Origin: Draconibacterium orientale | Lineage (GTDB): Bacteria > Bacteroidota > Bacteroidia > Bacteroidales > UBA1556 | Length of the DNA: 47,371 nt | NCBI GenBank assembly: GCA_020718275.1 | Contig: DYSI01000009.1 | Location: 1-47,371 of the forward strand | Reading direction: 5' to 3' | Shown here: positions 1-47,371 of the stretch, piece by piece | Numbering within the stretch: position 1 is the first letter of the stretch | Layout of the letters: each line of letters starts with the position of its first letter | Translations under genes and position numbers: made by a program | Notes under the pieces: generated by a model | What the model saw: only the letters and a program-made list of their open reading frames with translations | Databases searched by the model: none | What the model was told of the DNA's origin: nothing

Positions 1-224
1 AAATATAGCCTTTCGAGCTTTTCTGCTTTTAATAATTTGTTCGGACAGTTATGATTCAGAATGCCTATAATTTCAAGACCCAAGGACAGGATTATGTAAT
101 CCGCGAGAAGAATGCTGATGGAACTTACAAAACTACCAATAACGGAACTGAATACGTATTTACCAGAATACCAAACGAGTCGGGCACTATTTTGCCAACC
201 GTTGGTATTATGATAAAGTTCTAA
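1..224 (+). CDS. C-terminal tail of a probable TonB-dependent receptor (partial, frame break)
   Basis: Only the 3' end of this gene lies in the window. The frame ending at the TAA at 222-224 reads a tail closing with GTILPTVGIMIKF, which looks like the last beta-strand with terminal Phe of Bacteroidota TonB-dependent receptors. That frame has stops at 6-8, 30-32 and 33-35. Upstream of about base 42 the protein-like reading continues in another frame (ending SAFNNLF), and adding one base at about 42 would join the two into NNLFRTVMIQNAYNF. This suggests a one-base deletion or an assembly error at the edge. The receptor would import an unknown ligand through the outer membrane. Family assignment is an inference from the tail alone. 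Confidence 0.42.
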
Positions 225-262
225 ACTGTAATCGGCACGATAAATCTACGGCGAAGTCCGTA

Positions 263-2665
263 CTATTTTTCAAACTTCATTCGGTATACCGCAGACTCTT
301 CTACTTTATTGCGCGAAATGTAATCGTGGTGATATTCATTATTGATATACATTTGGGTTTGATTGCAGTAAAAATCACTAGCCGGTATGCCGGAAGTTCC
401 AGAGGGAATGATGGTTTGCGAAGCGTCCCAATTCATTGGTAAAAAGATATGTCGGTGTGATGCTCCATTATTAGTCTGCATAAAATCAGCTGTTTCCATA
501 GGATATGAATAAGGGGAAACCGTATGAGCTGCTCCACCAACTCGATAAGGGCCTCGGTTTAAATCAAACAGAAAATTAAGTATTTTGACGGAACCCATAG
601 GATGATTTAGGGTAATTTGATGAATATCACCCCAAAGCCAATTTTTAGGATTCTGTCCAAAATCATTCTCCATTTGTGTAATGGCCTCTACAAAACTTTC
701 TTGTACTATATTTTCAAAATTCTCCTGTTTATCTTTTGTGTTTACCTTATCAAACCAAGCCGATTTTGTTTTCCATATATTATCTAGAAAGCTGTATGTC
801 ATATTTTTAGAGCCTATTAACGATTTGGTAAGCTGCTCACCTATTTCATCACTTACTGTGTTTTCTACTAATTTGATTATAAACATTTCGAAAATGGCAG
901 GTGAAATTCCGTCTTTATACATGATGTCATTCCAGTTTTTAAGACTGTCGAAAGCGATTTGCTGATTTTTAGTTAGTGATCCTATTTTTTGGATAGCAGA
1001 AACTATCTCAGGCCTATATTTACGAACCATCATCGACTTTTGATCAGCTAGCATGGCTTTAAAATCATCCACGCTAAGCTTGTCTTTTGCTTTGATCATT
1101 TCCACAATACGATCGTAACGGTGTGATGGAAAAAACCAGTAGCTAATATAAAAAGGATAATCATCACCCACAGTCCGATTGTTGGCAGAGGCCACATAAC
1201 CACAGGCGGGATTGTAGCTGAATGGAAGTTTCTCAAAAGGAACCAATCCTTTCCAATCGTATAAACTTGTTTCGCCTGGGTAAATTTCAATTCCAGAGCC
1301 TTCGCGAATGGCAATTCCCGCACAAGTTTGCAAGCCAATATTTCCATCTACATCCGAATAGACAATATTTTGACTTACCGCGATAAAAGTTTTTACAGCC
1401 TCTCTAAAGTCAGTCCAATTTTTAGCTCGGTTTAAAAGATACAAGGAGCGAATTTCATTACTGTAATCATTTCCAAGCCAATGCATTGAAATTACTTCTT
1501 TGTCAATGTCTTTGAAGGAAGAAACCACTGGCCCTCGGTGAGTAAAGCGAAGAGTAATATTTTGACTTTCAGCATCTTTTATCTTAATTTCTTCATTCAC
1601 TAAGCTAAAATCCACCCATTTGCCATCTAACTTATATTGATTTTCATTTTCAGGGTTTACCGTTTCTTGATAAAAATCTGTTTCATCCAACATCACGTTA
1701 GTCATTCCCCAAGCAATTCGTTCATTATGACCAGCCACTACATAAGGAGCGCCAGGAATCCCCAAGCCAGTCACATTTAATTGACCCTCAATAACAAGAT
1801 GCATTTGATACCAAATACCAGGAGTAAAAATACCTAAGTGCATATCATTAGCCATTATTGGGCCGCCGGTAGCACTCTTTTTAGGCGCCACCGCCCAGTT
1901 ATTGCTGCCAAAAAAAATGCTTGTACCTAATTGCTCTAACATAGCAGTTTGATCCAATCCATCGATACTTTGCCTAGCTAAAGTCGAATCAAGTACAAAA
2001 TCTGGAAAAATATAACTTTTATGTTGATTTAGATCAGGGATAAAAACGCTCGCCTTTTCTCCTACTTTATCAAATAGCTGCTTTAGGATAAATTCATTTT
2101 TCCAACCTGATGTTAAATCCCAAGCCATATAACCAATCAAATTAGCAGTATGAATAGCCTCCCACTTTTCGGGTTTGTAACCTAAAAGGGTAAATTCAAC
2201 AGGAAGATTTCCTTCATTTTGCGTAAGGTATTGATTCACGCCATCAGCAAAATAATCGAGCGTTTGTCTTATTTGAGGTGGTAAGGAATCTAGCACCATC
2301 TGCGACTTCTTAGTCATTTGCAAAGCCCTCATCAGTTGATCAGTTTTTACAGTTTTATCACCAAACATTTCAGAAAGTCGTCCGGTAGTTACTCTTCGCA
2401 ACAAGTCCATTTGCCACAGCCGATCTTGCGCCATTATATAGCCCACTGCGGTATACAAATCCTTTTCGTTCTTAGCGTAAATATGTGGAATCCCGAATTC
2501 ATCTCGTAACACTTCAACCTCGGCATCCAAACCAAGTAATTTTATACTTTGGTTGTAATCAGGAATTGATTTTTTTTGGATGTAATTCAAATAAACGATT
2601 GCTGCTAACAAAATAAAACCAACAAATGCAAAAACATACAAGGAAATTTTTTTAACTTTTTTCAT
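263..2665 (-). CDS. Penicillin acylase (S45) family Ntn-hydrolase
   Basis: An 800-residue protein of the penicillin amidase/acyl-homoserine lactone acylase family. These are made as one precursor that cuts itself before a Ser, which becomes the N-terminal nucleophile of the beta subunit and hydrolyses amide bonds of acylated substrates. A membrane segment at about residues 8-28 targets it to the envelope. The alpha region is about 45-240. The self-cleavage site is the Gly-Ser-Asn-Asn-Trp motif with Ser254, followed by the conserved NDMHLG stretch and later SANNRT. Length is normal for the family. It stands alone, convergent with the TonB-receptor tail. The native substrate (beta-lactam, acyl-homoserine lactone or another N-acyl compound) cannot be told from sequence. 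Confidence 0.93.
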   Translation of the reverse strand: MKKVKKISLYVFAFVGFILLAAIVYLNYIQKKSIPDYNQSIKLLGLDAEVEVLRDEFGIPHIYAKNEKDLYTAVGYIMAQDRLWQMDLLRRVTTGRLSEMFGDKTVKTDQLMRALQMTKKSQMVLDSLPPQIRQTLDYFADGVNQYLTQNEGNLPVEFTLLGYKPEKWEAIHTANLIGYMAWDLTSGWKNEFILKQLFDKVGEKASVFIPDLNQHKSYIFPDFVLDSTLARQSIDGLDQTAMLEQLGTSIFFGSNNWAVAPKKSATGGPIMANDMHLGIFTPGIWYQMHLVIEGQLNVTGLGIPGAPYVVAGHNERIAWGMTNVMLDETDFYQETVNPENENQYKLDGKWVDFSLVNEEIKIKDAESQNITLRFTHRGPVVSSFKDIDKEVISMHWLGNDYSNEIRSLYLLNRAKNWTDFREAVKTFIAVSQNIVYSDVDGNIGLQTCAGIAIREGSGIEIYPGETSLYDWKGLVPFEKLPFSYNPACGYVASANNRTVGDDYPFYISYWFFPSHRYDRIVEMIKAKDKLSVDDFKAMLADQKSMMVRKYRPEIVSAIQKIGSLTKNQQIAFDSLKNWNDIMYKDGISPAIFEMFIIKLVENTVSDEIGEQLTKSLIGSKNMTYSFLDNIWKTKSAWFDKVNTKDKQENFENIVQESFVEAITQMENDFGQNPKNWLWGDIHQITLNHPMGSVKILNFLFDLNRGPYRVGGAAHTVSPYSYPMETADFMQTNNGASHRHIFLPMNWDASQTIIPSGTSGIPASDFYCNQTQMYINNEYHHDYISRNKVEESAVYRMKFEK

Positions 2666-2756
2666 CAGAACGCAATTTAGAGAATGAACAGATTATGAAA
2701 TGTTTATCAAGTTTTACACTAAAAAAAAGAGGCTATAGGAATAAATGAAACAGGTT

Positions 2757-3149
2757 TTATTTATCTTGTAGATAAATAATTTTGCTTCCACTAACTTTAC
2801 TGATGTGACACTGGTCAGCGGAGATTACAAATACTTCATTTACAACCACCACCTGATTTATTTCACCGATAAAATGGAAAGTATCTTGGCTATTTTTAAG
2901 TTTAGGTAAATAATTATCCTCCAAAACAGGGTAAAAATTTGCTCCATAGGCAGAGCGATCACTTTCTATCCGAATAGTATCGGTAGGATTTGATTGCCGA
3001 ATGGTGTAAAAGTCGGTCAGAGAATCGCCCATGATTTGAAAATCAATAATTCTATATTCTTCGGTACACATCACTTCCTCTTTGCATGACACAATAAATA
3101 ATGAAAAAAGTGAAATCGAAAACAGCGCGAAAATTCTATAGGATCGCAT
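2757..3149 (-). CDS. Small hypothetical lipoprotein
   Basis: A 130-residue protein that I do not recognise as a named family. The N-terminus is a lipoprotein signal peptide: charged MRSYR, a hydrophobic run to about residue 20, and a lipobox ending IVSC with Cys22 as the lipidation site. The mature part is short, rich in beta-type residues, and has two further cysteines (in VMCTEE and DQCHIS), compatible with one small disulfide-linked beta domain. It is transcribed in the same direction as the flanking ABC importer and penicillin acylase genes, with about 67 bases upstream and 91 downstream, so it is probably its own unit. Function unknown. Confidence 0.72.
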   Translation of the reverse strand: MRSYRIFALFSISLFSLFIVSCKEEVMCTEEYRIIDFQIMGDSLTDFYTIRQSNPTDTIRIESDRSAYGANFYPVLEDNYLPKLKNSQDTFHFIGEINQVVVVNEVFVISADQCHISKVSGSKIIYLQDK

Positions 3150-3216
3150 AATAATTTGGTTTAGAAAGGTTAGTTACAAAGGTTAAAAGCTCAAGGAGTA
3201 AAAATAAATAAAATAC

Positions 3217-4227
3217 TTAAACGAGATTCGATAATAAAAAATCGCTCAATTCAGCCAAATTATCAAATTGTTGTTCGCCAAATTTTCCAGCCAGAAGCCA
3301 TTTTGCGGTCGAATCGTCAAACAATAAGGTGAGATCTGAGGGTTTCTCCGTAATGTCAAATCCCAATTTATTGAGTCCATTAAGAGTCCAAAAATGAAAT
3401 TGGTTGCCGATTTGAGGAACGAAATGGATTTGATGTGTTAAGGACCTACGAATTCTAAAAGCACCCATTTGTGGGTCGAAATGCAATGATAATTTTGAAA
3501 AAACGCGCTGCAAATTATCACTAAGAATTAAATCTTCGGGCGCACCGTCCAGAATCTTTCCCTCATCCACCAGCCAAAAACGATCCGCCATCTGAATGGC
3601 CAAATCCAACTCATGGGTCGAAATTAAGATCATCTTATGCTCCTGATGCGCCAAATCTTGGAGTAAATGCATTATTTCCACCCTGTTAATCAAATCGAGG
3701 TGTGCAGTAGGCTCATCCAAAATAATGATAGGTGTTTGCTGTGCCAACGCCTTAGCAATCATTACTCTTTGCTTCTCGCCATCACTCAAATGGTGAAAAT
3801 ATCTATTTGTAAGATTATCAATACCAACCTGTTGAAGACTTTTTTGAATTATAGCTAGATCATCAGTGCCTAATTTTCCTAGCCAATTGGTATGCGGAAA
3901 GCGACCCGAAGCTACCACATCAAATACCGATAAATTATGAGAAAGAACTGTGCTGGTAAGAACCACTGCAATCAACTTTGCCCAATTGCTTGACGAATTC
4001 TTAGAAACAAGCAGCTGATTAAAATACAATTCGCCAGAAACAGCAGGTATGAGTTGGGCTAAGGTGCGAATCAATGTTGATTTACCAGAACCATTGGGTC
4101 CCAATAAAGCAACTAAGCGTCCTGATTTGAGTTGAAGATTAATATTGAAGATGGCAAAATTTGGCGGATAACCGATACTGAGATTCTTGGCTTCAAAAAC
4201 GCAATTATGGATTTTATCGGGCTTCAT
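3217..4227 (-). CDS. ATP-binding protein of a FecBCD-type iron-chelate/cobalamin ABC importer
   Basis: Cytoplasmic ATPase of a metal-chelate importer (FecE/BtuD/HmuV group). Counting from the ATG at 4225-4227: Walker A GPNGSGKS at about 43-50, ABC signature LSDGEKQR at about 137-144, Walker B IIILDEP at about 157-163 and the H-loop in STHE at about 194. The reading frame is open to 4275, but that start would run deep into the permease; starting at 4227 gives a 14-base overlap with the permease stop and the expected N-terminus. The protein is 336 residues, about 80 longer than typical BtuD/FecE; the extra C-terminal part (from about 250) is a small appended domain, probably regulatory. Last gene of a binding protein-permease-ATPase operon. 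Confidence 0.91.
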   Translation of the reverse strand: MKPDKIHNCVFEAKNLSIGYPPNFAIFNINLQLKSGRLVALLGPNGSGKSTLIRTLAQLIPAVSGELYFNQLLVSKNSSSNWAKLIAVVLTSTVLSHNLSVFDVVASGRFPHTNWLGKLGTDDLAIIQKSLQQVGIDNLTNRYFHHLSDGEKQRVMIAKALAQQTPIIILDEPTAHLDLINRVEIMHLLQDLAHQEHKMILISTHELDLAIQMADRFWLVDEGKILDGAPEDLILSDNLQRVFSKLSLHFDPQMGAFRIRRSLTHQIHFVPQIGNQFHFWTLNGLNKLGFDITEKPSDLTLLFDDSTAKWLLAGKFGEQQFDNLAELSDFLLSNLV

Positions 4228-5242
4228 GGATTCTTTTGTTTTGAATAATAATCCAGATAATAACCGGCGCGCCAACTAGAGAGGTAACTGAATTAATTGG
4301 TAAAACAATATCAGAACCAGGCAATTGCGCAATCAAATCACACATGAGCATAAGAATAGCGCCAATCAACAAAACGGCTGGCAACAAAATGCGATGATCG
4401 TTAGTTCTAAAAACATTGCGTGCCAAATGCGGAACCGCAATGCCGATAAAAACAATTGGGCCTGCGAAAGCAGTAACAATCCCTGCCAATAGGCTACTAA
4501 TAATTATGACTAGAAAACGTATTTTACGAACCGAAACCCCTAGTGACAAAGCATACTCTTCGTTGATTAATAGCACATTAAGTGGTTTCATTAATTGAAA
4601 ACTGAGTATGATTGACACCAAAACTAAAGTAGTCATCATGCCTATTTCGTGCCAATGGATGCCGCCTAAGCTTCCAAATGTCCAGATAATAAAACGCTGA
4701 AGTAGTTCGGGAGAACTAAAATATTGTAACACACTTACCAAGGCGCCAGTAATGCTGCCAAACATAGTACCCACAATCAGCAGCGAAACAGAATCATGAA
4801 TTTTATGTGAGATTCCTAATACAGCCAAGAGAACTAACATTGCTCCTAAAATTGCGAAAAAGCTAATGCCTCCGGAGAAAAACCAGGCCGAAGCATAGAG
4901 GGTGGAACCACCCAGTAGAACAAAAATTGCAACCCCTAAGCTAGCACCACTGCTGATACCAAGGACATAAGGACCAGCCAGCGGATTGCGAAAAAGAGAC
5001 TGAAGCAACAAACCCGCCAATGGCAAGGCAAAACCTACTAAAATAGCGGCTATAGTTTTTGGCAGCCGCAATTCCCAAATGATATAATAATTCACTTGAG
5101 ATGATTCATCGAAAAATAAGGTGGAAAAAATATCGAAAAAAGGAATAAGTGTAGAACCAGCCATAAGGTTTGCAAAAATAGCACCCACTAAGATTACACT
5201 TAGTGCAGCAAACTTCCAAACCAATGAGGTATTTCTTGCCAT
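4214..5242 (-). CDS. FecCD-family permease of the metal-chelate/cobalamin importer
   Basis: A 342-residue polytopic inner membrane permease of the FecCD/BtuC family, forming the homodimeric channel of a type II ABC importer. Family hallmarks visible: RLPKTIAAILVGFALPLAG and QSLFRNPLAGPYVLGISSGA in the first third (the coupling and gate regions), FAGPIVFIGIAVPHLAR about two thirds along, and a C-terminal GAPVIIWII segment. About ten hydrophobic segments are present and length is typical. It sits 24 bases downstream of the binding protein gene and overlaps the ATPase gene by 14 bases, so the three are translated as one operon. The ligand is likely a siderophore, heme or cobalamin; no TonB receptor is in the operon to decide. 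Confidence 0.93.
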   Translation of the reverse strand: MARNTSLVWKFAALSVILVGAIFANLMAGSTLIPFFDIFSTLFFDESSQVNYYIIWELRLPKTIAAILVGFALPLAGLLLQSLFRNPLAGPYVLGISSGASLGVAIFVLLGGSTLYASAWFFSGGISFFAILGAMLVLLAVLGISHKIHDSVSLLIVGTMFGSITGALVSVLQYFSSPELLQRFIIWTFGSLGGIHWHEIGMMTTLVLVSIILSFQLMKPLNVLLINEEYALSLGVSVRKIRFLVIIISSLLAGIVTAFAGPIVFIGIAVPHLARNVFRTNDHRILLPAVLLIGAILMLMCDLIAQLPGSDIVLPINSVTSLVGAPVIIWIIIQNKRIHEAR

Positions 5243-5266
5243 AAAAAACTTATAAATACTTTATTT

Positions 5267-6418
5267 TCAAGGTGCTAATTGACTGTAATAATGCCATTGA
5301 GCATTATTAAGCTTCGGATGAAAAATACGAATTAAGTCGCTCAATAATTCATCGGGTCTACAAACTCCCCTTTCCCAATAATTATTGGCTCCATCAGCAT
5401 GCGATTGCAAGAGGTTATGATAAACCTGCTGTTGTCTGAAAGCTTTAAAAATACCGAAATCAGGATTTAATGCCAACATTTCGGCATAATTTCTTTGGGG
5501 AACTTCAATCCAAAAGTCTGCGCTTGCTTGCGCACTTACCACGGCCTCAAATCCTAAAGGCAAACTTGCATTCCCCACCTTCTCCTTCCAATGATAATTA
5601 GCGCCAGCATCAGCCAACAATATAGCTTTATAACTATTGCCAGCAGGCATATACCAAATATCTTTATAAGGAGTTCCAATAATAACATCGGGCTGATGAG
5701 CAACTGTTTTGGCTAAATGTTGTAGCCTAAAATACTCACTTTCAATCTTGGCAAAAATACTATCCGCTTGAATTGATTGATCATAAAAAAGAGCCACAAC
5801 TTTTATCCATTCCGCCCTACCTAAAGGTGTGTTTTCTAACCAATCAGCATTATAAAAAATAGATACTCCACCGTTTTTTAATTTTTCGGCAAATGGATCC
5901 ACACCAGCCATGGGAGTTTGAATTAATAAATCAGTCTTAGCCGCAATCACTCTTTCAATATCGATAAACTCACCAGAAACAAGTTCTATAATAGCATGAT
6001 TATCAACTTGCTGACGTACCCATAAATTATATACATGATGCTTAGCTGAAATAGCCTTAACACTGTTTAGCTCGCCCAAAGCCTCAATAAAACCAATGCT
6101 AGATGCCGAACTTAGAGCCACACGATTTATAGGCACTTCAACATGATATTCAAACTGAGACCATGTGCTATCTTTTTGATAGTTTTTGGAGTGCAGTAAA
6201 TAGGTATGCCAAATCTTGGTGGTATCCCAAGGATTGAGTAAAATGAGTTTTTTGGCAGCACCCCAATCTTCAACTCTTACATTTTTGATATATTTGAAAG
6301 TGCTAGCTTTTTTACCGCTTTCTTTAGCCTGATTGCTCACAATTGAATTATTACTGTCAGCTGAATTACAAGCCAATAGCACAAAAAAAGAAAGCAAAAA
6401 GACTAAAAGAATACGCAT
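5267..6418 (-). CDS. Periplasmic binding lipoprotein of the metal-chelate/cobalamin importer
   Basis: A 383-residue solute-binding lipoprotein of the helical-backbone class (BtuF/FepB fold, Peripla_BP_2). The N-terminus is a lipoprotein signal with the lipobox FVLLAC, Cys17. The first lobe carries the typical SSASSIGFIEALGELNSVKA stretch, and the second lobe begins around the DVIIGTPYKDIWYMPAG region, followed by a LADAGANYHW segment often seen in Bacteroidota members. It delivers the ligand to the permease encoded 24 bases downstream. First gene of the operon; no metabolite-responsive RNA leader could be recognised in the short upstream gap. Specificity for iron chelates versus cobalamin cannot be settled by reading. 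Confidence 0.9.
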   Translation of the reverse strand: MRILLVFLLSFFVLLACNSADSNNSIVSNQAKESGKKASTFKYIKNVRVEDWGAAKKLILLNPWDTTKIWHTYLLHSKNYQKDSTWSQFEYHVEVPINRVALSSASSIGFIEALGELNSVKAISAKHHVYNLWVRQQVDNHAIIELVSGEFIDIERVIAAKTDLLIQTPMAGVDPFAEKLKNGGVSIFYNADWLENTPLGRAEWIKVVALFYDQSIQADSIFAKIESEYFRLQHLAKTVAHQPDVIIGTPYKDIWYMPAGNSYKAILLADAGANYHWKEKVGNASLPLGFEAVVSAQASADFWIEVPQRNYAEMLALNPDFGIFKAFRQQQVYHNLLQSHADGANNYWERGVCRPDELLSDLIRIFHPKLNNAQWHYYSQLAP

Positions 6419-6472
6419 CGACTATGAGTTGGGTTGAAGATAATAAATCGACAACCGTAGTTTAATAAAATT

Positions 6473-7051
6473 TTAGAATAATGAAACGCCAAGGGTTAAG
6501 CTTAGGGTTCCTTGTTTAGCATTCAATTCGATGAGTACAGGGCTTAATTCCAAATTATAATCTACAAAAGCAGTTAAGAATAAGAATTTTAATCCAATCC
6601 CAGCATCCAATCCCCATTTTCCAGATTCGAAATCAGATTCTTCGATATTGAGTTCGGTGATTTTTCTGGGACTAATGAAATCATAAGTGGGTCCTACATG
6701 AAATTTAGCGCTAAACACTTTTAAATCAACCAATTTAATTCCATAATAGGCTTGCATTTGCATCGCTGAAAAGCCCATTTGAACATTCGCAGATGACACA
6801 GAATTACTCGCTATCTGTTGAATAGTTGAGTATGACATATATTGAATTCCAGGCTCAAAATATTGCTTTTTACCGAGTTCAACGCCAATACCAACGCCCC
6901 AGCCTAGGTCTAAATTGGAGTTAGTGGCTCCAGCCAAACTATACGAACTATAAAAAGTTGAAAAACGAGGATTCAGCGAAAACGCAGGAAGTTGGGCAGA
7001 AGCGTAAGCAATCGACATTAAGAAAAGGTAAGCTAGGACAATGCGTTTCAT
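6473..7051 (-). CDS. Small outer membrane beta-barrel protein
   Basis: A 192-residue secreted protein: signal peptide at about 1-20 (MKRIVLAYLFL to ASAQ) followed by alternating hydrophobic strands and Gly-rich turns (WGVGIGVELG, WGLDAGIGLKF) ending in an aromatic residue, SLTLGVSLF. This is the pattern of PorT-like/OmpW-size 8-strand barrels (outer membrane protein beta-barrel domain). The ATG at 7049-7051 was chosen over an in-frame TTG six bases upstream because it gives a clean signal peptide start. It lies about 54 bases upstream of the ABC importer operon on the same strand and could be co-transcribed with it, but a link in function is not shown. Specific role unknown. Confidence 0.75.
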   Translation of the reverse strand: MKRIVLAYLFLMSIAYASAQLPAFSLNPRFSTFYSSYSLAGATNSNLDLGWGVGIGVELGKKQYFEPGIQYMSYSTIQQIASNSVSSANVQMGFSAMQMQAYYGIKLVDLKVFSAKFHVGPTYDFISPRKITELNIEESDFESGKWGLDAGIGLKFLFLTAFVDYNLELSPVLIELNAKQGTLSLTLGVSLF

Positions 7052-7150
7052 AACCAATAAAATTAAAAGTTAATTTTCAAAATATTCACTTTACTGCGTA
7101 CAGCAATTTTTTCATTCAGCGAACTAAACTAATTTATACGATTTCCTTTT

Positions 7151-7897
7151 TTACAATAATTTATTTTCACTATCCTTATAATGCTCGTGAATATCAACCA
7201 CTTTTACGTGTTTATTCATCCGCATTTGCAATATATCCACCAATAAAGAGAAGAACATGGAGAAATAGATATAAGCTTTAGGAATTTCGAGACCAAAACC
7301 CTCGCCCAACAAGGAGAAACCAATCAAAAGCAAAAATGACAAGGCCAACATTTTGAAGGCAGGATGATCGTTCACAAATTTTGCTATCGGATGAGCCGCA
7401 AAAAGCATGATACCAACAGAAATTACTACCGCCACATACATTACCCAAATGGTACTAGCCATTCCAACTGCAGTAACAATAGAATCGATTGAAAAAACCA
7501 TATCCATGATTAGAATTTGCACCATAATATTGGCAAAACCTTTGGCCTTGATATTTTTGGACTGATCACCTTCCTCACCTTCCATTTTATGATAAATTTC
7601 GGTAGAACTCTTGTAAAGCAGGAACAATCCTCCTAGAATCAAAATCATATCTTTACCTGAAATACCTTCGCCCAAGATGCTAAATAAATCATTCTTCAAC
7701 TGCATGATCAAATTAATAACGCTAAGTAAAGCTAATCGACTTACCATAGCTAATAATAATCCATATCTAATAGCTTTTTTCTGTTGACTAGCTGGTAATT
7801 TACCTGCCAAAATTGAGATAAAGATAATATTGTCGATACCTAAAACGATCTCCAAACCTACCAGTGTTAAGAGTGATAATACAATTTCTATTTCCAT
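7151..7897 (-). CDS. TerC family integral membrane protein
   Basis: A 248-residue membrane protein of the TerC/YgdQ/YkoY family. It shows the family's two acidic membrane motifs, LEIVLGIDNIIF near residues 15-26 and DMVFSIDSIVTAVGM near the middle, with about seven hydrophobic segments; the paired Asp residues are thought to bind metal ions. Characterised relatives export manganese or help load exported enzymes with it; older names refer to tellurite resistance. Length is typical. The gene appears single: its upstream neighbour pepD ends with a strong terminator and the downstream barrel gene is about 100 bases away. Family assignment is firm; the ion is inferred from relatives. Confidence 0.9.
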   Translation of the reverse strand: MEIEIVLSLLTLVGLEIVLGIDNIIFISILAGKLPASQQKKAIRYGLLLAMVSRLALLSVINLIMQLKNDLFSILGEGISGKDMILILGGLFLLYKSSTEIYHKMEGEEGDQSKNIKAKGFANIMVQILIMDMVFSIDSIVTAVGMASTIWVMYVAVVISVGIMLFAAHPIAKFVNDHPAFKMLALSFLLLIGFSLLGEGFGLEIPKAYIYFSMFFSLLVDILQMRMNKHVKVVDIHEHYKDSENKLL

Positions 7898-7957
7898 AAA
7901 TATAAATGTAAAGTATTTATTTATTGTTATTTAAAGCTAAGATAACTGATATAAAAA

Positions 7958-7986
7958 AACTGCCTTATTGATGCAATAAGGCAGTT
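7958..7986 (-). terminator. Rho-independent terminator after pepD
   Basis: A perfect 13-base inverted repeat (arms 7958-7970 and 7974-7986, core CTGCCTTATTG) around a three-base loop, followed on the minus strand by a run of seven to nine T. It lies about 30 bases past the pepD stop codon and should end the MFS-pepD transcript before terC. Confidence 0.87.
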
Positions 7987-8015
7987 CAAAAATAGTATAA
8001 AATAGATTTAAAATT

Positions 8016-9476
8016 CTATTTCTTTGGAATATTTGCTAGAGTGGCCACTAAGTAGTTCCAAAATTTATCTACAGACGCAATATTTACCTTTTCGTCAGGA
8101 GAATGAGGAAAGCGAATAGTTGGGCCGAAAGAAATCATATCCCAGTTAGGATAAACACTTCCGAGTAGTCCACATTCCAGACCTGCATGGATGGCTTTAA
8201 TTTCAGGTATACGACCATATAAATTTTGATAAACCTCTTGCATTTTGGTTAAAATCTCAGAATTAGGATTGGGTTTCCAGCCTGGATAACCACCTTCTAA
8301 TTCGATCTTAGCGCCTGCTAATTCAAAAACTGACTTAAACATTTCGCCTAGATCGTCTTTAGCAGATTCCACAGAGCTACGAAGCAAAGCTGCAATCAAC
8401 ACTTGATTTGCCTTGGTGCGCACGATGGCTAAGTTAGTAGAAGTTTCAACCATACCTTCCATATCGTCACTCAATCGCATAGCGCCATTGGGTGCTGCAT
8501 AGATTGCATTGATTACCCGCATCATAGTGTCGTAATCAATAATATCTTTAGGTAATTCTATAGGGCTAGCAATAAACTTTAAATCGGGTTCTTTTACATG
8601 CAACTCATCGAAAATAGTTTTTTCAAAATTACGGATGCAGTTCTCGAAAGAATCTTTCTCTGTTTGCGGAATAGTCACATTGGCAAAGGCTTCGCGAGGG
8701 ATTGCATTACGCAAACTACCACCCAAAATAGAGCTAATACGAAGACCATTATGTGCAGTAGCTTTTTTTAAAAAACGGAAAAGCAATTTATTAGCATTTC
8801 CTCTGCCAAGATTAATATCTAAACCAGAATGTCCGCCCTTTAAGCCTGTCAAAGACAGTTTATAAGCAATCATTCCGCTTGGAATGACCTCTGGAACATA
8901 ATCAAAAGTAATGCTCGCATCAATTCCACCGGCACAACCAATATATAATTCTCCCTCGTCTTCGGAGTCCATATTAATTAAAATATCTCCTTTTAGGAAG
9001 CTAGGTTTTAAACCAAAAGCGCCAGTCATGCCTGTTTCTTCATCGCAGGTAAAAAGTGCTTCGATAGGACCATGAGGAATATTGGAAGATTGTAAAATGC
9101 TCATTGCAGCAGCCACACCCATTCCATTATCGGCTCCTAGGGTTGTACCTCTCGCTTTTACCCATTCCCCATCGATAAAAGCATCGATAGGATCGTTTTG
9201 AAAATCATGGTTTTTATCGCTGTTTTTCTGTGGAACCATATCCAAATGACCTTGCAAAACAACCACTTTTCGATCTTCCATCCCTTTAGTTGCAGGCTTG
9301 CGAATAATGATATTCCCTACTTCATCTTTGATGGTTTCTAAACCTAAATTTTTACCGAAATTCATCATAAATTCCTGAATACGATCTTCATATTTTGAAG
9401 GACGTGGAACTTGAGTTAATGCGTAAAAATTCTCCCAAAGTGATTTGGGTTCTAGACTAATAATTTCTTTGCTCAT
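8016..9476 (-). CDS. pepD: Aminoacyl-histidine/cytosol non-specific dipeptidase PepD (M20C)
   Basis: A 486-residue cytoplasmic di-zinc dipeptidase that cuts unblocked dipeptides, including Xaa-His. M20 metal and catalytic residues are all visible: His77 and catalytic Asp79 in GHLDM, bridging Asp116 in LGADNG, catalytic Glu146 with Glu147 in DEETGMTG, Asp170 in NMDSEDEG, the lid-domain His430 in HAGLECG and terminal ligand His458 in HSPDEKV. The lid/dimerisation domain lies between about 185 and 390. Length is typical of PepD. It follows the MFS transporter gene by 11 bases, so the two form an operon: the likely pairing is uptake of dipeptides by the transporter and cleavage by PepD. A strong terminator follows. 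Confidence 0.95.
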   Translation of the reverse strand: MSKEIISLEPKSLWENFYALTQVPRPSKYEDRIQEFMMNFGKNLGLETIKDEVGNIIIRKPATKGMEDRKVVVLQGHLDMVPQKNSDKNHDFQNDPIDAFIDGEWVKARGTTLGADNGMGVAAAMSILQSSNIPHGPIEALFTCDEETGMTGAFGLKPSFLKGDILINMDSEDEGELYIGCAGGIDASITFDYVPEVIPSGMIAYKLSLTGLKGGHSGLDINLGRGNANKLLFRFLKKATAHNGLRISSILGGSLRNAIPREAFANVTIPQTEKDSFENCIRNFEKTIFDELHVKEPDLKFIASPIELPKDIIDYDTMMRVINAIYAAPNGAMRLSDDMEGMVETSTNLAIVRTKANQVLIAALLRSSVESAKDDLGEMFKSVFELAGAKIELEGGYPGWKPNPNSEILTKMQEVYQNLYGRIPEIKAIHAGLECGLLGSVYPNWDMISFGPTIRFPHSPDEKVNIASVDKFWNYLVATLANIPKK

Positions 9477-9487
9477 AATATATTAAA

Positions 9488-10882
9488 TTAAGATTTTTTA
9501 TTTGGTAAATCTAAGCCATAACCATGCTTACGATCAACGGCTTTAAGAACAAAACTCAAAACAAAGGCTAAGACCCCGAAAGCTGTAAAAATCAGCTCTG
9601 TGACAGTATAATCATATTTCACGCCTTGAACATTAGCAGCAATTTGCGCTGATACACCAGGATTAGAAGCTGATAAAGCCCATCCTATTAAAATTGGAAC
9701 AGCCAATAAACCAATGTTTTGAATCCAGAAAATAGCACCATAAGCTGAGCCTAAATAACGTTCTTCAACGATTTTTGGCAAGGAAGGCCACATAGAAGCA
9801 GGTACCAATGAAAAGGCTGTACCTAAGATTACAATGATAGATATTGCAGCAAAAACACTGAAAGATTCAGCTGGAATTAATGCAAATAAAAGGTGAGAAA
9901 TAGTTAATAAAACAGCTCCAAAAACCATCATGGTTGCGCCTTTACCTTTTACATCAAGATAATAACCAATAATAGGCGTCAGCACCATGGCTCCGATTGG
10001 AAAATATGAAAAATAAGCAGCAGCATCTTTAATCGATACATCAAGTTTAGACGCAAGCATATCTGTAGCAAATTTTTGGAAAGGGAAAATAGCGGAATAG
10101 AAGAGTACGCAAAGTCCAGCAATAGCTAAAAAGCCAGGATTTGAGAAAATCTTTCCAATGTCACTAATTTTGAATTCATCTTCTGGACTTGTTACAATTT
10201 CACCAGTTTGCTTATCCAAAGCTCTGTCCATAAAGGTATAAATGAAAAAAGTAATAAAACCAATTAGAAGAAAAGCTAAGCCCATATATACCGAGTTAGA
10301 TGGTCCGCCATTCTCAGCAAAAATTGGTGATAAACGGAATACAGCAAAAACGCCTAGACGAGCAACAGCCATTTCAAGACCCATTGCCAAAGCCATCTCT
10401 TTGCCTTTAAACCATTTAACAATTGTTTTTGAAACGGTAATACCGGCCATCTCAACTCCAACACCAAAAATAGAGAAACCAATAAAAGCGAGTTTTGCTG
10501 ATGCAGGAATCCATGTTAAGAAGCTATTGAGCGTAATAGCTAAATTTGAGTCAGCAAAGCCTTGAGTAAGCGCATAAAATTTAATGCTAGCACCAAGTAC
10601 CATCGTAATGCCAGCAGTAATTAGTGTGAAACGTATCCCCATTTTGTCAAGGATAATTCCAGAAAAAATTAAAAAGAAAGCAAAAACATTTAGAAAAAAC
10701 TCGGAGCCGCCAAGCATACCAAAGACTTCTGGCGTCCACTTATAAATTTTTTCCATTTCAGTTTGAAATGGAGCAACCACATCTACGAAAAAATAAGCGA
10801 AAAACATGGTTGAAGAAATCAATAGCAACGCTATCCATCTTGCCGTTTGAGAATCTCTCAGGCTTTGTTTAATTTGTTCCAT
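9488..10882 (-). CDS. MFS transporter resembling the dipeptide carrier MFSD1
   Basis: A 464-residue inner membrane protein with about 12 hydrophobic helices and a central cytoplasmic loop near 215-240. The region at about 138-177, with VEMAGITVSKTIVKWFKGKE followed by MGLEMAVARLG, closely resembles the matching part of eukaryotic MFSD1 as I recall it (EsLAvaqntyavsWFKGKElnlvFGLqlsmARiGs). Human MFSD1 is a lysosomal dipeptide uniporter. The next gene, 11 bases downstream, is the dipeptidase PepD, which fits a dipeptide substrate. What is seen: MFS fold, motif likeness, operon. What is inferred: dipeptide transport. It could instead carry another organic anion; MFS subfamilies are hard to assign by eye. 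Confidence 0.84.
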   Translation of the reverse strand: MEQIKQSLRDSQTARWIALLLISSTMFFAYFFVDVVAPFQTEMEKIYKWTPEVFGMLGGSEFFLNVFAFFLIFSGIILDKMGIRFTLITAGITMVLGASIKFYALTQGFADSNLAITLNSFLTWIPASAKLAFIGFSIFGVGVEMAGITVSKTIVKWFKGKEMALAMGLEMAVARLGVFAVFRLSPIFAENGGPSNSVYMGLAFLLIGFITFFIYTFMDRALDKQTGEIVTSPEDEFKISDIGKIFSNPGFLAIAGLCVLFYSAIFPFQKFATDMLASKLDVSIKDAAAYFSYFPIGAMVLTPIIGYYLDVKGKGATMMVFGAVLLTISHLLFALIPAESFSVFAAISIIVILGTAFSLVPASMWPSLPKIVEERYLGSAYGAIFWIQNIGLLAVPILIGWALSASNPGVSAQIAANVQGVKYDYTVTELIFTAFGVLAFVLSFVLKAVDRKHGYGLDLPNKKS

Positions 10883-11078
10883 ATAAATTTTTGAATTTAA
10901 TTAAAAAATTAGCTGCGAATTACGCGATTTTTTCGCATACCTGATACATCCCTACGCTAAAAATTACATACTTCTTCTTGATAATCTTGAACAGTATCTA
11001 AGAGTTTTCTATGATACAATGGTGTTTGCACAATAAAGCTGCTTACAATGCTTCGGCGAAAGGTGGCAACTTTTTAAA

Positions 11079-11105
11079 ATTATTAAAAAAAAACGTTTTA
11101 ATAAT
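11079..11105 (-). terminator. Possible weak terminator hairpin after birA
   Basis: A 10-base perfect inverted repeat made only of A and T (arms 11079-11088 and 11096-11105, seven-base loop) six bases past the birA stop. On the minus strand it is followed by TTTAAAAAG rather than a clean T run. The stem has no G or C, so termination is uncertain. Confidence 0.32.
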
Positions 11106-11110
11106 CAAAA

Positions 11111-11863
11111 TTAACTACTTAAATATACTAGCTCTTTAATATCGAACGTACGATTAACTCCTTCAATATCAAGAATTAAAAAACCAAACTCATCAATTCC
11201 ATTAATACGCGCCATATGCCGTTGGCCATCTATTAAATAAGGTGCAATCTGATTATGGCGATACAGGTATTGAAGATATTCTGAACGAATCGTATCAAAA
11301 TACTGTGGCTGAAGCTTTTGAAAATAATCTTTAAAAATCGTCATAAATTCCAATAATAACTCCTCAATCGAATACTGTATGGAAGTTATCATCTTCATCG
11401 ATAGTGGATTGAGCAACTGAGTCGAAAAAATAGTTTGATTGACATTAATCCCAATACCCACAATCGTTTGCATGATGCGATCAGCCGATGAAGTATGTTC
11501 GATCAAAATCCCCGCAATTTTGTGATCTCCAACATAAATATCATTTGGCCATTTGATACGTATGCTTTGCTGGGGCATGTATGTTTTAAACAGTTTAACC
11601 AAACTAAGCGATACAACAGATGAAATATAAAACTGATTAATTATTTTATAATCAACAAATTGAAGATTATAACTAAATAATAAATTTAAGTATGCTTCGG
11701 ACTCCCACCGATTATCAGATTGTCCCTTGCCCCCTGTTTGAAAGTCAGCTTGTACCAAGATGGATGGAAACGAATTAAGAGCCAAGTAGCTTTTAACAAG
11801 GACTTGAGTGGAGTCACAATCCTTCACTTTAAACAACTTTTGAAAAGGAATAAAGTTTTCCAT
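11111..11863 (-). CDS. birA: Biotin--[acetyl-CoA-carboxylase] ligase
   Basis: A 250-residue biotin protein ligase that activates biotin as biotinyl-AMP and attaches it to the carboxylase carrier lysine. Catalytic-domain motifs are visible: GGKGQSDNRWES (the biotin/AMP loop, here GKGQ rather than the usual GRGR), IKWPNDIYV, KIAGILIE with the catalytic Lys, and GIGINVNQ. The small C-terminal SH3-like domain begins around residue 200. There is no N-terminal helix-turn-helix, so this is a group I enzyme without repressor function. It is divergently transcribed from rsfS with 103 bases between the starts, an arrangement common in Bacteroidota. Confidence 0.93.
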   Translation of the reverse strand: MENFIPFQKLFKVKDCDSTQVLVKSYLALNSFPSILVQADFQTGGKGQSDNRWESEAYLNLLFSYNLQFVDYKIINQFYISSVVSLSLVKLFKTYMPQQSIRIKWPNDIYVGDHKIAGILIEHTSSADRIMQTIVGIGINVNQTIFSTQLLNPLSMKMITSIQYSIEELLLEFMTIFKDYFQKLQPQYFDTIRSEYLQYLYRHNQIAPYLIDGQRHMARINGIDEFGFLILDIEGVNRTFDIKELVYLSS

Positions 11864-11916
11864 AGCTATAAAAAAAGTTAAAAACCAAATCGTTAAGCAG
11901 GTTTCAAAATTGGCAC

Positions 11917-11946
11917 TTGCAATGATGGCAAAAATACTTAAATTTG
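11917..11946 (+). promoter_or_regulatory. Bacteroidota-type promoter of the rsfS-ftsH operon
   Basis: TTG at 11917-11919, 19 bases, then TAAATTTG at 11939-11946, an exact match to the Bacteroidota TTG(N17-23)TAnnTTTG pattern. It lies 20 bases before the rsfS ATG, so transcription should start close to the gene. Confidence 0.65.
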
Positions 11947-11966
11947 CACCTTATTAAATTCTTTAA

Positions 11967-12326
11967 ATGATTAAGAAGAAATCGAATTCGGACGTATTAG
12001 TAAAGCTCATCGTTGCAGCCATTGAGGACAAAAAAGGAGAAAACATCAAAGCATTAGATCTGCGCAAGTTAGGCAATGCAGTAACGGATTTTTTCGTTAT
12101 TTGCGAAGCTCAAAGTTCTCCACAAATCCATGCTATTTTTCAAAGTATAGACGAAAAAGTAAAGAAAACTCTCGGCGAAGATCCCTATCAAGTTGAAGGA
12201 TTAAGCGAGAATTATTGGGTTCTGATGGATTATGTGAATGTAGTAGTTCATATCTTGAAACCCGAGGCCCGTTCATTCTACCGATTGGAAGCATTATGGG
12301 CTGATGCTAAGTATGTTAAATTATAA
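11967..12326 (+). CDS. rsfS: Ribosome silencing factor RsfS
   Basis: A 119-residue RsfS/YbeB/iojap protein. It binds ribosomal protein uL14 on the 50S subunit and blocks joining with 30S when nutrients are short. The family core is clear: ALDLRKLGNAVTDFFVICEA, the QIHAIFQSIDEKVK helix, and the EGLSENYWVLMDYVNVVVHI strand, ending in the FYRLEALWADA helix. Length is typical. First gene of the operon, driven by a well-formed promoter 20 bases upstream and followed by ftsH after nine bases. Confidence 0.95.
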   Translation: MIKKKSNSDVLVKLIVAAIEDKKGENIKALDLRKLGNAVTDFFVICEAQSSPQIHAIFQSIDEKVKKTLGEDPYQVEGLSENYWVLMDYVNVVVHILKPEARSFYRLEALWADAKYVKL

Positions 12327-12335
12327 TTACAAATA

Positions 12336-14435
12336 ATGGAAAATAATAATCAACAAGATAAAACCCCTAATCCATTGCGAAATGACAATCCCAAAAAGGG
12401 ATTCAATTTTTATTGGATTTATGGAATCATCGCAGTAGCCTTCATTGCGCTTAACTTTTTCAGTACTGGTGAAGCAACGGAAAACCTTATCCAAAAAGGC
12501 CAACTTATTGATATGTTGCGTAAAGGTGACGTAGAAAAAATACTGCTTATCAATAAAGATGAATATGCCGAAGTGTATATTAAACCAGATAAAATTTCAA
12601 GTTATCCAGATTTAAAACCAAGCTCAAGCCCTTTTAAAACAGCAGCACCTCATTTTGTTTACAATGGTGATTTGGAAAAATTTGGTGAGTTTATCACCAC
12701 TATTCAAAAGGAGCAAAACATTCCAGAAGAATCTCAAATTTATCTCGAAAGAGAAAACCGTGTAGATTATACTAGCCAGATTCTCAGCTGGTTATTACCT
12801 TTGGGATTAATTGTATTATTTTGGATATTCATCATGCGACGCATGGGTGGAGGTGGCGCAGGTGGTGGTGGCCAAATTTTCAATATTGGAAAATCCAAAG
12901 CCCAACTTTTTGACGGTAAACTAAAAGTAAATATCACCTTCGATGACGTAGCCGGATTGGATGAGGCCAAGGTGGAAATTATGGAAATTGTAGATTTTCT
13001 GAAAAACCCTAAAAAATACACGGATTTGGGTGGAAAAATACCCAAAGGAGCACTTTTGGTAGGTCCTCCAGGAACAGGTAAAACACTCATTGCTAAAGCG
13101 GTAGCTGGCGAAGCTAAGGTTCCTTTCTTCTCACTATCAGGTTCAGATTTTGTCGAAATGTTTGTTGGTGTGGGGGCATCCCGTGTTCGCGATCTTTTTA
13201 AAACTGCCAAAGAAAAAGCACCTTGCATAATCTTTATTGACGAAATAGATGCCATTGGGCGAGCCAGAGGCAAAAACCAAGTAACTGGAGCCAATGATGA
13301 GCGAGAAAACACACTTAATCAATTGCTTACCGAAATGGACGGTTTTAGTAATAACCAAGGAGTTATAATCCTTGCTGCTACCAATCGCGCTGACATTTTA
13401 GATAGAGCGTTGATGCGTGCTGGACGTTTTGATCGCCAAATCCATGTTGAATTGCCTGACTTAACGGAAAGAGAAGCTATTTTTAAAGTTCATGTAAAGG
13501 GTCTTAAAACCGATACTAGCATCAATCTAAATATGTTAGCTAAGCAAACACCTGGTTTCTCGGGCGCTGATATTGCCAATGTTTGTAACGAAGCCGCTTT
13601 GATAGCTGCCCGCAAGAATTCCAAAGAGATCAATAAGCAAGATTTTATGGACGCTATTGACCGTATTATTGGCGGTTTAGAAAAACGTTCAAAAATAATT
13701 ACCATGCACGAAAAGAGCGTAATCGCTTATCATGAAGCTGGACATGCCTCTGTTAGTTGGTTATTGGAGCATGCTAATCCGCTCGTAAAAGTTACTATTG
13801 TGCCCCGTGGCCGTGCATTGGGCGCTGCTTGGTATTTGCCCGAAGAGCGTCAAATTACTACTTTCGATCAAATGTTTGATGAAATGACCGCCACCATGGG
13901 AGGCAGAGCTGCCGAAGAATTAATTTTTGGAAGAGTATCAACTGGCGCCCTCAACGACCTTGAGAAAGTAACAAAACAAGCATACGCAATGATTGTTTAC
14001 TATGGATTGGATTCTAAACTTGGCAACATTAGCTATTACGATTCGAGTGGGCAACAAGAATATTCTTTCCAAAGACCTTATTCAGATAAGACTGCTGAAC
14101 TTATTGATTCAGAAGTACATAGACTAGCCGAAGAAGCCTATTTGAAAGCTAAAACAATTTTGTCGGAAAACATGGACAAATTGCGAAAACTGGCAGAACA
14201 ACTGCTTAATGAGGAGGTGATTTTCAACGAAGATGTAGAAGCGATTTTTGGACCGCGTCCGTTTGGTAAAGAAACTGGTTCAGATACCGCTAAAGAGGTG
14301 AGTTCTAATTTCAGAGAAAAACGCGATAAGGAAAAAGAAAATGCGGTGAATGAGCATAAAAAAGCGGAGGAAGCGGCTGAAATTAAGCTTAGTGAAGAAA
14401 ACCAATCCGAGGCACAAAACGAATCTAAAGATTAA
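12336..14435 (+). CDS. ftsH: ATP-dependent zinc metalloprotease FtsH
   Basis: A 699-residue membrane-anchored AAA+ protease that pulls out and degrades misfolded or regulatory membrane and cytosolic proteins. Order: cytoplasmic lead with a membrane helix at about 26-42, a periplasmic region to about 148, second helix at about 150-167, a Gly-rich linker (171-179), AAA+ domain with Walker A GPPGTGKT at 243-250, Walker B IIFIDE at 298-303, second region of homology RAGRFDRQ at 361-368, and the M41 protease domain with zinc motif HEAGH at 466-470 and third ligand Asp541. The C-terminal tail is a charged Lys/Glu-rich extension. Second gene of the rsfS operon; the LUD gene follows after 12 bases. 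Confidence 0.98.
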
Positions 14436-14447
14436 AGGAGTATATTT

Positions 14448-15104
14448 ATGGATGAATCAACTTCTCGCGAAAAAATCTTAAAAAAAGTACGCAACGCAAG
14501 CATGCAACATGCTGATAATCCGTACTCTAATGTTGATTTAGACAGTGATATTTATCATCCTATGACTGAGGAATTGGAGGTGGTTTTTGCAGAGGAACTT
14601 CAATTGGTTGGTGGCTATTTTGTGTATTGCGAAAGCCCAAAAGAATTAGAAGAGAATCTTTCACGCTTTATTGTAGGTCAACAATGGAAAAGGATTTTCA
14701 CCAAAAGTCCAGCGATAAAAGCCCTCCTATCGAAGCTTCAATTTACCTCCTATTCTGATAAAGATGACCTAATCAATACAAAGGTAAGTATTACGGAATG
14801 CGAGTTCTTAATCGCGCGTCTTGGAAGTGTGATGGTCAGTTCAAAACAATTCAACGGACGCGGCATGAACTTTATCCCTGACAATCACATTATTATAGCC
14901 AGCAGAAGTCAAATAGTTAGTACCGTAAAAGAGGCTTTTAAGCAGCTAAACCTTAAGTATGAGAAAAACCTCCCGAGTATGACCACCTTAATAACTGGTC
15001 CTAGTCGTACTGCTGATATTGAAAAAACCTTGGTAATGGGGGCTCATGGCCCACGCAATTTGGTGGTTTTTCTGATGGAAGAAGATTTTCTAAGCAAATA
15101 TTAA
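14448..15104 (+). CDS. LUD domain protein (LutC/YkgG-like)
   Basis: A 218-residue protein with the LUD fold of LutB/LutC, subunits of L-lactate oxidase complexes. The last third holds the family signature ITGPSRTADIEKTLVMGAHG followed by PRNLVVFL. It lacks LutB's iron-sulfur cysteines, and no lutA or lutB lies nearby. Instead it sits between ftsH and cdsA, a position conserved in many Bacteroidota, so its role is probably not lactate oxidation and remains unknown. It has one of the few clear Shine-Dalgarno sequences here, AAAGGAG at about 14434-14440, eight bases ahead of the ATG. Confidence 0.85.
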   Translation: MDESTSREKILKKVRNASMQHADNPYSNVDLDSDIYHPMTEELEVVFAEELQLVGGYFVYCESPKELEENLSRFIVGQQWKRIFTKSPAIKALLSKLQFTSYSDKDDLINTKVSITECEFLIARLGSVMVSSKQFNGRGMNFIPDNHIIIASRSQIVSTVKEAFKQLNLKYEKNLPSMTTLITGPSRTADIEKTLVMGAHGPRNLVVFLMEEDFLSKY

Positions 15105-15186
15105 TTATTGATTTTCAATCAATTGGTCGTTTTACAAACTTCTACCTCTTGCACAGTTTTATCTTTTGTTATATAATATTTTCAGT

Positions 15187-15990
15187 ATGAAGGAAATTTT
15201 GGTTAGGTCAATTACAGGAACTGTGATCGTTGGAACTATCATTGCTAGTATTCTTATCGGAAAGCATGCCATAGCAGGTCTTTTTCTGTTGGTAAGTATT
15301 CTTGCTAGCATAGAATATTATCAAATGCTGAATCAGTCGAAATTTCATGCGCAAAAAATGCTAGGTATTTTTCTCTCCACCCTTGTTTATTTGCTAATTG
15401 TTTTAATATCAATGCAATTTATTGAAACCAATTATACTATTCTGCTCAGTTTACTCCTTTTTATTATACCCGTTGCTGAGCTGTATCGCAAGAAAGAATC
15501 CCCTTTAGCGAATATCAGTCTCACTTTATTTGGAATTTTCTATATCGCATTACCTTTTGCGCTTTTGAGTCAACTTTACGCCTACACCAACAACCATCAT
15601 TTACTCCTTGCGTTTTTCGTTATCCTTTGGACTTCTGATACTTTTGCTTATCTCACAGGTATTAAGTTTGGTAAAAACAGACTTTTCGAACGTATTTCCC
15701 CAAAAAAATCATGGGAAGGTTTAGCCGGTGGATGGATATTTGCGCTGCTAGCTGCTTACCTTTTCTCCCTTATCTTTAACGAATTCAGTCTAGTATTTTG
15801 GCTTGGATACGCCTTAACCATTGCAGCAAGTGGCGTTTTCGGCGATTTGGTGCAAAGCCATTTCAAACGCAGTTTGGGATTAAAAGACAGCGGAAAACTA
15901 TTGCCGGGACATGGAGGCCTTTTAGACCGGTTTGATGCCGTTTTGCTTGCGATTCCCTTGGCGGTTGTTTATGTAATGTTATTTAGTTAA
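15187..15990 (+). CDS. cdsA: Phosphatidate cytidylyltransferase
   Basis: A 267-residue polytopic membrane enzyme that turns phosphatidic acid and CTP into CDP-diacylglycerol, the branch point of phospholipid synthesis. The C-terminal CDS signature is complete: SHFKRSLGLKDSGKLLPGHG then GLLDRFD, and the preceding SPKKSWEGLAGG loop is also typical. About eight hydrophobic helices. The ATG at 15187 was chosen over an in-frame TTG at 15166, which would add seven residues not expected in the family. It lies 82 bases after the LUD gene and 27 bases before psd, placing it in the ftsH cluster as a lipid synthesis sub-operon. Confidence 0.95.
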   Translation: MKEILVRSITGTVIVGTIIASILIGKHAIAGLFLLVSILASIEYYQMLNQSKFHAQKMLGIFLSTLVYLLIVLISMQFIETNYTILLSLLLFIIPVAELYRKKESPLANISLTLFGIFYIALPFALLSQLYAYTNNHHLLLAFFVILWTSDTFAYLTGIKFGKNRLFERISPKKSWEGLAGGWIFALLAAYLFSLIFNEFSLVFWLGYALTIAASGVFGDLVQSHFKRSLGLKDSGKLLPGHGGLLDRFDAVLLAIPLAVVYVMLFS

Positions 15991-16017
15991 TTTTGCTTAT
16001 TATTTAAGATCAAAACC

Positions 16018-16683
16018 ATGCGAATACATAAAGAAGGTTATAGCACCATAGCAATAGTATTTATCAGTCTTGCCATTTTATTAAGTCTATCACACTATTT
16101 AATTCCCTTTGCTGGAATCACAAAATTCATCTTAATATTGGTGGATATTTCAGCTTTAGTGCTAATGTTTTTAGTGGTTTACTTTTTTAGATATCCCCTT
16201 CTGAAAGTACAAAAAAATTCAAACTTAGTAATTTCCCCAGCCGATGGAATCGTAGTGGTAATTGAAAAAACAGACGAAAAGGAGTTTTTATTGGAAAAAA
16301 GAGTTCAAGTTTCAATCTTTATGTCTCCTTTAAATACCCACATGAACCGTTACCCCATTTCTGGAAAACTCATATACCATCAATATCATAAAGGGAAATT
16401 TTTGGTGGCATGGGATCCAAAATCATCAACCGACAACGAGCGAAATACTATGGTAATTGAAAATTCATCTGCTAAAATTCTTATCCGACAAATTGCTGGC
16501 GCATTGGCACGTCGCATCCGTTGGTATGGCAAGATTGGTGATCAGGTGGAACAAGGGGATCAATTGGGGTTCATAAAGTTTGGGTCAAGGGTGGATTTAT
16601 TTTTACCCTTGGATGCTGAAATTAATGTTTCGCTCAATGAAAAAGTATTTGCTGGCATTAGCACGATTGCTAAACTTAAATAA
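16018..16683 (+). CDS. psd: Phosphatidylserine decarboxylase
   Basis: A 221-residue pyruvoyl-dependent decarboxylase that makes phosphatidylethanolamine from phosphatidylserine. The short form found in Bacteroidota: two hydrophobic helices at about 10-55 anchor it, then SPADGIV with Asp76, NTHMNRYP with His108, and the self-cleavage site Gly189-Ser190 in KFGSRVD, where the Ser becomes the pyruvoyl group. Length fits the short PSD-like group rather than the roughly 300-residue enterobacterial type. Follows cdsA by 27 bases. The partner pssA, which would make phosphatidylserine from CdsA's product, is not in the window. Convergent with the next gene, six bases away. Confidence 0.92.
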   Translation: MRIHKEGYSTIAIVFISLAILLSLSHYLIPFAGITKFILILVDISALVLMFLVVYFFRYPLLKVQKNSNLVISPADGIVVVIEKTDEKEFLLEKRVQVSIFMSPLNTHMNRYPISGKLIYHQYHKGKFLVAWDPKSSTDNERNTMVIENSSAKILIRQIAGALARRIRWYGKIGDQVEQGDQLGFIKFGSRVDLFLPLDAEINVSLNEKVFAGISTIAKLK

Positions 16684-16689
16684 GGTCGT

Positions 16690-17268
16690 TTAGGAATTTA
16701 ATGATCTTTTCCCCAATTCTTTAAGTGAATCTTCTCTCACGCCTTTTGATATTAGCATTAAGGACAGAATCGTTATGTAATGACCTATATCATTGGTGCT
16801 TAAATAGTTAGGGTCGAAACTAAATTTTAAAACAATAAACAGAACCGACACTAAAGAAAGCAAAATTCCATAAGTAATCCATTTAGAATTCGACTTTAAG
16901 TAAAGCCAATCACCGAGAGCAACAAAACCTAATAAACTCACAGCAGTATCAATCACGATAAAATAAAAAACTGAGTAATGTATTGATAAAAAGAGAAATA
17001 TTGTGGATTTAATAATAAAAAACCAATTAAGATATTTAGAATTTAGGTTTTTGTAGACCGCCATAAGACCAAAAATTAGCGAAACAGAAACCATACCCCA
17101 GGAGGTAAAACGCACTAATTCACCTAGTTCAGTAGCACCATGGTACATACTTCCTATGATGGCTGATAGCGCCATAAAAAGAAAAAAATTTCCCCAGTAT
17201 GGACTAATGATTCTATGCTTGGCATAAAAGTAAAATGCAAAAAGGCTTAAAATTAAGTCGCTTATCAT
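16690..17268 (-). CDS. DUF6962-like seven-helix membrane protein (CREST-like)
   Basis: A 192-residue membrane protein with about seven hydrophobic helices and no signal peptide. Two features resemble DUF6962 proteins and the wider CREST superfamily of putative zinc-dependent membrane hydrolases: the GSMYHG Ser-x-x-His site in the second helix (about 39-44) and FDPNYLSTNDIGHYI near the C-terminus, which carries an Asn-Asp-x-x-His site. CREST enzymes such as alkaline ceramidases use Ser, Asp and His residues to hold a metal for lipid amide hydrolysis. The match is from memory and partial, so function is unproven. Monocistronic, convergent with psd, with 146 bases between it and xseB. Confidence 0.55.
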   Translation of the reverse strand: MISDLILSLFAFYFYAKHRIISPYWGNFFLFMALSAIIGSMYHGATELGELVRFTSWGMVSVSLIFGLMAVYKNLNSKYLNWFFIIKSTIFLFLSIHYSVFYFIVIDTAVSLLGFVALGDWLYLKSNSKWITYGILLSLVSVLFIVLKFSFDPNYLSTNDIGHYITILSLMLISKGVREDSLKELGKRSLNS

Positions 17269-17414
17269 AAATCAGTAAAAGAAAATTAAGACCGCAAAAC
17301 TAACATAAAAATGATTGCAATGAATGAATAAATCCTTCTAAATACATCGATAATTCGATTAGTATTAAACCATTAGTATATTTTAATCTTCATTGAAAAA
17401 GGCACTGCATTCCA

Positions 17415-17621
17415 CTAGTTATTATCATCCATTTCGAGAAGAATTTTCTCCACTTCTTCCTCAGTACTTTTGAGTTTAGCCTTGCAAAATCGAAGCAAGA
17501 AAGCCGAACGTTTTATCTTTTCAGATAATTCATCCACTGCTATTTCACCATGTTCCATTTCAAGAACCAGCGCTTCTAATTCAGCGAGTGCTTCCTGGTA
17601 ATTCATCGTTGTTTTGTTCAT
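17415..17621 (-). CDS. xseB: Exodeoxyribonuclease VII small subunit
   Basis: A 68-residue protein with the XseB pattern: MNYQEALAELEALVLEMEHG, then a second helix ending in an acidic tail. It forms long helical hairpins that coat the large subunit XseA, controlling exonuclease VII digestion of single-stranded DNA in mismatch repair and recombination. The ATG at 17619-17621 lies inside the end of xseA, a 41-base overlap; a second ATG five codons later would shorten the overlap to 26 bases and give the same core. Translational coupling to xseA is likely. Confidence 0.9.
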   Translation of the reverse strand: MNKTTMNYQEALAELEALVLEMEHGEIAVDELSEKIKRSAFLLRFCKAKLKSTEEEVEKILLEMDDNN

Positions 17622-19011
17622 AATTTGATATTTTGTTAATAGTACTACTTATTTCTCCATTGTAAAATCTAGTGATTATCTGATCGCCAATTTTTACTTG
17701 ATTGGTGTTACTAATTGATTTTCCATTTATTAGACTTATACTAAAGCCTCTTTTAAGCAAGTTTTCAGTTCGTAATAATTCTACTTTATCAGACAAATGG
17801 TTCAATCTGCGATAATTTTCGTTCAAAAAATAATGAATCTTAGGCAGTCGAATACTATCCAGAAATGCTAAGCGACTAATTTTTTCATCTATAATTTGCT
17901 TGGAGCTCAGCCGAAGCTGTCTAGAAATCTGGGATAAAGCAGTCCTTTGGGTTTTTAAACGATAGGCGGAATATTGACTAAAAAATTGCTGCTGTGCTTG
18001 GAGCTTTCTGTAATTCCCTTGCCAAACATAATTAGTTCGGTTTTTTATCTTTTGGGCAAAATGTGACAGTAAGGTTTGTTCGCTGCTTATGCTACTATTC
18101 ACCAAATGCCGAAGCTGATTGGTCAATTCCATAAGTTTAACGGCGTTATTATCAAATTTTTGTTGAAGAAAATAAGCTAAATCAGTGGGCGTTATTGGAT
18201 TATAATGAGCCACCATTTCCACTACTGTTTCGTTAGCCGCGTGACCGATACCACTCAAGACAGGCAAAGGAAATTGAGCAATGGCAGCGGCTAAATCATA
18301 ATTATCATAGCAACTTAAGCCCACATCACCCCCTCCGCCCCTGATAATAGTCACCAAATCAAATTGGTGGCTATTCAAAGCAATATTTTGCAACTGCTCG
18401 AGTATTGCATCAACCGCGGCATCGCCCTGCAACAAGGCTGGAAATAACTGATAATAAAATCTATAGCCCCTCGAATTATTTTTCAAAATACTAATAAAAT
18501 CCTGAAATCCCTTGCTAGTTTGAACTGAAATAATGGCAATACGCTGCGGTAAAAGGGGAAATTCTAAACGTTTATTGAGCGTAAATAAGTTAGCCTTTTT
18601 CAACTGAAGAATGCAATCCATCTTTGCCTTTAGCAATTGACCAAGCTCAAAATCTGCATCAATATCCTCGATATTCAAAGTTAAACCATACAAAGGATCA
18701 TGGCGCACTTTGGCTAAAAATAAAATATTCATCCCATCACTAAGGGGTCGTCCCGTCTTGGATTCAAAATTTTTATTTAATCGTTCGTAAGTGCCAGCCC
18801 AAAGGGTTGCCCTAATTTGAGCTTTGATTCCAGTGGCTGATTTTTCAACTAAGTCGGGATAACAATGCTTACTATGAGGATAATAATTCAGCTTAATCAT
18901 TTCAGCTTTAATCCAATAACTATTAGCATAGGTACGATTAATCACAGCGCTAATACTCTCAAGTAATTGGCTCAGGGTGTAAAATTTCTTATGGTCGTCG
19001 TGATGATTCAA
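17581..19011 (-). CDS. xseA: Exodeoxyribonuclease VII large subunit
   Basis: A 476-residue catalytic subunit of exonuclease VII. The N-terminal OB fold (about 10-110) begins with YTLSQLLESISAVINRTYA and includes a YWIKAEMIKLNYYP stretch. The catalytic domain follows with IIRGGGGDVGLSCYDNYDLA, VLSGIGHAANETVVEMVAH and the TPTDLAYFL segment, then a long helical region (about 300-400) that holds XseB. No ATG lies near the expected start; the frame opens with TAG at 19048-19050 region and the only usual start codon is TTG at 19009-19011, giving a His/Asp-rich N-terminus. Alternatives are rarer ATT or ATA codons just upstream. Operon with xseB. Confidence 0.94.
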   Translation of the reverse strand: MNHHDDHKKFYTLSQLLESISAVINRTYANSYWIKAEMIKLNYYPHSKHCYPDLVEKSATGIKAQIRATLWAGTYERLNKNFESKTGRPLSDGMNILFLAKVRHDPLYGLTLNIEDIDADFELGQLLKAKMDCILQLKKANLFTLNKRLEFPLLPQRIAIISVQTSKGFQDFISILKNNSRGYRFYYQLFPALLQGDAAVDAILEQLQNIALNSHQFDLVTIIRGGGGDVGLSCYDNYDLAAAIAQFPLPVLSGIGHAANETVVEMVAHYNPITPTDLAYFLQQKFDNNAVKLMELTNQLRHLVNSSISSEQTLLSHFAQKIKNRTNYVWQGNYRKLQAQQQFFSQYSAYRLKTQRTALSQISRQLRLSSKQIIDEKISRLAFLDSIRLPKIHYFLNENYRRLNHLSDKVELLRTENLLKRGFSISLINGKSISNTNQVKIGDQIITRFYNGEISSTINKISNYEQNNDELPGSTR

Positions 19012-19097
19012 ATGATGAATTATTGAGAAACAAAGCTAATGAAATATTAGCAATCGCTCCTAGAATAAAATGAAGCATTTTGGGACTGCAAAACATA

Positions 19098-19105
19098 TAT
19101 CTTTG
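19098..19105 (+). promoter_or_regulatory. Promoter -7 box of rlmD
   Basis: TATCTTTG, an exact TAnnTTTG box, 16 bases before the rlmD ATG. The nearest upstream TTTG (19079-19082) leaves only 15 bases of spacing, shorter than usual, so only the -7 box is supported. Confidence 0.5.
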
Positions 19106-19121
19106 CCCAAACAAAAGAAAT

Positions 19122-20531
19122 ATGGGAAGAAGACAAGAATTACCTTTGTATCAAAACATTGAAATTATCGCAGCCTCTGCAGAGGGCAAGTCAATTGCCA
19201 AAATAGATGGGAAAGTAATTTTTGTTCCATGGGCTGCACCTGGCGATATAGTTGATTTACAAGTTAATAAAAAGAAAAAATCCTATTTGGAAGCTAAGAT
19301 TGTCAAAATGCATAAAGCCTCCGAACAACGAATAAGCCCTGCTTGTCAACATTTTACCATTTGTGGGGGTTGCAAATGGCAACACCTACCCTATTCGCAA
19401 CAATTAACCAATAAGCATCAACAAGTTAAAGATCATTTGGAGCGAATTGGTAAAATAAACACTCAGCAGATGCAACCTATTTTAGGTGCAAACCAAGAGT
19501 TTTATTATCGCAATAAAATGGAATTTACCTTTTCTAATATGGCTTGGTTGACCGATTTCGATAAAAATTCAGCTTACGAAAACCGAAATATGAATGCTTT
19601 AGGTTTTCATATTCCTGGCCTTTTTGACCGGGTACTCAATATCGAACATTGCTATCTGCAAGCTTCCCCTAGTAATGAAATTCGTTTGGCTATTAAGCAA
19701 TATGCTGATGCGCATAAGCTTAGCTATTTCGATATTAAAAAGCAAAATGGCTTTTTGCGAAATCTAATTATTAGACTTTCGTCTACTGGCGAAATAATGG
19801 TGATTGTTGTTTTTTTCTTTGAAAATCAAGAAGATAGAGAAGCATTACTTGCTTTTATCATCAAAGAGTTTCCACAAATAAGTTCGCTGATGTACATCAT
19901 CAACGAAAAAGCTAATGATACCATTACCGATCAAGAAGTAATATGCTATGCAGGCAAGGATCATTTGATGGAAGAAATGGAAGGACTTCAATTTAAAGTT
20001 GGTCCCAAATCATTTTACCAAACCAATAATGTGCAGGCATACGAATTATACAAGGTAGCACGAAATTTTGCTGGATTATCAGGACATGAATTGGTTTACG
20101 ATCTCTATACCGGCACTGGCACCATTGCTAATTTTGTGGCCGCCAAAGCCAAATTAGTCATAGGAATTGAATATGTGGAGGAGGCTATCGAGGACGCCAA
20201 AATGAATTCAAGAATTAATAAAATTGAAAACACCCGTTTCTTTGCAGGTGATATGGTGAAAGTACTTGATGATCAATTTATTGCAACTCATGGCAAACCA
20301 GATGTGATTATTACCGACCCGCCTCGCTCTGGAATGCATCAAAAAGTAGTTGAACTACTGAATCGTGTTCGCGCTAACCGAATTGTTTATGTAAGCTGTA
20401 ATAGCGCAACGCAAGCCCGTGATTTGGAATTGCTGAGCGAACAATACCAAGTAACTGCTATTCAGCCAGTTGACATGTTTCCACAAACTCATCATGTCGA
20501 AAACGTGGTTTTATTGACTTTGAAGAATTAG
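19122..20531 (+). CDS. rlmD: 23S rRNA (uracil-C5)-methyltransferase RlmD
   Basis: A 469-residue SAM-dependent RNA m5U methyltransferase of the RlmD/RumA type. N-terminal TRAM domain (about 10-65) for RNA binding; four cysteines for a [4Fe-4S] cluster at 75, 81, 84 (CQHFTICGGCKW) and 177 (EHCYLQ); SAM-binding YDLYTGTGTIANF at about 326-338; DPPRSGMH at 399-406; catalytic Cys426 in YVSCNS; general base Glu460 in HHVENVVLL. The ATG at 19122 was preferred to an upstream in-frame TTG at 19080, because the -7 promoter box at 19098-19105 lies between them. Whether the target is U1939 or U747 cannot be told by reading. Confidence 0.93.
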   Translation: MGRRQELPLYQNIEIIAASAEGKSIAKIDGKVIFVPWAAPGDIVDLQVNKKKKSYLEAKIVKMHKASEQRISPACQHFTICGGCKWQHLPYSQQLTNKHQQVKDHLERIGKINTQQMQPILGANQEFYYRNKMEFTFSNMAWLTDFDKNSAYENRNMNALGFHIPGLFDRVLNIEHCYLQASPSNEIRLAIKQYADAHKLSYFDIKKQNGFLRNLIIRLSSTGEIMVIVVFFFENQEDREALLAFIIKEFPQISSLMYIINEKANDTITDQEVICYAGKDHLMEEMEGLQFKVGPKSFYQTNNVQAYELYKVARNFAGLSGHELVYDLYTGTGTIANFVAAKAKLVIGIEYVEEAIEDAKMNSRINKIENTRFFAGDMVKVLDDQFIATHGKPDVIITDPPRSGMHQKVVELLNRVRANRIVYVSCNSATQARDLELLSEQYQVTAIQPVDMFPQTHHVENVVLLTLKN

Positions 20532-20666
20532 GCAAAATACAGAACTCTTCAAAGCGCTTAATTTCAAGAATTTAATATTCTACAATTCCATTCAAACGTG
20601 ACCATTTTACACCCATTGAATTTGAAAATACAATATTTAGAACTCCCTTAAAATCAAAGAATCTGC

Positions 20667-20674
20667 TATCTTTG
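20667..20674 (+). promoter_or_regulatory. Promoter -7 box of cvfB
   Basis: TATCTTTG, an exact TAnnTTTG box. Transcription would start at about 20680, which is where an early in-frame ATG lies; this favours the later ATG at 20755 as the true cvfB start, with a leader of about 75 bases. No good -33 TTG is seen at normal spacing. Confidence 0.5.
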
Positions 20675-20754
20675 CCACAATGCTATCAGAAGTTTTGAAA
20701 ACTATTGGAAATTCAGCATTCATTACAAAACAGATAAATTATCATAAGAAAATC

Positions 20755-21594
20755 ATGGAAGAGATTGATATAAAATTAGGTAAAACACAAAAATTGAGTA
20801 TTGACCATTTGGTTGATTTTGGTTGTTATCTCGATGGAAAAAATTTAGGGGAAATACTATTACCAATTAGATATATGCCTGAAAATGCAACTATTGGAGA
20901 CTTAGTAGAGGTTTTTCTCTATACTGATTCGGAAGACAGAATCATAGCTACTACCGAGAAACCTTTGATTGAAGTGGGTGATTTTGCAGCACTTGAAGTA
21001 GTAGCGGTCAATAATTACGGCGCATTTTGCAATTGGGGATTAACCAAAGATCTATTTGTGCCTTTCATTGAGCAACAACAAAAGATGGAAGTAGGACGTA
21101 TTTATGTTGTCTTCGCGTATATTGACACTGAAAGTCAGCGAATTGCAGGCTCAACCCGATTAAATCAATTTATGCCAATTGCACCGCCAAACTACAAATA
21201 TGGCGAAGAGGTAAACATTATTATCACCAACAAAACTCCACTCGGTTACAAAGCAATCATCAATAAGCAGCATTGGGGTTTATTGTACGAAAATCAAATT
21301 TTTGAGAAAATAAAAATTGGTGACCAGCGCAAAGCCTACATAGCCAAAAACAGAGAAGATGATAAAATCGATTTGAGCTTAACTAAGTTAGGTTTTAAAT
21401 CGATTGATGAAGTGAGTGATAAAATATTAAAAGCACTACAACAAGAGGAGTTTATAGGACTCAATGACGACAGTAGCGCTGACGAAATTAGAGAAACTTT
21501 TGGAATCAGTAAAAAAGCCTTTAAAAAAGCTATTGGTGTTTTGTATAAACAGCAACTTATCGATATCGAAGAACATGGCATTCGTTTACTTTAA
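20755..21594 (+). CDS. cvfB: S1-like RNA-binding protein of the CvfB family
   Basis: A 279-residue protein built of S1-like OB folds plus a C-terminal winged helix, the CvfB/YitL layout. The first S1 unit starts at IDIKLGKTQKLSIDHLVDFG with YLDGKNLGEILLP; the second at AALEVVAVNNYGAFCNWGL with KDLFVPF; a third around GYKAIINKQHWGLLYENQIF; the winged helix is the ISKKAFKKAIGVLYKQ region. CvfB relatives bind RNA and affect virulence gene expression in staphylococci. An in-frame ATG at 20680 was rejected because it coincides with the predicted transcription start. The GT-C-like gene begins 12 bases after the stop in the same frame. Confidence 0.86.
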   Translation: MEEIDIKLGKTQKLSIDHLVDFGCYLDGKNLGEILLPIRYMPENATIGDLVEVFLYTDSEDRIIATTEKPLIEVGDFAALEVVAVNNYGAFCNWGLTKDLFVPFIEQQQKMEVGRIYVVFAYIDTESQRIAGSTRLNQFMPIAPPNYKYGEEVNIIITNKTPLGYKAIINKQHWGLLYENQIFEKIKIGDQRKAYIAKNREDDKIDLSLTKLGFKSIDEVSDKILKALQQEEFIGLNDDSSADEIRETFGISKKAFKKAIGVLYKQQLIDIEEHGIRLL

Positions 21595-21606
21595 ACTTTA
21601 TTTTTC

Positions 21607-23016
21607 TTGCTGCCGATAAAAAATCATATCGCCTTTTATAGCTTCTTAGTACTATTAATAGTACTCAATTTCTTCACCTTTCCTATTCCATTTTTTTGGG
21701 ACATGAGCTATATCTCCTCAGTAGCTCACCATATTTACTACCAGCAGTTTAGCAGTATTGTTGAATCTGGAAATGACAATGGTACACCACCATTATACAG
21801 CAGCTATTTTGCCCTTATTTGGACCGTTTTTGGGAAACAATTATGGATTTCGCACCTCGCTTTTTTACCTTTTATACTTGGATTAGCCTACCAATTTTAT
21901 CGCTTGAGTATTCAGTTTGTACAAAAACAAGCTGCGGTTTTTGCATTGCTTTTTTTGTTCTTCGATCCAGTCTTTTGTACCCAAAGCATCTTAATGGGTT
22001 ACGATATCATACTGATATTCTTATATTTATTAGCTATTAATAGCCTTGTTAAAAAGCAATCATGGATATTATTATTAAGTATCGTCCTAATTCCTTTGCT
22101 TAATTTACGCGGCTTCACCTTGGTAATTTCGATCTTTTTGATCGATTTATATCTTCAAAAAAGTTTCAGACTAAAGGATATTTTTAAAACATCGCTTTGG
22201 TATTTACCATCGATGATCGTTTTTGCAGCTTGGCTAATGCTGCATCGCTCGATAAGTGGCTGGTTTGCCGTTAGTAGTGGAAACGAAAACATCCATGGTG
22301 TGCAAAATATTTTATGGATTTTGAAGAATGGTGCTTTTGAATTGCAAGCCATACTCGACAATGGTCACGCATGGATAATATTAATTGGCAGTACTTTAGC
22401 CATATTATTATGGCGATTGGAGCAGCCTAAGCTTGAACCTTCATTTTTCAAAATATTGATTTTGGGCTTAATCGGTATTCTACCATTTGGTTTGCTTTTC
22501 ACCCCTATGGCCTATCCAACAGGACCAAGATATTTTATGAATTTATATCCATTTCTACTTCTTGCACTCAGCCTAATAATTTCCAAAACGCCCAAACAAT
22601 GGCATCGATTTTCGCTCGGTTTTCTGGTAATGGCCTTATTGTTTCAATCCAATTTTAGCGTCAAGCAATACCCATACTCCAATGCTTGGGATTCGAGCTT
22701 AAAGGTAATAGCCTATTTCGACCATCAAAAAGTGCTACTTGATTACATCCTTGAAAATAAAATTGAATCAAGTCAAATAAAAGCTAGTTTTCCGCTCCAC
22801 AAAAACTTCAAAATGCTCTACTTAAATGATTATTACGATTTGAAATTTTCGGACTTCAAAAAAGATAAAGCTCAAAAAGGAGATCTAATTATGTATTCAA
22901 ACATCTTTAATCATCTAGAATTAGGAAGTCATAACCCACCTAATTTAAAAAATAAAGTACGCTTTCATCGAAATTCTGGTTTATCATGGATTAGCCTCTA
23001 TGAGCTTGAAGAATGA
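21607..23016 (+). CDS. GT-C-like integral membrane glycosyltransferase
   Basis: A 469-residue polytopic protein with about 11 membrane helices and a soluble C-terminal tail of about 90 residues. The large first loop has the acidic DNGTPPLYSSYFALIW motif, close to the D-x-G-x-P-P-L-Y pattern of family 39/83-like GT-C enzymes that move sugars from lipid-linked donors outside the inner membrane. No ATG is available near the front; the TTG at 21607, 12 bases after the cvfB stop, starts just before the first helix, and the next ATG would cut into it. Likely co-transcribed with cvfB. Acceptor and sugar are unknown; it may act on surface polysaccharide or secreted proteins. Confidence 0.68.
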   Translation: MLPIKNHIAFYSFLVLLIVLNFFTFPIPFFWDMSYISSVAHHIYYQQFSSIVESGNDNGTPPLYSSYFALIWTVFGKQLWISHLAFLPFILGLAYQFYRLSIQFVQKQAAVFALLFLFFDPVFCTQSILMGYDIILIFLYLLAINSLVKKQSWILLLSIVLIPLLNLRGFTLVISIFLIDLYLQKSFRLKDIFKTSLWYLPSMIVFAAWLMLHRSISGWFAVSSGNENIHGVQNILWILKNGAFELQAILDNGHAWIILIGSTLAILLWRLEQPKLEPSFFKILILGLIGILPFGLLFTPMAYPTGPRYFMNLYPFLLLALSLIISKTPKQWHRFSLGFLVMALLFQSNFSVKQYPYSNAWDSSLKVIAYFDHQKVLLDYILENKIESSQIKASFPLHKNFKMLYLNDYYDLKFSDFKKDKAQKGDLIMYSNIFNHLELGSHNPPNLKNKVRFHRNSGLSWISLYELEE

Positions 23017-23020
23017 TAGA

Positions 23021-24136
23021 TTAGATCTTGAGGCGTGTCTTTAGTCCATTCCAATAATCAACTAAGTAAGTTATACCATTATTGGCCATCAACACCATAA
23101 ATGGTAAAATAGGCGCAATAAATCGCCCATGCCATTCTAAAAAACTAATTATCGAAAAACCACTCATAATCAATATTATAGACAAAATAAACCAATACCT
23201 ATGGCGATTGATCTGCTGACGATTGAAAAGTCCGAGTATAATCAGTAGATAAATAGGATAAAACGTCATTATCAAGAGATTATGAGCAGTGGAATAATAC
23301 GGACGAAACATTGAAAAGTAATAAAGAGCTCGCACTAGCCATATATGAATTACGGAATTACTGTTTGCATTGAGGGCTCCAATAGGTTCGTTATAGCCCC
23401 AAATAACCCAATTATGCTTTAGAGCAATCCCAACATATTCCGAAAAATGACCGCGATTAAATATCCAATTAATTACAAGTACAAATGCGAAGGTTAGCCA
23501 AATCGGGTTTAACAACAGCTTCAATCTCCATTGCTGATGATTGACAAGTGCAAAATAAAGAAGTGTAGGAACAACTACCAGCACTCCATTGGGTCGAATA
23601 AATGATATTATTAGGAATAAAATACTTAAAATCAAATTATTAGACCAAGAATCAAAGCCATAAATGAGGAGCTGGTAGGTATAGAAAATAAGAAAAGCGG
23701 TGAAAAGTGCTTCGGTTCCAAGATAGAAATTCCACATCTGAGTTTGTACACTTCCTATCAAAAGTAGCGTGCTCAATGCGGCAACAATCTTGTTTTTACT
23801 GAGAATAAATGAGAGCTGATAAAACCTAATGGTAGCTATAGCATTAAATATCAAATGTATAAAAAGCATAGCTTTGCTTCCAAATCCTAAAAAAAACAAA
23901 AGAGCCAGTAAAAGAGAATAAGCAGAATAAAAAATCCTTAAGTGATTCAGGCTTTGTAACGCAAGCCATTGATTGGCATCATCAATATATTTTAGCCCTT
24001 CAAACTGAGTTACAAAGCCAAGATTGGCAAAGAGTGAGATTTGCATTAGAAGCCAAATCGAGATAAGGAATAGTATAGAGTAAGTGTTACTACTATATTT
24101 TGTATTCAAAATTGTGGTCAATAATGATTTGTTCAC
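23021..24136 (-). CDS. GT-C-like polytopic membrane protein
   Basis: A 371-residue protein with roughly ten membrane helices. The layout, a short cytoplasmic start, a first periplasmic loop with an acidic stretch (YIDDANQWLALQSLN), and helix pairs with SFIRPNGVLVVVPTL, recalls glycosyltransferase family 39/dolichyl-phosphate-mannose-type GT-C proteins, but no decisive motif is visible. It starts with GTG at 24134-24136, one base past the stop of the PorU2-like gene, so it is translated from the same messenger. Convergent with the other GT-C-like gene, four bases apart. A role in glycosylating T9SS cargo or its lipid anchor is only suggested by position. Confidence 0.58.
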   Translation of the reverse strand: MNKSLLTTILNTKYSSNTYSILFLISIWLLMQISLFANLGFVTQFEGLKYIDDANQWLALQSLNHLRIFYSAYSLLLALLFFLGFGSKAMLFIHLIFNAIATIRFYQLSFILSKNKIVAALSTLLLIGSVQTQMWNFYLGTEALFTAFLIFYTYQLLIYGFDSWSNNLILSILFLIISFIRPNGVLVVVPTLLYFALVNHQQWRLKLLLNPIWLTFAFVLVINWIFNRGHFSEYVGIALKHNWVIWGYNEPIGALNANSNSVIHIWLVRALYYFSMFRPYYSTAHNLLIMTFYPIYLLIILGLFNRQQINRHRYWFILSIILIMSGFSIISFLEWHGRFIAPILPFMVLMANNGITYLVDYWNGLKTRLKI

Positions 24137-24137
24137 C

Positions 24138-27100
24138 TTATCGCATCAAATACATTTTACCGAAACTTTTCTTAAAATACTGATCAGCACCTGATTCTCG
24201 ATGCTCAATGCTTTCGCCATTGAGACGTGTAACCACTCGATAAAGATAAACCCCATTTGCCAATAAATCACCGTATTCATCTCGACCATCCCAAGCGTAC
24301 TCAGTGATATTTCTACCAATATGCAAGGGTCCTAATTCGTTCATATCAATTTCTCGAACCAATTTACCACTTACTGTAAGTACTTGTATTTTAAGATAAT
24401 CAGGCACACTAGAACCAGTTAAGGTAAAAACAAAATGAGTTTTATCAGTAAATGGGTTTGGCCAATTTAGCATATTTGTTATGGTGGATTTATTGATTAT
24501 TACAAAGTCAATTTTGTATCCATTTTCGCCTGATTTATTACTAGATGCATCATTGGCATAAACAAGTAGTTCATATTCACCATCTTCCAATTGTGGGCGA
24601 TAAACTACTTGAGCACTATTATCGGGTAAATTGGCTGGAATAAACTCTAATAAATTGGCGTCTTTAAAATAGACATCCGTATAATTGATCATTTCGCTTT
24701 TCTTGATGCGAACCTTAAAAAGTGAAGTATCGTTGATAGCTTTAAATTTGTTTTCATCTCTTAAACCGATGGTAATTTCAGGTCGAGCCGAAACAATATC
24801 ACCATTGAGAATATGAATCCCGTCGAAGGTGACTTCCAGAAGTGGATTTTCAAGATCGCGTTCAACAAAGAAAGGGATATCACCCGTATTATTAGAATGT
24901 GTTATCTCCAATTGGTCATAAACGCCAGTAATATTATTGATTGGGTTTATTTCTAGGTAAAGAAAACATTGACCAAGTAAATTCATCGTTGCAAGTTCAA
25001 TTGTATCATTTAAAACTGAGTTTGCCAGCAATGGCGAAATTCGCCGTTCATTTAGCGGGATTATTTCCCCGCTATTAGTCTTTACCCAAGTTCGCACCAA
25101 CAGGCTATCAAAATTACTATTGCTAAGATTTCGATAGGCAATATTTAAACGCACGCTATCTCCTTGCAATACAGTATCCGCATAGAAATTGAATAAACTA
25201 ATGGGGTCAATAGCCGCTTCAGGCACGCTTTGGTAAATAATCGACCATTCATCGAGATAAGCAGGGGTGCGAGCCGAATCATCGCGCATATAACAAACTA
25301 ATTTACAATAAGGATAAACCGCTGCATCCATCCTATCATTCAGCGAATAAATATCACTGCTATCAGGTGGAATGCCATCGATAATGACCTGACTTGTTCC
25401 ATCAGCTTTATAACCAATTAGTTGTAGACATACAGAATCAACACTTCCTTTACTCATATCGTCTAAAGTATGCTGTTTCCAATGCAATGAAGACCATTTT
25501 CGGGATGGTCCAATCATGGGTGATTTAATCAAACCCTCGTTCCAATTGGTTATGATACTATCTTTCATCTGCAGCAATGTGCTAGGGTTTGTTGAGATAA
25601 CCTCATGAGCACCACCCATAGATCCTTTTTGACCATATATAATAAATGGCGTTGCGTTTGGAATATTCCGAATATAGGCACTTCCAATAGTATCAAAAGC
25701 TTTGTACAAATATTCAGGCCAACTTTGAGGATGGGCATCGCAATAGCTCATGGCCAATACCATGCTTCCATCAGGAATTTGGCCTAAAAATGTGGCCGCA
25801 CGCCTAAACCAAGTAGTATCTTGAATAACGGATGGAATCCCGAATGGATTCAAATCGCTTGTGCCAGTTGGAAATTCGATGCATGGAAAATTATAACCAG
25901 TACAGTGAATATTTCCAAATTGACCAAAACTCCAACCATAGCTATTAGACCATAATAATTCAGCAGAAACTGGATTAAAAATATAATATTTCATTCCTCC
26001 GACATTAAAAGGAATACAAGACCATGCACCAAATATACTGTTGTTGAGTCGTAAATATATTTCAGTGCCCGGTACCAAGGGATAAGTACCAGTTTGCGCA
26101 ATAATTTGTTTTATATCGTTTACAAAAGCAAAAGTTCTTTGATCTTCAATGTATTTCGTTAGTTGATATTCATTGTTCTTAAATTGTAGAAAATGTGATT
26201 GTGACCAACCTTGCTGAGAATTTACATAACGAAATGAGCTGTTTCTCCAATTATAATCATGTTGTGCATTAGAATCTAAACTCACTCGCCAATAATAAAC
26301 CATACTATCTTGCAAAACAATAGGCGGAGTCCAACTTAGCACGCCACCACTACTTTGAAACTGATAACTAAGTTTTGCAGGCGAATTAAAATGATCCGTG
26401 GTATCCAATTCAAATACATAATCATTTATTGTAGAAAAAGGGTAATAAGTAGATGCTTTGAGAGTAATAGTAGCCGAAGGCACAATAGCAAATTCAGGTG
26501 GGTAAACTGGTGTAAGATCTGCCGCTTTGATATTTAAACTGATTACCAAATTATTATTGCTTTCACTTAATTCATTAATAAGATTGTAGCCATCAATTGT
26601 GACCACAATATCATTATTTCCAATACCATACGAACGATCTACGGGCATTTTAATGGAGATTGTATCTCTAAAATAAGGCGCAGGAATCATATATGAATAC
26701 AAATCAACGCTATCTTTATTAGGATAGGAACGTTTCACATCGATTAATAAACTATCTCTAACTGCCATACCCACATTATTGATTACAAAATTGAAATCAA
26801 AGCTATCCACGGCGGTAGAAACTAAGCTAGGAGTATAAAAAACATTTTGAGCTTCAATGGAAAAATCAGGTTTTGGAGCAGCGTTTATGTGGAGCAGTGG
26901 ATCGCCATGCAAAGTCATTTCCAAACATAGCTCTTTGATTCCTGCACTTGGAAATTGAATATCCTTGATGGATTGTTGAATAATTTTCCCTACACTTTCG
27001 CCATAATACCTTGATGAAAAACCTTGGTAAAACTGACTTGAATACGTATTCAATAAGGAAGGGTAAGCTGGGGTAACAGAGGCAATATAAGCAATCATAC

Positions 27101-29201
27101 CTTTATCCCGTATGAGTACAAACTCTTCGGATGAATTAGCCGAGCTCGTTCCTGTGTATTGAAAAATATCGCCCGCAAAACAGCTATTAGCAACTAAAAC
27201 AGGATATTTTCCATAATTGTCATATTCTTCCGGATTATCAATACTAATATCGAAACCTATTCCTGCTGCATGTCCGAAGAAAGTCATCAAGCTAACGCCG
27301 TGATTAACATATTCTTTAATTTTTTCACTTAAGTTAATTTGAATTGGGTCTGAGGTAGTTTTATAAAAAGTATATACCTCGGCACCAAAAGAAGTATCGC
27401 TAGCAATGTCAGCATAATTGTTAAGAAAAATAGAAAACAATGATTGCTCAAAACTGGTACTGCCGCCACTAAAATGCAGGATTCGCTTCATCCATTGGTC
27501 ATATGGAAACTGATTACGGTCTTCGTGCAACATGATTTTTTCGAGATACAAATCCACATGGTCTAGATTCATTGCACTCAATCGACCAATTGGAATTGCA
27601 GGCTGAAATAAAGTATCAATCAATCCGCTTATAAGTTGAACATCCGAAGGTGGATTGCCCATGGTAGGTACGAGCGTTCCTGCGAAAAGGGTGGAATTTT
27701 TGCGATAATCCCTAGCACGATAAGCCTTCCCAATTATAAATAATCCTTCAAACTGATCATAGCCATAAATAACCCCCAAAGCTTTTACAAAATTGCGAAT
27801 AGCCATCGGGTTTTTATGAATTCCATACGAAAATTGATCGTATAATTCTTCAATATTTACTAATAATGTATTGCTTCCCATTGTATTACGATAGGCAGCA
27901 TAATCCGTAGCTGTGGCATAAGCCCCCCCAGAACCCATTAAACTTGGATGCGTAATAATGATATAATCTGCATTTGGATTTTGATTGAGGTAGTTTGTAA
28001 ATTTACCACTAGGAGTAACCTTTTTCAAACTAGTTACATTTTTAATTTTAGACTCTGCACCTAAATAACAACGTTTTACACCTCCTCCATTCGGTATAAG
28101 AGCCTGATAATTAGTACCATTTTTAGTAACCTTAATTCTTAGATGCTGATCGATATCCCATAAAGTTGGATTAGTACCCCCATTAAAATTACTGAAATTA
28201 AAATAAGACTTAGTTTGATTGCTTGCATCATTAATCAGCATAAAAAATTCGTTACGTCCTTCCAAATCAGGAGTATGTGGATATACAATTCGCAAATAAG
28301 GTACTGCAAATCGATCTGCTCCACTTCCTAAATCATTTACTGAACTAAATACAAAATCAGTATTAGTTGAAGACAAAGCGCTGGTATTGACTGCTTGGTG
28401 AAATATAAGACGTTGATAACCTGTGTAAATGGAATCAAAAGTAAGCCCAGCAACTTGAGCCAATAAGTGGTGATCTGCCTGAGAACCGTTTACGAAATAC
28501 GAATTGCTCATTACCTCAAAATATACCTGCGCCAGTGGTCCGTTGGCATAAGCATTTTTAGTGGTTAAACTACGAGTTCGGCTAGTGCCAAGGCTAATTA
28601 CATAATCATAAAATCCTTCGCCATCAGCATATGAAGGATCTGGTACATAATCGCTATTGACGTTTATTTTTACCCCGTCAATATATTCATAATTGAAATA
28701 TTGGCGTGCATCGTAGGTGAAATAGTTGGAAGCAGTATAAGCCGAATAATTGACATCTGTGCTTACCGTTGCACGATTATTAGTAAGTAAATTATTCCAA
28801 GTAAAGTAATAAAAGGCGGTATCTGTAAACAAACTATACGCTGTATTTGGCTGATGATCAGGACTTACATATAAGGCTGAATCATACCAACCATCATTTT
28901 TTTCTGCATAAAATTCAATATAATCATTTACTCCAAAAGTTCCGCTCAATTCATTGTTAACGTAAATATGAAGCTGCTCCCCTCTTCCAAAAATTTGCAT
29001 ATTTCGAGGGTGATTAATACTTTGCAAAGGAACTCCAGCATTTAAAAGGCTATTGTATGAAATACGATAGACCCCCGTCTCTACCACAGGAATTTTATAA
29101 TAATACTGATTGTATTTAATCCAAGAGTTACTTCCAACTTGGGCAAGCAGCCAAAAACTGTTCAAGACAAAGATGAAGCTTAAGATAATATTTCGAAACA
29201 T
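24138..29201 (-). CDS. PorU2-like gingipain-family (C25) peptidase of the type IX secretion system
   Basis: A 1687-residue secreted protein. Signal peptide about 1-20; N-terminal PorU-like region with YKIPVVETGVYRISYNSL and DYIEFYAEKNDGWYD; C25 caspase-like peptidase at about 410-770 with catalytic His644 in FFGHA and Cys674 in ANSCFAGD; then CARDB/Ig-like repeats (for example near LSESNNNLVISL and DLTPVYPPEF); and a C-terminal FlgD-like/Por domain starting at NWPNPFTDKTHFVF and ending GKMYLMR. This matches the group annotated as putative sortase PorU2, longer than classical PorU (about 1150 residues). PorU trims sorting domains of T9SS cargo and attaches them to the surface. Three bases downstream of a PorV/PorQ gene. 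Confidence 0.88.
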   Translation of the reverse strand: MFRNIILSFIFVLNSFWLLAQVGSNSWIKYNQYYYKIPVVETGVYRISYNSLLNAGVPLQSINHPRNMQIFGRGEQLHIYVNNELSGTFGVNDYIEFYAEKNDGWYDSALYVSPDHQPNTAYSLFTDTAFYYFTWNNLLTNNRATVSTDVNYSAYTASNYFTYDARQYFNYEYIDGVKINVNSDYVPDPSYADGEGFYDYVISLGTSRTRSLTTKNAYANGPLAQVYFEVMSNSYFVNGSQADHHLLAQVAGLTFDSIYTGYQRLIFHQAVNTSALSSTNTDFVFSSVNDLGSGADRFAVPYLRIVYPHTPDLEGRNEFFMLINDASNQTKSYFNFSNFNGGTNPTLWDIDQHLRIKVTKNGTNYQALIPNGGGVKRCYLGAESKIKNVTSLKKVTPSGKFTNYLNQNPNADYIIITHPSLMGSGGAYATATDYAAYRNTMGSNTLLVNIEELYDQFSYGIHKNPMAIRNFVKALGVIYGYDQFEGLFIIGKAYRARDYRKNSTLFAGTLVPTMGNPPSDVQLISGLIDTLFQPAIPIGRLSAMNLDHVDLYLEKIMLHEDRNQFPYDQWMKRILHFSGGSTSFEQSLFSIFLNNYADIASDTSFGAEVYTFYKTTSDPIQINLSEKIKEYVNHGVSLMTFFGHAAGIGFDISIDNPEEYDNYGKYPVLVANSCFAGDIFQYTGTSSANSSEEFVLIRDKGMIAYIASVTPAYPSLLNTYSSQFYQGFSSRYYGESVGKIIQQSIKDIQFPSAGIKELCLEMTLHGDPLLHINAAPKPDFSIEAQNVFYTPSLVSTAVDSFDFNFVINNVGMAVRDSLLIDVKRSYPNKDSVDLYSYMIPAPYFRDTISIKMPVDRSYGIGNNDIVVTIDGYNLINELSESNNNLVISLNIKAADLTPVYPPEFAIVPSATITLKASTYYPFSTINDYVFELDTTDHFNSPAKLSYQFQSSGGVLSWTPPIVLQDSMVYYWRVSLDSNAQHDYNWRNSSFRYVNSQQGWSQSHFLQFKNNEYQLTKYIEDQRTFAFVNDIKQIIAQTGTYPLVPGTEIYLRLNNSIFGAWSCIPFNVGGMKYYIFNPVSAELLWSNSYGWSFGQFGNIHCTGYNFPCIEFPTGTSDLNPFGIPSVIQDTTWFRRAATFLGQIPDGSMVLAMSYCDAHPQSWPEYLYKAFDTIGSAYIRNIPNATPFIIYGQKGSMGGAHEVISTNPSTLLQMKDSIITNWNEGLIKSPMIGPSRKWSSLHWKQHTLDDMSKGSVDSVCLQLIGYKADGTSQVIIDGIPPDSSDIYSLNDRMDAAVYPYCKLVCYMRDDSARTPAYLDEWSIIYQSVPEAAIDPISLFNFYADTVLQGDSVRLNIAYRNLSNSNFDSLLVRTWVKTNSGEIIPLNERRISPLLANSVLNDTIELATMNLLGQCFLYLEINPINNITGVYDQLEITHSNNTGDIPFFVERDLENPLLEVTFDGIHILNGDIVSARPEITIGLRDENKFKAINDTSLFKVRIKKSEMINYTDVYFKDANLLEFIPANLPDNSAQVVYRPQLEDGEYELLVYANDASSNKSGENGYKIDFVIINKSTITNMLNWPNPFTDKTHFVFTLTGSSVPDYLKIQVLTVSGKLVREIDMNELGPLHIGRNITEYAWDGRDEYGDLLANGVYLYRVVTRLNGESIEHRESGADQYFKKSFGKMYLMR

Positions 29202-29204
29202 AGA

Positions 29205-30290
29205 TTATTCCTCCTTACTTTTTTTAATATTAAAACTATATTTCAAGCTAAAAACATTGGAATAAAGTGCAATCGACTGATTTCCAATATCTGTAAAGGC
29301 ATAGTCAATACTGAATACTTGTTTAATTTGAATACCAAGACCAATATTTGGTTGAAAAGTAAAACGTTTAACGTCATCTGGCATGCTTTCCTTTTGAACA
29401 TTACCAACGCCAGCCCTAAGAAAAACTATTTTCTTAAAATCTACTTCTAAACCAAGATGCGGATCCACACTCAAGGTTCCAGAATTTATCAAAACGTTGC
29501 GCATTCCATCGGTGCTTACGTCCATATCTAATTCGGTGAGTAAGCTAAATTGATCTCCAAAAGAAAAGTTCTTTCCTACGGCAAAAATTGCTTTTGGCAA
29601 AGTCAGCTCAGTGCTATTTTTGGGGATGGTATTTCCAGTGAGGGCATAAACCGCTTTCATCTCATCATCTAGTTGATAACTCCAAGCATTGAAAGTGGTG
29701 GAGACATCGCGAAGCATCAAACCAAACTGCCATGATTTTAGCGTATATTGAGCAGCTAAATCGATACCGAAGCCCCAAGAAGATCCGAAATCGCCAACTT
29801 TGCGACGGATTATCTTGACATTACCACCCAAATTTAGTCCTTTGATGGAGGTAGAATGTGCATAAGAAAGTAAAACAGCTATATCAATCGCACTAAAGCT
29901 AGTTACTTTATCATAATTTATATTTCCCTGTCCGTCAATCAGTTCAGAAGTATTAGGAATATTATCGACCCCAAAACGGATTAACGATAAAGCACCTGCA
30001 CTTTTCTCGCTGAATTTTGCGGCCATGGATCCATAGTCGTATTTTGCGATTCCTGCAAAATATTCTGAGTGCATCAAGGCCACTTCCCGCTTGGTTTTTA
30101 TCCCCAATAAAGTTGATGGATTCCAATAGCCAGAATAAACATCCTGATTGCTAGCAACCACAGAATTTGACATACCCAATGCACGGGCGCCTACGCCAAT
30201 CGATAAAAATTCATTACTATATTTCACGCTTTGGGCATTTAATATAACTGAATTTATTAGAAATATTAGCGTTATAAAGATTATTCGCAT
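29205..30290 (-). CDS. PorV/PorQ family outer membrane protein
   Basis: A 361-residue outer membrane barrel of the PorV/PorQ (UPF0164) family, which bind and shuttle T9SS cargo to the surface sortase. Signal peptide about 1-19; the family hallmark SIGVGARALGMSNSVVA at about 31-47, followed by SGYWNPSTLLGI; many alternating strands and a terminal aromatic strand VFSLKYSF before a short charged tail. It precedes the PorU2-like gene by three bases, as expected for a functional pair. Length is closer to PorQ/short PorV. Which of the two it is cannot be settled here; P. gingivalis keeps porU and porV side by side. Confidence 0.87.
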   Translation of the reverse strand: MRIIFITLIFLINSVILNAQSVKYSNEFLSIGVGARALGMSNSVVASNQDVYSGYWNPSTLLGIKTKREVALMHSEYFAGIAKYDYGSMAAKFSEKSAGALSLIRFGVDNIPNTSELIDGQGNINYDKVTSFSAIDIAVLLSYAHSTSIKGLNLGGNVKIIRRKVGDFGSSWGFGIDLAAQYTLKSWQFGLMLRDVSTTFNAWSYQLDDEMKAVYALTGNTIPKNSTELTLPKAIFAVGKNFSFGDQFSLLTELDMDVSTDGMRNVLINSGTLSVDPHLGLEVDFKKIVFLRAGVGNVQKESMPDDVKRFTFQPNIGLGIQIKQVFSIDYAFTDIGNQSIALYSNVFSLKYSFNIKKSKEE

Positions 30291-30315
30291 AGTTTTCTAT
30301 TTTTGGGCTTTTCTA

Positions 30316-30335
30316 GTTTGACCCTTGAGTCAAAC
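30316..30335. promoter_or_regulatory. Inverted repeat upstream of porV/Q
   Basis: A perfect 7-base inverted repeat, GTTTGAC (30316-30322) and GTCAAAC (30329-30335), around the six bases CCTTGA, 26-45 bases upstream of the porV/Q ATG. It could be a dimeric regulator site in the promoter or a small hairpin in the leader. No regulator is identified. Confidence 0.4.
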
Positions 30336-30634
30336 GATCAATTGGTTTTTAATTAATTGTTTATCAATATTTTACAAATATCATTATTTTCATAAATCAA
30401 ACACTCAAATTTATTTTTTTCCTTGTAGAAGAAAATTAGTGTATACAAAAACAAGAATTGTATAAAAAGTAAAAGTAGTAAATTTTTGAAATTAGAATAT
30501 ATAAATAAAGTATGATTTTTAGATTGTAAACCATAGTCGAGAAAATTACTAAATGGATGCCTCAACTCAACGAAAAAAAAATATTTTAGCATAGAGGATT
30601 TTGATAAGCTTCCCCATTTTTAGATTGATTTAAG

Positions 30635-30642
30635 TACCTTTG
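30635..30642 (+). promoter_or_regulatory. Promoter -7 box of the PhnP-like gene and miaA
   Basis: TACCTTTG, an exact TAnnTTTG box 18 bases before the ATG at 30661. No TTG is found at the usual upstream spacing. Confidence 0.5.
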
Positions 30643-30660
30643 CAGCACAATTAATGCCTT

Positions 30661-31425
30661 ATGAAAATTACTTTTTTAGGTACTGGAACCTCTCAAGGAG
30701 TTCCTGTGATTGCATGTCCTTGCGAGGTGTGCCAAAGTGAAGATTCGCATGATAAACGTTTGCGAAGCGCTGTTTTGATTGAAACTGGAAATGAAATTTT
30801 CACCATCGATGCAGGACCTGACTTTCGGCAACAAATGCTTAGAGAAAATGTTAAACGGCTAGACGCCATCATAGTAACTCATGGGCATAAAGATCATGTG
30901 GGTGGAATGGACGATGTGCGGGCTTTTAATTTTTTACAAAAAAAAGCCATGCCAGTTTTTGCAGATGAATTGGCAGCCACCTCCATTCGTTCAGAATTTT
31001 CGTATGCCTTTGCGGATGACAAATACCCTGGCGTCCCTGATTTTGATTTACAACTCATCACCAACAACGATTTTTTCATCGGAAAAACACGCATAACTCC
31101 AGTTCCATTATTACATTTTCGCTTGCCTGTACTAGGCTTTAGGATTGGAGATTTTACCTATATCACAGATACTAATTATGTTCCAGAAAGTTCTTTCGCG
31201 CTTTTGAAAGGAACTAAATACTTAGTAGTAAATGCTTTACGATTAAAAAAACATATTTCACATTTTAATTTGGAAGAAGCGCTACAATTTATTGAAAGAG
31301 TAAATCCACAAAAAGCTTTTCTAACGCATATTAGTCATTTAATGGGTTTTGAGCGAGAAGCCAGTAAACTCCTACCACCTCATGTGCAGTTTGCCTATGA
31401 TGGGTTAAAAATAGAAATTGCATGA
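30661..31425 (+). CDS. PhnP-like MBL-fold phosphodiesterase
   Basis: A 254-residue metallo-beta-lactamase-fold hydrolase. It begins with KITFLGTGTSQGVPVIAC and carries cysteines 19, 21 and 24 (CPCEVC), typical of PhnP-type proteins with a structural zinc. The metal site THGHKDH is at 73-79, with further ligands in LLHF and TDTNY and the terminal THISH segment. PhnP cleaves cyclic phosphate diesters such as phosphoribosyl 1,2-cyclic phosphate, but homologues outside phn operons are widespread and act on unknown cyclic nucleotides or phosphodiesters. No phosphonate genes are nearby. It overlaps miaA by four bases (ATGA), so the two are co-translated. Confidence 0.87.
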   Translation: MKITFLGTGTSQGVPVIACPCEVCQSEDSHDKRLRSAVLIETGNEIFTIDAGPDFRQQMLRENVKRLDAIIVTHGHKDHVGGMDDVRAFNFLQKKAMPVFADELAATSIRSEFSYAFADDKYPGVPDFDLQLITNNDFFIGKTRITPVPLLHFRLPVLGFRIGDFTYITDTNYVPESSFALLKGTKYLVVNALRLKKHISHFNLEEALQFIERVNPQKAFLTHISHLMGFEREASKLLPPHVQFAYDGLKIEIA

Positions 31426-32345
31426 ACAAGTCAAAACGGCAACTTATTGTAATTGCAGGTCCCACGGCAAGCGGCAAAACTGCTTTAGCCATACGTCTTG
31501 CCCAATTTTTTCAAACTGAAATAATCTCCACCGATTCGCGGCAATTCTATCGCGAAATGAAAATTGGAACCGCTGCACCCAGCGAGGAAGAACTTTTAGC
31601 TGCGCCTCATCATTTTATCGGAAATCTTTCCATCCATGATTATTATAATGTGTCCTTGTACGAGCAGCAAGCTTTGGAAAAATTAAATCAATTATTTAAG
31701 AATAAATCAATTGCAATTGCAGTTGGTGGCTCAGGCATGTACATCGATGCGCTTTGCCACGGGATTGATGATTTGCCAAATGCTGACGAAAACATCCGTG
31801 CTAATTTGATTGCCGAATTCGAGAAACAAGGAATCACTTTTTTACAAGAGGAGGTAAAACGACTTGACCCTGACTTTTATAGTGTAGTAGACTCCAAGAA
31901 TCCTAAACGCTTGCAACGGGCACTGGAAGTTATTTATGCCACCGGCAAAACCTATAGTTCGCAACGCACCCAGTCTAAAAAAATCAGAGATTTTGAAATT
32001 CAATATTTTTTTATCGAGCCCGAACGTAGTTCCCTTTACAAAAGAATTGATGCTAGAGTAGATCAAATGATTGAAAACGGCTTGATAGACGAAGCCAAAA
32101 AGTTATTCGAATACCGAAGTCTTAATGCACTTAATACGGTAGGATACAAAGAGTTATTCTCATTTATGGAAGGTAAAATCAGCTTAGATCAAGCCATTAT
32201 TGATATTAAAACACACAGCAGGAGATACGCTAAAAGGCAGTTTACTTGGTTTAAACGTTTCGATGAATACCAATGGCATAGCCCTTCAGAAATAGAAAAA
32301 ATAATTTTAGCACAATTTTCGTCCAAAATGGACTTCTTAACTTAA
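31422..32345 (+). CDS. miaA: tRNA dimethylallyltransferase
   Basis: A 307-residue enzyme that adds a dimethylallyl group to A37 of tRNAs reading codons that begin with U. The P-loop GPTASGKT is at 13-20, followed by EIISTDSRQFYREMKIGTA with the catalytic Asp/Ser/Arg, GGSGMYIDAL, the tRNA-binding KNPKRLQRALEV region, and the C-terminal RYAKRQFTWFKR motif. Length is typical. The ATG overlaps the stop of the PhnP-like gene by four bases. The miaB partner for methylthiolation is not in the window. Confidence 0.96.
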   Translation: MNKSKRQLIVIAGPTASGKTALAIRLAQFFQTEIISTDSRQFYREMKIGTAAPSEEELLAAPHHFIGNLSIHDYYNVSLYEQQALEKLNQLFKNKSIAIAVGGSGMYIDALCHGIDDLPNADENIRANLIAEFEKQGITFLQEEVKRLDPDFYSVVDSKNPKRLQRALEVIYATGKTYSSQRTQSKKIRDFEIQYFFIEPERSSLYKRIDARVDQMIENGLIDEAKKLFEYRSLNALNTVGYKELFSFMEGKISLDQAIIDIKTHSRRYAKRQFTWFKRFDEYQWHSPSEIEKIILAQFSSKMDFLT

Positions 32346-32358
32346 TCTTCAACAAAAA

Positions 32359-33809
32359 ACGAAAAAAATTTTCACCTTACTTTTTTACATCTTCTTTATT
32401 AACTAAAGTTTCGTTTTTACTGATTCCGGTAAGACAAAATATCATGTAATTATCGACCATGATGGCGCAATTGACGATATGCGCACAATTTCTATGTTAT
32501 TAGCTATGAATGATTTACAAGTTTTAGCAATTACATGTTCGCAAGGAACATTGTCGCCGTCATCAGGGGCAATGAAAGTAAACTCTCTCCTTGCTCAGTA
32601 TTATCATAATGGATTCCCAATTGACAGAAGTAACACCATTGATTATCCATACCCTTCGTGGAATAGATATGCAGAAGGAATCCAATGGGGAAATGAATAT
32701 ACAAAAGTTCGATTTGCTAAAAATTCCATTGAATTGTTAAACAGTGTTTCGGCAAATTATCTGCATAAAATAACGCTAATCGCCTTAGGATCACTAAAAA
32801 CCTATGCCGATTGGTTTAAAAACAATCCTTCGATTGCTCAAAAAGTTGACCGAATAATATGGTACAATGCTAGTGAACAAAATACTTGTTTTAATTATTT
32901 AATTGATACCGCAAGTTTTTCTTTTTTTCAGAAATCGAATATTCCATAGCAAATAGTATCAAACGACCGACACGATTTAATTTGTAACCAAGAATATTTG
33001 GCTATTTTGAAATCAACTAATTCAATGTATGCAAGTCATCTCTAAGATGTTCACCAACAATCATCTGTGTTCGAAAAAGTAAAAACAGAACCACATGCAA
33101 CTGTGGGATGATCTTGTTCCGATATGGCTAGTATCACCAGACTTATTTTAGCGCTAAAACCCTTAAGAATATTAGCTATATAACTGTTAATCAAACTATT
33201 TCCTCCAGCACTATCTATCAACATATTACTGAAATACTAACGCCAAATACTGCTATATATAACCGTGTTTTCAAGTATTTTCCAATTGACAGCAATCTAT
33301 ATCAAAGTGATTATGCCGAAATCATAAAAACAACCATTAGCAAATATGGAGAGGTAGAATGGAAAGCCATTACAATGACCAATGAAATACATGGCCACAC
33401 AGGGATATACTCTATCATTGGCGCAAAAATGGGCATTCGCGCCTTAGAATTTTTTCATGTGGGAGTTAACAATATAAAAGCAACTAGCTATACAGGAACT
33501 AAGCCACCCTTGAGTTGCTTGAATGATGGCGTACAAATTAGCAGTGGAGCCACTATTGGACAAGGTTTAATAACGATTGCTGATACGGTGTTGAATATTC
33601 CAACCCTCATTTTTGAATGCAATAATCAAATTATCAAAATGACTTTAAAGGAAAATATTGCCCATCAAATGCAAGAAGACATAAAAATTGGAATAAAAAA
33701 TTATGGAATGTCAGATGAATATTGGCATTACATCGAAGATGTTGCCATAAAATATTGGGATGTATACGACCGTCATGAAATTTTTGATATTGAAAAACTA
33801 TCAGAATAA
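32359..33809 (+). pseudogene. Decayed nucleoside hydrolase-FmdE fusion gene
   Basis: The remains of one gene for an exported protein of about 480 residues. In order: a signal-peptide-like KKIFTLLFYIFFIN after an ACG where ATG is expected (32359); the nucleoside hydrolase metal motif DHDGAIDD (32455-32478) with LLAMNDLQVLAITCSQG; the hydrolase body; and an FmdE-type domain with NEIHGHTGIYSIIGAKMG and PPLSCLNDGVQISSGATIG. Lesions: stops at 32404-32406, 32947-32949 and 33043-33045, a frameshift near 33106-33109 and another in the T run at 33146-33149. Between lesions the reading stays protein-like. The two open pieces (32479-32949, 33375-33809) are fragments, not separate genes. The multiple lesions argue against sequencing error. 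Confidence 0.86.
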
Positions 33810-33860
33810 ATACTTCGTTAACAAGCGTATAGACAAACATCAAAAAATTCAAACTGATAT

Positions 33861-35243
33861 TTACTTTTTGACGTAAGTTTCTTGTTCAACGCGCCTACTC
33901 TTTAGTCGGAACGACAAGATAAACATGATAATATTCGTGATTGCCAAGATCAGAAAAAGACGTGAGAAGGCTTCCAAATGATTGGCATTTACCAAGAGCA
34001 TTCCGATAAAAGCACCACCCGTAAGCTGCCCGACAGAAGTGAAAATAGTTACCATTCCCTGTGTCAAAGCACGATCAGCGGCATTTACCTCATTCAGCAT
34101 GATGTATCGCAGCGAACTTCCAGAAAGCACTGATAATCCAAGACCTATAAACAATCCCGCAATATAGAAAATGATTTTTGAATCGATATAAATGGAAATT
34201 AGTAGGAATCCCATCACCATCAAAAAAATTCCAATCAAGATTATTAGTCTTGACCCGTAATGGTCGAGCATTCTTCCAAAAATAGGTGAGCCAATGGCTG
34301 TGGCTAAAACAATAGGCACGAGCATAAAACTTGCCGTACTGACTGCTACGGCAAAAGCGTTTACGGCATAAGCCGGAAAAAATACGAATGAGGCTTGTAT
34401 TAATCCAGTGCCAAAAGCGATAAGTCCCACCAATCTAATTTGTCGATTGTAGAACATATTAACCTTTAAGATTGGTGATATAGCCCGTTTCTCAGTATAA
34501 ATAAACCATGGAAAAAGCAAAATTGATAGCGCCATAAATCCATAAACCATTGGATTAGTAATACTTATATAAATATTTTTTTCATCTATCTGATTCAGAC
34601 CAAATGCAAAGGACGAAAGCAAACTAGCTAATAAAGCAATCCCCAGCCAGTCAATTTTTTTCTCTGAAACAATACGCTCATTAGGCAAATATTTTATTGC
34701 GGCCAAAATTACGAGTAAAGAAATAGGGATATTGATAATAAACAATGAGTTCCAACTAAAAAAGCTAAGCAAACTTCCAGCAAGTATTGGTCCTATAATA
34801 AAAGCCACTCCGAATACCATCCCGATAAGACCTAGCACTCTGCCCCTTTTCTCAGGTGGAAAAACATCTCCAACCGTAGCGCTAGCCACTGGAAATATAC
34901 CCGAAGAACCAAAGCCTTGAATGGCTCTTCCAACCAAAATCATCTCAAAGGAATGTGCTAAAGAAACCCATAGCGATCCTAGTGCAAATATTAAAACAGA
35001 AATGATATAAATTCGTCTACGGCCGTATAAATCAGAGAGTTTGGCAAACAATGAAATTCCCATCAAATTAAATAAAACATAAATGGAGAAAATCCAGCCG
35101 ATGAGTCGTTGGTCAATTTTGATAGTTTCTTCAATTGAAGGTAAGGCAGGTCCTACTATCGAAATATCCAATGCTCCCATTAGCACTCCCGTAAACAAAA
35201 CGGCTAAAATCTTGGTGTTATGATCTATTTTTCGCATTTTCAT
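33861..35243 (-). CDS. DHA2-type MFS drug exporter
   Basis: A 460-residue transporter of the EmrB/QacA (DHA2) group with about 13-14 hydrophobic helices. Seen: the family start VLFTGVLMGALDISIVGPAL with the helix 1 Asp, motif A LSDLYGRRRIY in the loop after helix 2, RAIQGFGSSGIFP in helix 4, and antiporter motif C-like GMVFGVAFIIGPILAG in helix 5. It would expel lipophilic compounds using the proton gradient; substrates are unknown and no TolC or membrane fusion gene is nearby. Its ATG overlaps the rdgB stop by four bases, so it is read from the rdgB messenger. Confidence 0.9.
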   Translation of the reverse strand: MKMRKIDHNTKILAVLFTGVLMGALDISIVGPALPSIEETIKIDQRLIGWIFSIYVLFNLMGISLFAKLSDLYGRRRIYIISVLIFALGSLWVSLAHSFEMILVGRAIQGFGSSGIFPVASATVGDVFPPEKRGRVLGLIGMVFGVAFIIGPILAGSLLSFFSWNSLFIINIPISLLVILAAIKYLPNERIVSEKKIDWLGIALLASLLSSFAFGLNQIDEKNIYISITNPMVYGFMALSILLFPWFIYTEKRAISPILKVNMFYNRQIRLVGLIAFGTGLIQASFVFFPAYAVNAFAVAVSTASFMLVPIVLATAIGSPIFGRMLDHYGSRLIILIGIFLMVMGFLLISIYIDSKIIFYIAGLFIGLGLSVLSGSSLRYIMLNEVNAADRALTQGMVTIFTSVGQLTGGAFIGMLLVNANHLEAFSRLFLILAITNIIMFILSFRLKSRRVEQETYVKK

Positions 35244-35809
35244 TGAAGGATTTTAACTAATTTACTCACTGCTAGTGCGCGATGACTTAAGGTATTTTTT
35301 AAGGCAGTTCCCATTTCAGCAAAGGATTCCGAAAAACCCACTGGTACAAATAGAGGATCATAGCCAAAGCCTTCATTTCCTTTCATGGCAGTGCTAATGT
35401 GCCCAGCAATTTTCCCTTCAAAATAATAGATTTTATCCTTCATTATCAAACAGATAACGGTCCTAAAAGTAGCAGTTCTGTTAGTATTTCCGCTAAGTTC
35501 TCCTAGCAATTTCAAATTATTATCGGTATAATTTGCCTTCTCGCCAGCATATCGAGCAGAGTAAACACCAGGAGCTCCACCCAAAGCCGTCACTTCTAAT
35601 CCAGTATCGTCAGCAAAACAATCAAAACCGTACTTATCTTTTACCCATCTTGCTTTTAACAGTGCATTGCCGTCCAAAGTGTCGGCTGTTTCTGGAATTT
35701 CATCGTAACATCCAATCTCAGAAAGACTTAATATTTCATATTGGCTGGAAACAATGGCTCTTACTTCCGAAAGTTTATGTTGATTATTGGTGGCGAAAAC
35801 AATTTTCAT
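35240..35809 (-). CDS. rdgB: Non-canonical purine NTP pyrophosphatase RdgB/HAM1
   Basis: A 189-residue Ham1/ITPase enzyme that hydrolyses dITP, ITP and XTP to monophosphates, keeping damaged purines out of nucleic acids. The start KIVFATNNQHKLSEV is the substrate-binding motif; ADDTGLEVTALGGAPGVYSA holds the catalytic acidic residues; EGFGYDPLFVP and LSHRA close the active site. The ATG at 35807-35809 was chosen because the family begins at this point; an in-frame TTG at 35842 would add eleven residues. Co-transcribed with the downstream drug exporter, which overlaps it by four bases. Confidence 0.95.
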   Translation of the reverse strand: MKIVFATNNQHKLSEVRAIVSSQYEILSLSEIGCYDEIPETADTLDGNALLKARWVKDKYGFDCFADDTGLEVTALGGAPGVYSARYAGEKANYTDNNLKLLGELSGNTNRTATFRTVICLIMKDKIYYFEGKIAGHISTAMKGNEGFGYDPLFVPVGFSESFAEMGTALKNTLSHRALAVSKLVKILQ

Positions 35810-35992
35810 CCTAGCGAAAAAATTTAAATTGGTGAACTGCAAAATAAAGTAAAACTATTGAACTATTCAATTAAAATCAAGGTCACAAAACTTAATATAC
35901 AGCCTAAATACAATCCATATTTTAGAGTGCATTTAATAATACCCTAGGCATTTTAGCAATCTAAGCTTTATGAGCTTTTTCGCAAGATGAAA

Positions 35993-36019
35993 TTGTACAA
36001 GTATTTTACAGTATATTTG
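35993..36019 (+). promoter_or_regulatory. Bacteroidota-type promoter of the acyl-CoA synthetase gene
   Basis: TTG at 35993-35995, 16 bases, then TATATTTG at 36012-36019, an exact -7 box 26 bases before the ATG. Spacing is one base under the usual range. Confidence 0.52.
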
Positions 36020-36045
36020 CATTCTAATCAAACCTTATAAACCGG

Positions 36046-37779
36046 ATGAGCCCATACCAATTAGAACAATTAGACGAGCTTAATTTATCTTTATTTTTAC
36101 AAAATACTGCTAATAAATTCCCAACGAGAAATGCAATTGCCTTTGTAGGAGAACCTTATATTACCTATTCAGAATTTGCTAACAAAGTAAAAACCCTATC
36201 ATTCCATCTCCAAAAACATGGAATAAAGTATCATGACAAAATAGCGGTATGGAGCGATAATAGTCCAAATTGGATCATTGCATATTTTGCGATTGTCAGT
36301 TTAGGCGCAGTAGCGGTTCCAATTTTACCAGACTTCTCGGCTACCGAGGCTGATAATATTCTTCGACATTCTGAGTCAAAATTATTATTCTCTTCACCCA
36401 TACTTTTTCGCAAACTTTATAATACCAAAGCCCTGAATGACCTTAGGGTGATTTCATTAGTCGACTTTTCGATTCATCATTTCAAAGAAAATGAAGAAAC
36501 TAAGGATGTAAGTTTTCAGAAATTCTGCACTGAAAACCAAAGTGAAATTGCTAATTTTAAACTTCCAATTGTCAAAGCCGATGATTTAGCTTCCATCATT
36601 TATACCAGTGGAACTACTGGCACTTCCAAAGGAGTAATGTTGACCAATCGCAATTTGGTTGCCAATGCAATTCAAGGATATGATACCTTTAACATCACCG
36701 AAGAAGACCGATTTTTATCCATTCTTCCGATGTCGCATACGCTTGAATTTACGCTCGGTAATATTTTTCCAATCATGTGCGGTGCTTCTATTAATTACAT
36801 TCAGAAACCACCAACCGCTGCGGTACTTATGCCGGCATTAAAGATTGTGAAACCAACCATTATGTTGACGGTACCTTTAATAATGGAAAAAATATACAAA
36901 TCGAAGGTGCGACCAGAACTCACCAGTTCACCACTTAAAAAGCGTCTCTACAAATTTGGTCCAACGCGTCGATTGTTTCATAAAATTGCGGGTAAACGAT
37001 TGATGAGTACTTTCGGAGGTGCGCTTAAATTCTATGGAATCGGCGGTGCTAAATTAGACAAGGAAGTAGAAATTTTCCTCTATGAAGCTAAATTCCCCTA
37101 CGCTATTGGATACGGATTGACAGAAACTTCGCCACTCCTTGCAGGCACACATCCTGGTAGAGGTAGAATAGGATCTACTGGCCCTGCTGTTTTGGGAGTT
37201 ACTTTAAAGCTTATCAATCAGGATCCAACCACTGGTGAAGGCGAAGTGGTAGCTTACGGCCCTAATATCATGAAAGGTTATTACAAAGCCGACGAAACTA
37301 ATAAGCTAGTTTTTACCGAAGATGGCGGTTTCAAAACTGGTGATACCGGTACATTCGACAAAGAAAATTTTCTATTTATCAAAGGTCGAATCAAAAACAT
37401 GATTTTAGGACCAAGTGGTGAGAATATTTTTCCAGAGGAAATAGAAGCTGCTATCAATAAAAGTGAATGGGTTTTGGAATCCTTGGTTTATGAAATGAGT
37501 GGAAAAATTGTTGCCCGCGTGGAACTCAATTATGACGAAATCAACAGGCAATTTCAGCATTTCAAAGACAAAGCCTCAGAAATGGAAAAAGAAGTCAGCA
37601 AAATATTAGCCTCAATCCGGCAAAATGTTAATACCGAAGTGAGCAAATTTTCGCGATTGGGAGATATTTTTGAACAGAAAGCACCTTTCGTTAAAACGCC
37701 TACTAAGAAAATCAAAAGATATTTGTATTACGACACCCATCCGAGCGAAAATCCAGTAGATAACTCCAATGAAAGCTAA
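36046..37779 (+). CDS. Long-chain fatty acid--CoA ligase (AMP-forming)
   Basis: A 577-residue member of the adenylate-forming family that activates fatty acids to acyl-CoA. The P-loop YTSGTTGTSKG is at 186-196, followed by SILPMSHTLEFTLG, the YGLTETSPLL motif near 354-363, GFKTGDTG, and KGRIKNMILGPSGENIFPEE, the hinge into the small C-terminal domain. The catalytic Lys should be in TPTKKIKRYLY near the end. This is the long-chain (FadD/ACSL-like) shape, peripheral to the membrane. Transcribed from its own promoter; dprA starts 50 bases later on the same strand. Confidence 0.93.
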   Translation: MSPYQLEQLDELNLSLFLQNTANKFPTRNAIAFVGEPYITYSEFANKVKTLSFHLQKHGIKYHDKIAVWSDNSPNWIIAYFAIVSLGAVAVPILPDFSATEADNILRHSESKLLFSSPILFRKLYNTKALNDLRVISLVDFSIHHFKENEETKDVSFQKFCTENQSEIANFKLPIVKADDLASIIYTSGTTGTSKGVMLTNRNLVANAIQGYDTFNITEEDRFLSILPMSHTLEFTLGNIFPIMCGASINYIQKPPTAAVLMPALKIVKPTIMLTVPLIMEKIYKSKVRPELTSSPLKKRLYKFGPTRRLFHKIAGKRLMSTFGGALKFYGIGGAKLDKEVEIFLYEAKFPYAIGYGLTETSPLLAGTHPGRGRIGSTGPAVLGVTLKLINQDPTTGEGEVVAYGPNIMKGYYKADETNKLVFTEDGGFKTGDTGTFDKENFLFIKGRIKNMILGPSGENIFPEEIEAAINKSEWVLESLVYEMSGKIVARVELNYDEINRQFQHFKDKASEMEKEVSKILASIRQNVNTEVSKFSRLGDIFEQKAPFVKTPTKKIKRYLYYDTHPSENPVDNSNES

Positions 37780-37829
37780 GATCTCCATACTACATGATAG
37801 GTCAATCTCAAAAATAGTTTTTTAATTGG

Positions 37830-38927
37830 ATGAAAGATAGCTTAATTTATCAAATTGCTTTGACATTACTCCCTGAAATTGGGGCCATTACTGCGCGTAG
37901 ATTAGTGTCGTATTGTGGTGGCGTTGAAGCAGTTTTTACCGAAAGCATCCAAAACTTACGCAAAATTCCAGGCATAAGTAATAATGCTATTCATTCGATA
38001 AAACATATTTCGGTGATGAAAGAAGCCGAAGCGGAGCTAAAATTCATTACAGATCAACAGATAAAAACTTTTTTTTACCTTGACGATGCCTATCCAAATC
38101 GGCTCAAGCACTGTGCTGATAGCCCCATCTTATTATATTATAAAGGAGAATCCACCTTCAATTATAGTCAAGTGCTTTCCATCGTTGGCACGCGACAACC
38201 AAGCCAATCAGCACAAGAAATTTGCGATGAGATAATTGCCAATCTAAACCATACAGACACCCTTATTGTGAGTGGTTTAGCTTACGGAATCGATGCGTGT
38301 GCACATAAATCAGCGCTCAAATATGGTATTTCAACCATTGGCGTTCTGGGGCATGGGCTCGACAGAATTTATCCAGCCGTTCATCGCAAATTGGCTGATA
38401 GCATGATGCATCAAGGTGGAATTTTAACTGAATTTAGAAAAGGAACCATCCCTGAACGGGAAAATTTTCCCCAACGAAATCGCATTGTGGCAGGAATGGC
38501 AGATGCTACCCTCGTGGTTGAATCGCGCGAAAGAGGTGGCTCACTGATTACTGCAAATCTAGCTTTCAACTATAATCGTGATGTTTTAGCCATTCCAGGG
38601 CGTCCAACTGACCCACTGTCGCAAGGATGTAACCTATTAATACAGCGAAATATAGCACAACTTGTACAGTCGGCCGATGATATAAAACGGATTCTCAACT
38701 GGGAGCAAGACAATAAAGCTAAGGCACCACAAAAGCAACTTTTTGTTGAATTGGATGACAATGATAGGAAGGTGGTGGACGTTATGAAGCCAAGTGAAGA
38801 CATTTCAATTGACGAAATCAGTATCGATTGCGGATTATCCATGTCTAAAACAGCAGCCATTTTGCTTAACCTCGAATTTAAAGGTTTGGTGAAAACACTG
38901 CCCGGAAAACGATATCGATTAGCCTAA
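37830..38927 (+). CDS. dprA: DNA-processing protein DprA
   Basis: A 365-residue protein that protects incoming single-stranded DNA and loads RecA during natural transformation; it is also kept in species without known competence. N-terminal helix-hairpin-helix-like part (IALTLLPEIGAITARRLVSY); Rossmann core with SIVGTRQPSQSAQEIC, SGLAYGIDACAHKSAL, GVLGHGLDRIYP, NFPQRNRIVAGMA and RERGGSLITANLA; and a C-terminal winged helix of about 60 residues (from DDNDRKVVDVM). Length and domain order are typical. The only competence-related gene here, placed between an acyl-CoA synthetase and a lipopolysaccharide exporter gene. Confidence 0.96.
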   Translation: MKDSLIYQIALTLLPEIGAITARRLVSYCGGVEAVFTESIQNLRKIPGISNNAIHSIKHISVMKEAEAELKFITDQQIKTFFYLDDAYPNRLKHCADSPILLYYKGESTFNYSQVLSIVGTRQPSQSAQEICDEIIANLNHTDTLIVSGLAYGIDACAHKSALKYGISTIGVLGHGLDRIYPAVHRKLADSMMHQGGILTEFRKGTIPERENFPQRNRIVAGMADATLVVESRERGGSLITANLAFNYNRDVLAIPGRPTDPLSQGCNLLIQRNIAQLVQSADDIKRILNWEQDNKAKAPQKQLFVELDDNDRKVVDVMKPSEDISIDEISIDCGLSMSKTAAILLNLEFKGLVKTLPGKRYRLA

Positions 38928-38960
38928 GATTTATTACAAATAATAACTTAAAAACCATTC

Positions 38961-40037
38961 ATGAAGATAATAGATTGGTATATCATTAAGCAGTTTTTAG
39001 TGACTTTTTTCACAACCATCGGACTCATAATTCTGATTGTGATAGTCTTTGACATTTCGGAAAGGCTTGATGACTTTATCTCAAATCAAGCACCGCTTTA
39101 TGATATTGTCTTTTCTTATTACGCCACCTTTATCCCTTTCTTTACCAATATGTTCAGCCCGCTGATCACCTTTATTGCGGTTATTTTCTTTACTTCTAAA
39201 ATTGCCTATAATACTGAAATTGTAGCAATCCTGAGCAGTGGAATTAGCTTTAAAAGATTACTTTACCCCTACTTAATGGCTGCATCGGTTATTGCCTTAC
39301 TTTCATTTTATCTTGCTAACTTCCTTATTCCCATTACTAATGAAGTAAAAGTAGAGTTTGAAACCAAATACATTTATGGCAACCGATACAAAAGTGGGCA
39401 TGATATTCATATTCAAAACAAACCCGGCGAATTGCTTTATGTCGAGAATTTTAATAATGAAATGAAAACTGGCTATAATTTTACTTGGGAAAAATTTGAA
39501 GGGGAAAAGCAAGTTTTTAAGCTCAAAGCTAGAACTATAGTTTACGATACGCTAACTGGAAATTGGACCATTAACTATTACTCCATCAGGGAATTTAAAG
39601 ACGGAAAACAGTATTTCAAAGAAGGGGAGAAAATGGATACCTCGTTCAATGTTATCCCAACGGATTATTCTTCCACAGTGATTAATATGGATGTAATGGA
39701 TTTTTTTGAGCTTAATGATTTTATTGAAAAGGAAAAAATAAAAGGCTCCGAAAACATCAAATTCTACTTGGTCGAAAAATACCGAAGACTTAGTTTCCCC
39801 TTTGCCACACTGATACTAACCGTCATAGGAGCTGCCGTTTCAAGTCGTAAAATCAGAGGAGGAATGGGGCTACATTTAGCAATAGGCATAACGCTAAGTT
39901 TTGGATACATTATTTTCATGCAAATCAGCACCGTTTTTGCAACTTTTGGCACCCTATCTCCTTTTGTGGCAGTCTGGCTACCCAATTTTGTTTTCTTTTT
40001 TATCGCGCTTTATATGGTTCGTATTGCGCCAAAATAA
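38961..40037 (+). CDS. LptF/LptG family permease
   Basis: A 358-residue YjgP/YjgQ-family protein, a permease subunit of the LptB2FG exporter that pulls lipopolysaccharide from the inner membrane into the Lpt bridge. The family start MKIIDWYIIKQFLVTFF is seen, then three helices in the first third with ILSSGISFKRLL (the coupling helix for LptB), a periplasmic beta-jellyroll (about 120-265), and three C-terminal helices starting near RRLSFPFATLILTVIG. Bacteroidota carry two or more such genes; which of LptF or LptG this is cannot be decided. Follows dprA by 33 bases. Confidence 0.9.
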   Translation: MKIIDWYIIKQFLVTFFTTIGLIILIVIVFDISERLDDFISNQAPLYDIVFSYYATFIPFFTNMFSPLITFIAVIFFTSKIAYNTEIVAILSSGISFKRLLYPYLMAASVIALLSFYLANFLIPITNEVKVEFETKYIYGNRYKSGHDIHIQNKPGELLYVENFNNEMKTGYNFTWEKFEGEKQVFKLKARTIVYDTLTGNWTINYYSIREFKDGKQYFKEGEKMDTSFNVIPTDYSSTVINMDVMDFFELNDFIEKEKIKGSENIKFYLVEKYRRLSFPFATLILTVIGAAVSSRKIRGGMGLHLAIGITLSFGYIIFMQISTVFATFGTLSPFVAVWLPNFVFFFIALYMVRIAPK

Positions 40038-40105
40038 GTTTGGAAAATTTAGATTTTAATACTAACAATCAAACAATTAGCTTATTAGCAAAATTTTACA
40101 ATGCT

Positions 40106-41017
40106 TTAGAAGTCTATTTCCATTCCATCAACTGCTAAAATCACATCAGCAAACTCAACTTCGGCTTCTTCTTTAAACAATTGAACATCCTTATATCTTG
40201 CCGAAAAATGACCTAGTAATAAACGATCTGCATCAGCTAAACGAGCAATACTAGCGGCTTGTTTAGCGGTTGAATGAAATTTCTGAATGGCATCTTCCTG
40301 ATTTACCTCCAAAAAAGTTGACTCATGATAGAGTAAACTTACGCCTTTCACCCAATCCGCCAACTCCTCAAAATAAGCAGTGTCGCTGCAATATGCATAA
40401 GAATTAGCCTTTTTGGCGGACTCAGTAATAAGATGGTTTGGAAATACAATTCCTTGTTCATCAACATAATCTTCGCCCTGCTTAATTCGTGTAAACCATT
40501 CTAAAGCAGGATTTTGCATTCGCACAAACTCCTTATTAACATTTAGAAGCAAAGGTTTTTGTTGCCATAGATAACCATAAGTGGTAATCCTATGTTTCAG
40601 CGGAAAAGCAAATACCTCATAATTATCCGATTCATAAATCTTCATTTTAGTTTGATGCGTTAAAACCACAAATTCAATTGGAAATTTCAAACGAGTTTCG
40701 GAAAGTTGTAAATACAAATCCACGGCTTGTTGAAGTCCTTCGGCTCCAAATACTTGAAGTGGATTAGTTCTATCCGACAAGTTCATGCTCGAAATTAAAC
40801 CCGGTAAACCAAAAAAATGGTCACCATGCAAATGACTTATAAATATGGCTTGAATTCGATGATTTTTCCTCCCAAAACGTTTCAATTGAAATTGAGTACC
40901 TTCAGCACAATCGAAAAGCAAAGAATGACCTTCTGTTTCCAAAAGATGTGCACTTAAACTTCGATCATTGGTAGGTGTGGCAGCACTACTCCCTAAAATT
41001 ACAATTGTTGCTGACAT
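40106..41017 (-). CDS. rnz: Ribonuclease Z
   Basis: A 303-residue tRNA 3'-processing endonuclease of the short RNase Z type. The MBL motif SHLHGDHFFGLPG is at 61-73; the start VILGSSAATPTNDRS and FDCAEGTQFQL are typical; TAYFEELADW, the HEST motif (YHESTF) and LLGHFSARY complete the active site. It removes 3' trailers so CCA can be added or matured. It begins directly after the stop of a T9SS cargo gene, with no gap, so it is likely expressed from the same messenger, an odd partner for a housekeeping RNase. Confidence 0.95.
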   Translation of the reverse strand: MSATIVILGSSAATPTNDRSLSAHLLETEGHSLLFDCAEGTQFQLKRFGRKNHRIQAIFISHLHGDHFFGLPGLISSMNLSDRTNPLQVFGAEGLQQAVDLYLQLSETRLKFPIEFVVLTHQTKMKIYESDNYEVFAFPLKHRITTYGYLWQQKPLLLNVNKEFVRMQNPALEWFTRIKQGEDYVDEQGIVFPNHLITESAKKANSYAYCSDTAYFEELADWVKGVSLLYHESTFLEVNQEDAIQKFHSTAKQAASIARLADADRLLLGHFSARYKDVQLFKEEAEVEFADVILAVDGMEIDF

Positions 41018-41746
41018 CTATTGAATTAGCATACGTTTGCGTACGATTTGATTATCCAGCTTCAATTCATAAAAATAAATCCCTGAAGGTAAATCCATGC
41101 GACTGAAATCGATCTTATTGGAACCAACTTCTGCCCGATATTGAGATGTTTGCACGCATTTTCCTACTAAGTCGAAAACTTGAAAATCAATATTCGCAGC
41201 TTTGGGTGAAAAATATTGAATTTGGCTGGTATAACTAAATGGATTTGGTTGATTTTGAAATACTTGTAATCCATTATTTTGACTCAATTCCAATCCAGCA
41301 AAAGCGGCATCTAAAACCTTAAAATCATAGGTCATGGTGTAAGGAAGTGCAGTGCCTAAGGCATTTACAGAAACAATAATACTTAACAAATAATTTCCTG
41401 CATCACCAACTACGGGAGTTCCTTGCACAACAACACATCCATAACTATTGCCTGGCCAAAAACCAGTTTCTGAATTACTAACCCATGAAATAGAACTTGG
41501 CATACCAGTAATACTAAGAATTCCTGCTGAATCAATCGGAACCACGAAACCCATATAAAGCGTATCTTCTGGAATACGAAGGTGAATTACTTCACTATAT
41601 AATTGCGTTTCAGCCGCATAGGGCAATCCCACTGCGGTGTCGGGAAAGGTTAAACTGCCGCTAAATTGAACAGGTGTACACTGCGAAAAAACTGGAAGGT
41701 TGAAGCCTAGAAAAATGAGCACTAAAAAGTAAAATGGTTTTAACAT
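41018..41746 (-). CDS. Secreted protein with T9SS type A sorting domain
   Basis: A 242-residue exported protein: signal peptide about 1-22 (FYFLVLIFLGFNLPVFSQ), an unrecognised central beta-rich region with a short Cys pair (QCTPVQF and YGCVVVQG) of about 135 residues, and a C-terminal T9SS type A sorting domain of about 80 residues. The latter has the hallmark NQPNPFSYTSQIQYFSP, then VFDLVGK, LPSGIYFYEL and KRMLIQ at the end. The sorting domain directs it through the T9SS, where it would be cut and released or anchored. The ATG at 41744-41746 gives a clean signal peptide; an upstream TTG at 41779 overlaps the promoter. Function of the cargo part is unknown. Confidence 0.88.
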   Translation of the reverse strand: MLKPFYFLVLIFLGFNLPVFSQCTPVQFSGSLTFPDTAVGLPYAAETQLYSEVIHLRIPEDTLYMGFVVPIDSAGILSITGMPSSISWVSNSETGFWPGNSYGCVVVQGTPVVGDAGNYLLSIIVSVNALGTALPYTMTYDFKVLDAAFAGLELSQNNGLQVFQNQPNPFSYTSQIQYFSPKAANIDFQVFDLVGKCVQTSQYRAEVGSNKIDFSRMDLPSGIYFYELKLDNQIVRKRMLIQ

Positions 41747-41776
41747 AAAAAATAGATTTAAGGTAATAAGGTTTTG

Positions 41777-41784
41777 CAAAATTA
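41777..41784 (-). promoter_or_regulatory. Promoter -7 box of the T9SS cargo gene and rnz
   Basis: On the minus strand this reads TAATTTTG, an exact TAnnTTTG box, 30 bases before the ATG at 41746. No matching -33 element is visible. Confidence 0.45.
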
Positions 41785-41989
41785 ATATAAAAAATGAAGA
41801 GGATTATGTGACCGTTAAAAAGTGGATGGTTGCTTAGTGAATGATTAAAACCTGACCATATCTTTTTCACATTTTTTTTGACTATTGCAATTCAACTGAC
41901 TAGCTTAAATCCCTATTTTCGCAAATGTTTTGAAAAAACTTATACCCATCAAAACTTATAATTTACCATCTAAAAACCAGAATCAACTC

Positions 41990-44851
41990 ATGAAGTTTAT
42001 TTTTACTATTTGGAGCATATTCCTTCTTACCATATTTTCGTACGGACAAAATTATAGTTCGAATCATCCAAAAACGCCGCTAAACCATAAAGTGTATCCT
42101 CATTGGAAAACCAACAGCAATCAGAAAATAAGTGATGATGGTCAATGGGTTACGTATGAAATAAATCCCATGAAAGGGGATGGATTTTTATACATTTATT
42201 CTGTTGAGCAGCAAAAGCTTGATTCGTTTGCCCGAGGTAAAAATGCGCAGATCTCGCCCCTATCTGATTTTATTGCCTTTCAAATTGCAGCGCCCTACGA
42301 CAGTATTCGCCAATTGAAACTTAAAAAAACACCCAAAGACAAACTTCCAAAAGACTCTTTAGCAATCTATTATTTTGCAAAAGACAGCCTAGTGAAAATA
42401 CCAAATATCCAATCTTTTGTAATGACGCAATCAAATCATGCTTGGATTGCCTACGAAATGGATTCCAAAAAAGCAAAGAAAGATAAGGAAACTGATGAAA
42501 AAGCAGATAAAAAGTGGCTATTTTACAAAAAGAAAACCACAGAAGTAGCCACGAAAGAAATCAAGCAAGAAGGAAAAAATATTCTGTTATGGAATCCCAT
42601 CAGTGGCAAATCACAGCCTTTTGACATGGTTGACGAATATAAATTTAACAAAAATGGCACTTCATTCTTCGCTTTAACAAACACCAAGCTTGATAGCGGC
42701 GAAAATAGCAGCCTCATCCGATATGATTTATTAAGCCAAACCACGCAGTCAATCTTTGATAAGAAAGGTAGTTCTGCTAAAATGTCTATCCACGAAAGTG
42801 GAAATTACATGGCTTTTTTACATGCCCAAGACACCTCCAAGTCCAATAAAATATATGATTTGTATCTTTGGAGAAGTGACGATAGCTGTGCTCAACTAAT
42901 CCTTGACACAAGCAATATACCTCATCGCAAAAACTGGAGTCCGAGCATAAATGCAAGCCCATATTTTAGTAAAGATGCCAGTAAGTTATTTTTTGGCATT
43001 GCTCCAAATCCAATCGAAGAGCCAAAAGACAGCCTACTCGACGACGAAAAATATCAAGTGGACGTGTGGAATTATCAAGATTTGCAATTACAACCCGAAC
43101 AAAAGCTTAAAGCAAAAAAAGAAGCTGCTAGAACTTACCTCACTGCCTACGAAATAATCAATAAAAACATTGTACAACTAGAAGATAGCCTTCTAAAAGT
43201 AGTGATCACTGTGGGCAAAGGTTCTTCGCACTATGCCTTAGGTATGGATCAAGAAAAGTATGGTAAAGAACAATCATGGGATGGATTTTATGCTGATTAT
43301 TACATAGTTAACATTCATAATGGACAACGTGAACTGATACTTGAACATCATCAATCGCGTGCAGAACTTTCACCTAATGGAAATTTTTTAATCTACTATA
43401 ATACCAAAGACAAAAACTGGTATTCGTATGATGTGGAAGCACGCAAACATCTCAATATTACTAAACACATTCCAACAAAACTGTACGATGAATTGAACGA
43501 TATTCCACAAGAACCTTCCCCTTATGGTATTGCCGCTTGGTTTTCGGATGATAAATTTTTAGTAATCAGCGATCGATACGATTTGTGGAAAATTGATCCT
43601 ACAGACCAATTAGTACCCGAAAACTTGACCAAAGATTATGGACGAAATAACAAAATCCGATTCAGAAATATCATCCTTGATGAGGATCATGACTATATCA
43701 ACGAAGAAAATCCAACGCTACTCATTGGCTTTAACGAAATCACAAAAGCATCAGGATATTATAGTATAGATATAAGAAACAATGAATTACCTATTACATT
43801 AATCACAAGCGACCATCGCTATTACAATCCGATAAAGGCAAAAAATACCGATAGAATTATTTACAGAAGAAGCTCCTTTTGCGAATATCCCGATTTACAA
43901 TTATCAAACCTAACATTTAGTCATTCACAAAAAATTTCAAATGTCAATCCACAGCAAGCTAATTATTTTTGGGGAAATGTTGAATTGATAAAATGGACTG
44001 CTTTAGATGGGCAAAAGATGGAAGGATTGCTCTATAAACCCGAATTTTTCGACTCCACCAAGCAATATCCAATGATTGTATATTTCTATGAGCGCTACTC
44101 CGACGAGCTTCATAACCACTATATTCCAAGCCCAAGTTATTCAACTATTAACTTTACGGAATATACCAGCAATGGCTACATTGTTTTCGTACCCGATATT
44201 AGTTACCAAACAGGACATCCCGCCAAATCAGCCTATAATTCGATTGTAAGCGGCACTGAATTCTTGAAGAAAAACCCTTGGATTGATGGCAAACATATTG
44301 GCTTACAGGGTCAAAGTTGGGGAGGTTATCAAACCGCCATGTTAATCACCATGACCGATATTTATGCTTGTGCCGAAGCAGGAGCACCAGTGAGCAATAT
44401 GATCAGTGCTTATGGCGGAATTCGTTGGGGATCAGGAGTTCAGCGTGGTTTTCAATACGAAAAAGGACAAAGTAGAATTGGCGTAAGCATTTGGGACAAT
44501 CTGAATCTATACATTGAAAACTCCCCCATTTTTCACGCTAAAAACGTAAAAACACCTTTATTAATTATGCATAATGATGCCGATGGCGCGGTGCCTTGGT
44601 ATCAAGGAATTGAATATTTCACGGCCTTGCGACGTTTGGACAAAAAAGTATGGATGCTAACCTATAATGGCGACGACCACAATCTAACTCAATGGCCCAA
44701 TCGCGTAGATTTAAGCATTCGCATGATGCAGTTCTTTGATCATTACCTCAAGGAAAAACCCATGCCTGTATGGATGTCGAAAGGAATTCCTGCCTACCAA
44801 AAAGGTAAAATTAATGGCTACGAACTTAGCAATCCTGACACAAAACATTAG
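41990..44851 (+). CDS. S9 family (prolyl oligopeptidase-like) serine peptidase, secreted
   Basis: A 953-residue exported peptidase. Signal peptide about 1-20 (KFIFTIWSIFLLTIFSYGQ), an N-terminal beta-propeller region (about 40-660) with a Lys-rich insert around residues 160-200, then an alpha/beta hydrolase domain. The catalytic triad is visible: Ser776 in GLQGQSWGGYQT, Asp865 in MHNDADGAVPW and His897 in GDDHNL. These enzymes release dipeptides or cut small peptides in the periplasm. The ATG at 41990 was chosen over an in-frame TTG at 41930 because it starts the signal peptide. The closest group is the Bacteroidota S9 peptidases of 900-950 residues. Appears monocistronic, followed by the DUF5063 gene 59 bases later. 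Confidence 0.92.
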   Translation: MKFIFTIWSIFLLTIFSYGQNYSSNHPKTPLNHKVYPHWKTNSNQKISDDGQWVTYEINPMKGDGFLYIYSVEQQKLDSFARGKNAQISPLSDFIAFQIAAPYDSIRQLKLKKTPKDKLPKDSLAIYYFAKDSLVKIPNIQSFVMTQSNHAWIAYEMDSKKAKKDKETDEKADKKWLFYKKKTTEVATKEIKQEGKNILLWNPISGKSQPFDMVDEYKFNKNGTSFFALTNTKLDSGENSSLIRYDLLSQTTQSIFDKKGSSAKMSIHESGNYMAFLHAQDTSKSNKIYDLYLWRSDDSCAQLILDTSNIPHRKNWSPSINASPYFSKDASKLFFGIAPNPIEEPKDSLLDDEKYQVDVWNYQDLQLQPEQKLKAKKEAARTYLTAYEIINKNIVQLEDSLLKVVITVGKGSSHYALGMDQEKYGKEQSWDGFYADYYIVNIHNGQRELILEHHQSRAELSPNGNFLIYYNTKDKNWYSYDVEARKHLNITKHIPTKLYDELNDIPQEPSPYGIAAWFSDDKFLVISDRYDLWKIDPTDQLVPENLTKDYGRNNKIRFRNIILDEDHDYINEENPTLLIGFNEITKASGYYSIDIRNNELPITLITSDHRYYNPIKAKNTDRIIYRRSSFCEYPDLQLSNLTFSHSQKISNVNPQQANYFWGNVELIKWTALDGQKMEGLLYKPEFFDSTKQYPMIVYFYERYSDELHNHYIPSPSYSTINFTEYTSNGYIVFVPDISYQTGHPAKSAYNSIVSGTEFLKKNPWIDGKHIGLQGQSWGGYQTAMLITMTDIYACAEAGAPVSNMISAYGGIRWGSGVQRGFQYEKGQSRIGVSIWDNLNLYIENSPIFHAKNVKTPLLIMHNDADGAVPWYQGIEYFTALRRLDKKVWMLTYNGDDHNLTQWPNRVDLSIRMMQFFDHYLKEKPMPVWMSKGIPAYQKGKINGYELSNPDTKH

Positions 44852-44910
44852 GGAATGAAATTTGATAAATCGAGGCTTTATTAGAAAATTGAAAACATTA
44901 AATTTACAAG

Positions 44911-45444
44911 ATGACTGACGATAATTTAACAATTCTGAAATCGAATCACGTACTGGAAATGATACGAGTAGCGCACGAATTCTGTGTTTTTACCGAAGAC
45001 ATCTCGCATCGCGATTTTACGGAAGTATTATCCTTTTACCAGAAAATATTAAGCTTACTCTATGTTAAAGGTTCTTTATTACCAGCTATAGAAGTCTCTG
45101 ACGAACAATTTAATGAGCGTTTTGTTACTGAAGAACATTGGGAAAATGTTTTTATCAACCTACAAACCATACTCGGCAAAGAGGAAGTATTTACAGTAAT
45201 CGACCAAAATCAAGAATTACAAAAAGCAAGTTTAGCAGAGCATATTGCCGATATCTATCAAGATCTAAAAGACTTTGTGGTACTCTTTCAGAATAATAGA
45301 TTGGCTGCCAAAGAAAATGCATTAGCAGAATTGCGTCGATTTTTTCCTGTCAATTGGGGATTACGCATTACAGCCGCAATGCCTGCTATTCATCAATTGT
45401 ACTATGCGGAAGCGCTGAACGAAGTAGATGATGAACTATATTGA
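44911..45444 (+). CDS. DUF5063 domain protein
   Basis: A 177-residue soluble, mainly helical acidic protein with no signal peptide. The arrangement EFCVFTEDISHRDFTEVLSF at the start, HIADIYQDLKDFVVLFQ in the middle and FFPVNWGLRITAAMPAIHQLYYA at the end matches DUF5063, a family of unknown function common in Bacteroidota. Same strand as the S9 peptidase gene 59 bases upstream and the TlpA-like gene 66 bases downstream; co-transcription is possible. Confidence 0.75.
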   Translation: MTDDNLTILKSNHVLEMIRVAHEFCVFTEDISHRDFTEVLSFYQKILSLLYVKGSLLPAIEVSDEQFNERFVTEEHWENVFINLQTILGKEEVFTVIDQNQELQKASLAEHIADIYQDLKDFVVLFQNNRLAAKENALAELRRFFPVNWGLRITAAMPAIHQLYYAEALNEVDDELY

Positions 45445-45510
45445 TATCAATAAATGACCAGAAAAACTATATAAAACCTAATTGAATAATTATTAATTAA
45501 CTATATAATC

Positions 45511-46929
45511 ATGAAATATCTAATTCTAATTTCGCTCTTTTTAAGCTTAAATGCAGCAGTATATGCTCAAAATGAAGGCTATAAAATCCAAGTAAAATTA
45601 AACAATTCCAGCGACACGAGCTTACTGCTGGTGAGTTATTATGGCAATACAAATCAAATTGCGGACACCGCATTTCTAAAAAATGGCAGCTATATCTTTA
45701 CGGGAGATAAAGCACTTGGTGGCGGCATCTATTTAGTTGTATTCCAAAACAAACAATATTTTGAGCTTGTAATTGATAAGGAACAACATTTTTCCATCCA
45801 AACCGACCCTGCAGACCCTATAAATCAAATGATTATAAAAAACTCAAAGGATAATTTGGCGTTTTATTCTTACTTGAAAAACATCAATTCACTTGGCAAA
45901 AAAGATCAGGAGCTTAATCAAAAATACAAAGATTTAGAAGGAGAAAAGGAGAAGCAAGCACAATTAAAAATAGAGATTGACACCTTAACAGCTCAGATTA
46001 AAAAAACAAAGCAGGATTTCATAGACCTGCAAGCTGAAAGCCTTTTTGCTAAAATTCTGATGGCCTCTAAAGAGCCCGAAATCCCAACGGTTTTACCTTT
46101 AAAAGACGATGGTACACCTGACAGTGCATACATCTATAAATATTATAAGATGCATTATTTTGACGATTTCGACTTTGCGGACGAACGTTTACTGAGGACA
46201 CCCATTTATGCAAATAAAATTAAGCGATATTTTAAAAATGTACTCATTCAAAACCCAGATACACTTATCAAAGAGTCCATTGCCATTATCGAAAAATCAA
46301 AACCCAATAAAGAAACCTACAAATACACGATTTGGTATTTTACTTATGAATCAGAAACCAGCCAGATTATGGGAATGGATGAGGTTTTTGTTGCCCTTGG
46401 AAAGAAATATTATGTTACTGGTGAGGCATATTGGACCAATGAAATCGTGCTCGAAAGAATGAAAAAACGCATCAACACCCTCGACCGATTGCTGATTGGA
46501 AATCAAGCGCCAAATTTGGTAATGCAGGACACCGCATTCAAATTACAAAGTTTGCATGCGGTGAATGCAAAATACACCATGGTTGTATTTTGGGATCCTG
46601 ATTGTGGCCATTGCAAACACGAAATCAGCGATTTGATAAGTTGGTACAATGAAGATGCAAGCAAGTATGATGTGAAAATATTTGCAGTCTGCGCCGATAC
46701 TAATATGGTGAAAATGACCAAAAAAATTCATGAATATAAAATCAAAGCATGGATAAATGTCGATGGACCACGGAGTTTAACCGAAAACTATCACGAATTA
46801 TATGATATCATCTCCACTCCTACTATTTATTTATTGGATGAGCAAAAAAACATAATTGCCAAACGCTTGAATGCTAAACAAAATATCGATTTTATCAAAC
46901 GGGATTACGATTTAAAAATGAAAAAGTAG
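45511..46929 (+). CDS. TlpA-like thioredoxin-fold envelope protein with DUF4369/DUF5106-type N-terminus
   Basis: A 472-residue exported protein: signal peptide about 1-19 (MKYLILISLFLSLNAAVYAQ); a beta-rich N-terminal domain of the DUF4369 kind (about 22-110); a helical coiled-coil region around 120-170 rich in Lys and Glu, with a DUF5106-like part following; and a C-terminal thioredoxin domain from about 330. The redox site is Cys365-Gly-His-Cys368 in WDPDCGHCKHE, with the cis-Pro in ISTPTIYLLD. Such proteins reduce disulfides in cytochrome c maturation or in other exported proteins. The gene ends in a clear terminator. Confidence 0.9.
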   Translation: MKYLILISLFLSLNAAVYAQNEGYKIQVKLNNSSDTSLLLVSYYGNTNQIADTAFLKNGSYIFTGDKALGGGIYLVVFQNKQYFELVIDKEQHFSIQTDPADPINQMIIKNSKDNLAFYSYLKNINSLGKKDQELNQKYKDLEGEKEKQAQLKIEIDTLTAQIKKTKQDFIDLQAESLFAKILMASKEPEIPTVLPLKDDGTPDSAYIYKYYKMHYFDDFDFADERLLRTPIYANKIKRYFKNVLIQNPDTLIKESIAIIEKSKPNKETYKYTIWYFTYESETSQIMGMDEVFVALGKKYYVTGEAYWTNEIVLERMKKRINTLDRLLIGNQAPNLVMQDTAFKLQSLHAVNAKYTMVVFWDPDCGHCKHEISDLISWYNEDASKYDVKIFAVCADTNMVKMTKKIHEYKIKAWINVDGPRSLTENYHELYDIISTPTIYLLDEQKNIIAKRLNAKQNIDFIKRDYDLKMKK

Positions 46930-46940
46930 TTAACCAGAAT

Positions 46941-46981
46941 AAAAAAAAGAGGCTAATGTATTGAACTTTAGCCTTTTTTTA
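46941..46981 (+). terminator. Rho-independent terminator after the TlpA-like gene
   Basis: Stem arms AGGCTAA (46950-46956) and TTAGCCT (46968-46974), 11-base loop, preceded by eight A and followed by seven T, so the outer A/T runs can extend the stem. It lies 20 bases past the stop codon. Confidence 0.82.
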
Positions 46982-47058
46982 TGTATCAACAAGACGCTGA
47001 AAAAATTTTATAGCAAAGAAAAACCCTACCTCTAACCGCCTTAAAAAAATATAACCCT

Positions 47059-47175
47059 TCAGTAAACTTGAATGGCTGCTGGTAAATAATTTGCATCTCT
47101 TCTATTAATAAACTTTGTACCGCCGCCGGTTCTTTCATTTATGGTATCTATTAACCTGAGTTCGATATAAAAAAT
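47059..47175 (-). pseudogene. Possible C-terminal gene remnant
   Basis: Minus-strand stretch of 38 codons ending in TGA at 47059-47061, bounded upstream by TAA at 47176-47178, with no ATG. It reads like ordinary protein (NERTGGGTKFINRRDANYLP and then AAIQVY), richer in Arg, Gly and Ala than the surrounding noncoding DNA. I do not recognise the family. It may be the surviving 3' end of a lost gene, or chance. Confidence 0.28.
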
Positions 47176-47279
47176 TTAGCCTAAATGTAAAACAATAAGG
47201 ATTGTTTTGTATCTTTATAGTGTTGAAATACAAATATATACAAAAAAATCAATCCTTATGTTTACGAGTTAAAATTTAG
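47171..47279. mobile_element. MITE-like near-palindrome flanked by 9-base direct repeats
   Basis: Inverted arms: left 47186-47212 (core ATAAGGATTGTTTTGTAT) and right 47238-47266, whose complement reads ATAAGGATTG then ATTTTTTTGTAT, so about 18 bases pair with a four-base gap; the outer ends GTAAAAC and GTTTAC also nearly match. AAAATTTAG occurs at 47171-47179 and again at 47271-47279, exactly 100 bases apart, as a target-site duplication would. The enclosed 91 bases are too short for a transposase. Could instead be a regulatory hairpin or the end of a longer element. Confidence 0.4.
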
Positions 47280-47371
47280 TTGAAATCTTTATTACTCATC
47301 TGTAATTGTACCACGCAAATAAAAAATACTTATCCTGCATGAAATATTTTGACGTGAATATAATCAAATTT

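Follow-up and report, generated by a model that had tools for sequence, protein, structure and literature searches.

MFSD1 is a lysosomal dipeptide uniporter that works without ion coupling and rejects single amino acids and tripeptides; it was deorphanised only in 2024 and has been described as phylogenetically unassigned (PMC10990142). Its partner GLMP is needed for stability, not for transport (PMC10990142). In MFSD1, the dipeptide sits between E150 and R181, with Y56, D60, Y276, W373, Q396 and N397 around it, and transport was lost in most of the pocket mutants tested, including D60A, E150A, Q176K, R181A and W373A, of which the Q176K protein still binds peptides without transporting them (PMC11252000). 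MFSD1 is listed in a table under TCDB 2.A.1.53 (PMC9333335). In bacteria, Porphyromonas gingivalis lives on dipeptides made by S9 peptidases, and the import of these dipeptides has been credited to the POT and OPT carriers (PMC8048996).

Here we describe a locus in which the gene for an MFSD1-like carrier stands beside a gene for the dipeptidase PepD. It lies in a contig of Draconibacterium orientale (the window, which is the whole stretch of 47,371 nucleotides that was analyzed). We consider it likely that the two genes are co-transcribed and that the MFSD1-family carrier imports dipeptides across the inner membrane, with PepD as a cytosolic dipeptidase.

The carrier and pepD genes

The features of the locus are as follows.

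10883..11110, minus strand: 228-nt intergenic region 5' of the carrier gene, the expected promoter site
9488..10882, minus strand: MFSD1-like MFS carrier, 464 aa, from the open reading frame and searches, with a 12-helix MFS fold
9477..9487, minus strand: intergenic gap of 11 nt, the carrier gene being first and pepD second
8016..9476, minus strand: PepD, an M20C cytosolic dipeptidase, 486 aa, from the TIGR01893 and 3mru matches
7957..7987, minus strand: intrinsic-terminator-like hairpin after pepD, with 14 pairs, a 3-nt loop and a T-run

The carrier gene runs from 10882 to 9488 and pepD from 9476 to 8016, with the same 11-base spacing that an earlier note had read between them. About 28 nt past the pepD stop codon, the hairpin at 7987 to 7957 has 14 pairs that are followed by TTTTATAT. 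It is the longest of four hairpins in the region; since shuffled sequences give 2.7, the number of hairpins is at chance level, and it is the placement and the stem that make this terminator-like hairpin convincing. In the 228-nt region 5' of the carrier gene, matches to the promoter consensus were no better than chance, and the Bacteroidetes -7 promoter motif TANNTTTG was likewise at chance level in the whole window. Because the promoter matches were at chance level, the 11-nt spacing and the hairpin are the grounds for co-transcription, and they suggest that the carrier and pepD share one messenger. The earlier note had proposed one messenger with a strong terminator; the short gap and the hairpin are both there, while the single messenger would follow from the two together. 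Beyond the 228-nt region, the first gene that lies upstream of the carrier gene on this strand looked by eye like a biotin-protein ligase gene.

The pepD product matched NCBIfam TIGR01893 (beta-Ala-His dipeptidase) over its full length with 623.7 bits (cut-off 343.75), and the aminoacyl-histidine dipeptidase 3mru with an E value of 3e-166. The residues of the M20 metal and catalytic motifs (H77, D79, D116, E146, E147, D170 and H458), whose roles we take from M20C enzymes generally, are present in the protein, and a signal peptide was not evident in it. Since the motif residues are kept and a signal peptide is not evident, PepD is likely a working cytosolic dipeptidase. The window's genome contains one more PepD copy, which is less similar, making two in total.

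Three other regions of the window were noted by eye. A likely iron or cobalamin ABC uptake set (ATPase, permease and binding protein) forms one run at 3217-6418. At 24138-30290, a secreted-looking protein of 1687 aa and a membrane-barrel-like protein of 361 aa stand in tandem and resemble PorU and PorV of type IX secretion. Two consecutive short open reading frames (156 and 144 aa) at 32479-33809 look like the parts of a single nucleoside-hydrolase-like gene, broken by a frameshift or an error.

Family and substrate pocket of the carrier

The best named relatives were metagenome genomes of Bacteroidales, with up to 81% identity, and Pfam matched the carrier only to the general MFS_1 family. 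When the carrier was searched against all PDB sequences with phmmer, mouse MFSD1 (8r8q) was found at 5.4e-24 and there was no other believable match. A profile of 26 relatives found MFSD1 in the PDB at 1e-54, the next match being an SLCO carrier at 0.14, and a distant member of the gene cluster described below matched MFSD1 at 1.1e-47, with the next match at 1e-5. In the reverse direction, residues 40-414 of mouse MFSD1 found the carrier locus at 3.0e-23 as the sole match in the window's genome (71% complete), and they also found homologous loci in most of the relatives, at up to 1.3e-47. A search of plasmids gave only four Bacteroidota copies, and weak MFS matches with MFSD1. By sequence searches in both directions, the carrier belongs to the MFSD1 family. 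The earlier note had pointed to this likeness, and MFSD1 is indeed the only meaningful match among PDB sequences. The identity between the carrier and MFSD1 is only about 31%. A quick tree put mouse MFSD1 on a very long branch, and we claim no position for it among the bacterial homologues.

Matches to carriers of the nitrate, oxalate and lactate types were much weaker or absent, and MFSD1 was by far the best match by sequence. An SfMCT/OxlT-type anion carrier for oxalate or lactate was rejected, since the nearest NCBIfam model, SfMCT, gave 35.9 bits, far below its cut-off of 320.

The comparison with Pht-type amino acid carriers matters because TCDB 2.A.1.53, under which MFSD1 is listed, is named for them. 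As stand-ins we used two plasmid-borne MFS proteins of L. adelaidensis, which we take to be Pht-like from their gene context beside phosphopentomutase. In hhalign, with MFSD1 left out of the family profile, MFSD1 was matched at 5e-38 and the Legionella Pht-like protein at 5e-13. This weak match and the TCDB listing (PMC9333335) are what favor a Pht-like carrier that moves single amino acids or some other small metabolite, with PepD close by because both serve amino acid supply. We regard such a carrier as improbable, since the Pht-like proteins are far below MFSD1 and do not have the pocket signature described next, and MFSD1 moves neither single amino acids nor tripeptides (PMC10990142). For the same two reasons of score and pocket, assignment of the window carrier to the Pht amino acid carriers was rejected.

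The residues WFKGKE and MGLEMAVARLG, which the earlier note had read in the region 138-177, are residues 157-162 and 167-177 of the carrier. In the alignment with MFSD1, the window carrier has Y30, D34, E144, R175, Y262, W365, Q388 and N389 at the positions of Y56, D60, E150, R181, Y276, W373, Q396 and N397, and F280 and L400 of MFSD1 are likewise kept. Among 179 bacterial homologues, E150, R181, Y276, W373 and Q396 (MFSD1 numbering) are kept in all 179, Y56 in 178, D60 in 171 and N397 in 167. As a control, the set of pocket residues was absent from those other MFS carriers in these genomes that could be aligned; it was also absent from the two Legionella Pht-like proteins. The pocket matches that of MFSD1 by alignment.

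An AlphaFold2 model of the carrier made with 43 aligned relatives had a pLDDT of 91 and a pTM of 0.90, and Foldseek against the PDB gave MFSD1 (8r8q) as the top match at 9.5e-12, the second match being weaker by almost two orders of magnitude. The purely structural VIA-align list of 50 did not show MFSD1; this list seems to track the conformational state and does not discriminate within the MFS.

Some contact residues are changed in the window carrier: Q176 of MFSD1 to E170, Y365 to F357, Q393 to F385 and Y59 to V33. At the Q176 position, the 179 homologues have E in 99, N in 43 and Q in 32, and E170 is a candidate proton-coupling residue. The carrier of the Bacteroidia branch could then be a proton-coupled dipeptide symporter working through E170, which would be a variant of dipeptide import and not exclusive of it. 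E at this position in 99 of the 179 homologues, most others having N or Q, is consistent with such coupling, as are the MFSD1 Q176K protein, which binds peptides without transport (PMC11252000), and the proton gradient available to a free-living cell. On the other hand, MFSD1 itself is uncoupled, and in the distant PepD-linked branch, in which Y59 is kept, the Q176 position is mostly N, so the acid is not a constant of the family. We therefore hold proton coupling to be a tentative and rather unlikely addition to dipeptide import.

Several features of the homologues were noted beside these comparisons. The Q176 column, which has E in roughly one half of the homologues and mostly N or Q in the other, offers a natural contrast for proton coupling. 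In a subgroup of six loci (L021, L022, L028 and L163-L165), most of which encode longer proteins of about 560 aa, Y replaces the pocket residue D60, and four of the six members are linked to PepD in the stretch examined. About 13 Bacteroidales loci (L044, L046, L055-L057, L070, L071, L073, L076, L086, L095, L101 and L105) have a second MFSD1-like paralogue in tandem with the first. These second copies have D at the Y59 position and group apart from the others; the second paralogue might have another substrate or pair with the first.

Carrier and dipeptidase genes across genomes

We took the carrier and PepD as linked when they were within 1 kb of each other, with the positions compared inside the same genome. 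The two genes were adjacent in 14 of 48 carrier-bearing relatives and in 24 of 48 carrier-bearing genomes of a phylum-wide sample. Adjacent pairs were always on the same strand in these 14 and 24 genomes. The carrier-first order of the window was found in 11 relatives, whereas PepD came first in the other 3 and in all 24 genomes of the wider sample. For comparison, POT and PepD were no more than 1.2 kb apart in 1 of 54 genomes, and OPT and PepD in 7 of 22.

The link is patchy. In a tree of 108 rows, the linked and unlinked states change at least 19 times, some of the "unlinked" rows merely ending at a contig edge. PepD was present in only 3 of the 80 closest named Bacteroidales loci, in a stretch of at most 10 kb on each side. 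In the phylum of the Holophaga-labelled genome, where the carrier family is common, no carrier was beside PepD among the matches listed. Because PepD is rare in the nearest Bacteroidales and was not seen beside the carrier in the Holophaga-labelled phylum, it is not an obligate partner. The recurrent link with a dipeptidase that the earlier note anticipated does exist across genomes, with M20C adjacency accompanied by OPT and M29, but it is patchy, and rare in the nearest named Bacteroidales loci.

If the carrier were an unrelated MFS protein, a chance neighbor of a housekeeping dipeptidase, the missing linkage in most close Bacteroidales relatives would be explained. However, half of the carrier-bearing genomes in the phylum-wide sample have the two genes adjacent, where chance would give about 0.2 of 48 (our own estimate, based on no more than three copies of PepD in about 3.5 Mb). 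Adjacency also occurs in both gene orders, and the carrier is part of a conserved cluster with OPT and M29. Chance neighborhood is strongly disfavored by the adjacency counts and we find it very improbable.

In the wider sample, genes recur in a fixed order. OPT is followed by a PqqD-domain protein, PepD and the MFSD1-like carrier, and then by a roughly 251-aa protein that has no Pfam match and an M29 aminopeptidase. Over 43 loci, the same-strand counts are 29 for M29, 26 for PqqD, 25 for OPT, 23 for PepD and 22 for the 251-aa protein, and many of the loci outside the full cluster retain OPT or M29 without PepD. In one relative (G036), the genes follow in the order MFSD1-like carrier, OPT, PepD, POT, and a short PqqD-like gene separates OPT from PepD. 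Four Bacteroidales loci have directly upstream an S9 dipeptidyl-peptidase-like gene whose product has a signal-like start, and three have POT directly downstream. This company of S9, POT and OPT is telling because P. gingivalis uses S9-made dipeptides through POT and OPT (PMC8048996). From their gene content, the neighborhoods look like peptide-using operons. As a separate observation, the PqqD-like protein in the cluster loci L111-L154 (for example L144, L137 and L136) is without other PQQ genes in the stretch.

The same neighborhoods bear on the direction of transport. Uniporters work in both directions and PepD also serves normal protein turnover, and the carrier could in principle be an exporter or overflow carrier for dipeptides or amino acids at high cytosolic peptide turnover. 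Since the neighbors are uptake systems (OPT and POT) and peptidases, which favor uptake, and since an exporter of dipeptides would have a dipeptidase competing for its substrate, export appears quite improbable.

A proposed dipeptide route and its relation to known systems

For the import of dipeptides by the window carrier, we infer the dipeptide substrate, the direction of transport, any coupling to protons and the co-transcription with pepD. Extracellular or periplasmic dipeptides would enter the central cavity of the carrier, where E144 may hold the peptide N-terminus and R175 the C-terminus, with D34, Y262, W365, Q388 and N389 forming the rest of the pocket. The carrier would then go through a rocker-switch cycle that frees the dipeptide into the cytoplasm. 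PepD would cut the dipeptides to amino acids, and the resulting low internal dipeptide level would pull uptake forward. With PepD removing the product, amino acids could be supplied even by a carrier that is not coupled to ions.

Transport by MFSD1 from lumen to cytosol is topologically equal to bacterial uptake, and the pair would thus be a bacterial counterpart of the lysosomal route, as the earlier note had proposed. The family, the pocket and the PepD linkage agree with this proposal; uniport is a property of MFSD1, and the window carrier has the extra pocket acid E170. The note had also set the route apart from POT/PTR. The carrier is indeed outside PF00854 in the Pfam search, but the window's genome also has a POT gene (at C33). 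Since POT coexists, the carrier would be an additional dipeptide route and not a replacement, and it is likely one of at least two dipeptide routes in this genome.

In a search of 5.39 million open-access papers, we found none that describes MFSD1 relatives in bacteria as a branch, or a carrier-PepD operon. We lean slightly toward the broader view that MFSD1 is a wide, so far unrecognized bacterial family of dipeptide carriers in peptide-use operons (OPT-PqqD-PepD-MFSD1-unknown-M29) of the Bacteroidota in the broad GTDB sense, with the animal lysosomal carrier as one branch and with bacteria as simple models for the mechanism and for gain or loss of proton coupling at Q176. If MFSD1 has a large branch in bacteria that shares its pocket and is linked to dipeptidases, this would place the phylogenetically unassigned MFSD1 and would supply proteins for structures in other states. 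Simple growth assays on its members could address the questions of substrate and coupling. Such a branch would further mean an unrecognized peptide-uptake route in protein-eating Bacteroidota, beside the POT and OPT of P. gingivalis (PMC8048996).

Compared with known systems, PepD of the window is an ordinary member of the beta-Ala-His (Xaa-His) dipeptidases of M20C (3mru, 2qyv), and nothing notable differs. The Legionella Pht family (2.A.1.53) consists of distant MFS relatives of the carrier. POT/PTR2 (PF00854) shares the MFS fold and the same proposed job, and stands in the same cluster in the relative with both carriers. OPT (PF03169), which was not found in the window's genome (71% complete), is also recurrently beside PepD and in the same cluster in distant members, but it is a separate family, to which the window carrier has no match. 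The closest system is MFSD1 (8r8q; PMC11252000, PMC10990142), from which the bacterial carrier would differ in its setting: MFSD1 is lysosomal, whereas the bacterial carrier is predicted to lie in the inner membrane and to share an operon with a dipeptidase gene.
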